64,000 bases of DNA, taken from positions 4,712,001-4,776,000 of the forward strand of contig NZ_CP027712.1 of the NCBI RefSeq assembly GCF_003945765.1, written 5' to 3'. A program made the position numbers and the translations under genes. The stretch is from Pseudomonas chlororaphis subsp. chlororaphis (lineage in GTDB: Bacteria; Pseudomonadota; Gammaproteobacteria; Pseudomonadales; Pseudomonadaceae). The notes beneath the pieces are model-generated. The model was not told where the DNA came from, did no database searches, and was given only the letters and a program-made list of their open reading frames with translations. Below are positions 1 through 64,000 of the stretch, piece by piece (position 1 is the stretch's first letter; each line of letters starts with the position of its first letter).

Positions 1-3000
1 GGTGTTGAGGGTGACCTTGTGCTGCCGGGCGAAGTCCGCCAGCCGCTGGGTCGCGGCTGCGTCCAGGGCCACTCGGTACTCGGCGCTGCCGCTGCCGTCG
101 ACCGGCGGACGCAAGGCCTCGGCCAGCAATGTCGGGGTTTGCAGCGGGGCCAGCACGGCCTTCCAGAACTGTTCGCCAGCAGCGCTCGACTGCTGCTGCA
201 ACCAGCCCAGGTAGTCGCTGTATTGACTCAAGGGCTGACTCAAGGGCTGGCCCGGGGCCTGTCCGGCATAGTCCTGGATCACTTCGGCGAGCAGCTGCGC
301 GTTGCTCCAGCCGTCCATCAGGATGTGGTGGCTGGTGTAGATCAGGTGCCAGGCATCGTCGCCGCAGCGGACCAGTTGCAGGCGCAGCAGCGGCGCGCCG
401 CTCAGTTCGAAACCACGCTTGCGCTCGGCGCTCGCCAGGATTTCGAGGTCCGCGGCGGCGTCCTCGATGACCTGCCATGGCAGGTCGACGTGACGGTGTA
501 CCACCTGGTGCGCGACTTCCAGCCCCAGCCAGTGGAAGCTGCTGCGCAGGATCGCGTGGCGGTCCAGCGCGGCTTGCCAGGCACAAGCGAAGGCCTGGAG
601 ATCCAGGCCGCGGATATCCAGGCGCAGCTGATTGATATAGGCCTCGGCCTGGGGCTCGTACAGGGTGTGGAACAGCATGCCCTGCTGCATCGGCGACAGC
701 GGATAGAGGTCTTCGATGGCGCTGCTGTCCGGAGCCAGCGCATCCAGCTGAGCCTGGCCGATGGTCGCCAGTGGGAAGTCCGACGGCGTGGCCTGGCCGG
801 CCGGGACCGTGCAGCAATGGGCGATCAGCGCCTTGAGCTCCAAGACATAGGCGTCGGCCAGGCGCTGCACGGTGGCGTCCTCGAACATCTCGTGGCTGAA
901 ACCCCATTGCAGCGCCAGCTCGCCACCGTAGACCTGCCCTTCCAGGGTCAGCCAGTTGGCCAGCGGCGCATCCGGGTCCTGGGCGCGGCCGCTGCTTTCC
1001 ACGGCAGGGACCAGCAGCGCCGTGTCGTCGAACTGACGGTCGAACTGCCCCAGGTAGTTGAAGGTGATGCGCGGCGCCGGCAACGCCTGCAGCAGCTCGC
1101 GGCTGCCCGGCTCGCCCAGGTAACGCAGCAGGCCATAGCCCAGGCCTTTGCCCGGCACGGCGCGCAGTTGTTCCTTGATCGCCTTGATCGCGCTCGCCAG
1201 TTCGTCCTGGGGTTGCAGGCGGACCGGGAACAGGCTGGTGAACCAGCCGACGGTGCGGCTCAGGTCCAGGTCAGCGGACAGCTCTTCGCGAGCAAGGTTT
1301 TCACGGCCATGGCCTTCGAGCTGGATCAGTGCCGCGTCCTGCCCGCTCCAGCGGCAGAGCACCCGGGCCAGCGCGGTCAGCAGCAGGTCGTTGACCTGGG
1401 TGCGATAGGCCGCCGGCGCGCTTTGCAGCAGTTGCCGGGTCAGCTCGCTGTCCAGCCGCGATTCGATCTTGCGCTCCAGGCGATTGTGCAGGCCGCCTTG
1501 CGGGTTATCGCACGGCAGGTCGAGCCCGGCCTGTTGCTGCGCCTGCCAGTAAGGCAGTTGCGCCTCCATTTGCCGGACATGGCTTTGCAGTTGTTCGGCC
1601 CAGGCCTGGTAGGCGCTGGTCTTGGCCGGCAAGGCCACTGCGTTACCCGCCGCCAGCTGGCCGTAGGCGCGCTGCAGGTCCTCGAGCACGATGCGCCAGG
1701 ACACGCCGTCCACCACCAGGTGGTGGATGACCAGCAACAGGCGCTGGCTGCCATCGGCCAGATCCATCAGCGCGGCCCGCAACAACGGCCCCTGCTGCAG
1801 GTTCAGGCTGCGCTGGGCCTCGTCGCAGAGCACAGCCAGGGCTTCGGTGTTTTCAGCCTGGCACTGCCACAGGCCACTCTCGGCGAGCGGTGCGGCGTGG
1901 CTTTGCTGCCAGCCGTCGGCGCCCTGGACAAAACGCAGGCGCAGGGCGTCGTGATGATTGAGCACTGCCGTCAGCGCGCCTTCCAGCCACTGCGCGTGCA
2001 GCTTCTGGCGCGGGGTCAGGAGCAGCGACTGGTTCCAGTGGCCACGTTCGGCAATCGCCTGCTCGAAGAAATACTCCTGGGCCGGGGTCAGGATCGCCTC
2101 GCCGCTGACCGGGCCCTGGTCGATCACGTTCGGGCTCTCGAACACCGCCGCCAGCGCCAGGCTGCGCACCGTCTGGTACTGGAACAGGTCCCGCGGGCTG
2201 AGGCGGATGCCGGCCTGGCGGGCGCGGCTGACCACCTGGATCGAGATGATCGAATCGCCGCCCAGTTCGAAGAAATTGTCTTCCAGGCCGACCTGCTCCA
2301 GGCCCAGGACGTCGCACCAGATCGCCGCCAGGGCTTTCTGCGTGGCGTCCTCGGGAGCGATGAAGGCCTGCTGCGCTGTGGCTTCGGGCAGCGGCAACGC
2401 CTTGCGATCGAGCTTGCCGTTGGCGGTGACCGGCAGTTTCGCCAAGGGCATCAGGTAAGCCGGCACCATGTATTCCGGCAGGCTGCCCAGCAGCCAGGCC
2501 TTGAGCTCCTGCTGCCAGGTGGCGGCCGGCTCGGCGTCTTCCAGTACCAGATAACCCACCAGCTGCTTGCCGCCCTGCACCAGCACCACGGCTTCGCGCA
2601 CCAGCGGGTGCTGCATCAGGCGGGTCTCGATTTCGCCCAGTTCGATGCGCAGCCCGCGCAACTTGACCTGGTGATCGAGGCGGCCGAGGTATTCGATCAC
2701 CCCGTCGGCGCGCTGGCGCACCCGGTCGCCGGTGCGATACAGGCGCGTGCCGGCCTCGAACGGGCTGGTGACGAAACGCTCGGCCGTCAGCCCCGGACGG
2801 CGATGGTAACTGCGGGCCAGGCCGGCGCCACCGAGGTACAGCTCGCCGGCGACACCGGCCGGCACCGGCGACAGCTCGGCGTCCAGCACATAGGTGCGCA
2901 GGTTGGCGATCGGACGGCCGATCGGCACGCTAGAAGCGCCCTCGTCGATACAGGTCCAGTGGGTCACGTCGATGGCCGCTTCCGTCGGCCCATAGAGGTT

Positions 3001-5397
3001 GTACAGCACGGCGTCCGGCAGCTTGGCGAACACCTGCTGCTGGGCATCCAGGGGCAAGGCTTCGCCGCTGCAGACAATGCGCTTGAGGCTGGCGCAGGCC
3101 TGTACGCCCGGCTCGTGGATGAACGCCTGGAGCATCGACGGCACAAAATGCAGGGTGCTGATGCCGTGCTTGACGATAGTCTCGATCAACAGCGCCGGCT
3201 CGCGATGGGCGCCCGGCGCGGCCACCACCAGGCGCGCACCGGTCAGCAGCGGCCAGAAGAATTCCCAGACCGACACGTCGAAGCTGAACGGGGTCTTTTG
3301 CAGCACCGCGTCGCTGCCATCCAGCCCATAGGCGTCCTGCATCCAGCACAGGCGGTTGACCAGCGCGGCGTGGCTGTTGCCGGCGCCCTTGGGCTTGCCG
3401 GTGGAACCCGAGGTGTAGATCACGTAGGCCAGGTTCAGCGGCCCGCTGACCAGGGCCAGCGGGGCTTCGCTGTAGCCGTCCAGCCAGTCCTGGCCCTGAT
3501 CGAGGATCATGACCTTGACCGCCTCGGTCGGCAGCACCGACAGCAACGCGCTTTGCGTGAGCAACAGGGCGATGCCGCTGTCTTCGATCATGTAGGCCAG
3601 GCGGTCCAGCGGGTATTCCGGGTCCAGCGGCACATAGGCGCCGCCGGCCTTGAGGATCGCCAGCAGGCCGACCACCATTTCGATCGAGCGCTCGACACAG
3701 ATACCCACCAGCACGTCCGGGCCCACCCCCTGCTCGCGCAGCAGGTGCGCCAGCTGGTTGGCCCGGGCGTCGAGCTGGGCGTAGCTCAGTTCGCGCCCGG
3801 CGAACACCAGGGCCGGCGCGTGCGGCGTGCGCTGCACCTGCTCTTCGATCAACTGGTGCAGGCAGCGCTCGACCGGATAGCGGGCCTCGGTCTGGTTCCA
3901 CTCCAGCAGCAGTTGCTGCCGTTCGGCGGCGGCCAGCATCGGCAGCTCGCCGACCCGCTGCGCAGTATCGGCGACCATCGCCTGCAACAGGCGGGTCCAG
4001 TGCTGCGCCATGCGCTCGATGGTGGCGGCGTCGAACAGGTCGTTGGCGTAGGTCAGCGCGGCCTGCAGCTTGCCGGACTTTTCGAAGGTGTCCAGGGTGA
4101 GGTCGAACTGGGTGGTGCGGCTTTGCCACTCCACCAGGCTCAGCTCCAGGCCCGAGGCGGTGCTGACCGCGCTGATGTCGGCGACCTGCGGCTGGTGGTT
4201 GTACATCACCTGGAACAGCGGGGTATGGCTCAGGCTGCGCTCCAGCTTGAGCGCTTCCACCAGTTGCTCGAACGGCAGGTCCTGATGGGCCTGGGCGCCG
4301 AGGGCCGCTTCCTTGACCTGTTGCAGCAACTGGCTGACCGGCGTCTGCCCGTCCAGCCGGGTACGCAGCACCTGGGTGTTGACGAAGAAACCGATCAGCC
4401 CTTCGACTTCCGCGCGGTTGCGGTTGGCGATCGGCACGCCGACGCGGATGTCGTCCTGCCCGGTGTAGCGATGCAGCAGTACGTTGAAGGCCCCGAGCAG
4501 CAGCATGAACAGGGTCACGTTGTGCTGCCTGGCGGTGGCGCGCAGTTGCTCGGCCAGGGCCGGCTCGATGACGAAGTCATAGCGGGTGCCGCGATAGCTG
4601 GGCATCGCCGGGCGCGGATGGTCGGTGGGCAACTCCAGCACCGGGTGCTCGTCGCCCAATTGTGCCTGCCAGTACTCCAGTTGCCGCGCCTGCTCCCCGG
4701 CTTCCAGCCAGCGGCGCTGCCACAGGGCGTAGTCGCTGTACTGGATCGGCAAGGCCGGCAGTTGCGGCGCTTGCTGCCGCTCATGGGCGTCATAGAAACG
4801 GATGAATTCGTCGATCAGCACATTCATCGACCAGCCGTCGGAAACGATGTGGTGCAAGGTCAACAGCAGCACATGTTCCTCGTCCGCCAGCTTCAGCAGC
4901 TTGACCCGCAGCAGCGGCCCGCTGCCCAGGTCGAACGGTTGCAGCGATTGGCGCTGCGCCTGCTCCGCGACCGCCTGCTCTCGCGCGTCGGGCGCCAGGG
5001 CGCTGAGGTCCACCGACTCCACGGGCACCAGGGTCTCGACCGCCACTTGCTCCAGGCGCTCGTCGGCATGGCGCTTGAACACCGTGCGCAGGGTTTCGTG
5101 GCGCGCCACCAGGCTGGCGAACGCCTGCTCCAGGGCCGGCAGGTTCAGGGCGCCACGCAGGCGCACCGCGCCCGGCAGGTTATAGGCGCCGCTGTGGGGG
5201 TCCATCTGCCAGAGGAACCACATGCGGCGCTGGGCATAGGACAGCGCCTGGCGATCCTCGGCGGCGATCCCGGCGGGAATCGGAAACAACGAAAAGTCGA
5301 TGTTTTCCGCCCGCAGACCATCGAGGAACACCCGCCGCTTTTCCAGCGGCAGCTCGATAAATCGACTGGCGAGTTTCAGGGACTTTTCAGCATTCAT
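1..5397 (-). CDS. pvdI: Pyoverdine-type non-ribosomal peptide synthetase, first module loads Ser and epimerises it (partial)
   Basis: This is the first 1799 codons of a giant synthetase; its 3' end lies beyond the window start. Domain order is C (about residues 45-480, HHIVSDGWS near 185), A (about 495-1000), carrier (GGDSI near 1047), E (HHLVVDGVSW near 1220, with the VGWFTSLFP motif) and the start of a second C domain (HHILMDGWS near 1695). The A-domain specificity residues read as Asp-Val-Trp-His-x-Ser-Leu-Ile-Asp, the serine code, so the first residue should be D-Ser. The N-terminus (MNAEKSLKLASRFIELP) closely resembles P. aeruginosa PvdI as I remember it, and a D-Ser-first peptide fits P. 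chlororaphis pyoverdine. There is no loading or acyl-ligase domain, so it must accept an upstream acyl-peptide, as from PvdL. A PvdS-type promoter sits 55 bp upstream. The exact orthologue name is inference. Confidence 0.85.
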   Translation of the reverse strand, partial: MNAEKSLKLASRFIELPLEKRRVFLDGLRAENIDFSLFPIPAGIAAEDRQALSYAQRRMWFLWQMDPHSGAYNLPGAVRLRGALNLPALEQAFASLVARHETLRTVFKRHADERLEQVAVETLVPVESVDLSALAPDAREQAVAEQAQRQSLQPFDLGSGPLLRVKLLKLADEEHVLLLTLHHIVSDGWSMNVLIDEFIRFYDAHERQQAPQLPALPIQYSDYALWQRRWLEAGEQARQLEYWQAQLGDEHPVLELPTDHPRPAMPSYRGTRYDFVIEPALAEQLRATARQHNVTLFMLLLGAFNVLLHRYTGQDDIRVGVPIANRNRAEVEGLIGFFVNTQVLRTRLDGQTPVSQLLQQVKEAALGAQAHQDLPFEQLVEALKLERSLSHTPLFQVMYNHQPQVADISAVSTASGLELSLVEWQSRTTQFDLTLDTFEKSGKLQAALTYANDLFDAATIERMAQHWTRLLQAMVADTAQRVGELPMLAAAERQQLLLEWNQTEARYPVERCLHQLIEEQVQRTPHAPALVFAGRELSYAQLDARANQLAHLLREQGVGPDVLVGICVERSIEMVVGLLAILKAGGAYVPLDPEYPLDRLAYMIEDSGIALLLTQSALLSVLPTEAVKVMILDQGQDWLDGYSEAPLALVSGPLNLAYVIYTSGSTGKPKGAGNSHAALVNRLCWMQDAYGLDGSDAVLQKTPFSFDVSVWEFFWPLLTGARLVVAAPGAHREPALLIETIVKHGISTLHFVPSMLQAFIHEPGVQACASLKRIVCSGEALPLDAQQQVFAKLPDAVLYNLYGPTEAAIDVTHWTCIDEGASSVPIGRPIANLRTYVLDAELSPVPAGVAGELYLGGAGLARSYHRRPGLTAERFVTSPFEAGTRLYRTGDRVRQRADGVIEYLGRLDHQVKLRGLRIELGEIETRLMQHPLVREAVVLVQGGKQLVGYLVLEDAEPAATWQQELKAWLLGSLPEYMVPAYLMPLAKLPVTANGKLDRKALPLPEATAQQAFIAPEDATQKALAAIWCDVLGLEQVGLEDNFFELGGDSIISIQVVSRARQAGIRLSPRDLFQYQTVRSLALAAVFESPNVIDQGPVSGEAILTPAQEYFFEQAIAERGHWNQSLLLTPRQKLHAQWLEGALTAVLNHHDALRLRFVQGADGWQQSHAAPLAESGLWQCQAENTEALAVLCDEAQRSLNLQQGPLLRAALMDLADGSQRLLLVIHHLVVDGVSWRIVLEDLQRAYGQLAAGNAVALPAKTSAYQAWAEQLQSHVRQMEAQLPYWQAQQQAGLDLPCDNPQGGLHNRLERKIESRLDSELTRQLLQSAPAAYRTQVNDLLLTALARVLCRWSGQDAALIQLEGHGRENLAREELSADLDLSRTVGWFTSLFPVRLQPQDELASAIKAIKEQLRAVPGKGLGYGLLRYLGEPGSRELLQALPAPRITFNYLGQFDRQFDDTALLVPAVESSGRAQDPDAPLANWLTLEGQVYGGELALQWGFSHEMFEDATVQRLADAYVLELKALIAHCCTVPAGQATPSDFPLATIGQAQLDALAPDSSAIEDLYPLSPMQQGMLFHTLYEPQAEAYINQLRLDIRGLDLQAFACAWQAALDRHAILRSSFHWLGLEVAHQVVHRHVDLPWQVIEDAAADLEILASAERKRGFELSGAPLLRLQLVRCGDDAWHLIYTSHHILMDGWSNAQLLAEVIQDYAGQAPGQPLSQPLSQYSDYLGWLQQQSSAAGEQFWKAVLAPLQTPTLLAEALRPPVDGSGSAEYRVALDAAATQRLADFARQHKVTLNT

Positions 5398-5452
5398 CTG
5401 GCTTCATCCGTACATGTTGGGTATCGAGCATTGGCTCGGCTATCCCTACGGA

Positions 5453-5476
5453 ACGGATGGGCAGGAGGAAAAATTA
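5453..5476 (-). promoter_or_regulatory. PvdS iron-starvation box of the peptide synthetase
   Basis: On the minus strand this reads TAATT, 16 bases, CGT. It differs by one base from the PvdS consensus TAAAT-N16/17-CGT and lies just upstream of the synthetase start. The thioesterase promoter has the same TAATT variant, which supports it as a real variant. Confidence 0.65.
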
Positions 5477-5512
5477 ACCCCCGCCCCAGCGCGCCAGACC
5501 GCGGCCCGCCGT

Positions 5513-5536
5513 TAAATTCCACGGATGGCGACTCGT
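5513..5536 (+). promoter_or_regulatory. PvdS iron-starvation box of the siderophore-interacting protein
   Basis: The sequence is a perfect TAAAT, 16 bases, CGT. It points to the gene starting 39 bp downstream and is back to back with the synthetase promoter. Under iron limitation the ECF sigma factor PvdS would use both. Confidence 0.8.
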
Positions 5537-5574
5537 CAAAAGAGGACCATCACTTTCCACACAAGGTCGCGATC

Positions 5575-6558
5575 ATGTCCTCTGCAACCTCACTGGCCAA
5601 CTTCCTGTCAAACAGCTCGCTGGCAAACGGCTTGCGCAAACTGGTCGGCGCAGGCAACCAGCAGCCGCGCGCCTACCGCCTGATCAATGTCCAACTCAAG
5701 CAACGGATCAGCCTCAGCCCCTGCATGGCGCGCTTCGTATTTACCGGCGAGGACGTCGCCCACACCCGCACCCTGGCGCCGGACCAGCGCATCAAGCTGC
5801 TGTTCCCCGCTGCCGACGGCCTGCCGCCCGAATTGCCGCGCATCGGTGACTGGCACGCGGCCCGGCGCAAGCTGCCGGCGGCGCAACAACCGCCGATGCG
5901 CACCTACACCATCCGCGCCCTGCGCGCCGAGCCCGCGGAGCTGGACGTGGACTTCGTGCTGCACGGGGTCACCGGCCCGGCGTCGCGCTGGGCGACTCAG
6001 GCCAAGGTCGGCGACCGCCTGCAAATGGCCGTGCCCGACAAAGCCTTCAGCGGCGACCCCGGCGGCTACGAATGGCAACCGCCGGCGGGAATCCGCAAGG
6101 TCCTGCTGATCGGCGACGAAACCGCGCTGCCGGCCATCGCCGGGATTCTCGAAGACCTGATGGAGTACCCGACGCCGCCCGATGTCCAGGCGTTCATCGA
6201 AGTGCCCCACGAAAGCGATTGCCTGGCGCTGCGCCACAACCACCAGACCCGCCTGAGCTGGCTGCCCCGCGACGTGCTGGGCGCCAGCCATGGCGAGGCG
6301 CTGATGCACGCCGCCCGGGAACTGGCCGAGCTGCCCGCGCCGGGCAAGCACCCACGCCCCCTGAAGCCCCAGGAGAACGCCGACGACCTGCGCCCCTGGG
6401 ATTCGGCAAAACCTGCGGACAACGGCTTTTATGCCTGGATCGCCGGCGAGTCGGGCACGGTCATGAAGATCCGCCGGCACCTGATCAACGAGCGTGGTCT
6501 GGAACGCCGCAACCTGGCGCTGATGGGCTACTGGCGCCTGGGCACGTCGCTGGGCTGA
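5575..6558 (+). CDS. Siderophore-interacting FAD-binding reductase (SIP family)
   Basis: The 327-residue product belongs to the ViuB/SIP flavoprotein family, which reduces ferric siderophores in the cytoplasm to release iron. An N-terminal FAD-binding barrel carries the flavin motif RTYTIR near residue 106. The NAD(P)H-binding half follows (VLLIGDETALPAI) and ends in the family signature AWIAGESGTVMKIRR. The N-terminal 35 residues are variable and low in complexity. The gene is divergent from the peptide synthetase and has its own perfect PvdS box. Pyoverdine is classically reduced in the periplasm, so a PvdS-controlled cytoplasmic reductase may serve another siderophore; that is inference. 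The ATG at 5575 follows the promoter closely and no better start is seen. Confidence 0.85.
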   Translation: MSSATSLANFLSNSSLANGLRKLVGAGNQQPRAYRLINVQLKQRISLSPCMARFVFTGEDVAHTRTLAPDQRIKLLFPAADGLPPELPRIGDWHAARRKLPAAQQPPMRTYTIRALRAEPAELDVDFVLHGVTGPASRWATQAKVGDRLQMAVPDKAFSGDPGGYEWQPPAGIRKVLLIGDETALPAIAGILEDLMEYPTPPDVQAFIEVPHESDCLALRHNHQTRLSWLPRDVLGASHGEALMHAARELAELPAPGKHPRPLKPQENADDLRPWDSAKPADNGFYAWIAGESGTVMKIRRHLINERGLERRNLALMGYWRLGTSLG

Positions 6559-6599
6559 CAGATCTGCCTGGACCTTGGGAACGCCGCGGCCGTGCCGGC

Positions 6600-6626
6600 C
6601 GATCGCAGCCTGCGGCAGCGGCTACA
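6600..6626. repeat. 27-bp dispersed repeat, copy 1
   Basis: This intergenic 27-mer (begins CGATCGCAGCCTGCGGCAGC) recurs exactly at 43770-43796. Both copies lie between genes, here between the convergent reductase and thioesterase. It looks like one arm of a REP-type element. Confidence 0.7.
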
Positions 6627-6635
6627 TTGCCTGGC

Positions 6636-7376
6636 TCAGGAAACCGCGGTTTCGGCTTGCAGGTGACGCCGACGATGCACCTCAAGGTGGCCCTTGATCA
6701 GGCTCAGGACCCTGGCTTCGTGTTCGTGGATGAAGAAGTGCCCGCCCGCCAGCATGTCCACGGAGAAGCTGCCCTGGGTCTCCTTCCTCCAGCCAATCAA
6801 CTGTTCGGTGGTGGCCCGGTCGGCCTTGCCTCCCAGGACATGCACCGGGCAGTTCAGCAACGGTCGCTGCAGCGGGCGAAAACGGCCACACAGGAGAAAG
6901 TCGGCGCGCAGGATCGGCAGGGTCAGGCTCATCAATTCCTGGTTGGCCAATACCTCTTCGCTGGTGCCATTGAGGGTGCGCAACTGTTCGATCAGTTGTT
7001 CGTCCGTCTTGGGGTCGGCAAAACCCCGGTCGTAGTCGGTGCGCAGGGTCGGCGCCGCGGTCCCCGAAGCGAACAGCGCCACCGGTTCCGGACAACCCAG
7101 GGCCCGCAGGGCGTGGGCCAGCTCGCAGGCCAGCAGCGCCCCCAGGCTATGGCCGAACAAGGCATAGGGCGCACGCAGGCCCGCACGAACTTCCACCGCC
7201 AGTTGCCGCGCCAGCTCGCGCATGTCGGTGGCCAGCGGCTCGGCATAACGGGCGCCCCGCCCCGGCAGTTCCACCGGCTGCAATTTCAGCCATTCGGGCA
7301 GCTTGCGCCGCCAGCGGCTGTAGACCATGGCGCTGGCTCCGGAATACGGCAGGCACAGCAACGTCAGCTGGGTCAC
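6636..7376 (-). CDS. Type II thioesterase of the siderophore synthetase
   Basis: The 246-residue alpha/beta hydrolase is of the GrsT/PvdG type, which removes wrongly loaded or stalled acyl groups from synthetase carrier domains. It shows [14 protein letters not shown] at the N-terminus, the nucleophile elbow GHSLG (Ser near residue 90) and the catalytic His in [10 protein letters not shown] near the C-terminus. The start is the GTG at 7376, preceded by AAGGGGA at the right distance; a longer in-frame ORF to 7562 would run through the promoter and is rejected. A PvdS-type box lies 36 bp upstream. P. aeruginosa has two iron-regulated candidates, PvdG and PA2411, and I cannot tell which this matches, so no symbol is given. 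Confidence 0.85.
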
Positions 7377-7411
7377 GGTGTTCCCCTTGAAAAAATGATG
7401 GTAAAGACTGG

Positions 7412-7435
7412 ACGTGCCACCTGGCCGGCAAATTA
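7412..7435 (-). promoter_or_regulatory. PvdS iron-starvation box of the thioesterase
   Basis: The minus strand reads TAATT, 16 bases, CGT, the same one-base variant as the synthetase promoter. It sits 36 bp before the GTG start. Confidence 0.65.
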
Positions 7436-7460
7436 GTGCGGCAGCCGGCCTGACGCCCAT

Positions 7461-7576
7461 CTGTAGGAGCAGTCGGTCGACGCTCGATTGCTCGTTATGG
7501 TCGTTAACGATACCGCGTCTTGCATTGGGTAAACGCGGTGTTCTCAGGTTCATCGCGAGCAAGCTTCGCTCCTACA
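7461..7576. repeat. REP-like arms in the thioesterase/cupin intergenic region
   Basis: The 311-bp gap between the thioesterase and the cupin gene holds the two divergent PvdS boxes and this element. The left arm starts at 7462 with TGTAGGAGC and contains CGGTCGACGCTCGATTGC, similar to a unit at 57786. The right arm at 7552-7576 is a standard REP arm (ATCGCGAGCAAGCTTCGCTC). The arms are of two REP subtypes. Confidence 0.65.
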
Positions 7577-7623
7577 TTAGATCCCCTTCGCTTGACCGGT
7601 CGTCATTGAGTCAGTCATCCCCA

Positions 7624-7647
7624 TAAATTTCCCGATACAGCCTTCGT
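7624..7647 (+). promoter_or_regulatory. PvdS iron-starvation box of the SCP2-cupin gene
   Basis: The sequence is a perfect TAAAT, 16 bases, CGT, 40 bp before the GTG start of the downstream gene. It is the fourth such box in 2.2 kb. Confidence 0.8.
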
Positions 7648-7687
7648 TCCCTGCTGCAGATCAAACCAACCAACAAGAGAGATCGCC

Positions 7688-8824
7688 GTGGACTTGCAGA
7701 CCATTCTGTCAAAGCTGTTCGCCAATGCCGGTGCCGTGGGAATCGAAGGCACCTTTCAATTCGTGTTCGGTCCACAGCTGGCATTCTGGTCACAGGTCCA
7801 GGCGCACAGCCGCACCGAAGCCGGCCGGCACCCGGCGCCCGATGTCACCATCGAGGTCGCCCAGGCCGACTTTCTCGGGATCATGGGCGGCAGCGCCAAC
7901 GTCGAGGAACTGTTCGCCAGCGGCCGCCTGAAGATCGGCGGCAACATGGGCCTGGCCACGCTGCTGCCGCAGATCATCGACCATGCCCGGCATGGCGGTG
8001 GCGCGCTGGAAAAGAAAGTCGAGATGAACACTCGCTACCCCACCCCGCCGCGCTACAGCGAGACAGTCTCGGCCGGCCTGCCGACCCAGCGCACGGTGGA
8101 ACGGCGTCCGCGCAGCGGGCTGTCGGTGGAGGAGTTCAGGACGCATTACCTGCCCCAGGGCATTCCCGTGGTGATCAGCGATGCCCTGCAGGACTGGCCG
8201 CTATTCCAGCTCAGCCGCGAAGAATCGCTGGTGCACTTCGCCGAACTGCAAGGCATCACCCGCCACGGCGACTACGTGAAAAAGACCTTTTCCACCGAGC
8301 GCGACTTCCGCTCCACCTCGATGGCCGAGTTCATCGCCTCGCTGGACAACCCGGCGCCGAAAAACGCCGACGGCGAACCGCCCGCCTACATGGGCAACAA
8401 CATCCTGCCGGCGCAGTTGCTGGAGCAGATCCAGTACCCGCCCTACTTCGACCGCTCGCTGTTCATCCCGCCGCGGATCTGGATCGGCCCCAAGGGCACC
8501 CTGACCCCGCTGCACCGCGACGACACCGACAACCTGTTTGCCCAGGTCTGGGGCCAGAAGTCCTTCATCCTCGCCGCGCCCCACCACCGTGAGGCGCTGG
8601 GCACCTGGTCGACCGCGCCCCAGGGCGGGCTCGACGGTTGCGAGGTCAACCCTGACGCGCCGGACTACGAGCGTTTTCCGGCCTCGCGGAACGTGACCTT
8701 CCTGCGGGTCATCCTGGAAGCCGGCGACCTGCTGTTCCTGCCCGAAGGCTGGTTCCACCAGGTAGAGTCGGTGTCCACCTCGCTGTCGGTGAATTTCTGG
8801 GTCAACTCCGGGCGCGGCTGGTAG
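7688..8824 (+). CDS. SCP2-like / cupin (JmjC-type) fusion protein, probable Fe(II)-dependent oxygenase
   Basis: The 378-residue protein has two parts. Residues 1-110 resemble an SCP2 sterol-carrier-type lipid-binding domain (FQFVFGPQLAFW, then LKIGGNMGLATLLP). Residues 135-378 are a cupin_8/JmjC-like fold with iron ligands visible as HRDD (HxD) after PLHRDD and a distal His in GWFHQVES. Such proteins use Fe(II) and 2-oxoglutarate to hydroxylate proteins or small molecules. The gene starts at a GTG after AGAGAG and has its own PvdS box divergent from the thioesterase. Its place among siderophore genes suggests tailoring of a siderophore or its acyl precursor, but the substrate is unknown. I know of no named pyoverdine gene with this architecture. 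Confidence 0.7.
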   Translation: MDLQTILSKLFANAGAVGIEGTFQFVFGPQLAFWSQVQAHSRTEAGRHPAPDVTIEVAQADFLGIMGGSANVEELFASGRLKIGGNMGLATLLPQIIDHARHGGGALEKKVEMNTRYPTPPRYSETVSAGLPTQRTVERRPRSGLSVEEFRTHYLPQGIPVVISDALQDWPLFQLSREESLVHFAELQGITRHGDYVKKTFSTERDFRSTSMAEFIASLDNPAPKNADGEPPAYMGNNILPAQLLEQIQYPPYFDRSLFIPPRIWIGPKGTLTPLHRDDTDNLFAQVWGQKSFILAAPHHREALGTWSTAPQGGLDGCEVNPDAPDYERFPASRNVTFLRVILEAGDLLFLPEGWFHQVESVSTSLSVNFWVNSGRGW

Positions 8825-8827
8825 CGC

Positions 8828-10027
8828 TCAGGCGACCGCCGGCTGGCTGCGGGTCAGCCGACGACAGCTCTGCACCGCCGCTCCCAGTACCACCACCCCC
8901 GCCGCCTGCGCTACCCAGAAGCCGCTGCGCGCGCCAAAGGCATCCACCAGCCAGCCGGAACTGGCCGCACCAATGGCCACGCCGATGCTGACCCCGGTGA
9001 CCAGCCAGGTCAGGCCTTCGGTGAGCTTGGCCGGCGGCACGATGTTTTCCACCAGGGCCATGGCGACGATCAGGGTCGGGGCGAAGAACAGGCCGGAGAC
9101 GAATACCGCCAGGGACAGGCCGAAGATATTGCTCGCCAGCAGCAATGGCAGGGTGGTCACGGCGGTGGCGATACCGCCGTACATGAACAGCCGCGGCAGC
9201 GGGATATTCAGTTTCAGCGCGCCGAAGGCGATGCCCGCCAGGCAGGAACCGATGGCGTACACCGACAGCACGATGCTCGCCGCCGCGGGTTGCCCCTGCT
9301 GCTGGGCAAACGCCACGCTGACCACATCCACCACGCCGACGATCATGCCCATGGCGATCATCAGCAGCACCAGCAGCTGCAACTCCAGCGAGCGGATGAT
9401 CGACACGTCGTGCCGGGCCTCATGGGGATGCACCGGCGGCTCGGTCGCCCGTTGCGCCACCAGCGCGGTGACGCCGATCGCCAGCATCAGCAGCGCCGCC
9501 AGCGGCCCGGCCTCGGGGAAGGCCGCCACGCACAGCCCCACCGACAACGGCGGGCCGACGATAAAGCACACCTCATCGAGCACCGACTCCAGGGCATAGG
9601 CGGTCTGCAACTGTGGCTGGCCGCGGTACAGCTCGGTCCAGCGGGCGCGGACCATGGCCGGCATGCTCGGCATGCAGCCGGCCAGGGCGGCGAACAGGAA
9701 CAGCGTCCAGTGCGGCGTCTGCAAGCGGGTGCACAGCAGCAACGCCAGCAGTGCCCCGCCGCCCACACCGGCGGCGATCGGCAGCACCCGGCCCTGGCCG
9801 AAGCGGTCGACCATGCGCGACACCTGGGGCGCGCAAAAGGCCGTGGCCAGGGCGAAGGTCGCCGCCACCGCACCGGCCAGCGCGTAGCCGCCCTTGAGCT
9901 GGGCCAACATGGTGATCAGGCCGATGCCGGTCATCGACATCGGCATCCGCGCAATCATCCCCGCTACCACGAAAGCGCGGCTGCCGGGGGCGTTGAACAG
10001 TTCGCGGTAAGGGTTTGCCATCGTCAT
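8828..10027 (-). CDS. MFS transporter, drug or metabolite efflux type
   Basis: The 399-residue protein has about 12 hydrophobic segments and the loop motif MVDRFGQGRVLPIAAG between helices 2 and 3, typical of major facilitator exporters. It probably pumps a toxic compound out of the cytoplasm by proton antiport; the substrate is unknown. The start at 10027 (MTMANPYREL) follows AAGGTG, though the ATG six bases further in is also possible. A longer ORF to 10108 would translate the operator and is rejected. The gene is divergent from a TetR regulator and shares its twin-palindrome promoter, so de-repression by the exported ligand is the obvious model. Confidence 0.8.
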   Translation of the reverse strand: MTMANPYRELFNAPGSRAFVVAGMIARMPMSMTGIGLITMLAQLKGGYALAGAVAATFALATAFCAPQVSRMVDRFGQGRVLPIAAGVGGGALLALLLCTRLQTPHWTLFLFAALAGCMPSMPAMVRARWTELYRGQPQLQTAYALESVLDEVCFIVGPPLSVGLCVAAFPEAGPLAALLMLAIGVTALVAQRATEPPVHPHEARHDVSIIRSLELQLLVLLMIAMGMIVGVVDVVSVAFAQQQGQPAAASIVLSVYAIGSCLAGIAFGALKLNIPLPRLFMYGGIATAVTTLPLLLASNIFGLSLAVFVSGLFFAPTLIVAMALVENIVPPAKLTEGLTWLVTGVSIGVAIGAASSGWLVDAFGARSGFWVAQAAGVVVLGAAVQSCRRLTRSQPAVA

Positions 10028-10073
10028 CACACCTTGTTTGAGGCTTGCCAGAAATGCACCGCAAGATAAAAAT

Positions 10074-10090
10074 ACATACGGCGCGTATGT
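10074..10090. promoter_or_regulatory. TetR operator, copy 1
   Basis: ACATACG-GCG-CGTATGT is a perfect 7-bp inverted repeat with a 3-bp centre, lying between the divergent MFS and TetR genes. The reverse complement of this 17-mer is exactly the copy at 10105-10121. Confidence 0.8.
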
Positions 10091-10104
10091 GAGAAAGCAT
10101 GAGA

Positions 10105-10121
10105 ACATACGCGCCGTATGT
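10105..10121. promoter_or_regulatory. TetR operator, copy 2
   Basis: ACATACG-CGC-CGTATGT has the same 7-bp arms as copy 1. The two operators are 31 bp apart centre to centre, about three helical turns, which suits cooperative binding of two TetR dimers. Confidence 0.8.
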
Positions 10122-10144
10122 CAATCCACCTGTCAGCTGTGTGA

Positions 10145-10741
10145 GTGCCCGCCATGAGCCCGCGTCAACGCGCCGAGATGATCGAAGAAACCCGCAGCAA
10201 ACTCATTGCCAGTGCCCGCCAGGCCTTTGGCAGCCTGGGTTATGCCAACACCTCGATGGACGAGCTGACGGCCGAGGCGGGCCTGACCCGGGGGGCCTTG
10301 TATCACCATTTCGGCGACAAGAAAGGCCTGCTGGCGGCGGTGGTGGAACAGCTCGACGCCGAGATGGACCAGCGCCTGGAGGCAATCTCGCGCGGCACCG
10401 ACGACCTCTGGGCCGCCTTCGTCCAGCGTTGCCGCACTTACCTGGAAATGGCCCAGGAAGGGGAGATCCAGCGCATCATCCTGCAGGATGCACGCGCGGT
10501 ACTCGGCGACCTGACCGAGGCCAGCGAGGAGCAGTGCGTGGCGTCCTTGAGCGCGCTGCTGGATGAGCTGATGCAGGCCAGCCTGGTGGTCAACGCCCCC
10601 AGCGAAGCCCTGGCGCGCCTGATCAACGGCAGCCTGCTCGACGCTTCGCTGTGGATCGCCCGGGATGAGCATCCGGGGCAACGATTGCAGCAGGCACTGG
10701 CCGGGCTGGAGGCGCTGCTGCAGGGCTTGCGGGTGCGCTGA
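10145..10741 (+). CDS. TetR-family transcriptional repressor
   Basis: The protein has 198 residues from GTG 10145, or 195 from the ATG at 10154. The N-terminal helix-turn-helix is clear (SMDELTAEAGLTRGALYHHF), and the C-terminal ligand domain is helical. It is divergent from the MFS exporter and starts 24 bp after the second of two identical palindromes, so it probably represses the exporter and itself. The last 40 residues (ALARLINGSLLDASLWIARD onward) have a decayed second copy at 13599-13735. Confidence 0.88.
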   Translation: MPAMSPRQRAEMIEETRSKLIASARQAFGSLGYANTSMDELTAEAGLTRGALYHHFGDKKGLLAAVVEQLDAEMDQRLEAISRGTDDLWAAFVQRCRTYLEMAQEGEIQRIILQDARAVLGDLTEASEEQCVASLSALLDELMQASLVVNAPSEALARLINGSLLDASLWIARDEHPGQRLQQALAGLEALLQGLRVR

Positions 10742-10860
10742 GCCCTGGCGCCTGGCGCTTCCCATCGGCCCCGCCCTCCTCCGGGATTTCATAACCCCGG
10801 TGAACTCCTGCCCGCTCTTGCCAGTCAGCTGAACAGGCTCTCCGGTTAAGGTGCGTGCTC

Positions 10861-11661
10861 ATGAACATCTCCCTGAACCAACAAGTCGCCCTGGTCACCG
10901 GCGCCAGTTCCGGCATCGGCGCCGCGGCGGCCACCGCCCTGGCCGCGGCCGGGGCCTCGGTGGTGCTCAATTACCATCGGCAGGCGGCGCCCGCGGAAAA
11001 GCTCGCCGCCGACATCAACGCCTGCGGCGGCCGGGCCATTGCCGTGGGCGCCGACATCTCCCAGGAAGACCAGGTCCAGCACCTGTTCGACAGGGCCCTG
11101 GAAGCCTTCGGTTTTCTCGATATCCTGGTGGCCAACTCGGGCCTGCAAAAAGACGCCGCCACAGTGGACATGACCCTGGAGGACTGGAACCAGGTGATCA
11201 GCGTCAACCTCACCGGCCAGTTCCTCTGCGCCCGCGCCGCCCTGCGCATTTTCAATCGCCAGGGCATCCGCACCGGCGTGTCGCGCGCCGCCGGCAAGAT
11301 CATCCACATGAGCTCGGTGCACCAGCGGATACCCTGGGCCGGGCACGTCAATTACGCGGCGTCCAAGGGCGGCGTGGACATGCTGATGCGCAGCCTGGCC
11401 CAGGAGGTCAGCCACCAGCGCATCCGCGTCAATGCCATTGCCCCGGGCGCGATCGCCACGCCGCTCAATCGCAAGGCCACCGAGGGCGCGGCCGAGCGCA
11501 AGCTGCTCGAGCTGATTCCCTACGGGCGCATCGGCGACGTCAAGGACGTGGCCAACGCCGTGGTCTGGCTGGCCAGCGATGCATCCGACTACGTGCTCGG
11601 CAGCACCCTGGTGATCGATGGCGGCATGAGCCTGTACCCGGAGTTTCGCGACCATGGCTGA
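10861..11661 (+). CDS. SDR-family dehydrogenase, glucose 1-dehydrogenase-like
   Basis: The 266-residue classical short-chain dehydrogenase has the cofactor motif TGASSGIG at 13-20, Ser near 151 and the catalytic YAASK (Tyr165, Lys169). The IDGGMSLYP C-terminus is typical of the glucose 1-dehydrogenase subgroup. It should oxidise a sugar or polyol with NAD(P). ATG 10861 is chosen because AAGG lies about 10 bases upstream; a GTG at 10855 is possible. The stop overlaps the start of the GH15 gene by 8 bp, so the two are translationally coupled and probably act on the same carbohydrate. Confidence 0.82.
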   Translation: MNISLNQQVALVTGASSGIGAAAATALAAAGASVVLNYHRQAAPAEKLAADINACGGRAIAVGADISQEDQVQHLFDRALEAFGFLDILVANSGLQKDAATVDMTLEDWNQVISVNLTGQFLCARAALRIFNRQGIRTGVSRAAGKIIHMSSVHQRIPWAGHVNYAASKGGVDMLMRSLAQEVSHQRIRVNAIAPGAIATPLNRKATEGAAERKLLELIPYGRIGDVKDVANAVVWLASDASDYVLGSTLVIDGGMSLYPEFRDHG

Positions 11662-13474
11662 CACGGAACGACAGGCGCCGATCGACGCCCACGGCATCAT
11701 CGGCGACCTGCGCAGCGCCGCGCTGGTCAACGACAAGGGCAGCGTGGATTTTTTCTGCTGGCCGGAGTTCGACAGCCCGTCGATCTTCTGCTCGCTGCTC
11801 GACACCCCGGACGCCGGCATCTTCCAGCTGGCGCCGGACCTGCCCGACGCCCGCCGCGAACAGATCTACCTGCCCGACAGCAACGTGCTGCAGACCCGCT
11901 GGCTGAGCGAACGGGCCGTGGTGGAAGTCACCGATTTGCTTCCGATCGGCGACAGCGAGGATGACCTGCCGCTGTTGATCCGCCGGGTGCGGGTGGTCAG
12001 CGGCCGCGCCACCCTGCGCCTGCGCTGCGCGGTGCGCCATGACTATGCCCGCGCCACCACCCGGGCGCGGCTGGACGGCGACGCCGTGTGCTTCGAGGCC
12101 GAGCGGCAGCCGGGCCTGCGCCTAATCGCCAGCCAGCCCCTGCGCATCGACCGGCAGGCGGCGGTGGCCGAGTTCGAGCTGGAACAGGGGCAGAGCGCCG
12201 AATTCATGCTTGGCGGCATCGACGATCCGCGGCTAGTCACCGGTGGCAGCGGCCTGTGCCTGGAACGCACATTGAAGTTCTGGCGCGACTGGATCGGCCA
12301 GTCCAACTACCGCGGCCGCTGGCGCGAGATGGTCAACCGCTCGGCCCTGGCGCTGAAGCTGCTGACCTCGCGCAAGCACGGGGCGATCCTCGCCGCCGCC
12401 ACCTTCGGCCTGCCGGAAACCCCGGGCGGCGAACGCAACTGGGATTACCGCTACACCTGGATCCGCGACGCGTCGTTCACCGTCTACGCCTTCATGCGCC
12501 TGGGCTTCGTCGCGGAGGCCAACGCCTACATGCGCTGGCTGCGCGGGCGGGTCAGCGACTGCTGCGGCCAGCCGGCCAAGCTGAATATCCTGTACGCCAT
12601 CGACGGCCGCCAGCAGCTGCCGGAAACCCGGTTGCCGCACCTGTCCGGGCATGGCGGCGCGACGCCGGTGCGTATCGGCAACCAGGCCTATGAACAGGTC
12701 CAGTTGGACATCTTCGGCGAGCTGCTGGACGCGGTGTACCTGGTCAACAAATACGGCGAGGCGATTTCCCACGAAGGCTGGAAACACGTGGTGGACGTGG
12801 TGGATCAGGTCTGCAGCAGCTGGGACGGCGAGGATGTGGGCATCTGGGAAATGCGCGGCGAGCAGCATCATTTCCTGCATTCGCGGCTGATGTGCTGGGT
12901 CGCCCTGGACCGGGCCATCCGCCTCGCCTCGAAGCGCTCGCTGCCGGCGCCGTTCGCCCGCTGGGACCAGACCCGCCAGGCAATCTACGACGATATCTGG
13001 AGCAACTTCTGGAACGCGGAACGCGGGCATTTCGTCCAGTACCGGGGCGGCACCGCGCTGGACGGCTCGATGCTGCTGATGCCGCTGGTGCGCTTCGTCG
13101 GCGCCCGCGACCCACGCTGGCTGGCGACCCTGGAAGCCATCGAGAGGACCCTGGTGCGCGACGGCATGGTCTACCGCTACCGCAACGAAGACAGGCAGAT
13201 CGACGGCCTGGCCGGCACCGAAGGCGCATTCGCCGCCTGCTCGTTCTGGTACGTCGAATGCCTGGCCCGCGCCGGCCGGCTGGACCAGGCCCACCTGGAG
13301 TTCGAGCAACTGCTGCGCTACGCCAACCCGCTGGGGCTGTACGCCGAAGAGTTCGACAGCCATGCCCGGCACCTGGGCAACACTCCTCAGGCACTGACCC
13401 ACCTGGCCTTGATCAGCGCCGCGAGTTTTCTCGATCGCCGGCTCAGTGGCGAGAAGATCCTCTGGCAGCCTTGA
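11654..13474 (+). CDS. Glycoside hydrolase family 15 protein (glucoamylase/trehalase-like)
   Basis: The 606-residue protein begins with a trehalase-like N-terminal domain (DAHGIIGDLRSAALV, then FFCWPEFDSPSIF). An (alpha/alpha)6 barrel follows with family motifs RNWDYRYTWIRDASFT near 265, DGLAGTEGAFAACSFW near 515 and GLYAEEFD near 565, supplying the two catalytic glutamates. Bacterial members hydrolyse alpha-glucosides such as trehalose or maltodextrins. No signal peptide is visible, so a cytoplasmic substrate is likely. It overlaps the preceding dehydrogenase. This SDR-GH15 pair is recurrent in Pseudomonas as far as I recall. The substrate cannot be set from sequence alone. Confidence 0.83.
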   Translation: MADTERQAPIDAHGIIGDLRSAALVNDKGSVDFFCWPEFDSPSIFCSLLDTPDAGIFQLAPDLPDARREQIYLPDSNVLQTRWLSERAVVEVTDLLPIGDSEDDLPLLIRRVRVVSGRATLRLRCAVRHDYARATTRARLDGDAVCFEAERQPGLRLIASQPLRIDRQAAVAEFELEQGQSAEFMLGGIDDPRLVTGGSGLCLERTLKFWRDWIGQSNYRGRWREMVNRSALALKLLTSRKHGAILAAATFGLPETPGGERNWDYRYTWIRDASFTVYAFMRLGFVAEANAYMRWLRGRVSDCCGQPAKLNILYAIDGRQQLPETRLPHLSGHGGATPVRIGNQAYEQVQLDIFGELLDAVYLVNKYGEAISHEGWKHVVDVVDQVCSSWDGEDVGIWEMRGEQHHFLHSRLMCWVALDRAIRLASKRSLPAPFARWDQTRQAIYDDIWSNFWNAERGHFVQYRGGTALDGSMLLMPLVRFVGARDPRWLATLEAIERTLVRDGMVYRYRNEDRQIDGLAGTEGAFAACSFWYVECLARAGRLDQAHLEFEQLLRYANPLGLYAEEFDSHARHLGNTPQALTHLALISAASFLDRRLSGEKILWQP

Positions 13475-13507
13475 CCCGCGGAAAAAAGGCGGATCGCGTC
13501 ATCGTTC

Positions 13508-13549
13508 ATCGCGAGTAAGCTCGCTCCTAACACAGTCCGCTGTAGGAAC
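13508..13549. repeat. REP-type palindromic arms
   Basis: ATCGCGAGTAAGCTCGCTCC is followed after about 12 bp by an inverted partner starting TGTAGGAACGAG. This is the usual Pseudomonas REP pattern, downstream of the GH15 gene. Confidence 0.7.
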
Positions 13550-13598
13550 GAGTTCCAACGGATCTAATGATCCAGGACACCTCTTTAGAGCGAGACGC

Positions 13599-13735
13599 AT
13601 GATCCAGGCACTGGCACGCCTGATCAACGGCAGCTTGGTGGATGCCGCATTATGGATTGCCCACGACAAACATCCGGCACCGACTACGACAGGCCCTCGC
13701 AAACCTGAACCTGTTGCTGCAAGGGCTAAAGCGCC
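13599..13735 (+). pseudogene. Decayed C-terminal copy of the TetR regulator
   Basis: From the ATG at 13599 the translation ALARLINGSLVDAALWIAHD matches the C-terminus of the TetR protein encoded at 10145-10741. After His-Pro-Ala near 13679 the match continues in the next frame (RLRQALANLNLLLQGLKR). Aligned to the intact gene, the shift equals a 2-bp deletion. No N-terminal HTH part is present. It is best read as the relic of a duplication or of a second TetR gene, not as a functional gene. Confidence 0.8.
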
Positions 13736-14296
13736 AATACTCCCCAAAAAATCACTGTCGCCAATAGCGCCGGTAGCGCCGAGAACTGGCAGGTACTCAA
13801 GCATCATTCAACTTGTCTAGCCTTAGTTACACCACCCCGTTTGCTCTCGCCATACTTACAACAACTTACATCCCATATGAGCTTATATCGGACCTTGCGT
13901 CATTTTATTGCCGATCTCTGCACTACCGTTATTTCCAACAACTGCTTGCGCTGTGCATCACATCCAGAGAACCGCATCCCAACACCCTTTCCAGCGTGCC
14001 CAACAGCCCGCCGAGGCCAGCGCCCCAGAAAACTCCAAAGGCATGAAAACCGAACAATTCGCTATAATAATTAGCGCAAAACTCCATATAAGGATCCGCC
14101 CAAACGCATAGAGCAGACGCTGCAAACCATTCAACTTTCGCGCATTTAATCCAAGCACTATCTCTTGCAACGAATGACTTGAAAAAGTCAATAACCAGCA
14201 TTAGATTTCGATGTCGATAAATGAAAGTGTCTGATATTTCCTACGTAGTCTGACCAGTAATAACCTCCAATAGCGACGAAGTCATGGAGTCTGTCT

Positions 14297-14842
14297 GTGG
14301 AAGAAACACTTATTCTCGTCAATGCCAATGACGATGAAACTGGCACAGCGCACAAGTTACCTATCCACAAGCAAGGATTGCTGCACCGAGCGTTCTCGAT
14401 CTTCATTTTCGATGACCACGACCGGCTGCTGCTGCAACAGCGTGCCTTCGGCAAATACCATTCCCAGGGTCTGTGGACCAACACCTGCTGCGGCCACCCG
14501 CGCCACGGCGAACAGACTCTCGCTGCCGCCAGACGCCGATTGCGCGAAGAAATGGGGCTGTCCTGCGAACTGTTGGAAGTCGCCACCTTGCTGTACCGCG
14601 AACAGGTGTCGAACCAACTCATCGAGCATGAATACGACCATGTGTTCGCCGGTATCAGCCACGTCGATCCGCAAGCCAATCCCGTAGAGGCCCACGCCTG
14701 GCAGTGGCTGGACCTGGCCGAGATTCCAGAACGCATTGGCACGGCGCCGGACAGCTTCACCGTGTGGTTTCGCAGGCTGTTCGAAACCCCAGGACTGGCC
14801 GGCATACGCGACTGGCAAACACTCGCGCGGAACAACCGGTAG
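14297..14842 (+). CDS. idi: Isopentenyl-diphosphate delta-isomerase, type I
   Basis: The 181-residue Nudix-fold enzyme interconverts isopentenyl and dimethylallyl diphosphate. Diagnostic features are the TNTCCGHP segment with the active-site Cys (64/65), His at 24 and 30, the EHEYDHVF segment with the metal and catalytic glutamates (110, 112), and the degenerate Nudix helix RLREEMG. The start is GTG 14297 with GGAG upstream. Most pseudomonads make both C5 units through the MEP pathway and do not need idi. Its place directly before a methyltransferase and a terpene cyclase implies that it raises the DMAPP supply for farnesyl diphosphate in this cluster. Confidence 0.93.
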   Translation: MEETLILVNANDDETGTAHKLPIHKQGLLHRAFSIFIFDDHDRLLLQQRAFGKYHSQGLWTNTCCGHPRHGEQTLAAARRRLREEMGLSCELLEVATLLYREQVSNQLIEHEYDHVFAGISHVDPQANPVEAHAWQWLDLAEIPERIGTAPDSFTVWFRRLFETPGLAGIRDWQTLARNNR

Positions 14843-14949
14843 GCACCTCTTCTGCCACCCACAAGGGAATCACTATGCCCCCATAGCGGCTGCGGATAAC
14901 CGTTCGCCGCGCGCCAGAACATAACGTGAACGTACACAAGGAGATCGCA

Positions 14950-15921
14950 ATGAGCACTCAAGCCGCCACGCCGCCTCTCGAGACCTATGATCCCCGCCTG
15001 CCCTACCGGATCATCCAGGGTTCCAGTGTCGATACCTATCAGGAAAAGGTCGTGTACACCTATCGCGACAGCCCCGATGACTGGCGCAAGGCGATTGGCG
15101 ATTACCTGCTGTTCCAGTTCGGCATCTACGACGATCCGCGCTCGCCGCAACCGATCAGCCTCGACGAGTCGGGGATCCGCTACTTCGAACGGCAACTGAA
15201 ACTGGCCGGCCTGGAAGAGCCGGACCGCCCGCCGCTCAGGCGCATCCTCGATATCGGCTGCGGCTGGGGTTACATCCTCAAGTATCTGGCCGAGCGTTTT
15301 CCTGAATGCCGGCGCCTGGAAGGCGTGAACGTCAGCTCTCGCCAGCTCGATTTCTGCGCAAAGTTCCACGCCGAGCAAGGCCTGTCCGAGCGGATCAGCC
15401 TTTATCTGTGCAACGCCAAGGACATCGAGCTGCTGCCCGACGCCGACGAACCCTACGACCTGGTAATCATCCGCGGAGTGATCTCGCACTTCCCCGACGC
15501 CCTGTATGAAACCACCATGCGCGCACTCTCCAGCCGGGTCCGCGAAGGGGGTAGCGTGATTATCTCGGACAACCTCTACAACACCGATCCCCAGACCTAC
15601 ACCTCCGATATCCCGGATGAAATCGATCGTCTGGCCTGCAAGCACCGCAAGACGCCGCAGTACTTTCTCCAGGTATTGGAGCAGAGCGGTTTCGCCCTCC
15701 AGGACATGCGCGTGCTGCCCGCCAATATCGATGTCGTGCACTGGCTGATGGACGCCAAGGCCAATATCGAAAACAAGGCGCTGTTTCCCCATGGCGTGAC
15801 GGGCGCGCTGGAAGAGTTGCGGGTACTGGCAGAAAACTGGTCGGTGGCGCTGCTCAAGAACAAGGTCTCGACCTATAGCGTGATCGTGAAACAGCCGCGT
15901 CGCCCGGGAGACTCTCTATGA
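14950..15921 (+). CDS. SAM-dependent C-methyltransferase, farnesyl diphosphate type (SodC-like)
   Basis: The 323-residue class I methyltransferase has motif [12 protein letters not shown] (DIGCGWG at 101-107) and a [12 protein letters not shown] segment after the SAM fold. It starts at ATG 14950, with AAGGAGAT at ideal spacing. Its stop overlaps the terpene cyclase start by 4 bp (ATGA), so the two are coupled. This architecture matches the sodorifen pathway, where SodC methylates and cyclises farnesyl diphosphate to a C16 diphosphate before the cyclase acts. P. chlororaphis is reported to make C17 chlororaphens from a related pair, as I recall. Calling the substrate farnesyl diphosphate is inference from this context. 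Confidence 0.8.
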
Positions 15922-16985
15922 GTACGTTGACCTTGCCCCCTATAGCTTGCCCCCTGCCTTACAGGATCTATCCGTACAGCGAAAGGCTTGAAGCCGGTAC
16001 CAGGGAGTGGATGGACAGATGGCAACTCTACAGTGACGAACAGCATCGCCAGCGGCTGAGCAAGATCGGTTGCGGGCGTCTGGCCGCGCTGATGTACCCC
16101 AGTGCCGCGACCCCTGAGATCGCACAGATCATGTCGGATTATGTGCTCTGGGCCTTCTCGTTCGACGATGAGTATTGCGACGAAGGCCTGATGAGCCAAA
16201 AGCCCGAGCTGTCGATCGCCGCGATGCAGCAGATGCAACGCGCGATCGAGTCGCCCGAGGTCCCTGCCTTTCCTGAAAACCGCTACGCCATGGCCCTGCG
16301 CGATATTCGTCGACGACTGGATCGGTACACCACTGCGCTGCATGTTTCGCGCTTCGTCAATACTCAGCGCGGCTACTTCATGGTCGAGGTCGGGAAGCTG
16401 GTCAACCCGCGGCCGAACTTGAGCGAGTGCGTGCTGCTAAGGCTCTGCTCCGGCGGCGGCATGGTTTTCCCGACGTTTGGCCATATGAGCACACTGGTTG
16501 AGATCAGTCAGTCCGATGTCGAGGACCGGCGTCTGTGTGCGTTGAGTGAAATGGCCGGGATGATGATCGTCTGGGAAAGCGACTTCTTTTCCTATGCCAA
16601 AGAGCTGGCACGCGAACCTGAAGACCGCCAGCACAATATCGTTTCGCTGATTCGCCAACAGCATGGCGTTTCTCATGCCCAGGCCCTGGCTCAAGCCTTC
16701 AGCCTGCGGGACAGGACAGCCGGCCTGTACCTGCGTTTGCGGGCATCGGTATTGTCACAGGCCTCGCCCGAGGTCGCCGCCTATATCGAAAGCCTGGACT
16801 GTTACTGGCGTGGTGGACTGGAGTGGATCAGCGAGAACCCGCGCTACCGCTATCTCAATGGTGTCGACGGAGCAGCGGCCTATCAGGGTGGCGTACTTAC
16901 CGAAACGCTGCCGGACGATCGCTTCGGGACGATCGACATCCCCAGCATTGCCTGGTGGTGGCACTACGATCCGGCCCGGCAGTGA
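15918..16985 (+). CDS. Class I terpene cyclase of the sodorifen/chlororaphen type
   Basis: The 355-residue protein has the two metal-binding motifs of class I terpene synthases: the aspartate-rich DDEYCD at 83-88 and an NSE/DTE motif SDFFSYAKE at 221-229 (Ser in place of the usual Asn, with D222, S225 and E229 kept). An RY pair follows near the C-terminus. It should ionise a prenyl diphosphate in the cytoplasm and release a volatile hydrocarbon. Coupling to the C-methyltransferase and idi suggests the substrate is a methylated C16 or C17 diphosphate. No P450 or other tailoring gene follows, so the cyclase product may be the end product. Confidence 0.85.
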
Positions 16986-17211
16986 ATCGCCATCGAAAGG
17001 AGTCCACGGCACCTGGGGCTGACTGAAGCAGGCATGGGCTCCAGGAGTATCGTCACCTCATCCACTGCATTGGCGGTGCTGTTGTAGGGTCGAACAGCTT
17101 CTCGGAACGCGGATGTACGACTTTCAGCCCTCGCCTGTAATCGCGTCCGAGGGCAGAATGCTCCAACGATGAAGCACCACCTGCTTTATCAAGCGTTGTA
17201 TAAAGAATCTC

Positions 17212-17694
17212 ATGCGCCAGGTATTACTGATCATCGATGTGCAACCCTCATTCAACCCGCCGGACTGGCTGGTGAATGGCATCAACGCCCTGCTCGGCCA
17301 GTTGCCCTCGGTGGCCACCGTCGAGCGTCATGACGAAAGTCGCACGCCCTTCGTCCGCCAGCTCGGCTGGTGCCCCGCCGCCGATGACCACAGCCTGGTC
17401 GCCGCCGACCGCGTGTTCATCAAGCACGGCTACGCCCCCACGCCGGACACCATCGCCTACCTGCGCAGCCTGGCCCCGGACCGTGTGCTGGTCTGCGGCA
17501 TCCAGACCGACACCTGCGTGCTCGCCGCCGGCTTCGCCCTGTTCGACGCTGGTCTGCAACCAACGCTGATCACCGACCTGACCGTGGGCTCGTCACTGGA
17601 CCGCAGCGGGCAGTTGGGCGTGCGGTTGTGGCAGCACCATTTCAAGCACCTGGTGACGAGCTGCGAGCTTGTGCAGGGCGCGACCGGGCGCTGA
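17212..17694 (+). CDS. Isochorismatase-family cysteine hydrolase
   Basis: The 160-residue protein has the family triad: Asp9 in LLIIDVQ, a Lys in VFIKHG near 72, and Cys in CGIQTDTCVLAA near 104. Such enzymes hydrolyse amides or vinyl ethers such as nicotinamide, N-carbamoyl sarcosine or isochorismate. At 160 residues it is short, near a minimal fold, and the substrate is unknown. It stands alone after the terpene cluster. An imperfect palindrome at 17184-17205 lies just before the start. The preceding 220 bp show no gene. Confidence 0.75.
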   Translation: MRQVLLIIDVQPSFNPPDWLVNGINALLGQLPSVATVERHDESRTPFVRQLGWCPAADDHSLVAADRVFIKHGYAPTPDTIAYLRSLAPDRVLVCGIQTDTCVLAAGFALFDAGLQPTLITDLTVGSSLDRSGQLGVRLWQHHFKHLVTSCELVQGATGR

Positions 17695-17798
17695 AAGACC
17701 CCGCGTAAGACAGGCCTTGCCCTGGAATCATTCACCTCCTTTTACGGCGCGGGCGGTTAACGTCCGTCCCCCATGAACACAGGACAGGAACGTTAAAC

Positions 17799-18563
17799 GT
17801 GGTCCCGAAAATCGACATCACCCATTATTTCGCAGCGACCCGCAAGATGCTGTTCCTGGCGGCACATACGGAAGGAACCGCGCAGCGGCTGGGGTATCAC
17901 GAACACGCCAACCTGGTGTTCAAAAGAACCGCGGAATTTCAGATCGAGTTGATCCAGACCATCGAGCATGTGCTGAAACTGGGTTTGATCAGGCCCGCCC
18001 TGGCCACCCTACGCACCTCGCTTGACCTGGCTGCCCGGTTCTCCTGGCTTGCCGAAAACTTCGATGATCGCCTCGAAAGGTTTTCCCAGGGCCAGTGCCC
18101 TGGCGTGCAAAAAATGATGTCCGCCGCGAACCTCGGCTGGGGCGACGAATACCAGAAGTCCTACGCGCCCCTTTCGGACTTTGTCCACGGCAGCTTTACC
18201 CTGTCCGACTTCAACAAGGTGCAAAGGGACTATCGGCAGGATGCGCCCTACTCCCCCCTGGGCGACTACTTCATTGTCCAGTCGGATGAAGGCACGCATG
18301 TGCGGATAGTCGAAGACGTCACCATCGCCGAACTGATTGCCGAGCACGGGGGCTACATCACGCTGAAAGCCTTCGACATCGCGCTGACCATGCTCATGCG
18401 GGCCTCTGGTGACTATGCCGATGCGTTCAATTGGTGGCCGGGACGCGCGATGCTGGAGGAGTATGACGCGCTCGTCAGCCAGTACGACGACACTACGAAC
18501 TTCCTCTGGCGCTCTGAAAAACACCGGTTGGCCGTTTGCAGGGTAGAAGGCCGCTACCGATGA
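17799..18563 (+). CDS. Hypothetical protein, DUF5677-like
   Basis: The 254-residue soluble protein has no signal peptide or membrane segment. The N-terminal half is helical, with a run near 60-85 (ALATLRTSLDLAARFSWLAE) and the local motif YAPLSDFVHGSF near 125, both resembling the DUF5677 / abortive-infection-like helical family. The start is the GTG at 17799. It has no obvious operon partner. Function unknown; the family match is by eye only. Confidence 0.55.
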   Translation: MVPKIDITHYFAATRKMLFLAAHTEGTAQRLGYHEHANLVFKRTAEFQIELIQTIEHVLKLGLIRPALATLRTSLDLAARFSWLAENFDDRLERFSQGQCPGVQKMMSAANLGWGDEYQKSYAPLSDFVHGSFTLSDFNKVQRDYRQDAPYSPLGDYFIVQSDEGTHVRIVEDVTIAELIAEHGGYITLKAFDIALTMLMRASGDYADAFNWWPGRAMLEEYDALVSQYDDTTNFLWRSEKHRLAVCRVEGRYR

Positions 18564-18588
18564 GCTAAAGTTCGAACCTTGGTCAACG

Positions 18589-19503
18589 ATGGTGCCTGGA
18601 ATGAACAACTCGCCTGCGCTCGAACACGTCCTGACGCCCCGCCTGCACATCGCCTACGAACACCACGGCCCCGCCGACGGCGAGCCGGTGATACTGCTGC
18701 ATGGTTTTCCCTACGACCCGCGCAGCTACGACGAGATCGCCCCCGAGCTGGCGGCGCGCGGCTATCGGGTGATAGTGCCGTACCTGCGCGGCTACGGCCC
18801 GACCCGCTTCGCCAGCCCGGACATCCTGCGTTCCGGGCAACAGGCGGCGCTGGCCCAGGACCTGCTGGACCTGATGGACGCCCTGGAGATCCCCCGGGCC
18901 GCCCTCGCCGGTTTCGACTGGGGCGGTCGCGCCGCCTGCATTGTCGCGGCCCTGTGGCCGGAGCGGGTGCGTTGCCTGGTGAGCGCCGAAGGCTACAACA
19001 TCCAGGATATTGCCCGCTCGACCCAACCGCGGCCGCCCGAGACCGAGCACCGGCTCTGGTATCAGTATTATTTCCACACCCAACGCGGGGTCGACGGCCT
19101 GACCGCCAACCGTCGCGAACTGTGCGCACTGCTGTGGCGACTGTGGTCGCCGACCTGGGATCGCGGCCAGGAACTCTACGGCCGGAGCGCGCCGTCGTTC
19201 GACAACCCGGACTTCGTCGAGGTGGTGATCCACTCCTACCGGCATCGCTTCATGTACGCGCCGGGCGACCCGAGCCTGGAACACATCGAGCAGGCCCTGG
19301 CGCAGCAGCCGCCGATCCGCGTGCCGACCCTCTCGTTGTGCGGCGGCGATGACGGGGTCGGCCCGGCGAGCGAAGAGGACGAAGACATCGGCCTGTTCAC
19401 TGGCCCTTACCAGCGCCGGGTCTTGCCCGGGGTCGGCCACAACGTGCCGCAGGAAGCGCCGCACGCCACCTTGCAGGCGTTGCTGGAACTACTGGAAGCC
19501 TGA
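18589..19503 (+). CDS. Alpha/beta-fold hydrolase, epoxide hydrolase/haloalkane dehalogenase-like
   Basis: The 304-residue protein has the oxyanion motif LLHGFPYDPRSYDEIAP, the nucleophile elbow AGFDWGGRAA (GxDxG with Asp as nucleophile, near residue 106) and a C-terminal catalytic His in GVGHNVPQEAP. An Asp nucleophile points to epoxide hydrolases or dehalogenases instead of esterases. The start may be ATG 18589 or ATG 18601; neither has a clear ribosome site. Its 3' end overlaps the convergent GlxA-like gene by 15 bp. The substrate is unknown. Confidence 0.75.
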   Translation: MVPGMNNSPALEHVLTPRLHIAYEHHGPADGEPVILLHGFPYDPRSYDEIAPELAARGYRVIVPYLRGYGPTRFASPDILRSGQQAALAQDLLDLMDALEIPRAALAGFDWGGRAACIVAALWPERVRCLVSAEGYNIQDIARSTQPRPPETEHRLWYQYYFHTQRGVDGLTANRRELCALLWRLWSPTWDRGQELYGRSAPSFDNPDFVEVVIHSYRHRFMYAPGDPSLEHIEQALAQQPPIRVPTLSLCGGDDGVGPASEEDEDIGLFTGPYQRRVLPGVGHNVPQEAPHATLQALLELLEA

Positions 19504-20481
19504 CTCCCCCTCCGGCGAAAAGCGCTCCCGATAGGCCTGCGGTGTCACGCCGACGACCCGCAGGAAGCTGCGGCGCAGGGTTTCTTCGCTGCCGAAGCCG
19601 CACTGCACGGCGATGCGCTTGATCGCCACGCCGCTGTCGCCGAGCAGGCGCCGAGCGCTTTCCACGCGGATCTGCTCGATGGCCCGGGCCGGGGTCTGGC
19701 CGGTGTCGGCGCGGTAGTGGCGGACAAAGCTGCGCTCGCTCATGCCGGCTCGCTCGGCCAGGGCCGGGATGTTCAGGTCGCGACCGAGGTTTTCGGCGAT
19801 CCAGGCGTGCAGGTCGTCGAAGCGGCTACCCTGTTTTTGCAGGGCCAGGGTCGCGCTGAACTGCGACTGGCCGCCCGGGCGCTTGAGGAACACCACCAGT
19901 TGCCGGGCCACGTCCAGCGCCATGGCATGCCCCAGGTCCGCCTCCACCAGCGCCAGGGCCAGGTCGATACCGGCGGTGACGCCCGCCGAGGTCCAGACCG
20001 GCCCCTCGTTGATGAAGATCGGGTTGGCTTCCACCCGCAGCTGCGGATATTGCCGCGCCAGTTGCTCGCAGCGGGTCCAGTGGGTAACCACCCGGCGCCC
20101 GTCGAGCCAGCCGCTGGCGGCCAGCAGGAACGCCCCGGTGCACACCGACGCCACCCGCCGCGCCAGCGCCGCCTGCTGGCGGACCCAGGCCACCAGCGCC
20201 GGATCTTCCGCCGCGGCGTACACGCCCCAGCCGCCGGCGATGACCAGGGTGTCGCAAGGCGTGCCCGGCGCCGGCAAGGGCTCGGCCAGCAGCGCCAGCC
20301 CGGCCGAGGTGGTCACCGGCCCGTCGCCCGCGGCGATCACATTCACCGCGTAGGGCAGCGGCAGGCCTTTGTGCCGCGCCAGGTCGTTGGCCGAAGCAAA
20401 CACCTGCAGCGGGCCCGTGACGTCGAGTACCTGGGCGTTGGCGAAAGTCAGTACATGAACGGTTCTGGCGGTCTGGGACAT
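19489..20481 (-). CDS. GlxA-family regulator: DJ-1/PfpI amidase-like domain plus AraC DNA-binding domain
   Basis: The 330-residue protein has an N-terminal class I glutamine-amidotransferase-like domain (VHVLTFANAQVLDVTGPLQV, elbow SVCTGAFLLAA) and a C-terminal AraC HTH (LAERAGMSERSFVRHYRADT, then IAVQCGFGSEETLRRSF). Such proteins sense small metabolites and activate a neighbouring operon. It is divergent from an isonitrile hydratase gene, whose product shares the same N-terminal fold, and the two probably form a regulator-target pair. ATG 20481 is preferred over a TTG at 20520, because the longer form would overlap the proposed operator. Confidence 0.82.
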   Translation of the reverse strand: MSQTARTVHVLTFANAQVLDVTGPLQVFASANDLARHKGLPLPYAVNVIAAGDGPVTTSAGLALLAEPLPAPGTPCDTLVIAGGWGVYAAAEDPALVAWVRQQAALARRVASVCTGAFLLAASGWLDGRRVVTHWTRCEQLARQYPQLRVEANPIFINEGPVWTSAGVTAGIDLALALVEADLGHAMALDVARQLVVFLKRPGGQSQFSATLALQKQGSRFDDLHAWIAENLGRDLNIPALAERAGMSERSFVRHYRADTGQTPARAIEQIRVESARRLLGDSGVAIKRIAVQCGFGSEETLRRSFLRVVGVTPQAYRERFSPEGESGFQ

Positions 20482-20483
20482 GA

Positions 20484-20520
20484 TTGGCGTAAATCGTGGG
20501 TAGGTTGGCGTATTCGCCAA
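20484..20520. promoter_or_regulatory. Direct-repeat operator between GlxA-like regulator and inhA
   Basis: TTGGCGTA occurs at 20484 and again at 20505, a 21-bp spacing (two helical turns), as in many AraC-family sites. The second copy is also part of a perfect palindrome TTGGCG-TATT-CGCCAA (20505-20520). Confidence 0.55.
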
Positions 20521-20595
20521 AGCCTAGGGCGCTAGAGTCGAACCGTCCAGCCACATAAGAGCGGACACCTTCGAACTTCTCCAGGGAGATACCCC

Positions 20596-21282
20596 ATGAC
20601 GCTGCAGATCGGTTTCCTGTTGTTCCCCAACGTCCAGCAACTCGACCTGACCGGCCCCTACGATGTGCTCGCGTCGCTGCCGGACGTGCAGGTGCATCTG
20701 GTCTGGAAGGCGCGCGGGCCGGTCACCGCCAGCACCGGCCTGGTGCTGCAGGCGACCACCAGCTTCGCCGATTGCCCGCCACTGGACGTGATCTGCATCC
20801 CCGGTGGCGCCGGTGTCGGGCCGTTGATGGAAGACCCGCAGACCCTCGACTTCATCCGCCAGCAGGCGGAGCAGGCGCGTTATGTCACCTCGGTCTGCAC
20901 CGGCTCCCTGGTGCTTGGCGCCGCCGGGCTGCTGCGGGGCAGGCGCGCCACCACCCATTGGGCCTACCACCATTTGCTGGAGACTCTGGGGGCGATCGCG
21001 GTACAGGAACGCGTGGTGCGCGATGGCAACCTGTTGAGCGGTGGCGGGATTACCGCCGGGATCGATTTCGCCCTGACCCTGGCCGGCGAACTGTTCGGCG
21101 ATGCAACGGCGCAGCGGGTCCAGCTGCAACTGGAATACGCCCCGGCTCCGCCGTTCGCGGCCGGTAGCCCAGAGACAGCGCCCAAAGCGGTGGTGGAACA
21201 AGCCCAGCGGCTCGCGGCGAACTCCATCCAGCAGCGCGGCGAGATCGTCGACAGGGTCGTGGCGCAGTGGCAGCAGGCCTGA
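20596..21282 (+). CDS. inhA: Isonitrile hydratase (DJ-1/PfpI family)
   Basis: The protein has 228 residues, the same length as InhA of P. putida N19-2 as I recall. The nucleophile Cys101 sits in SVCTGSLVLGAAG and GGAGVGPLM forms the oxyanion region. InhA hydrates isonitriles to N-substituted formamides in the cytoplasm. A good ribosome site (GGGAGA) precedes the ATG. It is divergent from a GlxA-like AraC regulator, with a repeat operator between them. No isonitrile synthase is present in the window, so the source of the substrate is unknown. Confidence 0.85.
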   Translation: MTLQIGFLLFPNVQQLDLTGPYDVLASLPDVQVHLVWKARGPVTASTGLVLQATTSFADCPPLDVICIPGGAGVGPLMEDPQTLDFIRQQAEQARYVTSVCTGSLVLGAAGLLRGRRATTHWAYHHLLETLGAIAVQERVVRDGNLLSGGGITAGIDFALTLAGELFGDATAQRVQLQLEYAPAPPFAAGSPETAPKAVVEQAQRLAANSIQQRGEIVDRVVAQWQQA

Positions 21283-21371
21283 GACGGCGCTTACAGAAGC
21301 TGAAGAAAGATGCGGACCAGGGCAACCTTATCGGCCAGCTGAGCCCTGGCCGCATCTTCGATGAACCGGCG

Positions 21372-21623
21372 TCAGGCCGGGACTGCTTGCTCACTGGCCT
21401 GTCGGAGGTAGTCGATCGCCTGCTGCACGGTCTGCAGACCATCGGCTGCGTCGTCCGGGATCGTGAGGTCGAACTCGGCCTCCAGGGCCGACACCAGTTC
21501 CACCCGGGCCAGCGAGTCTGCTCCCAGGTTCTCGACGAACGAGTCCTGGTTGCCGATCTGCGCCAGGTCGACGGCCAGTTCGGTCGCCACCACTCTTTTC
21601 ACGCGTTGTTCGAGGGTTTCCAT
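21372..21623 (-). CDS. darC: Acyl carrier protein of dialkylresorcinol synthesis
   Basis: The 83-residue acyl carrier protein has the phosphopantetheine attachment Ser37 in NLGADSLARVELV. The ATG at 21623 lies 6 bases after AAGGGA; an in-frame ATG at 21629 is too close to that site. It lies 86 bp behind darB on the same strand, the arrangement of the dialkylresorcinol cluster of P. chlororaphis/aurantiaca. It probably carries the beta-ketoacyl chain supplied to DarB. Confidence 0.85.
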   Translation of the reverse strand: METLEQRVKRVVATELAVDLAQIGNQDSFVENLGADSLARVELVSALEAEFDLTIPDDAADGLQTVQQAIDYLRQASEQAVPA

Positions 21624-21709
21624 ATTCATTCCCTTGCAGTTGGATGCGTACCACGAAACAGTGGCCGACCCGCGCCGGCCACCGGGTTCTTGCGCCTTGG
21701 CGAGGCGCC

Positions 21710-22861
21710 TCAGACCACCGTCAGGTGCATGAAGCCGCCGGAGAAGCGCCCGCTTTCCGGGACGAAACACAGCACGCGCTGCCCCTTGTGCAGGCGTCCA
21801 GACTCCAGCAGTTCGTGGATCATGATGTAGATCGACGCCGAGCCGGTGTTGCCGCGCTCGGACAGGTTGGTGAACCAGCGCTCCTGGGGAATCGCCAGTT
21901 CGGTGTTTTCCAGGCACTCGGCAATCGGCTTGCGAAAGTATTCCGATGACATGTGCGGCAAGAACCAGTCGATGGCCTCGGGCGACAGGTTGCGCTTGAT
22001 CATCACCTCCTTGAGCGGCTTGCCGAGGGTGTACTTCACCACGTTCTCGTTCAGCAGCCGCACGTCCTGCTTGATCGCGAAGATCGAGCGCGAGGCCCAC
22101 TCCTCCGGGGTCAGCAGCTTCCAGCCGATCAGGCTGTCGTCCTCGGCCTTTTCCGCGCCGGCGTACATGCAGGTCGGCAATTCGTTGGCGTAGGAGAAGA
22201 TGTCAATCCAGTCGATGCGCAGCGACAGGCCGCCGGCCCGTGGCTGGTTCTCGAGCAGGAAGGCCCCGGCCCCGTCGGACAGCATCCAGCGCAGGAAATC
22301 CTTATCGAAGGCGATTTCCGGGCGGGCTGCCATCTGCGCCACCAGCGCCTCGTTTTCCGCATCGAAATTGCGCGCATGCAGCACCGGCGAAGGCACCTCC
22401 GAGGCGGTGGCCACGGCATTGCGGCTGGCCCCCGCAAGCACCGACAGGTAGGCATATTTCAGCGCGGTGAGGCCAGCCAGGCAGATGCCGGCGGTGGACA
22501 CCACCTCACAAGGCTTGTTGCCCAGTTCGCCATGCACCATCACGCCATGGTTGGGCATCAACTGGTCCGGCATGGTGGTGCCGGTGGACAGGCATTCCAT
22601 GGCGTCCAGGGTAAAGCCGTCGCCCACCAGGCCCTTGATCGCCTCGGCGGTTATTTGCGCGTTAGTGAAACGGGGAATACCGGTCTGCGGGTCCAGCACA
22701 TAATAGCGCTGCTTGATTCCGTTATTACGCAGCACTACTTGCCGAGACCGCGAAGGTCGCCCGCCTACATACCCGAGAATGCTCTCCATCGTATCGTTAT
22801 CCACTGCCTCTCCCGGCATATAAGTGGATGTTTTCGTGATATAGACAAACAATTCACTCAT
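21710..22861 (-). CDS. darB: Ketosynthase III of dialkylresorcinol synthesis
   Basis: The 383-residue FabH-fold enzyme has the active-site Cys127 in [10 protein letters not shown], His in WFLPHMSS near 301 and Asn in [10 protein letters not shown] near 333, so the Cys-His-Asn triad is complete. DarB condenses two beta-ketoacyl thioesters head to head into the ring precursor of 2,5-dialkylresorcinols. The start at 22861 (MSELFVYI) follows AAGGGTGA at good spacing, while the ATG at 22885 lies inside darA. The darA stop is 7 bp upstream, so the genes are cotranscribed. Confidence 0.9.
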
Positions 22862-22868
22862 GATGATT

Positions 22869-23810
22869 TCACCCTTCGGATTCAAGATTTAGTTGCGAAC
22901 CGGACGGCTGCTCGTAATAACGCTGTAACTTATCGAGCCGCGTCCGGATAAAGGGATGAAGCAAACGGCGTAACACCAGTGAAACAGGCAGGACAGTCAA
23001 GATGACCAACAATAGATAAACGATGAACAGGCACAGCAAGAGTCGCCGTAGCCATTGCCCATACTTGCCGAAACGGCAAATTATTCCCGACCAGAACGTG
23101 AAGCCTCTATAGGCCGCCCGCTCGCTGAGTATCAGCCCGGGGTTGACGGTCGCCGCCCCCAGCCCTGCCAGCATCGGCCCTTCGGCTTGCTCTTTATTGG
23201 CCTGCAAGGCGGCATTCAATGCCCGCCCGAAACGTGCGGCGCCCTGGACATCCTCGGCGCTGATCCCGGCCTTGGGCAGGCCGAGGAATGACTCGCGGCT
23301 GCCGGTGAACATCCAGCGCGGCGTGGTAATCAGGGTGGCGAAGGTGTTGGCCCGGTCGGTCAGCACCACGTTGTCGAGCAACCGCGCGCCGGCCTCGTGC
23401 AGCAGGCGCTTGACCGCCTCCTGGGCCATCAGCCACATGTTGCGGCAGGCGATCACCGTGACCACCGGGCGCCCGGCCAGCAGGCGCTTGCCTTGCGCGC
23501 TCTGGAGAAACGCGGTGATCAGCGGCGACGGCGACAGGTACCAGACCTGATACGCCAGGATCACCAGGTCGAAGGGCCCGCGATGATCGGTATGCAGCGG
23601 TTCGATGGCCGGCGGGCTGAGCTGCACGGTCTCGGGAAACACGTCGAAAAACCGGCCCACCGGCCAGGGAAACGGATAGGCGACCCGGGGCTTGAGCACC
23701 ATCTCATGCACCTTGACCTCCCGCGTCGAACGCAGGGGCGAGATCAGGCTTTCGACTACGTCGTTCAACTGACCGCTTTGCGAATAACGAACCACAAGAA
23801 CATGTTTCAT
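22869..23810 (-). CDS. darA: DarA, dialkylresorcinol condensing/aromatising enzyme
   Basis: The 313-residue protein begins with a flavodoxin-like segment ([19 protein letters not shown], then [16 protein letters not shown]), and the C-terminal third has one or two membrane-spanning stretches ([20 protein letters not shown]). I recognise it as DarA, which with DarB makes and aromatises the resorcinol ring, here probably at the inner membrane. ATG 23810 is the DarA-like start; an in-frame extension to 24044 has no support. The AraC regulators DarS and DarR, which I recall as part of the described cluster, do not directly adjoin it. A lux-box-like palindrome lies about 330 bp upstream. Confidence 0.88.
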
Positions 23811-24318
23811 AAGTGCGGGGACCTTTGGCTTTTCAACCACACAGACACGCCAGAGATTCACTTGAATGTGAACTTCAGCATAAAAGGCAGTTTTTATAAG
23901 TTGGGCACGACGAGCAAGACGCGCACTGTATTCGTGGCTGGTCGAACTTAAAAAACAAAACATGCTGCACGACAAAAACAGCAGCACCCGGAGCAGCGGC
24001 CTGATGACGAACTGAACCCGGAAATCGCCCACCCCGCATGACAAATACTTTCTGCCTGTTTTTGACAGAAAGAACTTGTAGTGGGACAGAACCCGTCTTC
24101 TGGTTGAAACTCTATCTGCAATCGGACGCTTGTAAACCTACCAACTCTGGTAGGCCCTTCGCGCTACCCAACGGACGAACTTACATGCTCTTATCGGAAC
24201 TTTTTTAATCTAAGCAGGGCACATTCAATACTGGCTACTGGCCTTAATCAAAAAGTTTTCCCGCTAATGTCCGGGCAGCTTCTACACTCTGGCCCAGCCT
24301 TCCCTCAGGAGCCTTGCC
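23811..24318. other. 508-bp intergenic region upstream of darA
   Basis: No credible gene is seen. The stretch is poorer in GC than its flanks and separates darA from the divergent GFA-family gene. It holds the lux-box-like palindrome at 24137-24154. Reading towards darA, TTTACA at the edge of the box and TAGAGT 16 bp further could serve as -35 and -10. A promoter towards the GFA gene cannot be excluded. Confidence 0.5.
24137..24154. promoter_or_regulatory. lux-box-like quorum-sensing operator
   Basis: CCTACCA-ACTC-TGGTAGG is an 18-bp element with perfect 7-bp arms. It resembles the phz box of P. chlororaphis (ACTACAAGATCTGGTAGT) and shares its TGGTAG half-site. A LuxR-type regulator such as PhzR or CsaR is a candidate ligand. 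Confidence 0.6.
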
Positions 24319-24723
24319 ATGCACAAGACTTACACCGGCAGTTGTCATTGCGGTGCAGTGCGCTACGAAGCCGAGATCGACTTGAGCCAGGGCACCCACA
24401 AGTGCAATTGCTCGATCTGCAGCAAGACCCGCAACTGGAACGCGATCATCGCTCCCAAGGCCTTTCGCCTGCTCAGTGGCGAACAGGCGCTGAGCGACTA
24501 TCAGTTCAACACCGGCAATACCCATCATCTGTTCTGCAAGCATTGCGGCGTACGCCCCTTCGGGCGCGGTCATGTGCAGGAGATCGGCGGCGACTATGTC
24601 GCGGTGCAAGTGATGACCCTGGATGACATCGACCTGCAGGAACTGCTTGCGGCCCCGGTGCATTACGCCGATGGGCGCCATGACAACTGGGGCAACGTGC
24701 CGGAGGAAACCCGCCACCTCTAG
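24319..24723 (+). CDS. GFA/CENP-V family zinc protein
   Basis: The 134-residue protein of the glutathione-dependent formaldehyde-activating family has its zinc ligands visible: [10 protein letters not shown] at 8-17, CNCSICSK near 35-41 and [11 protein letters not shown] near 75. Members bind glutathione or S-hydroxymethyl adducts, but most are uncharacterised. A clear Rho-independent terminator follows 15 bp after the stop, so it forms a single-gene unit. Confidence 0.85.
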
Positions 24724-24737
24724 CTTTTCCACAGGCG

Positions 24738-24768
24738 AAAAAAAACCCCGCCGAAGCGGGGTTTTTTC
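24738..24768 (+). terminator. Rho-independent terminator after the GFA gene
   Basis: The stem ACCCCGC / GCGGGGT with a CGAA loop is followed by TTTTTT. A matching A-run in front could make it work in both directions. Confidence 0.9.
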
Positions 24769-24945
24769 AAGACCATTACGACATCCTGTCGCTGCATCCT
24801 TGCACATGGTCGGTCATCCATGACCCTGAGCGCGTCCTGCGCTGCAGTTGGTGGGTGAAGATTAAGCCTGTCGCCCAATCGGCAACAGGCGAGATAGCAG
24901 CCAGCGCATGTAAGCCTTTCGCCATAGATTGACCTGCCAAAACCC

Positions 24946-25752
24946 CTAGGCAGTGCCTTCCAGAGCGTGGATGGCCAATTCCGCCACTTGCAGTTGGTGT
25001 TCCGCGCTGGGTACGTCGCCGTCCTCCAGGAACCAGGCGGCGGACAGCCCGGTATAGGCCAGTACCCATTGCAGCAGGCGCTTGCGCTCCAGCCCGGCGA
25101 CCTGGGCGATGACCTCGACCTGGCGGGTGAAGCGCCGCGGATCGCTGCTGGTCGCCAGGTCCGGGTTACAGATCAGGTTGGCGAAATCGAAACCGCGCTC
25201 GCCCATGACCCGCTTGGGATCGATCACCAGCCAGCCGCGTTCCTCGAAATCCAGCACATTGTCGTGATGGATATCGCCGTGCAGCACCACCTGTTCCCGA
25301 GGGGTAGCCAGCAGTTCATCGGCCGTGGCCAGGCAGCGCAGGAAAACCCCACCCTCGCGCCGGGCGGCCGGGCGCAGGGCCTTGAACCATTCCTGCAGGC
25401 TCAACAGCGGCGGCAAGGGCGTCGCGCGTGGCGCATGCAGGCGTGCCAGGCTGGCGCAGACGATCCGGCTGACCTCGTCGTCTTCGCCGGCCAGGGCCAT
25501 CTGCATCAGCGAACGCCGGCCCATGGCCCGCTCCATCAACAAACCATCGCCATGGTGCGCGTAGACCCGGGCGGCACCCTCCCCGGCCCACCAGACCATC
25601 AGGCGGTTACCGTATTTTTCCTCGTCGTCGAGGGCGATCTTCAGCATCGCCGGCGCATCGTCCAGGCGCACCGGCAACAAGTGGCTGCCAGGGGTGACGA
25701 TGGGCGCGCCATCGACCTGCAGGTTCCAGCGTTTCAGGTAAAACTCGAACAT
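24946..25752 (-). CDS. APH(6)-like aminoglycoside/streptomycin kinase family protein
   Basis: The 268-residue protein has the phosphotransferase motifs VVLHGDIHHDNVL (catalytic Asp near 162) and WLVIDPKRVMGERGFD (Mg-binding Asp near 179). These match the APH(6)/StrB-like family, which phosphorylates aminoglycosides, but many chromosomal members have other small-molecule substrates. It follows an ArsR regulator and an SRPBCC gene on the same strand with a 15-bp gap, so the three may form an operon. Resistance is not implied by sequence alone. Confidence 0.75.
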   Translation of the reverse strand: MFEFYLKRWNLQVDGAPIVTPGSHLLPVRLDDAPAMLKIALDDEEKYGNRLMVWWAGEGAARVYAHHGDGLLMERAMGRRSLMQMALAGEDDEVSRIVCASLARLHAPRATPLPPLLSLQEWFKALRPAARREGGVFLRCLATADELLATPREQVVLHGDIHHDNVLDFEERGWLVIDPKRVMGERGFDFANLICNPDLATSSDPRRFTRQVEVIAQVAGLERKRLLQWVLAYTGLSAAWFLEDGDVPSAEHQLQVAELAIHALEGTA

Positions 25753-25767
25753 CCGTGACTCTTTCCG

Positions 25768-26127
25768 TTATGACTCGACAAAGGCCTGCAATTGACCCAG
25801 GGCATGATCCCATTGCTGGCTGATCACCTCCAGCGAGCGCCGAGCCTCGGCCAGCCGGTCCGGCTCGAAGGCCCACAGGCGCTCGCGCCCCAGCTTGGCG
25901 TCGCGCACCAGCCCGGCCTGCGCCAGCACCTGCAAATGCTTGGTCACCGCCTGGCGGCTGATGTCGGTGCCGAGGGTCAACTGGCTGATCGACAGGGCGC
26001 CGCCGCCACACAGAATGGCAACGAGCCGCAGGCGGGTCTCGTCGCCCAGTGCCGCGAAGATCATGGCCGAGCCGTCCAGCGATGCCGCCACTGGCAGCAG
26101 GGATGTGGAAGGGGTATCAGGGGCCAA
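25768..26127 (-). CDS. ArsR-family winged-helix regulator
   Basis: The 119-residue protein is a metal-independent ArsR type. The HTH is clear (LTLGTDISRQAVTKHLQVLA), preceded by IFAALGDETRLRLVAIL. No CxC metal site is seen. The longest form begins at a TTG (26127) that overlaps the SRPBCC stop by 11 bp. An internal ATG at 26064 would still give a full HTH domain, so the start is uncertain. ArsR-SRPBCC pairs are common, and this regulator probably controls its own operon. Confidence 0.8.
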   Translation of the reverse strand: MAPDTPSTSLLPVAASLDGSAMIFAALGDETRLRLVAILCGGGALSISQLTLGTDISRQAVTKHLQVLAQAGLVRDAKLGRERLWAFEPDRLAEARRSLEVISQQWDHALGQLQAFVES

Positions 26128-26572
26128 GGTAGGTCTCGATATTGTTCATCTGCTCGTCCCAGCCGCGGCTGTTCATGCGAAACGCCTTGAGCCGCCGTTC
26201 GGGTGGAATGCCATCGAACCCCGACTCGACCACCCGCAGCAAGGTGCCGCCGTCCAGGTCTTCGAGTTCGAATTGCACCAGGGTGCTGGGCTCGGCGGAA
26301 TAGTCGACTCCAGGCTCCACCGCGTACGGGTGCCAGCTGAAGGCGAACAGGCGTTCGGGCTCCAGCCGCTCCACCAACACATCCCAGACCAGGTGTTCAT
26401 ACCCGGGATAGGTAATCTGCCCCCGGGTCCGTTGCCCGACGACAAAACGCTGGCCCGCGAGCGCCACGCCGAACCAGCTGCCGAACGCCTCGGCATTCGC
26501 CAGCGCGGCCCAGACACGGGAACGGGTTGCCTTGAGCAGGATCTTTCTTTCGATGCGATCTGATGAGTTCAT
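26117..26572 (-). CDS. SRPBCC (AHSA1-like) domain protein
   Basis: The 151-residue START-like fold protein shows the family opening ERKILLKATRSRVWAALANAEAFGSWFGV and the C-terminal SRGWDEQMNNIETYL. It probably binds a hydrophobic ligand; no catalytic site is seen. A strong ribosome site (GGAGGTG) precedes ATG 26572. It is first in the operon with the ArsR regulator and the kinase-like gene. Confidence 0.82.
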   Translation of the reverse strand: MNSSDRIERKILLKATRSRVWAALANAEAFGSWFGVALAGQRFVVGQRTRGQITYPGYEHLVWDVLVERLEPERLFAFSWHPYAVEPGVDYSAEPSTLVQFELEDLDGGTLLRVVESGFDGIPPERRLKAFRMNSRGWDEQMNNIETYLGP

Positions 26573-26772
26573 GGGTCACCTCCAGTGATCAAACCCTAGA
26601 CGCTTTCGTGAAAAACGCAACCTTATAGTTGCGTATTTTTTTACCGCCCGGCCAAGCACGGATTGAAATCCCTCGCCCTGCCGCCGAAAAACAGGGCTAA
26701 GCTCGCCACTCGCCAATGGCTGCCTCGCCGCTGCCCAACGCGGTAGTGAGAACAGCGGACAACAGAAATGGA

Positions 26773-27429
26773 ATGCCTCCGATGACCCAGACATCCCCCG
26801 CAATCACCCTGGAAAAACTGCGCCGGGCGATCAGGCTGATCGACGAGCCGCTGATCGAACTGACACCTCAGTCGCTGACCTACCTGCGCTCCTACCCCGC
26901 CCTGCTGGCCGCCTCCAGGACCCTGGCCGGTTCCCACAACAGTGGCGACCTGCTGCTGCAGCTATCGGCAATGTGCTACGGCTGGATGCCCAGGGTGGTC
27001 CGGGTGAATGCCAGACATGTCGATAAAGCCTCGGCCGCCCTCGCCTGCGCCCTGGAGTCGGACGTCCTGATCGACACGGCGCAGATGCAGGATCTGGCCA
27101 ACAGCCTGCACTCGGTAGTGGGCACCTCCAAGCTCCTGCACTTTCTGCGCCCGCAGCTCTACCCGATCTGGGATTCGAAGGTCGCGCGAGTCTGGGCAAC
27201 GAGCGATGCCACAACCAACATGAGCAAGGTTGAAAACTACCGTTCCTACATCGAGGACATCAGAACCCTGATCGCGTCTGCCGATTTCGCCGCGTTTCAT
27301 GACGACTTCAACCAGGCATACGGCCGGCGCCTCGACAGGCTGAAGATCGCGCCCTATAGCCTGTCACCGGTCCGCGCGGTCGAGGCCGCGGCCTTCGAGT
27401 TGTCCGGCGGCGATTATGACGATGATTGA
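26773..27429 (+). CDS. Hypothetical protein
   Basis: The protein has 218 residues from ATG 26773; an ATG at 26782 is equally possible. It is soluble, with no signal peptide and no domain I recognise. A central stretch (SVVGTSKLLHFLRPQLYPIWDSKVARVW) resembles the conserved core of some phage- or defence-associated hypothetical proteins, but this is weak. The tail is acidic (GGDYDDD). It stands alone, divergent from the SRPBCC operon. Confidence 0.6.
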   Translation: MPPMTQTSPAITLEKLRRAIRLIDEPLIELTPQSLTYLRSYPALLAASRTLAGSHNSGDLLLQLSAMCYGWMPRVVRVNARHVDKASAALACALESDVLIDTAQMQDLANSLHSVVGTSKLLHFLRPQLYPIWDSKVARVWATSDATTNMSKVENYRSYIEDIRTLIASADFAAFHDDFNQAYGRRLDRLKIAPYSLSPVRAVEAAAFELSGGDYDDD

Positions 27430-27507
27430 CCGGCGGCCCTTGCCGCGCGGCGCCAACATCGGGCGATGCCCATTGTCGGCGTGTCCCCCTTCACTGTGAG
27501 AGTCCCT

Positions 27508-27909
27508 ATGAACCCACGTATTTTCCTGGCCCTGGCGCCGCTGCTGCTCAGCCCGCTGGCCCAGGCCGCCGACTGTGCCAATGCCAGCACCCAGGCCGCC
27601 ATGAACCAGTGCGCCGCCGAGCAGCACAAGGCCGCGGACAAGGAACTGAATACGCTCTACCAGCGCATCACCCAGCGCCTGAAGGACAACCCGGACGGCA
27701 AGAAGCTGCTGGTCGGCGCCCAGCGCGCCTGGGTGGCTTTTCGGGATGCGGAATGCGGGTTCGCCGCCTCGGGGGTGGCCGGTGGCAGCGTCTACCCGTT
27801 GATCTACAGCAACTGCACCACCGACCTGACCAAGGCCCGGGTCGAGGCGTTCAAGACCTACCTCAAGTGCCAGGAAGGCGACCTGAGCTGCCCGGTGCCG
27901 GGCAATTGA
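27508..27909 (+). CDS. LprI-like lysozyme inhibitor family protein, secreted
   Basis: The 133-residue protein has a signal peptide (MNPRIFLALAPLLLSPLAQAA) and the LprI/DUF1311 pattern: Cys in ADCANAS and MNQCAAEQ, the AQRAWVAFRDAEC motif, and a final pair of Cys. It is periplasmic. Family members are annotated as lysozyme inhibitors, but few are tested. It resembles the gene at 52273-52683, which lies beside a peptidoglycan-degrading effector. Here it has no such partner. It converges on qhpB. Confidence 0.82.
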   Translation: MNPRIFLALAPLLLSPLAQAADCANASTQAAMNQCAAEQHKAADKELNTLYQRITQRLKDNPDGKKLLVGAQRAWVAFRDAECGFAASGVAGGSVYPLIYSNCTTDLTKARVEAFKTYLKCQEGDLSCPVPGN

Positions 27910-27914
27910 TGAGG

Positions 27915-27943
27915 TTCGCCCCTGCATGTCCTGCAGGAGCGAA
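27915..27943. terminator. Hairpin between convergent LprI-like gene and qhpB
   Basis: TTCGCCCCTGCA and TGCAGGAGCGAA pair with one mismatch around a 5-base loop. There is no T-run. It could end transcription from both sides or be a REP-type half element. Confidence 0.45.
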
Positions 27944-27963
27944 GGTGATGGCGCTATCCGCGC

Positions 27964-29088
27964 CTAACGCTCGAACACCTGGGCCGTGGTGATCGCCATG
28001 TCCCCGCCCGGCAGCTTGATGCTGCCGATCTGCTTCAGGCTGTCGGCATCGAAGATCGCCACATCGTTGAAGGTCCCGGCCAGGTAGATCTTGCTGCCCG
28101 CCTTGTTGAACGAAATGCAGTAGTAGGAATGGTCCAGGGTGGCGGCCTGGAGCAGTTTTTTCTGCCGGATGTCGTACTTGGCCAGGCGGTTGAGCACGCC
28201 GAACATCAGGTTCGGGTCCTTCGGCGAGCGCATGCCGCTGAAATAGATTTCCGTCAGCGGGCCGAAGTCGGTGGTTTCGCTCTTGCCGGTTTTCAAGTCG
28301 ATGCTGAACAGACCGTACAGGTACTCGGCGCTGGCCGGGTCCTGTTGCTGGTCCTTGAACTTGGCGGCGGTGTAGAGCAGCGAGAAATCATGGCGCCAGG
28401 TCTGCTGGTTCCACACGTAGAGCACGTCTGGCGCGCTGTAGTTCGGGCGTTTCCAGTGGCGGCTGGGGATCAGCACATCGAACTTGCCGGTCTTGACGTC
28501 AACCTTGTACACATCCGCCCCGGCCACATACAACGAGCCGTCGTCACCGCTCTGCATGATGGTCAGTTGCCGTGGCGCCGGAAAGCTGCGCACCGGCTTG
28601 GCCTTGAGCCCGGCGTCGGTGGCATACACATCCAGCCGCGGCGGCTTGACCTCATAACGGTCGTTGAGCATCAGCGTCGGGTTGGCCACGGTGTACAGCT
28701 CCTTGCCGTCGTGGCTGACGGTGAAAGCAAACATCGAGCGCGCCTTCTCCCCCGGCTGCTGGGTGATGCTGGCGTGGAACACCTGCTTGCAGCTGTCCAG
28801 CTCGACGCCATAGACATCGGCGTAGTGGTTGTTCAGCACGTAGGCGACCTTGCGGTCCGGCGCCAGTTGCACGGTGCCGGGGCCGAAGGCGTCGGGCATC
28901 TTGCAGGTCTTGTACAGCGTGTCGCTGGCCAGGTCGATCACGTGCAGGTTATTCGGATAGTTGGTGGTGACCATGTATTCATGGCCGGCGTTGAGGGCCT
29001 TGTCACTGTTGTCATCGGCCAGGACGCTGAGGGAACAGGCCCCCAGGACGGCGGAAGCGGCCAGGCCGCAGGCATTGATCAAGCGCAT
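27964..29088 (-). CDS. qhpB: Quinohemoprotein amine dehydrogenase beta subunit
   Basis: The 374-residue protein has a signal peptide (LAASAVLGACSLSVLADD) and a seven-bladed beta-propeller with repeats such as MVTTNYPNNLHVIDLASDTL. It is the periplasmic beta subunit of the heterotrimeric enzyme that oxidises primary amines, including phenylethylamine and butylamine, to aldehydes. It is last in the order qhpA-D-C-B, the same order as in Paracoccus and P. putida. A 23-bp gap separates it from qhpC. Confidence 0.9.
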   Translation of the reverse strand: MRLINACGLAASAVLGACSLSVLADDNSDKALNAGHEYMVTTNYPNNLHVIDLASDTLYKTCKMPDAFGPGTVQLAPDRKVAYVLNNHYADVYGVELDSCKQVFHASITQQPGEKARSMFAFTVSHDGKELYTVANPTLMLNDRYEVKPPRLDVYATDAGLKAKPVRSFPAPRQLTIMQSGDDGSLYVAGADVYKVDVKTGKFDVLIPSRHWKRPNYSAPDVLYVWNQQTWRHDFSLLYTAAKFKDQQQDPASAEYLYGLFSIDLKTGKSETTDFGPLTEIYFSGMRSPKDPNLMFGVLNRLAKYDIRQKKLLQAATLDHSYYCISFNKAGSKIYLAGTFNDVAIFDADSLKQIGSIKLPGGDMAITTAQVFER

Positions 29089-29111
29089 GCTGGAATCCTT
29101 CTACTGACCGA

Positions 29112-29435
29112 TTACTTGTCTTTAGGGAACACGGTGCCGAGGTTGCGCCAGTTCTCGTTGGAGGCCTGGGCGTCCTTGTTCCAGTCGGGGTAGGTGCTCA
29201 TCATGTCCGGCACCTGGGCCGGCCACCAGCAAGGGTCGGAGCAACCGTAGAGGTCAGCCTCCATCGGCTGGCACAAGGACGACACGCCACCGAAGGCATC
29301 GATTTCCCAGCCCGGGTCGGTGGTCGAGGCACAGCCGGCCACCGAACTCATGGCGACCACCTCTTCGATACGGTTCTCGTCGGCGGCCTGTTCCAGTTTC
29401 TGGGCTTTGTTATTGATCGGCTTGAGATGTTTCAT
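29112..29435 (-). CDS. qhpC: Quinohemoprotein amine dehydrogenase gamma subunit, cross-linked peptide
   Basis: The 107-residue precursor has a leader of about 28 residues without a classical signal sequence, followed by the CTQ-bearing chain. With an offset of 28, every cross-link residue I recall for the P. putida enzyme is present: Cys35-Glu44, Cys55-Asp61, Cys69-Asp77, and Cys65-Trp71 for cysteine tryptophylquinone. The start at 29435 (MKHLKPIN) is one base after the qhpD stop; a longer ORF to 29534 is inside qhpD. Maturation needs QhpD (thioether bridges), QhpG (Trp oxidation), QhpE (leader cleavage) and QhpF (export), all in this window. Confidence 0.93.
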
Positions 29436-29436
29436 G

Positions 29437-30870
29437 TCAGTGGGCCTTGCGCGGAGTGATGTAACTGCTGATGAACGCAGGGTTGCGGGCCATGATCCGG
29501 CTGTAGACCTCGATGCCGAAATCCACCCAGTCACGCATCAGTTCGCAATAGTGATAGGTCGGGTGCGCCGGGTCGCCGTAGCGGGCGTAGCTCTCGTGGT
29601 AGCAGCCGCCGGAACACAGGTTGCGGATGCGGCAGCTGTCGCAGCCGGTGTTGCTGCGGTCCAGGCGCTGGGACAGGAAGTCGTTGAGTTCCATCTGCTT
29701 CACCCCGCCCTCGCGCACGTTGCCGAAGGTCGGCAGCGATGAACCGGTAAAGCGGTGGCACAGGTTCAGCTCGCCCTTGTGGTCCACCGCCAGCATCTTC
29801 AGCCCGGCGCCACAGGGCAGCGCCTTCTTGTGGCCTTCGTGGATATCGGTGATCAGCTGGTGCAGGTTGGAGAAACCGATATTGCGATGCTCCAGGGCCG
29901 CCTCCAGGTAGCGCCGGCCCAGGCGCTTCATGCTGGCGAAGACTTCGACCAGTTCCTCGCCTGTGAGGTTGAAGCTGCTGATATCGCCCGAGGTCACCGG
30001 GGCAAACCCGACCTCGGCGAAACCCAGTTCGTTGAACAGGTGGTCCCAGATGGTTTCCACATCGGTGACCCCGGTGGTCAGGGTCACCCGCGCGCCGACC
30101 GGGCGGCTGTCGTAGCGCGCCAGCAGCATCTGCGCCTTGCGCCGCACCACGTCATAGGTGCCCTGCCCGCCCACGGTGATGCGGTTGCGGTCGTGCACGG
30201 TCTTCGGCCCGTCGATGCTCACGGACAAGCCAAAGCGGTGGGCATTCAGGTAGTCCACCGTTTCCTCGGTGAGCAGCGTGGCATTGGTGGTCATGACGAA
30301 CTCGACGAACTTGCCCGCCTCGCGAAAACGCTTCTCGCAATAGTCGACCATGTACTCGATCAGCTTGCGGTTGCTCAGCGGCTCGCCACCAAAAAACACC
30401 ACGGTGAAACGCTCCTCGTCGGGGGATTCCTTGAGCAGCATTTCCACCGAGGCGATGGCCGTCTCGACGTCCATCTTCTTGCCCGCCGAGGGCTTGTCCA
30501 GGTCTTCCTTGTAGCAGTAGGTGCAACTCAGGTTGCAGCCGGTGTTGACGTTGAGCACCACGGTATTGATCGCCGTGCGTTCGACTCGCTTGACGGTCCA
30601 TTCCTCAGTCCGTGGCGAGCCGTCGCTGACCAGCTCCAGGGCGATCAGCTCGCGCAGAGTCTCGTTGATTTCCTCGCCGTCGTACTGGCTGGCCAGCCGC
30701 TGGATCAGGTCAATGGAAGAGCAGCCCGGCCCGCGCAGGGCATCGATGATGCTGCCGGTCAAGGCATCGCTGGCGAACAGCGAACTGCTGGGGATATGGA
30801 ACAGCATGCGGTCGGCATCGACCTGCACTTCGTGCAGGTTGCGTTCGACCAGATTCAAGATAGCGCCCAT
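29437..30870 (-). CDS. qhpD: Radical SAM/SPASM maturase forming the QhpC thioether cross-links
   Basis: The 477-residue radical SAM enzyme has CNLSCTYCY (Cys112, 116, 119 for the SAM cluster), VFFGGEP near 160, and a C-terminal SPASM domain with Cys353, 371, 410, 413, 419, 423 and 442 for auxiliary clusters. It ties Cys to Asp/Glu side chains in the gamma subunit in the cytoplasm. The start at 30870 follows AGGAGG at ideal spacing. It lies between qhpA and qhpC. Confidence 0.93.
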
Positions 30871-30887
30871 TGCAAACCTCCTGTGCC

Positions 30888-30908
30888 GGCCCCCTTTTGG
30901 CGGGGGCC
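30888..30908. promoter_or_regulatory. GC-rich hairpin between qhpA and qhpD
   Basis: GGCCCCC and GGGGGCC form a 7-bp stem with a 7-base loop in the 80-bp qhpA-qhpD spacer. There is no T-run. It may stabilise the qhpA message or dampen read-through, giving the maturase a lower dose than the subunit. Confidence 0.5.
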
Positions 30909-30950
30909 CGCGGTCATTCCGAAAGGGTGTCGTCAATCACGGACCGCGCC

Positions 30951-32534
30951 TTAGGGGATGGGTGGATTGTTCCAGCGTTGCACGGTGACGATCAGGTGGC
31001 CTTCGCCGGTCAGGGATTTCCCAGCGTCGTCGACGGCGGCGATCACCTTGAGGTTGCCGGCGTTGTTGGTGGACATCTTGCGCTGCGGGTTCGGCCCGGC
31101 ATCGCCCGGAATGAACACGCCGCTGTCGGCCTGCATGGTACCGGCGAACTTGACGTCCTCGTCTTCCCTGGCACGCTCGTCGAAGGGCTCGACCTTCCAC
31201 TGCGCCGGGAACACGCCGATGCGATACGGCTTGCCATCGGCGCCCTTGCCCCAGGCTTCGGCATCGAAGCGGCCCTGGACCTTGGGCGTCGAGCCACCGC
31301 CGTCGCCAACCCGCGCCACCGAGAACTCGGGCACCACCTTGACCTCGGCGATCTGGCTGTACACCGCCAGCGTCGCGCCGTTCAGGCTGCCGACGGTGAC
31401 GTTGCGCAGGCCCGGTTGGGCATCGGCGGCCGCCTTGAGCCTGACCTTGATCCGCTGCGGGCCCTGCTCGATGACGTCGACCACTTCCACGCCCTTGCCA
31501 AAACTCGGCTTGCCGCTGAGGCCGCTGCCGATCAGGGTGACTTCGGTTTCACCGCCAGCCTTCAGGTGACCCGGTTGCACCGCCAGCAAACGACTGCTGC
31601 CCTGCTTGGCGGCGATAAAGTCCAGGCCGCGTTCGTCGTGCTCGGCCTCGAACATCCGGCCCTGCAATGCATTGCCTTGAGCGGCGAACACCTGGCGCAT
31701 GCTCACGCCGTCGATGCTGACATTGCCGCGCCATTCGTAGCCGCTGTAGAGAATCGCGCTGCCCTCGCCGTTGAACGGACTGCCGTCGGCGTACTGGCCT
31801 TTGACGCTGACCTTGAAGGTGTCATTGCCATCGGCGCTGACGCTCATCACCCCGGCCAGTTCGCCCTTGCCCGGCAGATGGCCGCTGAAGCTCCAGTCGC
31901 CCGCCAGGGTCTCGGCCTTGGGTGCGCTGCCCAGCCATTTTGTCCAGGCCGGGTTGTCCAGCGGATAACGCTTGGCCAGCAGCGGCACCATCTCCTTGCG
32001 CGCCAGGTCGAACCAGTCGCGGTCGCGGGACAGCGCCTGGTATTCCAGCGACGGCCATTGGCCGAGGTGGAAGTTCACCAGGCGTTCCCACTCCTGGGCC
32101 GGACGCCGTTGCAGGGCGACCCGCGCGCCGGAGTGGCAGCGGCCGCACATCTGGCTGGTTTGTTCGTCGAACTTCTCCACCGTGTTCAAGCGCCGCTCCA
32201 GGGCGTAGCGCACGCCGTCGGTTTCGCTCGGCGCCAGGCCCTGGGTGTCGGCCAGGTATTTGACCAGGGTGCGGCGATCGTCGTCGCTGATCTGCAGGCC
32301 ATGCATGACCTGCATGCGGGCGATGCTCATCAACCAGCCTTCCGGGGTCTTGCGCTGGTGGCTGATGCGGCTCAGGCCGCCTCCCGTTTCCGGGGTATGG
32401 CAGCCCTGGCAGGTTTCCTTGAGGATGGCCTGGGCCTCGCGCGCTGCAAGGCTGGGAGGGGCATGCAAGGCGGCGCAGACCGCCAGCGCCAGCAGGCCGC
32501 TGGACGTGCCTGCTCGGAGTGTTCTCTTGATCAA
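30951..32534 (-). CDS. qhpA: Quinohemoprotein amine dehydrogenase alpha subunit (diheme)
   Basis: The 527-residue protein has a signal peptide (LLALAVCAALHAPPSLAA) and two c-type heme sites, CQGCH near 42 and CGRCH near 130. Three beta-rich domains follow. It passes electrons from the CTQ cofactor to a periplasmic cytochrome or azurin. It is first of the qhpADCB operon. The upstream region holds a perfect palindrome at 32705-32724; no sigma-54 promoter with correct spacing was found there. Confidence 0.92.
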   Translation of the reverse strand: MIKRTLRAGTSSGLLALAVCAALHAPPSLAAREAQAILKETCQGCHTPETGGGLSRISHQRKTPEGWLMSIARMQVMHGLQISDDDRRTLVKYLADTQGLAPSETDGVRYALERRLNTVEKFDEQTSQMCGRCHSGARVALQRRPAQEWERLVNFHLGQWPSLEYQALSRDRDWFDLARKEMVPLLAKRYPLDNPAWTKWLGSAPKAETLAGDWSFSGHLPGKGELAGVMSVSADGNDTFKVSVKGQYADGSPFNGEGSAILYSGYEWRGNVSIDGVSMRQVFAAQGNALQGRMFEAEHDERGLDFIAAKQGSSRLLAVQPGHLKAGGETEVTLIGSGLSGKPSFGKGVEVVDVIEQGPQRIKVRLKAAADAQPGLRNVTVGSLNGATLAVYSQIAEVKVVPEFSVARVGDGGGSTPKVQGRFDAEAWGKGADGKPYRIGVFPAQWKVEPFDERAREDEDVKFAGTMQADSGVFIPGDAGPNPQRKMSTNNAGNLKVIAAVDDAGKSLTGEGHLIVTVQRWNNPPIP

Positions 32535-32960
32535 GGTCGGACCTCCACGGAGCTCTTTATCAGGGAGCTTTTTATTAGCGAGCTTTATTATTGTTGTGCG
32601 TCGTTTTTATGGTTTCTGCCATGCCCGGTGGCGCCGGGCACGGAGGCAAGAGAAACGGCTGGGTTGAGCAATACACGGAGCGTGCCAGCTTACAAATAAT
32701 GTGCTTTATCAAGGACTTGATAAAATCCCAGGACGCATCCCCCAGGCAACCGCCGGCCGACCGCGTTTAATTTCGCGACAACTGTTCCACTCTGAGACAG
32801 ACACGGCGATGAGGGAACCAATCAGCCATCGCAGCGATGGCGTCAACACGTTTCAGAATCGTCCTAAAGCCTTGCCTTGGTGCACCTGAATAGGCTCGCG
32901 AAGCTCTACAACGAGCCATAGCCCCACGGATCAGTCAACGCACAAGGATGATGTACCCCC
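32535..32960. other. 426-bp region between qhpA and the PAAR-toxin gene
   Basis: This divergent intergenic region holds the palindrome at 32705-32724. No gene is seen. A near-match to a sigma-54 promoter towards qhpA (TGGCAC ... TTGC) has a 10-bp gap where 5 is required, so it is not called. Confidence 0.5.
32705..32724. promoter_or_regulatory. Perfect palindrome upstream of qhpA
   Basis: TTTATCAAG-GA-CTTGATAAA is a 9-bp inverted repeat with a 2-bp centre, 171 bp before qhpA. The ATCAA-N4-TTGAT core is the reverse of an Anr/FNR box, so it is not one. A dimeric regulator of qhpA or of the toxin gene is possible. Its left end (TGCTTTATCAAG) recurs at 17182. Confidence 0.5.
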
Positions 32961-34124
32961 ATGCTTTCTTCCGCTCGCCTGGGCGACAAACATGTCTGCC
33001 CTCTCCCCGGTCACGGCACCACCCCGATTGCTTCCGCTTCCGGCGACATAAACATCAACTCCATGGGCGCGGCCCGAGTCGGCGACACGTGCGGCTGTGG
33101 TGCGGTCATTACCACAGGGTTTCCCTCAATCATCCTAAATGGCCGCCCCATGGCCCACTTAGGAAGCCCTACCACTCACGGCGGGACAATCATCACGGGC
33201 AGCCCCAATACCTTCGGTGGCTTTGTCATGGGGCCTACTCCTGGGGCTGCCATCATCAACTTCGCAGCGCTCGGAGTGTTTCGCTCAGATGGCTCGGTAG
33301 ACGATGAAAAGATGGCGACCTTGTTGGCTGATCCGAAGCTGACCGAGAAGGCCGCCGCTGCGAATGCTTTGGTTGATCCCAATGCGGCCTCTAAGGCATC
33401 TGAAGAGAAGCCTGAACCGAACGATGGGCCTGAAGGGTGTACTCACCCGAACATGATGGAGAAGCTGGCGAGCTACATCGCAGATGAGATGAATAGCAAC
33501 ATCCACCACTCTTCCGTCTTGAAGATGAAAGAGCTGCTCAGCTATGACGTTGCGGAAGAGACTCGCAAAAAAATGGGCCTGCCGTGGTATGCCCAAATCG
33601 GAAATACCAGCCCTCAAGCTATCGGCGCTTCAAACGTTGCGGCAGCTATGGCCCTTTGGACTGAACGAGTAGGCCAGGGTCGTGATTGGGACCACAAACC
33701 GAAGATTCATGCAAAATTTGGCAGGTATCGCCACAGGCAAGGCAAGTACGACTACTTCTACGATATTTGGTCGAACATTCACTACGGCTATGTGGGTATG
33801 GCTGGAGGACTCACTGAAGGCGTCCTTTTGGATAGTGCTGGGATCGAGCAGATTGTTTCAGATCAATTACGACGGTGGGGAGAGCAGATATTCGTCGCCA
33901 AAGAAGATCAGAGGCTCAAAGGGCCTCATGCCACAGAAGACGTAGAAGGGATGCGCGCATGGGATGACGTCCCTGATCGAATTTCGATTAGTATCGGCAT
34001 GAAACTCTACAACAAGTATCCAAATGGGGGCATCACGGCACATACAATCATGGCCGAAGTGCTTGCAGTCACACCGGAAGAATGGGGAGATGGCGCCAGT
34101 GTCCATGTCTGCGAGAAATATTAA
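32961..34124 (+). CDS. PAAR-tipped polymorphic toxin, type-44-like C-terminal domain
   Basis: The 387-residue protein has an N-terminal PAAR domain (residues 1-95; ARLGDKHVCPLPGHGTTPIAS, repeated HGG and GDTCGCG turns) that would cap a type VI VgrG spike. A linker rich in Ala, Glu and Pro follows (110-150), then a C-terminal domain with WDHKPKIHAKFG and YDIWSNIHYGYVGMAGG. I recognise this as polymorphic toxin domain 44 (Ntox44-like), whose activity I do not know to be established. The next gene overlaps its 3' end and is the likely immunity gene. GC content is lower than in the flanking core genes, which suggests transfer. No vgrG lies next to it; one is 22 kb away. Confidence 0.78.
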   Translation: MLSSARLGDKHVCPLPGHGTTPIASASGDININSMGAARVGDTCGCGAVITTGFPSIILNGRPMAHLGSPTTHGGTIITGSPNTFGGFVMGPTPGAAIINFAALGVFRSDGSVDDEKMATLLADPKLTEKAAAANALVDPNAASKASEEKPEPNDGPEGCTHPNMMEKLASYIADEMNSNIHHSSVLKMKELLSYDVAEETRKKMGLPWYAQIGNTSPQAIGASNVAAAMALWTERVGQGRDWDHKPKIHAKFGRYRHRQGKYDYFYDIWSNIHYGYVGMAGGLTEGVLLDSAGIEQIVSDQLRRWGEQIFVAKEDQRLKGPHATEDVEGMRAWDDVPDRISISIGMKLYNKYPNGGITAHTIMAEVLAVTPEEWGDGASVHVCEKY

Positions 34125-34515
34125 AACCCGACACGTTATTGGGGCACTCATTGTTTCCCCATTGTTGTTCTGGTACGTGGCGACCCCCGTCGTACGTGTC
34201 CATTACTCCAAAGAAGGTACAGACGAACTTCGGCTAATCTGGAACACGCAGCACAACATCCATAAAGAAGGAATGCTTCCGGGGCAAGCCACATATGATA
34301 CTGGGCATATGTTCCCCAATGAGAAGTTCTTCATGAACTTCGATTGGTGGAATGAAAATAGTCTGCGGAGATGCATAAACATCACGCCAAAATGGGGGAG
34401 CGCAATAGACATTTACCTTGATGGTAAAGGCCGCATCGACACAGCTAAAACCGGCCCTGACGTTATTGCTCGCTTAAAACGATGTGAGGGTGATGCTGAT
34501 CCTTTCCGTCCTTAA
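34105..34515 (+). CDS. Probable membrane-anchored immunity protein of the PAAR toxin
   Basis: The 136-residue protein has one N-terminal membrane segment (HVIGALIVSPLLFWYVATPVV), and the rest is predicted periplasmic. It overlaps the toxin gene by 20 bp, as immunity genes often do. The start at 34105 (MSARNIKTR) is chosen because upstream sequence is inside the toxin. A periplasmic immunity protein would imply a toxin acting in the periplasm; this is inference. Its C-terminal coding segment (34426-34491) recurs at 35070-35135. Confidence 0.6.
   Translation: MSARNIKTRHVIGALIVSPLLFWYVATPVVRVHYSKEGTDELRLIWNTQHNIHKEGMLPGQATYDTGHMFPNEKFFMNFDWWNENSLRRCINITPKWGSAIDIYLDGKGRIDTAKTGPDVIARLKRCEGDADPFRP
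34426..34491 (+). repeat. 66-bp immunity-gene repeat, copy 1
   Basis: This segment encodes GRIDTAKTGPDVIARLKRCE inside the immunity gene. By direct comparison it matches 35070-35135 at 60 of 66 positions without gaps. Confidence 0.8.
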
Positions 34516-34618
34516 AGTTCTCTACCAGCACCAATATGAGGTCATCCAACACAACCGCCAAGTAGAATGCAGACGACATTCCCAAGGCCTTTACAACTGG
34601 TGACGGAGCATCACGACA

Positions 34619-35062
34619 ATGAAGTGGCCCAAGCGACGCCTCGAACTTCGCGATTTCGGCATGGCCCTGTACCTGCTCAGCCTTGCACTACCAGCGGTGT
34701 ATCAAGAAGATGATAACTGGCTGTATGGAACGCTCACCCAAGACACTTTACCTGGATGGTTTGCATTCATATCGGGGTTACTGTCAATGGTCTACGGTTA
34801 CTCTGCGTGGTTAGCAAACCCCTTATTCATCGCTGCTTACCGGACTCGGAACGTCAAGCGAAGCTTCATCTATGCAGCACTCGCATTACTGGCGGGACTA
34901 TCGGTGCAATTACAGCTCGTTACTTGGTACGACGAAGACGGCAGGTTCACTGTTACTGGTTATACCTACGGTTACTACGTCTGGTTGCTTTCCTTCTCTT
35001 GGATGGCCGGATTGGCTATAACTAATTGGAGAAAAGGTGTCCGTGTCCACATATGTAAATAA
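34619..35062 (+). CDS. Small membrane protein in the toxin locus, possible immunity protein
   Basis: The 147-residue protein has about four hydrophobic segments (FGMALYLLSLALPAVY, WFAFISGLLSMVYGYSAWL, FIYAALALLAGLSVQLQLV, YYVWLLSFSWMAGLAI). A GGAG ribosome site precedes the ATG. It lies between the two copies of the immunity-gene segment, so it may be a second immunity gene brought in with that duplication. I do not recognise a family. Confidence 0.6.
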   Translation: MKWPKRRLELRDFGMALYLLSLALPAVYQEDDNWLYGTLTQDTLPGWFAFISGLLSMVYGYSAWLANPLFIAAYRTRNVKRSFIYAALALLAGLSVQLQLVTWYDEDGRFTVTGYTYGYYVWLLSFSWMAGLAITNWRKGVRVHICK

Positions 35063-35069
35063 GCTGAGC

Positions 35070-35135
35070 AAAGGACGCATCGACATTGCTAAAACTGGCC
35101 CTGACGTTATTGCTCGCTTGAAACAATGTGAGGGT
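35070..35135 (+). pseudogene. 66-bp immunity-gene repeat, copy 2 (orphan fragment)
   Basis: It encodes GRIDIAKTGPDVIARLKQCE with no start and no upstream part of the gene. It overlaps the end of the membrane-protein neighbourhood and runs out of frame into the next ORF. It is the trace of a displaced immunity gene. Confidence 0.75.
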
Positions 35136-35448
35136 TTTCTTTTTGAAGAACTCGGACAAGGAGCCAGCCAAGGAGGCGCTGAGAGCCATAACGGGCATAC
35201 GCGACTGGTATAAGAACCTGCGCTACCGCTACTCTGCACTGGATGAGAACAGCGATTTAAATTCCCATGAGTTCTATCTGGCCGCACAGCACGCTGGCCG
35301 TACATGGGCCGTGGTGGTTGACCAATCAATCAGCTACTACGGCAAATCCAGCTTTAGCGTAACCGCTGAGCCCTACGATCCGAAAACCTACGTGGATTAC
35401 GCCAAGGCGCTCCAGGCCGCCACCAAGAGCTGTCCTGTTCCACAATAA
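35128..35448 (+). CDS. Probable C-terminal fragment of an accessory protein
   Basis: The 106-residue ORF starts only at a GTG inside the repeat copy at 35070-35135. No signal peptide, membrane segment or ribosome site is seen. The sequence (ALRAITGIRDWYKNLRYRYS, then RTWAVVVDQSISYYGKSSFSVTAEPYD) looks like a folded domain that has lost its N-terminus. It could be a remnant of an immunity protein. Whether it is translated is doubtful. Confidence 0.45.
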   Translation: MRVFFLKNSDKEPAKEALRAITGIRDWYKNLRYRYSALDENSDLNSHEFYLAAQHAGRTWAVVVDQSISYYGKSSFSVTAEPYDPKTYVDYAKALQAATKSCPVPQ

Positions 35449-35595
35449 AGGCATCAGTCTGTCGATTGTGATCTACCAGTCAAGGCTGCGCAGTGTCCGT
35501 TATGCAGGGCTTCAAACGATCTGCGTCTGCACCACGCAGCTGCTACGATGCCTGGCTTAACCGCTTCAGCCACCGGCCCTGACAGGAATCGCGCC

Positions 35596-36261
35596 ATGCT
35601 CAATGCCCTGCTTTTCGATCTCGACGGCACCCTGACCGACACCGACCAATTGCACCTGCTGGCGTTGCAGCAGTTGTTGCTGGAGGAAGAGGGCCGGGTG
35701 TTCACCCATCAAGAGTTCGAGGCCCATGTCAGTGGCCAGGCCAACGCCAACATGTGCCGCTACCTGTTCCCGCAGCGCTCGGTGGCCGAGCACGAGGCTT
35801 TCGCCGACCGCAAGGAAGTGCGCTTTCGCCAGCTGTCGCCACGACTGACGCCGATGCCGGGCCTGCTGCGCCTGTTGGATTTCGCCAGGGAACGCGGCAT
35901 CGGCGTCTGCGTGGTGACCAATGCGCCACGGGCCAATGCCGAGCACATGCTCGACGTGCTGGGGCTGGGCGATCGCTTCGACAGCGTGCTGGTGGCCGAG
36001 GAATTGCCGCGGGCCAAGCCCGACCCACTGCCCTACCTCACCGGCCTGGAATGCCTGGGTGCCAGCGCCGAAGCCGGGATTGCCTTCGAGGACTCGATCC
36101 CCGGCCTGACCGCCGCGGTCGGGGCCGGGGTCTTCACCGTCGGCCTGGCCACCAGCCAGAGCCCCGAGGCCCTGCTGGCCGCCGGTGCGCATCTGGTGGT
36201 CGAGGACTTCAACGACCCGCAATTGTGGGCGGTGATCGAGCGGATGCTCGGCTCGCGCTGA
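35596..36261 (+). CDS. HAD-family phosphatase/phosphomutase, subfamily IA
   Basis: The 221-residue protein has motif I FDLDGTLTDTD at 8-18, motif II VVTNAPR near 105, motif III Lys in AKPDPLPYL near 140 and motif IV FEDSIPGLTAA near 166. It resembles beta-phosphoglucomutase and phosphoglycolate phosphatases. The start at 35596 has AGGAA upstream; the longer ORF from 35548 does not. The substrate is unknown. GC content returns to the core level here, marking the right edge of the toxin locus. Confidence 0.85.
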   Translation: MLNALLFDLDGTLTDTDQLHLLALQQLLLEEEGRVFTHQEFEAHVSGQANANMCRYLFPQRSVAEHEAFADRKEVRFRQLSPRLTPMPGLLRLLDFARERGIGVCVVTNAPRANAEHMLDVLGLGDRFDSVLVAEELPRAKPDPLPYLTGLECLGASAEAGIAFEDSIPGLTAAVGAGVFTVGLATSQSPEALLAAGAHLVVEDFNDPQLWAVIERMLGSR

Positions 36262-36389
36262 AGCTGCGCCCAACGGTCTGATAGGAAAACTCAGAAATAT
36301 CCCAAGGCTTTTTCAGTTGTATCTGATGGTCCGGCGCGCGTTGGCTCTTGAAGATAGCGCCCCGCACGCCTGTCGTATCAAGGACCTTC

Positions 36390-36794
36390 ATGAACGCCCT
36401 CACCTCCCTCTCCCTGCTGGCCCTGCTGGGCCTTGCAGCCAGCACAGGCCACGCCCAGGAAGACCTCGAACCGGCCCAGCCGGAAGCCACCAGCAGTTGT
36501 CTGACCCGGGGCGAAGCCATCAAGAGCAGCCTGGAAAAACTCCTGCCCGACCCTGAGCAGCGCCAACTGGCCGGCCTGCAACGGGCGCTGGAACCGCTCA
36601 GCGACTACTGCGACGGCCTGCACTTCGAGCACAACCCGCCCCTGCGCCAGGCCGAATACCAGGTGATATTGCGCCAGATGGAACTCGACGCCGCGCAGCG
36701 TTATGGCGACCCAAGCATCATCGACAAACGCAAGGCCCGGCTGACCCACGCCCTGCAAGTCCTGCAATACGCCCTTGGCGCCCACGGCAACTGA
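36390..36794 (+). CDS. Secreted DUF1090-like protein
   Basis: The 134-residue protein has a signal peptide (NALTSLSLLALLGLAASTGHAQ). The mature part has Cys in SSCLTRGEAIKSSL and in LSDYCDGL, and a helical end (RYGDPSIIDKRKARLTHALQV) that matches the DUF1090 pattern. It is periplasmic, with unknown function. AAGGA lies before ATG 36390. Confidence 0.65.
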   Translation: MNALTSLSLLALLGLAASTGHAQEDLEPAQPEATSSCLTRGEAIKSSLEKLLPDPEQRQLAGLQRALEPLSDYCDGLHFEHNPPLRQAEYQVILRQMELDAAQRYGDPSIIDKRKARLTHALQVLQYALGAHGN

Positions 36795-37029
36795 AGCGGT
36801 TTCTTGCCCGATAAGCTTCATCACCGGCTCGCGCCGGCCAGCCCGGGCCTGCTTCAGCGCCAGACTTTCCCAACAGATTCAACGACCTGTGCCATCCGCT
36901 CGGGAGTATTCAGGACTCCTCGCGAATGGGAATGCAACTAATTGTTATGCAAGGAATTTTCTAATATTTAGCTAAGATTGTTCTGACTCGTGCCGATGGA
37001 TTTTGTAGGACACAGGGAGCAATCTGGAA

Positions 37030-38595
37030 ATGAGAAACAATCAGCCCGTTACACAACGTGAAGTGGCTTTAGGGTCAAACCAGAAACTCATCTCCACCAC
37101 CGATGCCCATGGCGTCATCAGCTACTGCAACGATGCCTTCGTCGACATCAGCGGTTTCGACCGCGACGACCTGATCGGTGCTCCACAGAACATCGTCCGT
37201 CACCCCGATGTCCCCCCCGCGGTCTTTGCCCATATGTGGGCGGCGCTGAAACAGGGCCAGCCGTGGATGGGCATCGTCAAGAACCGCTCGAAAAACGGCG
37301 ACCATTACTGGGTCAACGCCTACGTCACGCCGATTTTCGAGGGCAGCCGGATCGTCGGCTACGAATCGGTCCGGGTCAAACCCAGCGCCGAACAGATCCG
37401 CCGCGCGCAAGACCTCTACCAGCGTCTCAACCGCAAGCAGCCGGCCATCCCCCGTCGGCATCGCTGGCAACCGGCCCTGCTGGGCTGGGCGCCGTTCCTG
37501 GCCACGGGCCTGGCCGGTAGCCTAAGCGGTATCTGGCTGGCGCAGCCTTTGGCGCTGGCGGTGGCCGCCGGGCTCTCCGTGCCCCTGGCGCTGCTGGCGA
37601 TGCAGCGCCAGAACCATGCCGCCCGGCGCCTGCTGCAACTGGCCGACTCGTCCACCTGCGACCCGTTGATCGCGCAGATGTACAGCGACGCCCACGGCCC
37701 CCAGGCATGCCTGGAAACCGCCTTCGTCAGCCAGGACGCGCGGCTGCAAACCTGCCTCACCCGCCTGCAGGACAGCGCCGAACAGCTCAATGCACTGGCC
37801 AGCCGCTCCGATACCCTGGCCAGCGACAGCTCCCGTGGCCTGGACCGCCAGCGGGTGGAAACCGAGCAGGTGTCCGCCGCGGTCAACCAGATGGCCGCCA
37901 CCACCCAGGAAGTGGCCAGCCATGTGCAGCGCACCGCTGACGCCACCCAGGCCGCCAACCAGTTGACCGGCCGTGGGCGCGAAGTGGCCCGCGATACCCG
38001 CGAAGCCATCGAACGCCTATCCCAGGTGGTCGGCGAAACCGGGCAGAACGTGGCGCAACTGGCCAGGGACAGCGACGAGATCGGCACCGTGGTCGATGTG
38101 ATCAAAAGCATCGCCGACCAGACCAACCTGCTGGCGCTCAACGCCGCCATCGAAGCAGCCCGCGCCGGTGACATGGGCCGCGGTTTCGCGGTGGTGGCCG
38201 ACGAGGTGCGCCAGCTGGCCCAGCGCACCGCGCAATCCACCCAGCAGATCCATGAACTGATCACCCAGTTGCAGAGCTCCTCGCAAAACGCCGTGCAGAG
38301 CATGGAAAGCGGCCAGCGCCAGGCCGAGGAAGGCGTGGCCCGGGTACTGGAGGCGGACCAGGCGCTGCTGGGCATCAGCCAGGCGGTGGCCAACATCACC
38401 GAGATGACCACCCAGATCGCCGCCGCCACCGAGGAGCAGAGCGCGGTCGCCGAGGAAATCAGCCGCAATATCAGCACCATCGCGCAACTGGCCGACCAGA
38501 CCTCGGAGCAGGCCCATCACTCGGCCGAACTGAGCAAGGAACTGACCCGGACCGCCACCACCCAGTACTCGCTGGTGGAACGTTTCAACCGCTAG
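37030..38595 (+). CDS. Aer-like chemoreceptor with N-terminal PAS domain
   Basis: The 521-residue protein has a PAS domain (about 15-115; [36 protein letters not shown], the FAD-type PAS of Aer), two adjacent membrane helices near 150-200, and a methyl-accepting signalling domain with the hairpin tip [19 protein letters not shown] near 375. There is no periplasmic ligand domain. It should report redox or energy state to CheA for aerotaxis. It is transcribed alone and followed by REP arms. Confidence 0.9.
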
Positions 38596-38618
38596 GTTCG
38601 GTGTGTGTGTACGGGTTT

Positions 38619-38678
38619 ATCGCGAGCAAGCGCTCCTGCAATGGACGCTGTTGCTGCAGGAACGAGCCTGCTCGCGAT
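38619..38678. repeat. REP pair after the chemoreceptor
   Basis: ATCGCGAGCAAGCGCTCCTGC is followed by an inverted, imperfect partner ending CTCGCGAT. Confidence 0.75.
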
Positions 38679-38710
38679 CGAGGGCCTGGCCCTCCCCCCC
38701 CGTCACGTAC

Positions 38711-38741
38711 AAAAAAGCCCGCCAGTGCGCGGGCTTTTTTT
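38711..38741. terminator. Bidirectional Rho-independent terminator
   Basis: AAAAAAGCCCGC and GCGGGCTTTTTTT flank a short loop between the convergent chemoreceptor and hemerythrin genes. T-runs are present on both strands, so it can serve both. Confidence 0.9.
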
Positions 38742-38758
38742 ATTCTTCGAGGGCCGTC

Positions 38759-39202
38759 TCAGTCGGCCGCCAGCTGCTGCCGGTACTCCTTCACGTAACC
38801 GTTGGCCAACTGGTCCTTCTGCTTGTCGTCGAGGATCTTGCCGGCCATCTGGAAGAACTTCTGTTCTTCTTCCTCCAGGTGGTGATGCACCTTGTCCACC
38901 AGCTTCTTCGCCGTGGCCAGCCAGGCGGGGCTGGACATCTCGGTGTCGTCCAATGCCTCCATCAGCTCGTCCATCGCGTGGTGCTCGGCAATCGCGTGCC
39001 GGCTCAGGTCGACGCCGTTGTCGTGCTCCATCAACGGCAGGTAGAAGAAGCGCTCCTCGGCTGTCTCATGGGCCTGTACTTCGGCCTTGAGCTGGGCGTA
39101 GGCCGCGCTGCGTTCGGGGCTGTCCCCCGAGGTGCGCATCAGTTCGGCAGCGTAGCCGCGCTGGCGTTCATGGCTCTCACGCAGGGCTTCGAATATGTTC
39201 AC
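38759..39202 (-). CDS. Hemerythrin HHE-domain protein
   Basis: The 147-residue protein has the HHE metal ligands: His in LRESHERQ, HETAEERFF, and IAEHHAMDEL with HHHLEEEE further on. A diiron site binding oxygen or nitric oxide is expected in the cytoplasm. The GTG at 39202 fits GGAG 8 bases upstream; a GTG six bases earlier is too close to it. Confidence 0.83.
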   Translation of the reverse strand: MNIFEALRESHERQRGYAAELMRTSGDSPERSAAYAQLKAEVQAHETAEERFFYLPLMEHDNGVDLSRHAIAEHHAMDELMEALDDTEMSSPAWLATAKKLVDKVHHHLEEEEQKFFQMAGKILDDKQKDQLANGYVKEYRQQLAAD

Positions 39203-39357
39203 GGGCACATCTCCACGGCTGGATCGATACAGGCTTGTCTTGGACTAGACACTGGCCGTTCGACGGCAGTTCAACCGCAGATGGCGAGGGCCGGAAATGG
39301 CCCCGGGATCGCTGGAGAGAGCAGCAGCCGGCCGGTGGCTGCCGCTCCTGAGGGGGG

Positions 39358-39747
39358 TTACTGCTCCTCGGCCTTCTGCTCCTGGCAGTCCTTGAGCAGT
39401 TGCTGTTCCTTGGCGGTGTGGTCGGCTTCCAGGAAGCTCAACAAGCCGCTGTCGCCCTGGGTGTGCCAGCGGTAGCTGTTCTGTTCGTCGTCGGCGACAT
39501 ACAGCGCGCCGGAGGCTGCGCGGGCGATATGCATCGGTATCAGCTGGCCCTTGTAATACAGGGTGGCGAACGAGGCGCCGTTATCGATGTTCAGGTACGC
39601 CGCCTGCACCTCTACCCCACCCTCGCAGCGGTAGCTGGCCAGGCTGCTCTGGTACGCCGGCAGCTCCGGCTCGGCCGGGGTCGTCGCGGCCTGGGCGAAC
39701 AACGGCGCCAGCAGCAAGGTGGTTCCCAGAATCGTTGCAATCTTCAA
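39358..39747 (-). CDS. MliC-family C-type lysozyme inhibitor
   Basis: The 129-residue protein has a signal peptide (MKIATILGTTLLLAPLFAQAA) and an MliC beta-barrel: YRCEGGVEVQAAYLN, then ASGALYVADDEQNSYRWHTQGD and a final Cys in LLKDCQEQ. There is no lipobox Cys after the signal, so it is periplasmic and not a lipoprotein. It should protect against lysozyme. Confidence 0.85.
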   Translation of the reverse strand: MKIATILGTTLLLAPLFAQAATTPAEPELPAYQSSLASYRCEGGVEVQAAYLNIDNGASFATLYYKGQLIPMHIARAASGALYVADDEQNSYRWHTQGDSGLLSFLEADHTAKEQQLLKDCQEQKAEEQ

Positions 39748-39838
39748 TGTACAGCTCCTTGTTCAGTGCACCTTCATGACAGGCCCCTTTACGACGAAGC
39801 AGGCCCCCATAAGTTCAGGCCGGGGTGTCTCAAGGCAT

Positions 39839-39851
39839 TCGCAATTTGCGA
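39839..39851. promoter_or_regulatory. Possible enhancer site for the sigma-54 promoter
   Basis: TCGCAA-T-TTGCGA is a perfect 6-bp inverted repeat about 76 bp upstream of the -24 element, in the range for an activator of the sigma-54 class. Binding by the activator at 47503-49419 is inference. Confidence 0.4.
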
Positions 39852-39926
39852 CAGCTTGTATCTGCCGCCCTTCCGCCACCTCAAATAAACCTTATTAAAA
39901 TCATATAGTTAATCGCAATTAAAAAC

Positions 39927-39941
39927 TGGCACAGCGGTTGC
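39927..39941 (+). promoter_or_regulatory. Sigma-54 (-24/-12) promoter of the aldehyde dehydrogenase
   Basis: TGGCACAGCGGTTGC matches the RpoN consensus TGGCAC-N5-TTGC exactly. It lies 37 bp before the ATG. A sigma-54 activator gene belonging to the same catabolic system is in the window. Confidence 0.88.
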
Positions 39942-39978
39942 GAAAGCCCTCGCCTCACGCATAACAAGAGGTTCTGTC

Positions 39979-41469
39979 ATGGCTATTGCAACCCTGCTCC
40001 CCGCCACCACCGCCTTTATCCAGCGCGCCCCGCGCATGCTGATCGGCGCCGAATGGGTCGAGGCCGCCGACGGCCAGACCATGCCGCTGCACAACCCGGC
40101 CACCGGCGAACAACTGTGCGTGGTGCCGCGGGCCACGGTGGACGATGTCGACCGCGCGGTGCTGGCTGCGCGCCAGGCCTTCGACGATTCGCCCTGGAGC
40201 CGCACCCGCCCGCGGGAACGGCAGAACCTGCTGTGGAAACTCGCCGACCTGATGCAGCGCGACGCCGAACTGCTGGCGCAACTGGAATGCCTGAACAACG
40301 GCAAGAGCGCCGCGGTGGCCCAGGTCATGGACGTGCAACTGGCCATCGACTTTTTGCGCTACATGGCCGGCTGGGCGACCAAGATCGAAGGCAGCAGCGT
40401 CGAGGTCTCCGTGCCGCTGATGCCCGACCAGCAGTTCCACAGTTTCATCCGTCGCGAGGCGGTGGGCGTGGTCGGCGCCATCGTCGCCTGGAACTTCCCG
40501 CTGCTGCTGGCCTGCTGGAAGCTCGGCCCGGCCCTGGCCACCGGCTGCACCGTGGTGCTCAAGCCGGCCGACGAAACCCCGCTGACCGCGCTGAAACTCG
40601 CCGAGCTGGTGCAGGAAGCCGGCTACCCCGACGGCGTATTCAACGTGGTCACCGGCACTGGCATCACCGCGGGCTCGGCCCTGACCCACAACCCGCGGGT
40701 GGACAAGCTGACCTTCACCGGCTCCACCGCGGTGGGCAAGGAAATCGGCAAGATCGCCATGGACAACATGACCCGGGTCACCCTGGAACTGGGCGGCAAG
40801 TCGCCGACCATTGTCATGGCCGATGCCGACCTGGGCAGCGCCGCGGCCGGCGCCGCCAGCGCGATCTTCTTCAACCAGGGCCAGGTCTGCTGCGCCGGCT
40901 CCAGGCTGTATGTACAGCGCAAGCACTTCGACAATGTGGTGGCCGATATTGCCGGCATTGCCAACGCCATGAAACTCGGCAGCGGCCTGGACGCCAGCGT
41001 CGACATGGGCCCGCTGATCTCCGCCCGGCAGCAGGAGCGGGTCTGGCGCTATATCGAGATGGGCCGGAACAGCGGCGCCACTATCGCCTGCGGCGGCGAG
41101 CGGTTCGGCCCCGGTTATTTCGTCAAGCCGACGGTAATCGTCGACGTCGACCAGCAGCATTCGCTGGTGCAGGAAGAGATCTTCGGCCCGGTGCTGGTGG
41201 CCATTCCTTTCGACGACGAGGCCGATGCCCTGCGCCTGGCCAACGACAGCCCCTACGGCCTGGGCGCGAGCATCTGGTCCAACGACCTGGCGGCGGTGCA
41301 CCGGATGATCCCGCGGATCAAGTCCGGCTCGGTCTGGGTCAACTGCCACAGCGCCCTCGACCCGGCGCTGCCGTTCGGTGGCTACAAGATGTCCGGCGTG
41401 GGCCGGGAAATGGGTTACGCGGCGATCGAGCATTACACCGAGCTGAAATCGGTGCTGATCAAGCTCTGA
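39979..41469 (+). CDS. peaE: Phenylacetaldehyde-type NAD-dependent aldehyde dehydrogenase
   Basis: The 496-residue class 1/2 aldehyde dehydrogenase has catalytic Glu270 in VTLELGGKSP and Cys304 in FNQGQVCCAGSR. It is similar to phenylacetaldehyde dehydrogenases FeaB/PeaE. It would oxidise the aldehyde released by quinohemoprotein amine dehydrogenase to the acid in the cytoplasm. It has a textbook sigma-54 promoter. In P. putida, as I recall, the homologous gene sits beside the qhp genes. The exact aldehyde is inferred. Confidence 0.85.
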   Translation: MAIATLLPATTAFIQRAPRMLIGAEWVEAADGQTMPLHNPATGEQLCVVPRATVDDVDRAVLAARQAFDDSPWSRTRPRERQNLLWKLADLMQRDAELLAQLECLNNGKSAAVAQVMDVQLAIDFLRYMAGWATKIEGSSVEVSVPLMPDQQFHSFIRREAVGVVGAIVAWNFPLLLACWKLGPALATGCTVVLKPADETPLTALKLAELVQEAGYPDGVFNVVTGTGITAGSALTHNPRVDKLTFTGSTAVGKEIGKIAMDNMTRVTLELGGKSPTIVMADADLGSAAAGAASAIFFNQGQVCCAGSRLYVQRKHFDNVVADIAGIANAMKLGSGLDASVDMGPLISARQQERVWRYIEMGRNSGATIACGGERFGPGYFVKPTVIVDVDQQHSLVQEEIFGPVLVAIPFDDEADALRLANDSPYGLGASIWSNDLAAVHRMIPRIKSGSVWVNCHSALDPALPFGGYKMSGVGREMGYAAIEHYTELKSVLIKL

Positions 41470-41689
41470 CGACCCGCGATAGCCCATAGCACAAGCGCTC
41501 CTCAACGGCGGCGCCGGGGTCTGCCCGGCGTCTCCCGACGACTGGTTTAGCGTCGCCGACCCGCTGCCCGGCCTGCGCCCCGAACGGCTGCTACGCTCAG
41601 CCCGAGCCGGCTCGACAGCTGCCCTGCGAGCCTGGCTCACCCACCTTCAACCCACACCTCATCACCACCGAAAACCCGAGGGAAGCATC

Positions 41690-43591
41690 ATGGGATCAAA
41701 TGGATATGATCACGACGGGGTCCAATGCGGATGCCACAACCCCATCTGGAACGCTCTGAAGGACACACTCGACCCGGCCAGCCATACCGCCAGCCAGCCA
41801 CAGGACGCCAATGAGCTGGCAAAGGAACCGGCCGGCGAGTCCATCATCTTTACCAACGGCACCATCTACCCCTTGCGCGACGGCAACATGGACGAACGGG
41901 TCGAGGCCCTGGGCATCCACGCCGGCGACGTGGTCGCATCCGGCACCCTGGCCGCCGTCGAAGCCCGCATGAACACCCTGGGCATCACCTACAGGAAGCA
42001 GTCGTTGAACGGCAAGACCCTGTTGCCCGGCCTGATCGAACCCCACGCCCATATCGTGCAGAGCTGCGCCATGGAAGGCTGGCTGAACCTGGGGGCCATC
42101 GATACCGACAACCCCGATGAGCACAAGAACCAGCGACTACGTCCCACCTATGACTGGCTCTGGTTGAAAAGCACCATCCAGGGCAACCTGCCCAAGGACA
42201 ACTCGACCTGGATCCTCGGCCATCAGGTCGATCCGGCGCTGATGCCCTTCCAGGTCGTACCCCACGGCCTGAACAAACTCATCACCTTCCACTGTGGCCC
42301 CGGCGACGACATCGGCAACCTGGACACCATCGACAAGCAGCATCCGATGCTGCTGATCAGCGCGTCCATGCACACCGCCTACCTGAACACCGCGGCCAGC
42401 GATGCGGTGTTCGAGAAGACCGGCGTCAGGGCCGACAACGGTGTCCTGCAGGAAGCCCAGGTGCTGGCCGCCATCAAGAGCATTCCCCTCAGGCAGCAGC
42501 TGGAAATACTCAATATCTTCAAGCACCTCGAAGACTACTTCGACAAGGCGTCGCGCCGCGGGATCACCCTGCTCTACGACGCGATGATGGACCCCCAGTC
42601 GAAGCTGGTACTGGGCGCCTACTTCCTGACCCGCCCCAGGAAGCTGCGGATCGGTTATGCCGCCGCCTGCGATGGCACGCCCGAGGCCATCGGCAAGCTA
42701 CCGCGCTACCAGCCGGTCAGCCGGGAACAGGCCAAACGCTTCTACCAGGGCTCGGTCAAGCTGGTGTCGGACGGCTCCAACCAGGGGCTGACGGGCTATC
42801 AGGCCACGCGCTACTGCTGCGAGGCGACGCGGCCGGTGGGCAACTTCAACTTCTGCGACCAGGACCACACCCCGGTCACCCCACCCGATGCCTACAAGAC
42901 CGTGGTGCGCAATGCCGTCGAAACCGGCTGGCCGCTGATGATCCACGCCAATGGCGACCGGGCCATCGAGTTCACCCTGCAAGCCTACGAGGCGGCCTTG
43001 CAGGGCGGCAGCGCCCTGGAAAAACGCCACCGCATCGAGCACTGCTCGCTGCTGACCGCGGACACCCTGCAGACCCTGCAGCGCCTGGGCCTGTCGCCAA
43101 GCTTCCTGATCGGTCATGTCGGCTACTGGGGCTATGCCTTCAAACAGGCGATCTTCGAAGGCAAGGCCGAGCAGATGCTCGACCTGTGCCAGTCGGCCCT
43201 GGACCACAACCTGAGAATGACCCTGCACAGCGACTGTTCGGTAACGCCGTTGGGGCCGCTGCGCTCCATGGAGCAGGCGGTGACCCGCAAGATGGAAGGC
43301 ATTCGCGATGCCCAGGGGCGGTTCGTCCATGACCCAAGGCTGCAACCGATCCTCAATGAAGCCGAATGCCTGACGCGCAAGCAGGCCCTGAAAGCCATCA
43401 CCTATGACGCGGCCTGGCAGTGCCACGCCGAAGGCTGGACCGGGTCCCTGCAGGACGGTTATTTCGCAGACCTGGTGATTCTCGAGCAAGACCCGCTCGA
43501 CGAGAAAGTACCGGCCACCAGCATCAGGGACATCAAGGTCTGTGAAACCTGGAAAGGCGGCCACCGGGTGTACGTCAATCCCGATAGCTGA
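41690..43591 (+). CDS. YtcJ-like amidohydrolase family 3 protein
   Basis: The 633-residue TIM-barrel metallohydrolase has the metal site HAHIVQS in LLPGLIEPHAHIV near 122, His in MIHANGDRA near 424, HRIEHCSLL near 450 and the final LHSDCSVTPLGP near 518. The first 60 residues are a Cys-containing extension (VQCGCHNP) not usual in the family. There is no signal peptide. Substrate unknown. Its position between the aldehyde dehydrogenase and qhpG suggests a co-acquired step, but it has its own 220-bp leader region and may be separate. Confidence 0.78.
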   Translation: MGSNGYDHDGVQCGCHNPIWNALKDTLDPASHTASQPQDANELAKEPAGESIIFTNGTIYPLRDGNMDERVEALGIHAGDVVASGTLAAVEARMNTLGITYRKQSLNGKTLLPGLIEPHAHIVQSCAMEGWLNLGAIDTDNPDEHKNQRLRPTYDWLWLKSTIQGNLPKDNSTWILGHQVDPALMPFQVVPHGLNKLITFHCGPGDDIGNLDTIDKQHPMLLISASMHTAYLNTAASDAVFEKTGVRADNGVLQEAQVLAAIKSIPLRQQLEILNIFKHLEDYFDKASRRGITLLYDAMMDPQSKLVLGAYFLTRPRKLRIGYAAACDGTPEAIGKLPRYQPVSREQAKRFYQGSVKLVSDGSNQGLTGYQATRYCCEATRPVGNFNFCDQDHTPVTPPDAYKTVVRNAVETGWPLMIHANGDRAIEFTLQAYEAALQGGSALEKRHRIEHCSLLTADTLQTLQRLGLSPSFLIGHVGYWGYAFKQAIFEGKAEQMLDLCQSALDHNLRMTLHSDCSVTPLGPLRSMEQAVTRKMEGIRDAQGRFVHDPRLQPILNEAECLTRKQALKAITYDAAWQCHAEGWTGSLQDGYFADLVILEQDPLDEKVPATSIRDIKVCETWKGGHRVYVNPDS

Positions 43592-43640
43592 CCATCAGCT
43601 GTCGCAAGCCGGGCGGCGGGGTTTGGATGGCCGCTGCGCG

Positions 43641-43707
43641 GATCGCGGGCAAGCCTCGCTCCTACGGAAGATGAGAGCCCCTGTAGGAGCGAGGCTTGCC
43701 CGCGATC
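43641..43707. repeat. Perfect REP pair
   Basis: The arms at 43641-43665 and 43683-43707 are perfect 25-bp inverted repeats (GATCGCGGGCAAGCCTCGCT... and its complement). It lies between the convergent amidohydrolase and qhpG genes and may act as a transcription or mRNA boundary. Confidence 0.88.
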
Positions 43708-43769
43708 ATTCGCCCAGGCGCCACACATCCGCCGATCGATCGCTGGTGCCTTTGCGGCGGCTGCGCCGC

Positions 43770-43796
43770 CGATCGCAGCCTGCGGCAGCGGCTACA
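43770..43796. repeat. 27-bp dispersed repeat, copy 2
   Basis: It is identical to 6600-6626 and again between convergent genes. GGCGGCTGCGCCGCC just before it adds a second hairpin. Confidence 0.7.
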
Positions 43797-43813
43797 AAAG
43801 CTGCCCCGTCGCC

Positions 43814-45121
43814 TCAAGGCTGATATCCCTGCCCCAACAACCAGCCGCGCACGGCCTTGTCCTGCTCCGCGCTCAGGCCCGCCAGCAGCTGTTGCGCCGG
43901 TTCGTTGGGCAAGCGGCGCAACAGCGGCGCCAGCTCCACCCCTTGCACATGCCAGATGCCCAGCGGCTGGTCCGGGGTGATCACCACCTCGGCTTCGTCC
44001 ACCAGGCCGTCGCGCAATACCGGGGCGCGCTCGATGCGCAGGGCGGAAAAGTCCGCGACGCGATGCGCCGGCTCGCGGTCCGGCCATTGCCGGCGCGCCT
44101 GCCAGAACGGCTGTTCGGCCCAACGCTGCTCGTCGGCGTAGAAATCGCGGCCGATGCGGGCAAAACGCAGGAACAACTGCTCCACTCGCCGGGCATGGAA
44201 GCGCTGCGCCAGGGCCGCCCGTTCGGGCCGTTGCAGCAGCGTGTTGATCACCGCCGGCGCCTGCAACGCCGAGGACAGCGACTGGAAGATACCGTTGCCC
44301 GACAGTGGGTCCACGGCCATGGCCGCATCACCCACGCGAATCCAGTTGGCGCCACACACCTGTGGGCAGAGGATCGCCGTGCTGCTGCGCGCGTGCAGCT
44401 GCACATCAAGCTCCGGCCCGGCGCCGAAAAACGCCCGCGCCAGGGCCGAAGCCTGGCGGCGCTGGCGGCAGTAATCCAGCAACTGCGCCTTGCCCGGCAA
44501 CGCGGCGCTGGCCACGTCCACCGTCAGTTGCCAGTAACACTGGCCGTCGGCCTGACGCGCCATCCAGGCCCAGCCGTCTTCCAGGCTGTGCACGGCGCTG
44601 GCGGTGCTGCCCGGCGCGCCCTGCCAGCGGTTGAGCAGGCTGAGGGTTTCCGGGCCCCGCAGGCCTTTGCCCAGTTCTTTACTCAATGCAGGCGCCTGGC
44701 GCCCTCGGGCCTCCACCAGAAAATCCGTTAGGCGCTCGGCCTGCCCCTCGATCCGCAGCCGATGTTCGTTCGCCGTCGACTGCACCTCCAGCACCCGGCC
44801 CTCGATCAGCTCGACCCCGGCCTCGCGCAAATCCTCACGCAGGCCGCGATCAAAGCGCGGGCGATCCAGCAGGTATTCGACGTTCTGCCCATGGCTCTGG
44901 CCGTTCCACGCCACCTGACGCTGGGACGCCTGCAACGCCGCCTCCAGCCCACGCCCCAGGCCGGCGCCACGCAGGGCTTCGAGCACCCGCAGCGACACCC
45001 CTTCGAGCGCCGGGAAACGCCGCCACTCACTGACCAGCGCCACCGCGTAACCCAGGCGGCGCAAGCCCAGGGCCACCGCGGCCCCCGCCGGGCCGGCGCC
45101 GAGCACCAGGATCGGCCTCAT
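43814..45121 (-). CDS. qhpG: FAD-dependent monooxygenase for tryptophylquinone formation
   Basis: The 435-residue flavoprotein has an N-terminal dinucleotide motif ILVLGAGPAGAAVALGL at 4-20 and GDAAMAVDPLSGNGI near 275 for FAD. QhpG hydroxylates the QhpC tryptophan that becomes part of the CTQ cofactor. The start at 45121 (MRPILVLG) overlaps the qhpE stop by 4 bp (ATGA); the longer ORF to 45427 is antisense artefact within qhpE. It is last in the operon regulator-qhpF-qhpE-qhpG, about 11 kb from its substrate gene qhpC. Confidence 0.87.
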   Translation of the reverse strand: MRPILVLGAGPAGAAVALGLRRLGYAVALVSEWRRFPALEGVSLRVLEALRGAGLGRGLEAALQASQRQVAWNGQSHGQNVEYLLDRPRFDRGLREDLREAGVELIEGRVLEVQSTANEHRLRIEGQAERLTDFLVEARGRQAPALSKELGKGLRGPETLSLLNRWQGAPGSTASAVHSLEDGWAWMARQADGQCYWQLTVDVASAALPGKAQLLDYCRQRRQASALARAFFGAGPELDVQLHARSSTAILCPQVCGANWIRVGDAAMAVDPLSGNGIFQSLSSALQAPAVINTLLQRPERAALAQRFHARRVEQLFLRFARIGRDFYADEQRWAEQPFWQARRQWPDREPAHRVADFSALRIERAPVLRDGLVDEAEVVITPDQPLGIWHVQGVELAPLLRRLPNEPAQQLLAGLSAEQDKAVRGWLLGQGYQP

Positions 45122-45795
45122 GTCCAGCCGCGCCGTTCGGGGCCGCGATAGCGGGCGTGGGTCCGCAGCCACTGGACCACCTGCGGGTTGTCGGCGTCGC
45201 GGTGTTCGCCGAGGTAGCGGGCGATATGCCCGCTCAAGGCCGCGCAGCCCAGGCTGGCGCCGGACTGGCCGGGGTGGCTGCCCTGCACACAGGCGGCGAA
45301 GTCGGCCTGCTGGCTGTCGAGCCACGACCATTCGCCGGGGGTGCAACGGGCATCGCCGGTGACCCGCAGCACCCCCGGGTAACGCGCCGGGTACACCCCC
45401 TCGCCCTGGGCCGGCGTCGAGGCGCACAACAGCACACCACGGGCCAGGGCGGCCGCGCAGGCTTCGCGCAACAGGCGGCGGTCCTGGCGTAGCCCCAGGC
45501 TGAGGTTGACCAGCCGCACCTGCTGGCTCACCAGCCAGTCCAGGGCGCTGGCGATCTGCAGGGCGCTGGTCACCCCGCGCTGGTCGAACACCTGGGCCAC
45601 ACAGAAACGCACCTGGGGCGCCCGCGCGCTGATCGCCTCGATAATCGCGCTGCCGTGGCCGAGGGGGTCCTCGCGCAAGTCGCCCTCGCCGACCCCGTCT
45701 TCCACCAGGTAGAAGCGCCGCCCGGCCACCACCTGCGGGCGTTGCACAGCCGTATGCCCGCTGTCGACCACGCCGATCCGCAGCTCAGGCTTCAT
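45118..45795 (-). CDS. qhpE: Subtilisin-like protease removing the QhpC leader
   Basis: The 225-residue minimal subtilase has a visible triad: Asp11 in IGVVDSGHT, His47 in DPLGHGSAI and Ser181 in SGASLGCAA. There is no signal peptide or prodomain, so it acts in the cytoplasm, as known for QhpE, which cuts the leader of the cross-linked gamma subunit. The Thr before Ser in the usual GTSMA is Ala here. The gene overlaps qhpF by 11 bp and qhpG by 4 bp. Confidence 0.87.
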   Translation of the reverse strand: MKPELRIGVVDSGHTAVQRPQVVAGRRFYLVEDGVGEGDLREDPLGHGSAIIEAISARAPQVRFCVAQVFDQRGVTSALQIASALDWLVSQQVRLVNLSLGLRQDRRLLREACAAALARGVLLCASTPAQGEGVYPARYPGVLRVTGDARCTPGEWSWLDSQQADFAACVQGSHPGQSGASLGCAALSGHIARYLGEHRDADNPQVVQWLRTHARYRGPERRGWT

Positions 45796-47503
45796 GGGGC
45801 ACCTTCACGGAGTGCAACACGCCGTCCACCAGCTCGAAGCGCAGGTCGGCGTCGGCCAGGGTCGACGGCCGATGGCTGATCAGGATCCGCGTGCGCCCGG
45901 CGAACAGCCGGTCGATGGCCTCGATCACTTCGCGCTCGGTGCTTTCGTCCACCGCCGAGGTGGCTTCGTCCAGCACCAGGATCAACGGGTCCTGGAGCAG
46001 CGCGCGGGCAATCGCGATCCGTTGTTTCTGCCCGCCGGACAGCTGCTGGCCGCGCTCGCCCAACGGGCTGTCCAGGCCCTCGGGCAGCGCTTCGATCAGG
46101 CTGTCCAGTTGCGCCAGCCGCGCCACCTCGGCCACCGCCGCGCGCGGTGCGTCGGGCACGCTGTAGGCCAGGTTGTCGGCCAGGCTGCCGCGGAACAGCA
46201 CGATGTCCTGGCTGACCACGGCGATGCGCCGGCGCAGCTCGAACAGGTCGAGCTGGCGCAGGTCGATACCGTCCAGCAGCACCTGCCCGGACTGCGGGTC
46301 GTGGTGGCGTTGCAGCAGGTCGATCAGGGTCGATTTGCCGACCCCGGAACCGCCGGCCAGGGCCACCTTCAGGCCATAGGGAATGCGTGCCTCGATGCCG
46401 CGCAGGGTGCTCGGCCTCCCCGGGTGGCTGAAGTGCAGATCACGAAAAGACAGCTCGCCGCCGCTGGGCATCGGCAGCGGTTGCGCCGGCGTGGTCACGC
46501 TCGGTTGCTCGCCGCGCAGCTCCATGACCCGGCCCAGGCTGACGCTCATGCGCTGGATCGCCACGTACAGCCCCAGCAGGCTCTGCACCGGCCCCACGGC
46601 CATGCCCAGGTAAGTGGAAAAGGCGATCAGCGCGCCCAGCTGCCAGGTGCCCTGCACCACCCAATAGCCGCCGATCAGGAACGCACAGGCCCGCGACAGC
46701 GAAGTCAGGGTGCCGGGCACCGCCTGGGTGAAGAACTCGCTGACCTGCAGGCGCAACAACTGGCTCATGTAGCCCTGCCCCAACTGTTCCAGGCGCCGGG
46801 CTTCGCGCTGTTGCTGGCCGGCGCTCTGGATGAACTTCATCACCGGCAGGGTCTCGACCATGAACGACGACATGTCCGCCGAACGCTCGCGCAGTTGCCG
46901 TACATCGCGCTCGACCTTGCGCCGCATCCAGCGCAGCCAGAGCACATCCAGCGGAATCAGCAGCAGCGCCAGCAGCGACAGCTGCCAGGACAGGGTCACC
47001 AGCAGCGCCAGGGCCACCACCAGGCCGATCACGCTGGACACCGCGGAGAACAGCGAATCGACGGCAAAGCGCTGGATCTCCGCGACGTCGCCATCGAGCC
47101 GCGACATCAGGTCGCCGATTCGCCGCTGGCCGTAGAAGCCCGGCGACAGGCGCTGCAAATGGCGGTACAGGTCGTCGCGCAGGGCGAACAGGATCCGCCC
47201 CGACAGGCGCGTGTGCAGGTAGCGGTTGATGCCCGACAGCGCGGTGCCCAGCAGCCCGGCGAGAATCATCAGCCCGGCGATCCACGCCAGCATCGGGAAA
47301 TTGCGCGCCAGCAGGCCATCGTCGATCAGCAGCTTGGTCAGCCACGGCTGCACCAGCACCAGCAACGAGGCGCAGACCGACAGCACCAGCAACCCGGCGA
47401 TGGCCAGGCGCTGCGGGCGGACAAACCCGTACAGCCAGCGCAAGGCGGCTTGCAGGGCCGCGGGGTCGGGGCTGTCCACCAGCCGGCTGAGCAGGCGCGC
47501 CAT
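45785..47503 (-). CDS. qhpF: ABC exporter of the QhpC peptide
   Basis: The 572-residue half-transporter has a six-helix membrane domain (about 1-320) fused to a nucleotide-binding domain with Walker A GGSGVGKST near 380, signature LSGGQKQRIAIARALL near 483 and Walker B LILVLDEATSAVD. A homodimer should move the matured gamma subunit to the periplasm, since qhpC has no Sec or Tat signal. Starts overlap the regulator stop by one base, so this is a tightly coupled operon. Confidence 0.87.
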   Translation of the reverse strand: MARLLSRLVDSPDPAALQAALRWLYGFVRPQRLAIAGLLVLSVCASLLVLVQPWLTKLLIDDGLLARNFPMLAWIAGLMILAGLLGTALSGINRYLHTRLSGRILFALRDDLYRHLQRLSPGFYGQRRIGDLMSRLDGDVAEIQRFAVDSLFSAVSSVIGLVVALALLVTLSWQLSLLALLLIPLDVLWLRWMRRKVERDVRQLRERSADMSSFMVETLPVMKFIQSAGQQQREARRLEQLGQGYMSQLLRLQVSEFFTQAVPGTLTSLSRACAFLIGGYWVVQGTWQLGALIAFSTYLGMAVGPVQSLLGLYVAIQRMSVSLGRVMELRGEQPSVTTPAQPLPMPSGGELSFRDLHFSHPGRPSTLRGIEARIPYGLKVALAGGSGVGKSTLIDLLQRHHDPQSGQVLLDGIDLRQLDLFELRRRIAVVSQDIVLFRGSLADNLAYSVPDAPRAAVAEVARLAQLDSLIEALPEGLDSPLGERGQQLSGGQKQRIAIARALLQDPLILVLDEATSAVDESTEREVIEAIDRLFAGRTRILISHRPSTLADADLRFELVDGVLHSVKVPHEA

Positions 47504-49419
47504 CAGCTGTGCAACTGCTTGAGCTTGCGGTACAGGGTCGCGCGACTGATGCCCAGGGCATCGGCGGCGGCGGAGACATTGCCCTGGTGGCTGTCCAGCG
47601 CCTGGCGGATCAGCTCCAGCTGGTTCTCGCGGATGCTGCCGCTGGCCGGGCGTTCGCTGGCGTTGAGATCGTCGAGCATGCTGTCGGGCAGGTGCTCCAG
47701 GCCCAGGACCGCGTCGCCCGCCTCGCGCATGGCCAGGGCGGTGCGCAGGACCATCTCCAACTGGCGAATGTTGCCCGGCCAGTGATAGCCGGCCAGCAAC
47801 TGGCGCAGGTCCTCGGCCAGGGCCGCGCCGGGGCTGCCGAGCTTGGCCAGCAGGACCTCCAGCAACGCGTCGAAGTCCTCGCGCTCGCGCAGCGCCGGGA
47901 GCATCACGCTGATGCCGTTGACCCGGTAGAACAGGTCCTCGCGAAACTGCTTGTCGGCCACCTGCTGCTTGAGGTCGCGGTGGGTGGCGCAGATCAGCGC
48001 CACATCGATGTCCTGCTCTTCGCCGGCGCCCAGCGGCGCTACCTTACGGTCCTGCAGCACCCGCAACAGGCGCGCCTGCAAGGCCAGTGGCATATCGCCG
48101 ATTTCATCGAGGAACAGGGTGCCGCCATGGGCCTGTTGCAGGCGGCCGATCATGCCGCCACGGCGCGAGCCGGTGAAGGCGCCCTCGCGATAACCGAACA
48201 GCTCCGACTCGATCAGGCCCTCGGGGATCGCCGCGCAGTTGACCGCGATAAAGGGCTTGTCGGCGCGACTGCCCGCCATGTGCAGGGCGCGGGCGATGAC
48301 CTCCTTGCCGGTGCCGGTTTCCCCCAGCAGCAACACCGGCAAGGCATTGGCCAGGCCCTGCCGGGCCATGCGCAAGGCCCGGGCATAACGGCTGTTGCTG
48401 CCGGCGAGGGTGTCGAGTTGCGGGTCGGGCTGCGCCTGGCTGGGGGCGCTTTTCGACGTGCTGCGCGGCACGCTGCTGACATTGATCGAGCGTTGCGGGG
48501 CGCGCAGGGTCTTGTAGAAAAACTCGCCCTTGGCGGTCTGCAGGCTGCCGATGCCGCCCTGTTGCAAACGGCCGAGCAGTTGCACGCCATCCACGCCAAG
48601 AAACTCTTCGCAACGCCGCCCGACCAGTGCCGAACGCTCGGCGCGCAACAACTGGCAGGCCTGAGCGCTGACCGCCAGGATCTGCCCGCCGAGACTGACC
48701 GCGAGCAAGCCTTGCCACGGCGATTCGAGATACTGCCGACGACTGTGGAACGCCAGGACAATCTGCTCGGGAAAGCTGTTGTTGAACACCCGGCTCTCGA
48801 TCTGGCTGACCGCCATGCTCAGCAGCGCGGTGCTGTCGTGGATACGGCCCAACGGACCTTCGCGGGTCAGGTCGAGCACGCCGAGGATCTCGCCCTGGGG
48901 GCAATGGATGGGCACCGAGGTGCAGGAAAAAGGGCTCAGGCGGTCCAGATAATGCTCGCCGCAGTCGATCAGGGTGGTGCGCGCTTCCACCAGCGCCGTA
49001 CCCAGGGCATTGGTGCCGCGATTGGCTTCGCTCCAGCAGGCGCCGAGGGTGATGTCCTGCACACCGCTGCCCTTGAGCCGGTCGGCCCGGCCTTCGACCG
49101 CAAGAATGGTGGCGTCGGCATTGGCCAGGATAATCAGGCCGTCCTTGCCCTGGCGCTCGGCCAGGTAGTCGATGGCGGGTATCGCCGCGTCGAGCAGCAG
49201 GCGATTGCTCGCCAGCAGCACCTCGAGGCTGGCGCCGGACTCCAGGGTCAACTCCGGCTGGCCATTGAAGTGCACGCCATGGCTGAGGCTGCGCCGCCAT
49301 GACGCATCGATTTCCGCACGTAATACGCCATCGGGGACTGCGCCTTCCAGATGGAGTTTTCTGCGGGCCAGCCCGGCTTGGTGCTGCAGCTCGCCGGTTG
49401 TTGTTTTTATAAGAGTCAT
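47503..49419 (-). CDS. AcoR-like sigma-54-dependent activator
   Basis: The 638-residue protein has a GAF-type sensor half (LSPFSCTSVPIHCPQGEILGVLDLTREG), a PAS-like segment, a AAA+ domain with LLLGETGTGKEV (Walker A), the sigma-54 contact loop GAFTGS and GGTLFLDEIGDM, and a Fis-type HTH (NVSAAADALGISRATLYRKL). It should open the sigma-54 promoter at 39927-39941 in response to an amine or aldehyde. Uniquely for the system, it is the first gene of the qhpFEG operon. The start at 49419 (MTLIKTTT) has GGAGCG upstream. Confidence 0.88.
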   Translation of the reverse strand: MTLIKTTTGELQHQAGLARRKLHLEGAVPDGVLRAEIDASWRRSLSHGVHFNGQPELTLESGASLEVLLASNRLLLDAAIPAIDYLAERQGKDGLIILANADATILAVEGRADRLKGSGVQDITLGACWSEANRGTNALGTALVEARTTLIDCGEHYLDRLSPFSCTSVPIHCPQGEILGVLDLTREGPLGRIHDSTALLSMAVSQIESRVFNNSFPEQIVLAFHSRRQYLESPWQGLLAVSLGGQILAVSAQACQLLRAERSALVGRRCEEFLGVDGVQLLGRLQQGGIGSLQTAKGEFFYKTLRAPQRSINVSSVPRSTSKSAPSQAQPDPQLDTLAGSNSRYARALRMARQGLANALPVLLLGETGTGKEVIARALHMAGSRADKPFIAVNCAAIPEGLIESELFGYREGAFTGSRRGGMIGRLQQAHGGTLFLDEIGDMPLALQARLLRVLQDRKVAPLGAGEEQDIDVALICATHRDLKQQVADKQFREDLFYRVNGISVMLPALREREDFDALLEVLLAKLGSPGAALAEDLRQLLAGYHWPGNIRQLEMVLRTALAMREAGDAVLGLEHLPDSMLDDLNASERPASGSIRENQLELIRQALDSHQGNVSAAADALGISRATLYRKLKQLHS

Positions 49420-50059
49420 CAAGCGCTCCGAATCGGTCCGCCCGGCACCTCCCCGGTCCATTCCCTTGGGTTGCGAGGGGCACGCAAGCCATGGGCAATG
49501 TCTACACCCGGTTCAGAAGGCAGTAAAGGGAAGTTTGGCCCGCGGCCAGCCCTGCCATTCACAGAAGCAAAACCTGCGCCACGGGAAAAACCGCGCCAGA
49601 GCATCTTGACGTTAACGTAAAGCGGATGGCAAGAGCCGTATGGCGTCCGGTTGCCCCTGGTACTCACTGGTCGCCTGGCGGTAAACGGCCCAGTAAATGA
49701 CCAGTCTGAACAGGGGGAACATAAAGCAGGTAATGCGGACAGGCTGCCAACTAAGTCCCTTTATATTCTGAAATGACTTATTGCCAATACTTACAAGAAG
49801 CCATGGTCATTCTTTAGCGGAGTTATAAAGACAACATCGCACTATTACCACTCGCACTTATCTTTATAGCCACCTAGTAACACCACCCTTTCCCTGGCCA
49901 AGTCAGTTATCCGACAAACCTGTAACCGCTCAAAACTTCAGGGCCATCTCACTGTTTTAAATAAATAAAAAAATATTATCGGGCACTAGAAAATAATGAC
50001 TACGCTGATCTTGCTGGATGCGAACGGACAGAACGCGAGTCGACAAGGAGGTCGAAGTC
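49420..50059. other. 640-bp intergenic region
   Basis: The stretch from about 49620 on is AT-rich compared with the core genes. No credible gene, RNA or repeat is seen. It contains the promoters of the activator operon (minus) and of the orphan gene pair (plus). The base-composition change marks the left edge of the accessory block. Confidence 0.5.
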
Positions 50060-50473
50060 ATGCGTCGGAACACACTATTGCCCCGCACTTCTACGACCTA
50101 TCAAGACCGTCAGCTTGCACACTTCAAGCCGCCCAGAAAAGTCACCTACGCCCCACTAAATCGACCTCCCGAAAAGCTAGCTACAGGCATCAGGGTTTCA
50201 GCACCGGTATCCCTGGACTTCCCCACTATAACTTCGCCACTGCTGATCAATCTGGTGCCATCGGGCGAGCACTTCTATTTCGCCTGCATCGACGCCCGCA
50301 CCGATGGGCCCTGGAAGTACTGTCTCGCCAGCCTCGATACCCAAACCCTGGAACCGAGTTGCGGTGAGGCGTTGCGGTCAAGGCTCGATGGCAAGTACCA
50401 CGACCCCAGCCTGCCCTGCACGGTCGGCTGGTCCTGTTCCGAAGACACTCCTCAAACAGTCACAGGTGCCTGA
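50060..50473 (+). CDS. Hypothetical protein, first of an orphan pair
   Basis: The 137-residue protein starts at ATG 50060 with AAGGAGG at ideal spacing; a longer ORF from 50018 lacks a site. There is no signal peptide or membrane segment. The first 45 residues are basic and polar. The middle (SPLLINLVPSGEHFYFACIDARTDGPWKYCLASLDTQT) has beta-strand character, with four Cys overall. Its stop is directly followed by the next ATG. I do not recognise a family. Confidence 0.65.
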   Translation: MRRNTLLPRTSTTYQDRQLAHFKPPRKVTYAPLNRPPEKLATGIRVSAPVSLDFPTITSPLLINLVPSGEHFYFACIDARTDGPWKYCLASLDTQTLEPSCGEALRSRLDGKYHDPSLPCTVGWSCSEDTPQTVTGA

Positions 50474-51679
50474 ATGAATACCAAATGGTTGAACGGTTTG
50501 AACATTTTCTATGACGACAGCAGCAACGAATCCCTGCGCGGCGTGCTGAAGACCGATGTCAGCGGTCACCTGGTCGGCACCTATCAAGGGCCGAAGGCTT
50601 CCGGCTACACCACGCTCTATGGCCGCCTGGAGACAAAAAATGGCACGCTACGCCCGAGCTATCTGCTTCCCGCCTTCACCCAGCGGACCCAGAAGGATGT
50701 CGACACCACGCCGATCCAGGGCAGCGACGACTTCGTTGCCGTCTGGGCCAGCAACGACCCGGGCGCCTTTCGCATCTTTGCGCGCAAATACAGCGTCAGC
50801 GAGCGCCAGGGTATCGGCGCGCCCTTCACGGAAACCCTGATCAGTGGCTCCAACGGTGATTACGTCTGCCCCAGGGTCATCTACAACCCCGCCAACTGCC
50901 AGCTCTTCGCCTGCTGGATCGGCGTGACCGAACGCCAGTTGCAAGGCATCTGGCTGGACAAGGACACCCTCGAGCCGACCAGTTATCCGGTGATGATCAC
51001 CTCTGCCGTCTATCCGACCCTGTTTAATCCCGGTGCCGATCTGGACACTTCCACCTACGAAAATATCGTGCTGATGAACCATGGCGACGGGGTGATCGTC
51101 GGCGTCCAGGAAACCCTGAGCAAGATCAATTTCCTGCGAGTGGGCAGCCCCTCCTCCGGCAAATCGCCGGTCAATCTGATCACCAGCTACTCGCAAACCG
51201 GCATGGGCAAGTTCCATGCAACCTTCGACACCGTGCACAACAACATCATGCTGGTTTATATCGGCACCAGCGCCTATGTCTATGGCGACCGAGTCCGGGT
51301 CTTCGGCAAGGCTGATCAGTCTGAGGCTGAGCAGTACCAAAGCGATCAGGAACTGCAAGCCCTCTCCCCCGTTCGCCTGAACAACAATGTCTACGCCTCG
51401 AGCCAACCCTATATCAGTGCCATGCCGGACGCATGCGGTGTCATTGACTTCCTGGTGACCTGGAGTACCGGTTATACCGGCATCTTTTTCAACCGGTTCG
51501 ATGACGCCTTCATCCCCTTGGCGGCGGAAACATCGATCAACCCGAACGACAGCGGCAATACCTTTCCAAAAGCCGTCGCCAGCGACAACCAGATCGCCGT
51601 GCTGCTGCAGGCGACCCGTTTCAACGGTAACGCCCTGGGCGCCCAGGGCATCCTGGCTTATGTGAGCAACTACGACTGA
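50474..51679 (+). CDS. Hypothetical protein, probable beta-propeller
   Basis: The 401-residue protein has no signal peptide. It is rich in short strands with recurring patterns of the form hydrophobic-x-W near turns (DDFVAVWASNDPG, CQLFACWIGVTE, GVIDFLVTWSTGY, IAVLLQATRFN) at intervals of roughly 60-80 residues, consistent with a propeller. It starts on the base after the stop of the preceding gene, so the two are surely co-translated. A stem-loop follows. Its role is unknown. It may be a secreted or surface factor given the adjacent type VI genes, but nothing shows this directly. Confidence 0.65.
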   Translation: MNTKWLNGLNIFYDDSSNESLRGVLKTDVSGHLVGTYQGPKASGYTTLYGRLETKNGTLRPSYLLPAFTQRTQKDVDTTPIQGSDDFVAVWASNDPGAFRIFARKYSVSERQGIGAPFTETLISGSNGDYVCPRVIYNPANCQLFACWIGVTERQLQGIWLDKDTLEPTSYPVMITSAVYPTLFNPGADLDTSTYENIVLMNHGDGVIVGVQETLSKINFLRVGSPSSGKSPVNLITSYSQTGMGKFHATFDTVHNNIMLVYIGTSAYVYGDRVRVFGKADQSEAEQYQSDQELQALSPVRLNNNVYASSQPYISAMPDACGVIDFLVTWSTGYTGIFFNRFDDAFIPLAAETSINPNDSGNTFPKAVASDNQIAVLLQATRFNGNALGAQGILAYVSNYD

Positions 51680-51688
51680 GCCGCGCTG

Positions 51689-51714
51689 CCTCCTGCCGGC
51701 CTCCCGGCAGGAGG
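51689..51714. terminator. Strong hairpin after the orphan pair
   Basis: CCTCCTGCCGG and CCGGCAGGAGG form an 11-bp stem around a 4-base loop, with no T-run. It sits between convergent genes. Confidence 0.6.
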
Positions 51715-51722
51715 TGTGCCGT

Positions 51723-52040
51723 TCATCGCGGATAAATAATCGTAAAGGTCGCCGCACCATTGGCCAGGCCCGGCGTCACCATGGTTTCCGTCGCCCCTTT
51801 TTTGAGATGGAACCCGGGAAACGTCACGGTCCCGGAGATACCCCCAATCAGCAACAGCTTCCCCCAGGGACCGCCGTGTTTTAACGGAGCGCGGGCCATG
51901 ATGGCGGAACAGTTTTTCAGATGGTCCAAGAGCTCATCCAGCTTGGTATAAGCCATGTGCAACGCGACACCGATCCAGACAAGTGTGCCGAGAATCACGA
52001 CGCCACCCAGATACCCGAAAGCAATCTCAGGGGTACTCAT
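51723..52040 (-). CDS. Small inner-membrane protein in the accessory block
   Basis: The 105-residue protein has an N-terminal membrane helix (GYLGGVVILGTLVWIGVALHMAY), an amphipathic middle and a Gly-rich C-terminal half (KLLLIGGISGTVTFPGF). No family is recognised. It lies downstream of the type VI effector and LprI-like genes on the same strand, so an accessory immunity role is possible but unproven. The 232 bp upstream contain a start-less hydrophobic stretch of about 30 codons (near 52070-52160), perhaps a gene remnant. Confidence 0.55.
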   Translation of the reverse strand: MSTPEIAFGYLGGVVILGTLVWIGVALHMAYTKLDELLDHLKNCSAIMARAPLKHGGPWGKLLLIGGISGTVTFPGFHLKKGATETMVTPGLANGAATFTIIYPR

Positions 52041-52272
52041 TTGTGGCTCTCGTAAATAACCTCAAACAACACCCAGCTTGACCACCGCCGCAAGACCCGC
52101 CATGACCAATAACAGCCCTAGCGCACTCCACGGCAACACCTTCCAACATTTGAAGCCTACTCATGGGGCTAACTATTGCCATTAGACACTCTAAAAAAGT
52201 TACGCCCCACCACTTATTCCCGGCGTTTGCATTTCAGCGTCTCCTCAAATGAAGCTGCCCCCTTACTAAAAA

Positions 52273-52683
52273 TCAATTCATAACCCCATTCAAATAAGCG
52301 GTACGCTCCTCACTCATTCGAGCCACGCAATTATTAACTATCGTTATCTGAGCAGGCCGCCCTACCTCTACTTCAAATGCCTCCAGATCACAATTAGCAT
52401 CACGATATTTCAACCATGCACGCTGCGCCCCCTTAAGCTTCTCCAAATACAAGCCACCTAATTCAGAGTTAGCTTCATACTGGGCTCGAACTCGACTTAT
52501 GAGATCTTTGTAGCTTTCGTTCAGCTTCGCATCCGCACTGTCTTTTTTTTCTTTTGCACACAGGTCAACCTGGGCACTCAATGTAATATTATCGCACTCC
52601 CCTCCTATAGCAAAAGATGACAAAATGGCAAGCAGAGAAAGCAAAGCAAACTTCCCAAAACAATCAAAAAACACTCTCATCAC
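52273..52683 (-). CDS. LprI-like protein, probable immunity protein of the peptidoglycan effector
   Basis: The 136-residue secreted protein has a signal segment (FALLSLLAILSSFAIGGEC) and the LprI/DUF1311 pattern: CAKEKKDSADAKLNESYKDL, GAQRAWLKYRDANCDLEA and a late Cys in VNNCVARM. It overlaps the stop of the upstream effector gene by 4 bp. Since LprI proteins are described as lysozyme inhibitors and the effector has a lysozyme-like domain, a cognate periplasmic immunity role is the natural reading. It is AT-richer than core genes. Confidence 0.75.
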   Translation of the reverse strand: MMRVFFDCFGKFALLSLLAILSSFAIGGECDNITLSAQVDLCAKEKKDSADAKLNESYKDLISRVRAQYEANSELGGLYLEKLKGAQRAWLKYRDANCDLEAFEVEVGRPAQITIVNNCVARMSEERTAYLNGVMN

Positions 52684-55229
52684 CTATTATTCCTTAGATA
52701 ATTAGCACGATGCCGCCCGCCTTCATACTGACTTATAGCAGGGGTATTTTCTATATATCTAATAAGCTCATCCACATCATCATTCATCCCTGCCTTCATT
52801 GGGTTTGGACCTTGAGTGAATCCTTGATAAACAAAATCCACCAGTATGTCTCTTACTATCTGCCGCAATCCTTCCCACTCTATACGCCCTGGCAATGTAG
52901 AGGTCCAACTATTGTAAACCACTATTGTTCTTGAAACGTAATCTGGATAAATCAAATCAAAAAGTTCCTTTTGCTGCTCAAGCGTGATCTCCCCGATATC
53001 TTGTTTATTCGCCGCCACAAAATCTCTTGCCAAGATCCCTTTTAACCCACGGGCTTTAGATATTTTCGTAGCTTGAGCAGATGGAACCCCCGAAGCAACC
53101 ATATGCTCATATATAGAGCTTTCACTTCGATCCCCCATATCATAGCCTCGCCCTAAAGTAACTCCTGACTCAGCATTACCTGGCCAATGTATTACCCTGC
53201 TGAAAAATTGCGACGTAGGGATATCATTACCTTCTGCATCATATGTGACCTTCCCCAAGCTTCCACTTGAGCTCTTCAGTTTGCAAAAGGCTCCCAGCAA
53301 ACCAACAGGGTGCATATGCCATACTTCGGCACTATCAATTATCCCAAGCTTTTCCCACCAACTCAGGCTATCAATCCGCGCCTTCTCGGCAACCCACTCC
53401 TTATGCGGAGCCGATTCGCTATGCCCTATCAACTCATCCAATGAGTCCCACTTCTCCGCCTTGTAGTCCCACTCACTCTCATATTTGACAACCATCTGCG
53501 AGATCGGCTGGGCGAACCAAGGCTTACTCAGGGCATTTCCTATCTCTTCCGGTGGAAGCTTGGTGTCGTGATTTCGATCAAGGATGGTGTAGAGAGATTG
53601 TTTTGTCGGACCTGCCCCGGCAGTCACGATATTTGGGTGGTAAGCCTTGCGTTCTTCATCCGTCATATTCTCTTGCGCATGCAGAAAATCCGCGTAGAGA
53701 TCGACATTGCTCCCAGTCTCTTCGATGAAGGTGAAACCTTCCCATTCAAAAGGCGAGTGGCGGTACAACGTGGTATTAGGCTCGGCAAACCAACCGTCGA
53801 TGCTCTCTCCTTGAGCATCGGCGAGTAGCCCTTCCAGGTGCCACCACTGCGTATAGGTAGTGACTCCATCCATCACCACCGGAGCTTTGATTTTTTTCTC
53901 TGCTGGCAGGGCTTCCAATACGCTCACAGGAATGAGCAGGCCATAACCGACCTCTTTGCTAGGATCGTTCGCTTTGGGGGGGTTGGTAGCATTCATACCC
54001 GGCACATGAGTAATCAGCGGGGTGTGTGGCAGGATTTTGACCAGTGTCTTTTCTGTTGCTGGCAGTCTGACGGCCTGCTCTTTGGTCTGGTCGATGAAAG
54101 CCTTGATGTCCTCACAGCTAAAGACTTCCAGGTGCAGTAAATTTTTCGGAGCTGCATCCGAGTAGTTCTGATACTTCCCCACATGCCCTATGAGCTCACC
54201 GGCTTTGATTTTATGAACCGGTGTCAACGGGACAATCACCCCAGGGGTTTTGGGTTCGCTTTTTACCTCAAGAGAGTCAAGCCAGACATACCCAGGCAAT
54301 GTTCCATCTGCACCCGGTGTTAACGCAGGGATGGATTCGCCGGTGACAATTTCCCGTAGCTTGCGATATTTGCCAGAAGCTTGTTCATTGCTGATTTTGA
54401 TTTGCGTGCCTGTAGGTAAAAAACCTATAGGTAGCCCTCTTGCCGTGGCACTGCGGATGTTCGCCCCGGTTTTCTGCTCTGGAGGGGTGTCCTTGGCCTG
54501 TTCTCCTACAAAATAAATATCTCCGGAAAGATGCTGCATTTCACCTTTGAACACCCAACCTGTATTCGCTGGCAGAGCTGCGACTTCAGGGGTCACGCTG
54601 ACGATTTCGAGCCACTTTTGTGTTGCTGGAGCAGGTTTAGTGTTCACCGTGGTGCCACGGGGTAGAACCGTCAATACCGAGGTCTGTCCTGAGTTGCCGC
54701 TACGAACTCGCAGCCCTAATGACTTGTCTGGCGCATTTGCTTTGACTTGATAAGTGTCTTTACCCCAAAAGGCAGGCCTCTTAAGCGTAGGGTTGGCCTT
54801 GTAGCCCTCCCAGTCCAGCAAATGCATGTACAGGCTGAAGAAGGTCAGACTTGGACCGGCTGCTGGTGGTGGGCTGCCCGCTGGAGCGGGAGGCGCAGGC
54901 AACTCAAGACGATGTTTTACCAACACGAAACCGGTTGAGAACACCGACGGCGTTGAACCGTAATTCGAGGTCGGGTACTTCTCATCAATTCGATAAGCGA
55001 CCACCTCGCCATCGGCGATGCAACGAACTTCGCTCTTGTCTGCGACTAATCCGGTGTCCTCATCGAAATGAACACCTCCGTGCCACAAGCCATTGGAACC
55101 AAGCGGGTAATACCCATCCTTGGCCTTGGCCAAAGCCTTGTAATACTGCATCGAATCTGTGACCTCTGACGCTCCAGCTTTCAGAGGGTATGCCCACTTT
55201 TCAACCTTGCTGCTTGTTGTCTCTGCCAT
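52680..55229 (-). CDS. Type VI effector with M23-like, SH3-like and pesticin-like lysozyme domains
   Basis: The 849-residue protein follows vgrG and should be a peptidoglycan-attacking effector. Residues 1-160 and 330-380 form an M23-like peptidase with His50, His54/Asp56, YMHL (His136) and HLEV (His366). Two SH3-like segments (LRVRSGNSGQTSVLTVLPRG near 173; ANIRSATARGLPIGFLPTG near 257) are inserted within it. An EF-hand-like loop is at 551-562. The C-terminus (about 676-849) resembles the pesticin/T4-lysozyme fold: NAESGVTLGRGYDMG with Glu687, Thr691 and Asp697 as likely active residues. The usual HxH of M23 reads L364-L-H366, so one catalytic His is missing and peptidase activity is doubtful. 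GC content is low compared with the core genes. Confidence 0.75.
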   Translation of the reverse strand: MAETTSSKVEKWAYPLKAGASEVTDSMQYYKALAKAKDGYYPLGSNGLWHGGVHFDEDTGLVADKSEVRCIADGEVVAYRIDEKYPTSNYGSTPSVFSTGFVLVKHRLELPAPPAPAGSPPPAAGPSLTFFSLYMHLLDWEGYKANPTLKRPAFWGKDTYQVKANAPDKSLGLRVRSGNSGQTSVLTVLPRGTTVNTKPAPATQKWLEIVSVTPEVAALPANTGWVFKGEMQHLSGDIYFVGEQAKDTPPEQKTGANIRSATARGLPIGFLPTGTQIKISNEQASGKYRKLREIVTGESIPALTPGADGTLPGYVWLDSLEVKSEPKTPGVIVPLTPVHKIKAGELIGHVGKYQNYSDAAPKNLLHLEVFSCEDIKAFIDQTKEQAVRLPATEKTLVKILPHTPLITHVPGMNATNPPKANDPSKEVGYGLLIPVSVLEALPAEKKIKAPVVMDGVTTYTQWWHLEGLLADAQGESIDGWFAEPNTTLYRHSPFEWEGFTFIEETGSNVDLYADFLHAQENMTDEERKAYHPNIVTAGAGPTKQSLYTILDRNHDTKLPPEEIGNALSKPWFAQPISQMVVKYESEWDYKAEKWDSLDELIGHSESAPHKEWVAEKARIDSLSWWEKLGIIDSAEVWHMHPVGLLGAFCKLKSSSGSLGKVTYDAEGNDIPTSQFFSRVIHWPGNAESGVTLGRGYDMGDRSESSIYEHMVASGVPSAQATKISKARGLKGILARDFVAANKQDIGEITLEQQKELFDLIYPDYVSRTIVVYNSWTSTLPGRIEWEGLRQIVRDILVDFVYQGFTQGPNPMKAGMNDDVDELIRYIENTPAISQYEGGRHRANYLRNNR

Positions 55230-55283
55230 AACTACTTACCTGAAATCCTGATCCTTGGTGACTGGAAGCTCTGATGGTGTCGG

Positions 55284-57341
55284 TTAGCCGGAGAAATTGA
55301 GCATCCGCTTCGGCCTACGCTTGATCTGTTCTTCCGGTGCATTCAACAGTGCTCCATCCATCAAACTCCCCGCCTTATCCTTATCCGCCGCCCCCGGCAA
55401 CGTCGGCGGCTTGATCCCAATCCCGGTCCCACTCCCCGGCGCTCCCCCGGCATTGATCTTCACCACCGGCCCTACCACCGTGACGCCACCGGCATAGAGC
55501 TTGATAAAGCTCCCCCCGGCCTTGATCGTCAGTTCGCTGCCGGCCTCGATCACCATCTTGGCGCCGGCCTTGAGGTGGATTTCCTGGCCGGCTTTGGTCA
55601 GTTGTGCAGTGCCGAGTTTGATGTGCTGGTTTTCGCCCACGGTCAGGTGGTCGTCGACCTTGGTTTCGGTCTTGCGGTCGGCGTGGGTGATCCGATGTTC
55701 TTCGGCCTTGAGTTCGGTGTAGGTGTTCTTTTCCACCGTGTCGTGGCGTTCGTGGCCGATGCGGATTTTCTGGTCGTGCTCGATGTTTTCATCCCAGTCG
55801 CGCTGGGCATGGATGAAGATCTGTTCGGCGCCTTTTTTGTCTTCGATGCGCAGTTCGTTGTAGCCGGCGCCACCCGGCGAGCTCATGGACTTGAATACCG
55901 TGCGGGTCTTGTTCGCCGGCAGGGCGTAAGGCACCGGGTGTTCCTTGTGGTACAGGCAGCCAGTGATCAGCGGCTGGTCGGGGTCGCCTTCGAGGAAGGT
56001 CACCAGCACTTCCATGCCGATGCGCGGGATGACCAGGGCGCCGTAGCGGTCGCCGGCCCAGCTGGAGGACACCCGCAGCCAGCAGCTGGTCTTGTCGTCG
56101 GCTTTGCCTTCGCGGTCCCAGTGGAACTGCACCTTCACCCGGCCGTACTGGTCGCAGTGGATTTCTTCGCCCTTGGGCCCGGTGACCACCGCGGTCTGGC
56201 TGCCGAGGACGCGGGGTTTCGGGTGGTTCAGGGCCGGGCGGTAGAACACCTGCCAGGGCGTGGCGAGGAAGCGGTTGCGGTAGCCCTGGTGGAAGTCGTC
56301 CTTGTTGTCGGTGGTGTCGCTGGTCACCGACTCTTCCAGCACCTGCGGCTGCTTGCCTTCGTGGACGATATGGGTCAGCAGCCAGAGGTCGTTCCACTCA
56401 CTGCGCGGGTGCTCGGACAGTTCCAGGAAGTGGCCGCTGACCAGTCGCGTCTGGTCGCCCCAGCCTTCGGCCTGCTGGTAGTCGGCGCGGTGGCGTTCGA
56501 GGGCGCGCTGGCTGAGGAACTTGCCGCGCGCGCGGTCGGTGAAGCGGCCCGGGTAGTCGTAGTCTTCCAGGTCCGGTTCTTCACTGTCGGTCTCGGGTTT
56601 ATAGGCGGCCTCCAGTTGCAGGCGCGGCTTCTCGAAGTCGTAATCGCGTCGAGTAGTACGGCGGGTGCGGGTCTCCAGGCGCAGGTTGAAACCCTTGATC
56701 ACCGGCTCGTCGGCGACCATGCCGCTGCCCTGGATATAGGCGGTGGGCTGGCCGAGCTTGGGAAATACCGTCTGGTCGTCGCCGAACACCAGCAAGTGGC
56801 CCTGCGGGCTGTGCTGGAAGTGGTAATGCAGACCTTCCTCTTCGCACAGGCGCTGGATGAAGTGCAGGTCGGTCTCGTCGTACTGCACGCAGTAGTCGCG
56901 CTCCGGGCACGGGGTGCCGAGCTGGAACCGGTAGGCGTTGCCCTGGATGCCGTGCTCTTCGAGGATCAACGCGATGATCTTCGGCGCCGACAGCTGCTGA
57001 TAGATGCGCTGGTTGGTGCGGTGCTCGAGATAAGCCAGCTGCGGCACCAGCGACACCTTGTAGCGGGTCAGGCGCTTGCCGGCATCGCCCTGGGCCACGC
57101 GGTAGATCTGCCCGTGGATACCCGAGCCCCCGCCGTTAAGAGCAGCCGGATCAAAGGCGAGAAAAGCCTGCTTGTGCAGCAGGGTTTCCAGGTCCAGGTC
57201 GGGGTTCTCGCTGACCAGCTCCAGATCGAAACGGAACGGCTGGCTGATGCCTTCGATCCCCTTGAAAGACAGCACCTGCAAGTCGCTCTGGAAGCCTTCA
57301 ATGCTCAGGCTGAAGTGAGTTTCGTTGGCGTTGTTGAACAT
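55284..57341 (-). CDS. vgrG: VgrG spike protein of a type VI secretion system
   Basis: The 685-residue protein has the gp27-like N-terminal half (THFSLSIEGFQSDLQVLSFKG, SENPDLDLETLLHKQAFLAF), the gp5 OB-fold (CDQYGRVKVQFHWDREGK), the VGxGHER-like loop (IRIGHERHDTVEKNTYTE) and a DUF2345-like beta-helix tail. About 45 extra residues follow the needle (KPPTLPGAADKDKAG...), perhaps for effector docking. The start at 57341 (MFNNANETHFSL) is the family norm; an upstream extension to 57467 is not supported. Its cargo gene follows 54 bp downstream. No other T6SS apparatus genes are here, so it is an orphan vgrG island. Confidence 0.92.
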   Translation of the reverse strand: MFNNANETHFSLSIEGFQSDLQVLSFKGIEGISQPFRFDLELVSENPDLDLETLLHKQAFLAFDPAALNGGGSGIHGQIYRVAQGDAGKRLTRYKVSLVPQLAYLEHRTNQRIYQQLSAPKIIALILEEHGIQGNAYRFQLGTPCPERDYCVQYDETDLHFIQRLCEEEGLHYHFQHSPQGHLLVFGDDQTVFPKLGQPTAYIQGSGMVADEPVIKGFNLRLETRTRRTTRRDYDFEKPRLQLEAAYKPETDSEEPDLEDYDYPGRFTDRARGKFLSQRALERHRADYQQAEGWGDQTRLVSGHFLELSEHPRSEWNDLWLLTHIVHEGKQPQVLEESVTSDTTDNKDDFHQGYRNRFLATPWQVFYRPALNHPKPRVLGSQTAVVTGPKGEEIHCDQYGRVKVQFHWDREGKADDKTSCWLRVSSSWAGDRYGALVIPRIGMEVLVTFLEGDPDQPLITGCLYHKEHPVPYALPANKTRTVFKSMSSPGGAGYNELRIEDKKGAEQIFIHAQRDWDENIEHDQKIRIGHERHDTVEKNTYTELKAEEHRITHADRKTETKVDDHLTVGENQHIKLGTAQLTKAGQEIHLKAGAKMVIEAGSELTIKAGGSFIKLYAGGVTVVGPVVKINAGGAPGSGTGIGIKPPTLPGAADKDKAGSLMDGALLNAPEEQIKRRPKRMLNFSG

Positions 57342-57661
57342 TCCTTTGTTCCTTTTGACTGCGACATAGCGCGAGCTTTTGTGCGCCGACTTAATGTCAG
57401 CGCAACTCGTTTTTGGCCTGGTTACATCCAGATGCGACCAAGCTAAACAGCCGAGCCAGGCTAGCAAGTCACCCAGGGCATTAATCTAGGAAACGTCCTA
57501 AACCCCTTGGAAAGAATTGGAAGAAGACGTCAGTTTTTTCAGCGAATGACTGGCCTTGCTGGATGTTGCCCAGGGCAAGGTGATGCAAGGGTCGGAGGCG
57601 GTTCGTCTGTAAGCGTTTGAGGCCTCTTTCAACATCCTCTGCGACAGCCTGTTGCAGGTAT

Positions 57662-57697
57662 TAAAAAGCCCCTGGATCTCTGGATTCAGGGGCTTTG
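57662..57697 (-). terminator. Rho-independent terminator of the MHS/hydrolase/deacetylase operon
   Basis: Read on the minus strand, AAAGCCCCTG and CAGGGGCTTTTT flank a 12-base loop and end in a T-run, about 150 bp after the deacetylase stop. Confidence 0.82.
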
Positions 57698-57745
57698 GCA
57701 TGAGGGGCAGGCAGAAGCAGCGCGTTATCGTTGACGTTTAACACG

Positions 57746-57830
57746 GGCAAACCTCGCTCCCACAGAAGCGCGGCGATCACCCTTCTGTAGGAACGGCCGG
57801 TCGACGCTTGATTGCCCGCGATGCGATCTG
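57746..57830. repeat. REP-like pair, CGGTCGACGCT subtype
   Basis: The right unit (57786 onward, TGTAGGAACGGCCGGTCGAC) resembles the unit at 7462. The left arm (CGGGCAAACCTCGCTCCCAC) is a standard REP arm. Confidence 0.65.
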
Positions 57831-57843
57831 ACAGACATCGTGC

Positions 57844-58869
57844 TCAGAGCTGCCAGGCCCCCGCCTCGGCAAAAAACGCCCGTGCGTTGTCTTCCAGGCT
57901 TTCCAGATGGTAGCCGCCTTCTTGCACGATCAGGCACGGCAGGCCGAGGCTGCGGATGCGTTCGCCGAGGCGGGCGAAACCTGCGCGGGTTACTGCCACT
58001 TTGCTTTGCGGGTCGAGTTCGTAGATGTCGAAGCCCAGGGACAGCACCAGCACTTGCGCGTCGAAGCTTTTCACCGCCGCCAGGGCGGTTTCCAGCTGGG
58101 CGAGGAATTCGGCTTCGCTGGCGCCGTGGGCCATTGGCAGGTTGAGGTTGTAGCCCTGCCCCGCACCGCTGCCGCGCTCGTCGGCGAAACCGGCGACGCC
58201 CGGGTAGAAGTTGGTCGGGTCGCCGTGCACCGAGACGTACAGCACGTCGTCGCGTTCGTAGAAGATTTCCTGGATGCCCTGGCCGTGGTGCATGTCGGTG
58301 TCCAGCACCGCGACCCGGGCGAATTTTTCGCGCAGTACCTGGGCGGCGATCGCTGCGTTGTTCAGGTAGCAGAAACCGCCGGCGGCTTCGGCCCGGGCGT
58401 GATGGCCCGGCGGGCGGCACAGGGCGTAGGCCGCCGGTTCGCCGTCGAGCAAGGCGCGGGCGCCGGCAATCGCGCTTTGCGCCGACCAGTAGGCCGAACG
58501 CCAAGTCAGTTCGCCCACCGGGCAGCTGCCATCGGCCAGGTAACGCGCGGCCTGGGCGAGGATGCCGTGCAGGGCGTTGGGCTCGCGGACGAAGATGTTC
58601 GACATCACCTCGTCGCCCCAGTCCTCGGGAATCTCCTTCCAGCGCTGGTGGGCTTCCTTGAGGAATTGCAGGTACGCCGCGCCGTGCACCGCCAGCAGCG
58701 GTTGCAGGCCGGCGTCCTCTGGTTGTTGCACGTCAAAACCCAGGGAGTGCGCGGCCTGGACCAGGCGCTGGGCGCGCTCGGGCACTTCTTGCGGGGTGCG
58801 CATCTGGCCGCGGGAGTAATAGCTGCGCGGATGGTGCAGCAGCTGTTCGGGGTGGAAAAAACTGCGCAT
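57844..58869 (-). CDS. Histone-deacetylase-like amidohydrolase (acetylpolyamine type)
   Basis: The 341-residue class II HDAC-fold zinc enzyme has RPPGHHARAEAAGGFCYLNN (His pair near 155), LDTDMHHGQG (zinc Asp/His near 193) and a late LSLGFDIYELDP with its zinc Asp. Bacterial members remove acetyl groups from polyamines or other acylated amines. ATG 58869 has a strong AGGAG site that overlaps the end of the upstream hydrolase, giving a 10-bp spacing. It is third in an operon with a transporter and an amidase-type hydrolase, so it probably acts on an imported amide. Confidence 0.85.
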   Translation of the reverse strand: MRSFFHPEQLLHHPRSYYSRGQMRTPQEVPERAQRLVQAAHSLGFDVQQPEDAGLQPLLAVHGAAYLQFLKEAHQRWKEIPEDWGDEVMSNIFVREPNALHGILAQAARYLADGSCPVGELTWRSAYWSAQSAIAGARALLDGEPAAYALCRPPGHHARAEAAGGFCYLNNAAIAAQVLREKFARVAVLDTDMHHGQGIQEIFYERDDVLYVSVHGDPTNFYPGVAGFADERGSGAGQGYNLNLPMAHGASEAEFLAQLETALAAVKSFDAQVLVLSLGFDIYELDPQSKVAVTRAGFARLGERIRSLGLPCLIVQEGGYHLESLEDNARAFFAEAGAWQL

Positions 58870-58879
58870 GACCTTCTCC

Positions 58880-60109
58880 TTATTCGACTTGGCCGGCGCG
58901 GGCCAGCACAGCGTTGAGCAATACGTCGGTACCCTGGCGCACGTCCTCGGGCAATACGTCTTCGGCTTCGTTGTGGCTCAGGCCGCCAACGCACGGGATG
59001 AAGACCATGGCCGTGGGGCAGAACCGCGCCAGGTGAATTGCGTCATGGCCGGCGCCGCTGACGATTGATTGCTGAGCGTAGCCCAGGCCGTCCACCGCCT
59101 GTTGCACGGCCGCCACGCAGTCGGCATCGAAGGGCGTGGCCGGGCTGATCCAGTGCGGGCTGATGGTCACCTTCAGCTGGCGTTGTCCGGCGATGGCAGC
59201 AAGCCGCGCGCGTACTTCCTGCTCCATGGCGGCGATGGCGCTGTCGCGGTGGTGCCGCAGATCGACGGTGAACTGCAACAGGCCGGGAATGGTGTTGCGC
59301 GAAGACTTGGCGATGCTCAGCTCGCCGACGGTGGTCAGGCCCTCGGGGGCAAAATCCGTGGCCAGGGTTTCGATCGCCAGGATCATCTGCGCGGCGCCGT
59401 AGAGCGCATCCTTGCGCAGCGGCATCGGTGTGGTGCCGGCGTGGGCCGCCATACCTTCGACCTGCACATCGAGCCAGCGGATCGCCTGGCCGCCGCTGAC
59501 CACGCCGATGCTCTTGGCGTTGTCTTCAAGGATCGGCCCCTGTTCGATATGCGCCTCGAAGTAGGCATCCACCGCCCCGCCCAGTGGCCGCGTACCGGCG
59601 TAGCCGGTGGCCTGCAGGGCCTCGGCGACGCTGATGCCGTCGGCGTCGCGCACCGCCAGGGCGCTCTCCAGGTCCATGATCCCGGTGAACACCGCCGAGC
59701 CGAACATGGCCGGGGTGAAACGCGCGCCCTCCTCGTTGGTCCACACCGCCACCTCCAGCGGCTTGCGGGTCTGGATCCGCAGATCGTTGAGGCGGCGCAC
59801 CACCTCCAGGCCGGCGAGCACGCCGTACACACCATCGAAGCGCCCGCCTTCGGGCTGGGTGTCGAGGTGGCTGCCCATCATCACCGGGGCGGCGTCGGGG
59901 TCGCTGCCCGGACGACGAGCAAACAGGTTGCCAATGGGGTCGACGCTCAGGCTCATGCCAGCCTCCAGGCACCAGCGGGCGAACAGTTCGCGCCCGGCCT
60001 GGTCGTCCTCGCTCAGGGCCAGACGGCAGCTGCCGCCACGGGCGGTCGCACCGATTTCGGCCATGGCCATCAGGCTCGCCCACAGGCGTTCACCGTTGAT
60101 CTTCAACAT
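58880..60109 (-). CDS. M20-family amidase (N-carbamoyl amino acid / allantoate amidohydrolase type)
   Basis: The 409-residue dizinc hydrolase shows MGSHLDTQPEGGRFDGVYGVLAGLE near 80-105 (metal His/Asp), WTNEEGARFTPAMFGS near 125 (metal Glu) and the late GAGHDAIHLARFCPTAMVFIPC. It resembles HyuC/UaaB and allantoate amidohydrolases, which split ureido or amide bonds to free ammonia. ATG 60109 is chosen; an extension to 60169 overlaps the spacer after the transporter. The neighbours suggest catabolism of one imported N-acyl or ureido compound. Confidence 0.85.
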   Translation of the reverse strand: MLKINGERLWASLMAMAEIGATARGGSCRLALSEDDQAGRELFARWCLEAGMSLSVDPIGNLFARRPGSDPDAAPVMMGSHLDTQPEGGRFDGVYGVLAGLEVVRRLNDLRIQTRKPLEVAVWTNEEGARFTPAMFGSAVFTGIMDLESALAVRDADGISVAEALQATGYAGTRPLGGAVDAYFEAHIEQGPILEDNAKSIGVVSGGQAIRWLDVQVEGMAAHAGTTPMPLRKDALYGAAQMILAIETLATDFAPEGLTTVGELSIAKSSRNTIPGLLQFTVDLRHHRDSAIAAMEQEVRARLAAIAGQRQLKVTISPHWISPATPFDADCVAAVQQAVDGLGYAQQSIVSGAGHDAIHLARFCPTAMVFIPCVGGLSHNEAEDVLPEDVRQGTDVLLNAVLARAGQVE

Positions 60110-60137
60110 GCTTCGGTTCTCCGGATTCGATAAACAC

Positions 60138-61442
60138 TCAAGCCATTTCCAGGCGGTGGACGGCTGCATGGCGACGGGCCAGGGCCAGCACGCAGAGCAG
60201 CGAAATGGTCGCGATCAGGCTGTAGAACAGCGCCATCGGCCACCACTGGCCGGCGAATTGATGGGCCAGCCAGGTGCCGATCAGCGGCGTCAGGCCACCG
60301 GCCACGGCGCCGCAGATCTGATAGGCCAGGGAGATCGCGGTGTAGCGCACGCGGGTCTCGAACATGCCGCTGACGTAGCCGGCGATCACCGCATAGAAAG
60401 ACGCCATGCACACCACCGCCAGGGCGATGCCGAGGATGATCAGTGGCGCCTGGCCGCTGCTCACCAGCACGAACATCGGGTAGGGCGAGGCCATGGCCAG
60501 CAACGACACCAGGCACAGGAAGCGCGTGGCGCCGATCTTCTCGGCGGTCCAGGCCGCCAGGGGCTGGATGCAGAACTGGATGATCGCCACCACGAACAGG
60601 CATTCCAGGATCAGCGAGCGCGGCAACCCCAGTTGCTGGGTGCTGTAGGCGATCATGAAGGTGTTGGTGAAATACACCCCGGCGATGCCTAAGGTGTTGG
60701 CGCCGATGCACAGCAGCAGCGGGCGCCAGGCGCTGTGCAGCACCTCCATCACTGGCGCCTGTTCCTTGCGCAGACTCTTGTGCGCCTGCTCGCGGCTGGC
60801 GAGGAATTCCGGCGACTCATTGACCCCCAGGCGAATCGCCAGGCCCACCACCAGCAACAGCGCGCTGGCGAGGAACGGCAGGCGCCAGCCCCAGCTCATC
60901 AGGTCTTCTTCGGGCAGGCGGGTGACCGCGCTGAAGGCCAGCAGTGACAGGATCAACCCCGCCGGGCTGCCCAACTGCGCAAAGGAAGCGAAGAAGGTGC
61001 GCCGGCCCTTGGGCGCATGCTCGCCGGCCATCAACACCGCCCCGCCCCACTCGCCACCGACGGCGATGCCCTGGACGATGCGCAGCAGGATCAGCAGCAC
61101 CGGCGCCGCCGCGCCGATCTGTGCATAAGTCGGCAGCAGGCCGATGCACACCGTGACCACGCCCATCATCAGCAGGGTGATCACCAGGGATTTTTTGCGC
61201 CCGATGCGATCGCCGATATGGCCGAACACGATGCCGCCCAATGGCCGGGCGAAGAAGCCCACGGCGAAGGTGCCGAAGGCCGCCATGGTGCTGAACAGTT
61301 TGTCGTCGGAGGGGAAAAACAAGGCGCCGAACACCAGCGCCGCGGCGGTGGCGTAAATGTAGAAGTCGTACCACTCGATCATGGTGCCGATAAAGGCGGC
61401 GGCCGCCGCACGGCGCGGCTGGGGCGAAGCTGAAGGCTTCAT
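60138..61442 (-). CDS. MHS-type metabolite:proton symporter (MFS)
   Basis: The 434-residue protein has 12 membrane helices and the MHS signatures GTMIEWYDFYIYATAAALVF in helix 1 and GHIGDRIGRKKSLV after helix 2. The family imports organic acids or betaine-like solutes. It is first in an operon with an amidase and a deacetylase (28-bp and 10-bp gaps) and divergent from a LysR regulator. Confidence 0.9.
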   Translation of the reverse strand: MKPSASPQPRRAAAAAFIGTMIEWYDFYIYATAAALVFGALFFPSDDKLFSTMAAFGTFAVGFFARPLGGIVFGHIGDRIGRKKSLVITLLMMGVVTVCIGLLPTYAQIGAAAPVLLILLRIVQGIAVGGEWGGAVLMAGEHAPKGRRTFFASFAQLGSPAGLILSLLAFSAVTRLPEEDLMSWGWRLPFLASALLLVVGLAIRLGVNESPEFLASREQAHKSLRKEQAPVMEVLHSAWRPLLLCIGANTLGIAGVYFTNTFMIAYSTQQLGLPRSLILECLFVVAIIQFCIQPLAAWTAEKIGATRFLCLVSLLAMASPYPMFVLVSSGQAPLIILGIALAVVCMASFYAVIAGYVSGMFETRVRYTAISLAYQICGAVAGGLTPLIGTWLAHQFAGQWWPMALFYSLIATISLLCVLALARRHAAVHRLEMA

Positions 61443-61540
61443 GGATCGTGCTCCTTTGATTATTTTTCTGGCAGGAGAGAACGGGAATGCAGAGGCGCTC
61501 TGGCGGCGCCTGTCTGGGAGGGATTTATCGTCGCGAGACT

Positions 61541-61576
61541 ATAATTAGTCAATTTTCTATTTATTATGCTAATTAT
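61541..61576. promoter_or_regulatory. AT-rich inverted repeat between the MHS operon and lysR
   Basis: ATAATTAG (61541-61548) and CTAATTAT (61569-61576) are perfect 8-bp inverted arms 20 bp apart. A LysR dimer pair could bind here and control the divergent operon. Confidence 0.5.
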
Positions 61577-61624
61577 TACCGCTGCTTATTATCAGCCCTG
61601 TCCTTCGACCCAGAGCCCCGCGCC

Positions 61625-62560
61625 ATGTCCAACCGCCTGCCCGACCGCCTGCTCAACGACCGCCTGGACTGGAACCTGCTACGCACCTTTCGGGTGATCG
61701 GCCAGGAGCTGAGCATCAGCCGCGCGGCCGCCCGCCTGCACCTGACCCAGCCGGCGGTGAGCCAGGCCCTCAAGCGCCTGGAGGAACAACTGGGCCGCCA
61801 GTTGATCGCCCGGCGCGGGCCACGTTTTGCCCTGACCGAAGTCGGCGAGCAGATCTTCCACCTGGCCGGCGAGATCTACGGGCAGATGTCCCAGGTCAGC
61901 GGCGTGCTGGAGCAGCCGGCCGACGAGGTGATCGGCAAGGTGCGCCTGCTGATGATCAGCCGGATCTTTTCCGCGCGTTTCGATGATTTCCTCGCCGACT
62001 TCCACCGCCAGCATCCGCGGGTCGACCTGGAGATCGAGGTGCTGCGCAGCTCGGACATCGTCAGCGCCCTGCAGGAAAAAACCGCGACCCTAGGCCTGAG
62101 CCTCAACCGCCGGCCCCAGCCGCGCCTGGAACAGCGGCTGTTCCTGCGCCAGCGCTATGCGTTTTTCTGCGGCAAGCACCATGGGCTGTTCGGTCAGCAG
62201 AACGTGTCCGAAGGCGATTTGCAGCGGGAGAATTTTGTCAGCTTCACCAGCGACCAGATCGGCGGCATGCTCTCGCCGCTGACCATCTTTCGCGACCAGC
62301 AGGGTTTCAGCGGGCGCATCGTCGCCTCGTCGCCGAGCCTGGAGGAAGTGCGGCGCCTGGTGATCGCCGGCTACGGCATCGGCTGCCTGCCCGAGCATGT
62401 GGTGGCGGCCGACGTCGACGCCGGGCTGCTGTGGCGCCTGCCGCCCGACGAAGGCATCGCCGACGTCGACATCCATCTGCTGTGGAACCGCGAACAACGC
62501 ATGAGCCGCGCCGAGACGGTCTTTATCGAGGCCTTGCAGGCCTGCCTGGGCGCTCAGTAA
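61625..62560 (+). CDS. LysR-family transcriptional regulator
   Basis: The 311-residue protein has an N-terminal HTH (LSISRAAARLHLTQPAVSQALKRLEEQLG) and a periplasmic-binding-like effector domain (VRLLMISRIFSARFDDFL, then VIAGYGIGCLPEHVV). The start at 61625 (MSNRLPDRLL) is chosen; the longer ORF from 61487 covers the promoter. It is divergent from the MHS/amidase/deacetylase operon, its likely target, and its 3' end overlaps the convergent dehydrogenase by 7 bp. Confidence 0.9.
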   Translation: MSNRLPDRLLNDRLDWNLLRTFRVIGQELSISRAAARLHLTQPAVSQALKRLEEQLGRQLIARRGPRFALTEVGEQIFHLAGEIYGQMSQVSGVLEQPADEVIGKVRLLMISRIFSARFDDFLADFHRQHPRVDLEIEVLRSSDIVSALQEKTATLGLSLNRRPQPRLEQRLFLRQRYAFFCGKHHGLFGQQNVSEGDLQRENFVSFTSDQIGGMLSPLTIFRDQQGFSGRIVASSPSLEEVRRLVIAGYGIGCLPEHVVAADVDAGLLWRLPPDEGIADVDIHLLWNREQRMSRAETVFIEALQACLGAQ

Positions 62561-63483
62561 CCCTGGGCCCTGTCCACCTCGTTCAACAGCGTTTCGCCGG
62601 CTTGCAGGCGCCGCAGGTTGTCCGCCACCTGCTCGGCGATGCAATCGTGGGAGGCCGCCGAGGCCATGTGCGGAGTAATGGTGACCCCGGGGGTGCTCCA
62701 CAACGGATCATCGGTCGGCAGCGGCTCCTGTTCGAACACGTCGAGCAAGGCGCCACGCAGTTGGCCGCTGGCCAGGGCCTGCTGCAAGTCGTCGAGGTTG
62801 AGGTGGCCGCCGCGCCCGACATTGACCAGCGCCGCGCCGCGGGCCAGCCGGGCAAAGCTGTCGCGCCCGAGAATGCCGCGGGTCTCGGCGGTCAGGGGCA
62901 GCAGGTTGATCAGCAGTTCCACTTCATCGAGAAAGGGCTCCAACTGCCCCGGCCCGACGAAGGTGTGTACCCCCGCCAGGCGCTTGGCGCTGCGGGCCCA
63001 GCCGCGCACGTCGTAGCCGGCGGCGGCCAGGTCGAGGGCGATGGCGCTGCCCAGGGAACCCAGGCCCATGACCCCGACCTTGAACTGCCGCGCCGGCCGT
63101 TGCAGCGGCCGCTCCCAGTGCCGCTCGCGCTGCTGCTCCAGCACCCGGTCGAAGCCGCGGTGATAGTGGATCACCGCCCAGCGCAGGTACTCGGTCATGC
63201 CCTGGCGGTGGCCCGGGTCCACCACCCGGCACACCGGCAGGTCCGGGCACGAAGGGTCGTGTTCCAGGTGGTCGATGCCCGCCGCCACCGAATGAATCAC
63301 TTGCAGGCTGGGCAAGCGCCCCAGGCTGCCGGCGGGGGGAAACCAGCAAGCGGCGACCTGCGCCTGAGCGGCACGCGGATCGTCGGCCAGCACCGCCTGG
63401 ACCTGTGGCGCGCAGCGGGCGAAGGCGGCCTGCAATTGCTTGAGCAACAGGCTGTCGCGGGACAGCAGCACCACGATGCTCAT
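62554..63483 (-). CDS. D-2-hydroxyacid dehydrogenase, glyoxylate/hydroxypyruvate reductase-like
   Basis: The 309-residue NAD(P)-dependent enzyme has the Rossmann motif VMGLGSLGSAIALDLAAAGYDVRGWARS near 140-165, catalytic Arg in LVNVGRGGHLN near 228, Glu in DVFEQEPLP near 256 and His in ITPHMAS near 275. It resembles GhrA. The start at 63483 overlaps the upstream aldolase stop by 4 bp, so the two are coupled. Together they may work on a C3/C4 sugar acid or keto acid. Confidence 0.87.
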   Translation of the reverse strand: MSIVVLLSRDSLLLKQLQAAFARCAPQVQAVLADDPRAAQAQVAACWFPPAGSLGRLPSLQVIHSVAAGIDHLEHDPSCPDLPVCRVVDPGHRQGMTEYLRWAVIHYHRGFDRVLEQQRERHWERPLQRPARQFKVGVMGLGSLGSAIALDLAAAGYDVRGWARSAKRLAGVHTFVGPGQLEPFLDEVELLINLLPLTAETRGILGRDSFARLARGAALVNVGRGGHLNLDDLQQALASGQLRGALLDVFEQEPLPTDDPLWSTPGVTITPHMASAASHDCIAEQVADNLRRLQAGETLLNEVDRAQGY

Positions 63484-64000
63484 GACAGATAGGACTCGCG
63501 CTGGGACTCGATCAAGGTCAGGGCGGCCTCCCAGGCCAGCTCGATGATGTGGTCGGCGTCGTCGCGCTCGAACTGTTCGGCGGTGTGGGCGCAGACCTGC
63601 GGCGACGGGTAGTTCAGTTCGCAACCGCCAGCCAGCGCCTGGACCTGGGCCTGGCAGGCACGCTCGAGAAAATGGATCTCCTGGAACGCCTGGGCGACGC
63701 TGGCACCGCCCACCAGCAGGCCGTGGTTACGCAGGATCATCGCCTTGTGCGGGCCAAGGTCGGCGATCAGGCGCTCGCGCTCGTCCAGGGACAGGGCAAT
63801 GCCTTCATAGGTGTGGTACGCCAGCTTGCCGTAGAACTTCAGCGCGTGCTGGCTGATGGGCAACAGCCCCTGTTTCTGCGCGGCCACTGCGATGCCGGCG
63901 GCGGTGTGGGTGTGGATCACGCAGTTGAGGTCCGGGCGCGCCATGTGGATCGCCGAGTGGATGACGAAGCCGGCGGCGTTGACCCGGTGCCCGGCGTAGT
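63480..64000 (-). CDS. Class II aldolase/adducin-family protein (5' end outside the window)
   Basis: The reading frame is open to the window end, so at least 173 C-terminal residues are seen. Zinc ligands are visible in VIHTHTAAGIAVAAQ (His-x-His), and the later RNHGLLVGGASVAQAF is the family signature with the third His. Members are L-fuculose/ribulose-phosphate-type aldolases, epimerases or decarboxylases. Coupling to a 2-hydroxyacid dehydrogenase suggests sugar-acid or hydroxy-acid catabolism. Confidence 0.87.
   Translation of the reverse strand, partial: YAGHRVNAAGFVIHSAIHMARPDLNCVIHTHTAAGIAVAAQKQGLLPISQHALKFYGKLAYHTYEGIALSLDERERLIADLGPHKAMILRNHGLLVGGASVAQAFQEIHFLERACQAQVQALAGGCELNYPSPQVCAHTAEQFERDDADHIIELAWEAALTLIESQRESYLS

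Follow-up and report, generated by a model that had tools for sequence, protein, structure and literature searches.

The locus analysed here raises the question of which terpene, C16 or C17, would be made by a C-methyltransferase and a terpene cyclase whose genes lie side by side in Pseudomonas chlororaphis subsp. chlororaphis. The window, i.e. the whole stretch of DNA that was analysed, is 64 kb long, and all positions refer to it. An earlier note on this DNA, made from the sequence alone, had described a homoterpenoid cluster and named C17 chlororaphens as the reported product of such a pair. According to our comparisons, the locus is likely a compact SodC-type homoterpene operon that makes a C16 product via alpha-presodorifen diphosphate and was shortened from a larger cluster. 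It is a homoterpene cluster of an already known kind.

Gene layout

The three consecutive genes named in the earlier note, for idi, a methyltransferase (MT) and a terpene cyclase (TC), are present, and all three frames are intact.

14297..14842, plus strand: idi, type 1 isopentenyl-diphosphate isomerase, GTG start, above the cut-offs of two curated equivalog models (NF002995 and TIGR02150)
14909..14949, plus strand: leader of the MT gene with ribosome-binding site, 79% identical over 47 bp to the dxs-MT gap of L015
14950..15921, plus strand: MT, SodC-type FPP C-methyltransferase/cyclase, predicted to make alpha-presodorifen diphosphate
15918..16985, plus strand: TC, class I terpene cyclase (PF19086), predicted to act on presodorifen diphosphate
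16164..16184, plus strand: Asp-rich motif DDEYCDE of TC, of the DDXXXDE form
16578..16604, plus strand: NSE-type motif SDFFSYAKE of TC, Ser in place of the first Asn

In profile comparison, MT matches methyltransferase models in general terms only, TC scores 74.9 bits against PF19086 (cut-off 23.7), and neither passes an NCBIfam equivalog cut-off. The MT frame is open from a GTG at 14926; the start is probably the ATG at 14950 rather than this GTG, because AAGGAG (14938-14943) precedes the ATG. The leader of the MT gene sits at the junction where relatives have dxs. The 4 bp overlap of MT and TC described earlier is the ATGA at 15918-15921, common to the MT stop and the TC start, which is an ordinary arrangement for coupled genes.

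The methyltransferase

MT is 66% identical over 95% to the Serratia plymuthica protein P0098 (E 1.5e-135), a similarity far beyond chance, and P0098 is named for sodorifen biosynthesis by one source. Together with the class I cyclase beside it, this agrees with the sodorifen-type logic proposed in the earlier note. Identities of 80-85% over 93-98% of the MT length are reached by homologues from several Pseudomonas and from Burkholderia sp. FERM BP-3421. Five methyltransferase sequences in PDB match with E-values from 2e-148 to 3e-126, 24uw (named VbFPPMT) being one of them; 9sls and 9sm0 are related structures as well. We predict that MT is a SodC-type FPP methyltransferase. From the 120 MT proteins listed, 17 entered the first alignment and 14 the MT tree, which has 56 rows and leaves out duplicate loci and the broken P. 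grimontii pieces.

Fourteen active-site residues of the S. plymuthica FPPMT have been tested by mutation, according to PMC7862628. In our alignment, all 14 are present in P0098 at the published numbers and 12 are kept in the window MT (Y39, W46, F56, Y61, H191, N219, D237, L239, C241, D272, E297 and W306, Serratia numbering). The other two are changed, E42 to Ser and H45 to Asp. The first MT of P. grimontii (L040) has the same two residues, and so do 12 of the 37 aligned group I MTs, a set that includes the window MT, with the window and L040 among the twelve. Both E42 and H45 are found only in three Serratia loci of this set (L031, L049, L050). According to the same source, the E42A exchange abolished SodC activity in Serratia, which is a mild concern for position 42 of the window MT. 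The changes at 42 and 45 are unlikely to abolish its activity, because PgrC of this P. grimontii strain, with the same residues, is active in vitro (PMC13022886).

C16 or C17

Two MTs, one of group I and one of group II, are required for the C17 terpenes chlororaphen A and grimophan, together with a group B cyclase that carries DDMPLG; the group I MT of these pathways yields gamma-presodorifen diphosphate (PMC13022886). The window's genome, one contig of 6.8 Mb, contains one SodC-type MT and one such TC. A second, group II MT is absent from it: at E 1e-5 just one further match appears, with 26% identity (E 1e-10). Compared with three Pseudomonas group B-type cyclases (L036, L040, L045), TC shows 21-22% identity, and it has DDEYCDE instead of DDMPLG. 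A C17 product was rejected for lack of a second MT and of a group B cyclase, and the chlororaphens named in the earlier note are not what we expect from this pair.

The window MT has GYIL in motif I, L302 and W306, as do SodC and 16 other locus rows. The group I MTs of L036, L040, L045 and L047 have GFGL in motif I, M302 and V or L306, and all four are accompanied by a second MT. Beside the 33 non-GFGL group I MTs a second MT was found once, in B. territorii (L023), and L033 cannot be judged in this respect as its sequence ends just after the MT. The two-MT cluster of B. territorii breaks the pattern, its first MT having the SodC-type signature (GYIL, L302, W306). In L022, L030, L039 and L048, M302 and L306 are found with GSVL, and no second MT was found there; in Photorhabdus MTs, position 306 is Phe or Leu. 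A gamma marker made up of just 302 and 306 was rejected, as both vary in other loci.

According to PMC9440906, residue 302 of SodC influences the product, 306 is near the modelled substrate, and single changes redirect the product. Positions 57, 58, 219, 273 and 302 of SodC matter for the product (PMC11070974), and at all five the window MT is identical to SodC. We predict alpha-presodorifen diphosphate and a C16 product for the window cluster, because in motif I and at positions 302 and 306 its MT agrees with SodC rather than with the gamma makers. The alpha/gamma signature is what we infer from very few characterised enzymes.

The terpene cyclase

The alignment shows both metal motifs in TC, as well as an RY pair and, at the sensor place, an Arg. 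The MT gene thus adjoins a class I cyclase with Asp-rich and NSE-type motifs, as in a C16 homoterpene cluster. The Ser for the first Asn of the NSE motif, pointed out in the earlier note, is there, but this Asn is missing in 43 of the 57 cyclases of our tree, S. plymuthica (L049, Ser) included. At this place 25 cyclases, including the window TC, have Ser, ten have Thr, six Ala, one Gly and one Val. Ser is common across the cyclase family and not special to the window TC. For the Serratia cyclase, PMC4872519 reports DDXXXDE and no NSE motif, and quotes the stretch NDRYAVAMR. The solved cyclase 21ig, which we infer to be SodD, contains this stretch; its SSDCYSYFKE aligns with the SDFFSYAKE of the window, so that enzyme has Ser at the same place. 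The loss of the Asn was also considered as a mark of MT-partnered cyclases. The Asn is present in all four cyclases from genomes without MT and absent in 14 of 18 from MT loci (counting L051, whose MTs are broken); the tree gives one independent pair, and the idea found no support.

Cyclase frames outside 300-500 aa were excluded, then nine fragments or duplicates, which left 86. From these 86 rows, 18 distant cyclases were removed along with 11 near-duplicates or partial rows, which gave a tree of 57. The window TC groups with P. lini, P. brassicacearum and proteins labelled P. yamanorum and P. salmasensis, in a clade of nine rows (100/99) that has a Variovorax protein among its sister rows. 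The L049 cyclase of S. plymuthica belongs to a clade of its own kind (100/100), separate from this one, and is 33% identical to TC, which places TC outside the SodD clade. Sodorifen itself is unlikely as the product, because the L049 cyclase lies in another clade at this low identity.

P. mandelii and FW300-N2E3 have MTs with 82-83% identity to that of the window and cyclases with 39-45% to TC, so the MT is conserved and the cyclase varies, as already stated for such clusters (PMC12723460). No product of the P. lini-type cyclase clade was found in our literature search; it may well be known. The product of the window cluster is probably a C16 terpene, to which we assign no structure. In four other loci (L019, L022, L029, L047), two or more cyclase genes lie near one SodC-type MT.

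Related clusters

In P. lini DSM 16768 (L018) and P. brassicacearum 48H11 (L015) the gene order is MFS - truncated dxr - idi - dxs - MT - TC - ispH - ispG - GH15. Their MTs are 77% and 82% identical to that of the window and the TCs 79% in both; these TCs belong to the clade of the window TC (100/99), each beside its MT. Both clusters retain dxs, ispH and ispG, missing from the window copy, and lie between the MFS and GH15 genes. In the window these two genes are upstream of the cluster, which is thus found downstream of GH15. A P. lini MT, which may not be the gene of L018, has been compared as one from characterised pathways (PMC12723460), and we found no product for the P. lini TC in the literature.

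The sodABCD cluster of S. plymuthica has idi, MT and a class I TC in the same order as the window, and its cyclase (L049) has, like TC, the reported DDXXXDE motif and the Ser in NSE. It differs in having dxs (sodB), missing in the window, and in its more distant cyclase. P. fluorescens FW300-N2E3 (L016) resembles the window in carrying dxr relic - idi - MT - TC downstream of GH15, with no dxs, ispH or ispG within the 16.9 kb examined. However, its MT is 83% identical but its TC 44% and of another clade, i.e. a different cyclase behind the same kind of MT.

In the chlororaphen and grimophan clusters the group I MT belongs to the same family as the window MT (60-65% in L036, L040, L045 and L047), but they differ by a second (group II) MT and by the cyclase (21-22% in the three Pseudomonas loci). 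The C17-type cluster of GM50 (L036) occupies the same MFS-GH15 interval and includes Rieske genes as well as dxs, ispH and ispG. The last three genes are missing from GM18 (L045), where idi, both MTs and a group B-type cyclase are found. G016 (L083) carries dxr-idi-dxs-ispH-ispG but lacks an MT. It seems that supply genes were lost on more than one occasion.

Two further observations concern these genomes. The MEP set without MT in G016 (L083:4177-11439) adjoins a partial cyclase frame, for which the best model is a family 2 encapsulin cargo cyclase, below cut-off; a similar piece is found between SDR and MFS in L088. P. grimontii DSM 17515 has a second locus (L051, L097), a homoterpene cluster in which dxr, idi and both MT genes are broken up but two full-length cyclase frames remain.

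Relics and probable promoter around the cluster

The following features surround the three genes.

13605..13700, plus strand: relic of a TetR C-terminus (residues 154-177 of the window's own TetR)
13750..14249, no strand: AT-rich stretch, GC 0.466
13754..13804, minus strand: relic of a dxr N-terminus (17 residues)
14179..14207, plus strand: probable operon promoter TTGAAA-N17-TAGATT, similar site before idi in 9 of 11 loci
14229..14296, plus strand: conserved idi leader, 73-74% identical over 73-75 bp to L018, L040 and L083
17004..17084, plus strand: relic of ispG (residues 227-253 of 422), downstream of TC

The AT-rich scar noticed earlier beside the cluster is real, with GC 0.466 at 13750-14249 vs 0.632 over the 64-kb window. 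It lies between GH15, which ends at 13474, and idi. Its identified part consists of the dxr and TetR relics, in which no mobile element was seen, and much of the rest is unassigned. The TetR relic is 79% identical over 24 residues (73% over 95 bp of DNA) to the intact gene at 10145-10741, a TetR by PF00440. The dxr relic, a short match of 17 residues, is 71% identical to the DXR of L083 (tblastn, E 4e-4), and its DNA matches L083 (38 bp at 87%) and L019 (33 bp at 88%). It has the same orientation and place upstream of idi as dxr or its pieces in L015, L018, L019 and L083. A REP-like element (our own label), with many copies in this and related genomes, lies at 13487-13529.

The ispG relic is 81-85% identical at the protein level (E down to 9e-12) and matches eight loci over 80-86 bp at 78-86%, with L036 and L096 representing the same cluster. 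In L083 the MEP genes score above the cut-offs of curated models for Dxr (TIGR00243), Dxs, IspH and IspG (TIGR00612). The search for pieces of dxs or ispH gave nothing below E 0.1. The window copy has lost its supply genes: dxs and ispH are undetectable, and dxr and ispG are relics.

In the relative G017, the GH15 and isochorismatase-like genes are about 50 bp apart vs 3.7 kb in the window. This spacing and the rarity of MT in the genus (see below) bear out the proposed acquisition. Our guess is that recombination with a donor cluster beside MFS and TetR explains the place downstream of GH15 with a TetR tail. Short imperfect direct pairs near the insert ends (25 nt at 76%, 13353 and 16993; 15 nt at 87%, 13798 and 17242) were given no weight as end repeats, as such pairs often arise by chance. 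The DUF5677 gene at 17799-18563 has no DNA match elsewhere in 38 genomes and no protein match in the compared regions, and may be another insertion. Further on, at 21710-22885 on the minus strand, a StlD/DarB-family ketosynthase above the NF005293 cut-off is perhaps part of a dialkylresorcinol gene set.

The promoter-like site is some 90 nt upstream of idi. In nine of the 11 loci a similar site, with a spacing of 16-17 nt, is found at about the same distance; L017 and L030 do not match the pattern, which was written after the alignment of the loci had been seen. A scan of the window alone found two sites vs 1.7 expected, no better than chance, so the weight rests on the kept place. The idi leader is not conserved in all 11 loci.

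Distribution, precursor supply and selection

MT was found in 4 of 398 Pseudomonas species genomes (E 1e-60) and TC in 6 of 398 (E 1e-20), the window's own genome included in both. An MT relative (E 1e-40) occurs in 2 of 72,556 plasmid records, neither from Pseudomonas. The 38 loci from named genomes include a weak match (L052, 31%) and a broken copy (L051); the remaining loci are from Pseudomonas, Serratia, Burkholderia, Photorhabdus, Collimonas, Achromobacter, Variovorax, Mesorhizobium, Lysobacter and Crossiella.

Besides the idi of the cluster, the genome has no clear type 1 IDI (the other match is 25% identical, E 1e-5), and one clear DXS is encoded elsewhere. From its position and length we take the gene downstream of the P. 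grimontii cluster to be pgrF; its homologue in the window's genome (86%) is about 3.2 Mb distant from the cluster. PgrF reportedly raises titres.

By counting, dN/dS of MT is 0.11 vs both P. lini and P. brassicacearum. For TC in the same comparisons dN is 0.14-0.15 and dS 2.9 or saturated, and for MT and TC together dN is 0.10-0.15 vs a dS of 0.9 up to saturation. The low dN relative to dS means that MT and TC are under purifying selection. In the same pairs dS is higher for MT and TC than for GH15, which fits a separate, partly horizontal history.

Proposed pathway and alternatives

In the proposed pathway, idi would balance IPP and DMAPP for the supply of FPP. MT would transfer a methyl group from SAM to C10 of FPP, and rearrangement of the cation would give alpha-presodorifen diphosphate (C16). 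TC would ionise this diphosphate and form a C16 hydrocarbon (m/z 218 if C16H26, as sodorifen) or an alcohol, and the product would be released as a volatile. The operon would descend from a larger cluster of the dxr / idi-dxs-MT-TC-ispH-ispG type. With dxs and ispH undetectable and dxr and ispG reduced to relics, precursor flux would rest on genes elsewhere plus idi. The MT-TC cluster is probably active, as predicted from its genes.

A C17 chlororaphen- or grimophan-like product is extremely doubtful: GM50 (L036, seen again as L096) does have a C17-type cluster between the same MFS and GH15 genes, but the window's genome encodes a single SodC-type MT, this MT is without GFGL, M302 and V/L306, and TC is far from the L036, L040 and L045 cyclases and without DDMPLG. 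We regard it as unlikely that MT makes gamma-presodorifen diphosphate or another C16 diphosphate isomer, which TC then uses. The redirection of SodC by single changes (PMC9440906) makes sequence prediction uncertain and the signature has exceptions, but the five positions that matter for the product (PMC11070974) are all as in SodC. That the locus is a decaying, non-functional remnant would agree with the neighbouring MEP relics and the GC-poor surroundings; with idi, MT and TC all intact, a low dN vs dS in both comparisons and a promoter-like site kept in place, we consider it quite improbable.

TC might also be an ordinary sesquiterpene synthase acting on FPP, with MT beside it in an unrelated role. 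Its best NCBIfam match is selina-4(15),7(11)-diene synthase (218 bits, cut-off of 450 not reached), and relatives of TC at 41-43% are found in four Pseudomonas genomes, none of them among the four with MT (E 1e-60). However, those relatives form a separate 100/100 clade, the MT and TC genes overlap, and the two nearest named relatives keep MT beside TC, which makes this explanation highly improbable. A pathway of the 2-methylisoborneol type (GPP methyltransferase plus cyclase) or with an actinobacterial C6-FPP methyltransferase shares the same gene logic, but its probability is practically negligible. Both were rejected on the score against the GPP methyltransferase model NF041943 (20 bits vs a cut-off of 400) and on the absence of 3vc2, 7fbh and 9tb4 (named in PMC12929941) among 53 PDB matches. 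The C16 product via alpha-presodorifen diphosphate is the reading we keep.

Implications

The locus adds a compact and probably active C16 homoterpene cluster in Pseudomonas, as judged from its sequence. It corrects the expectation of a C17 product and accounts for some of the scar next to it. In the comparison it is the MEP supply genes that look dispensable and are lost; MT and the cyclase are retained. The comparison also suggests a cheap sequence test for C16 vs C17 pathways. A tentative extension, possible but rather doubtful, is that the P. lini-type cyclase clade makes an undescribed C16 skeleton and that the MT sequence tells alpha (GYIL/L302/W306) from gamma (GFGL/M302/V or L306). If true, the alpha signature would mark C16 pathways and the gamma signature those feeding C17 pathways, and the locus would illustrate the repeated trimming of clusters to a self-sufficient idi-MT-TC core.
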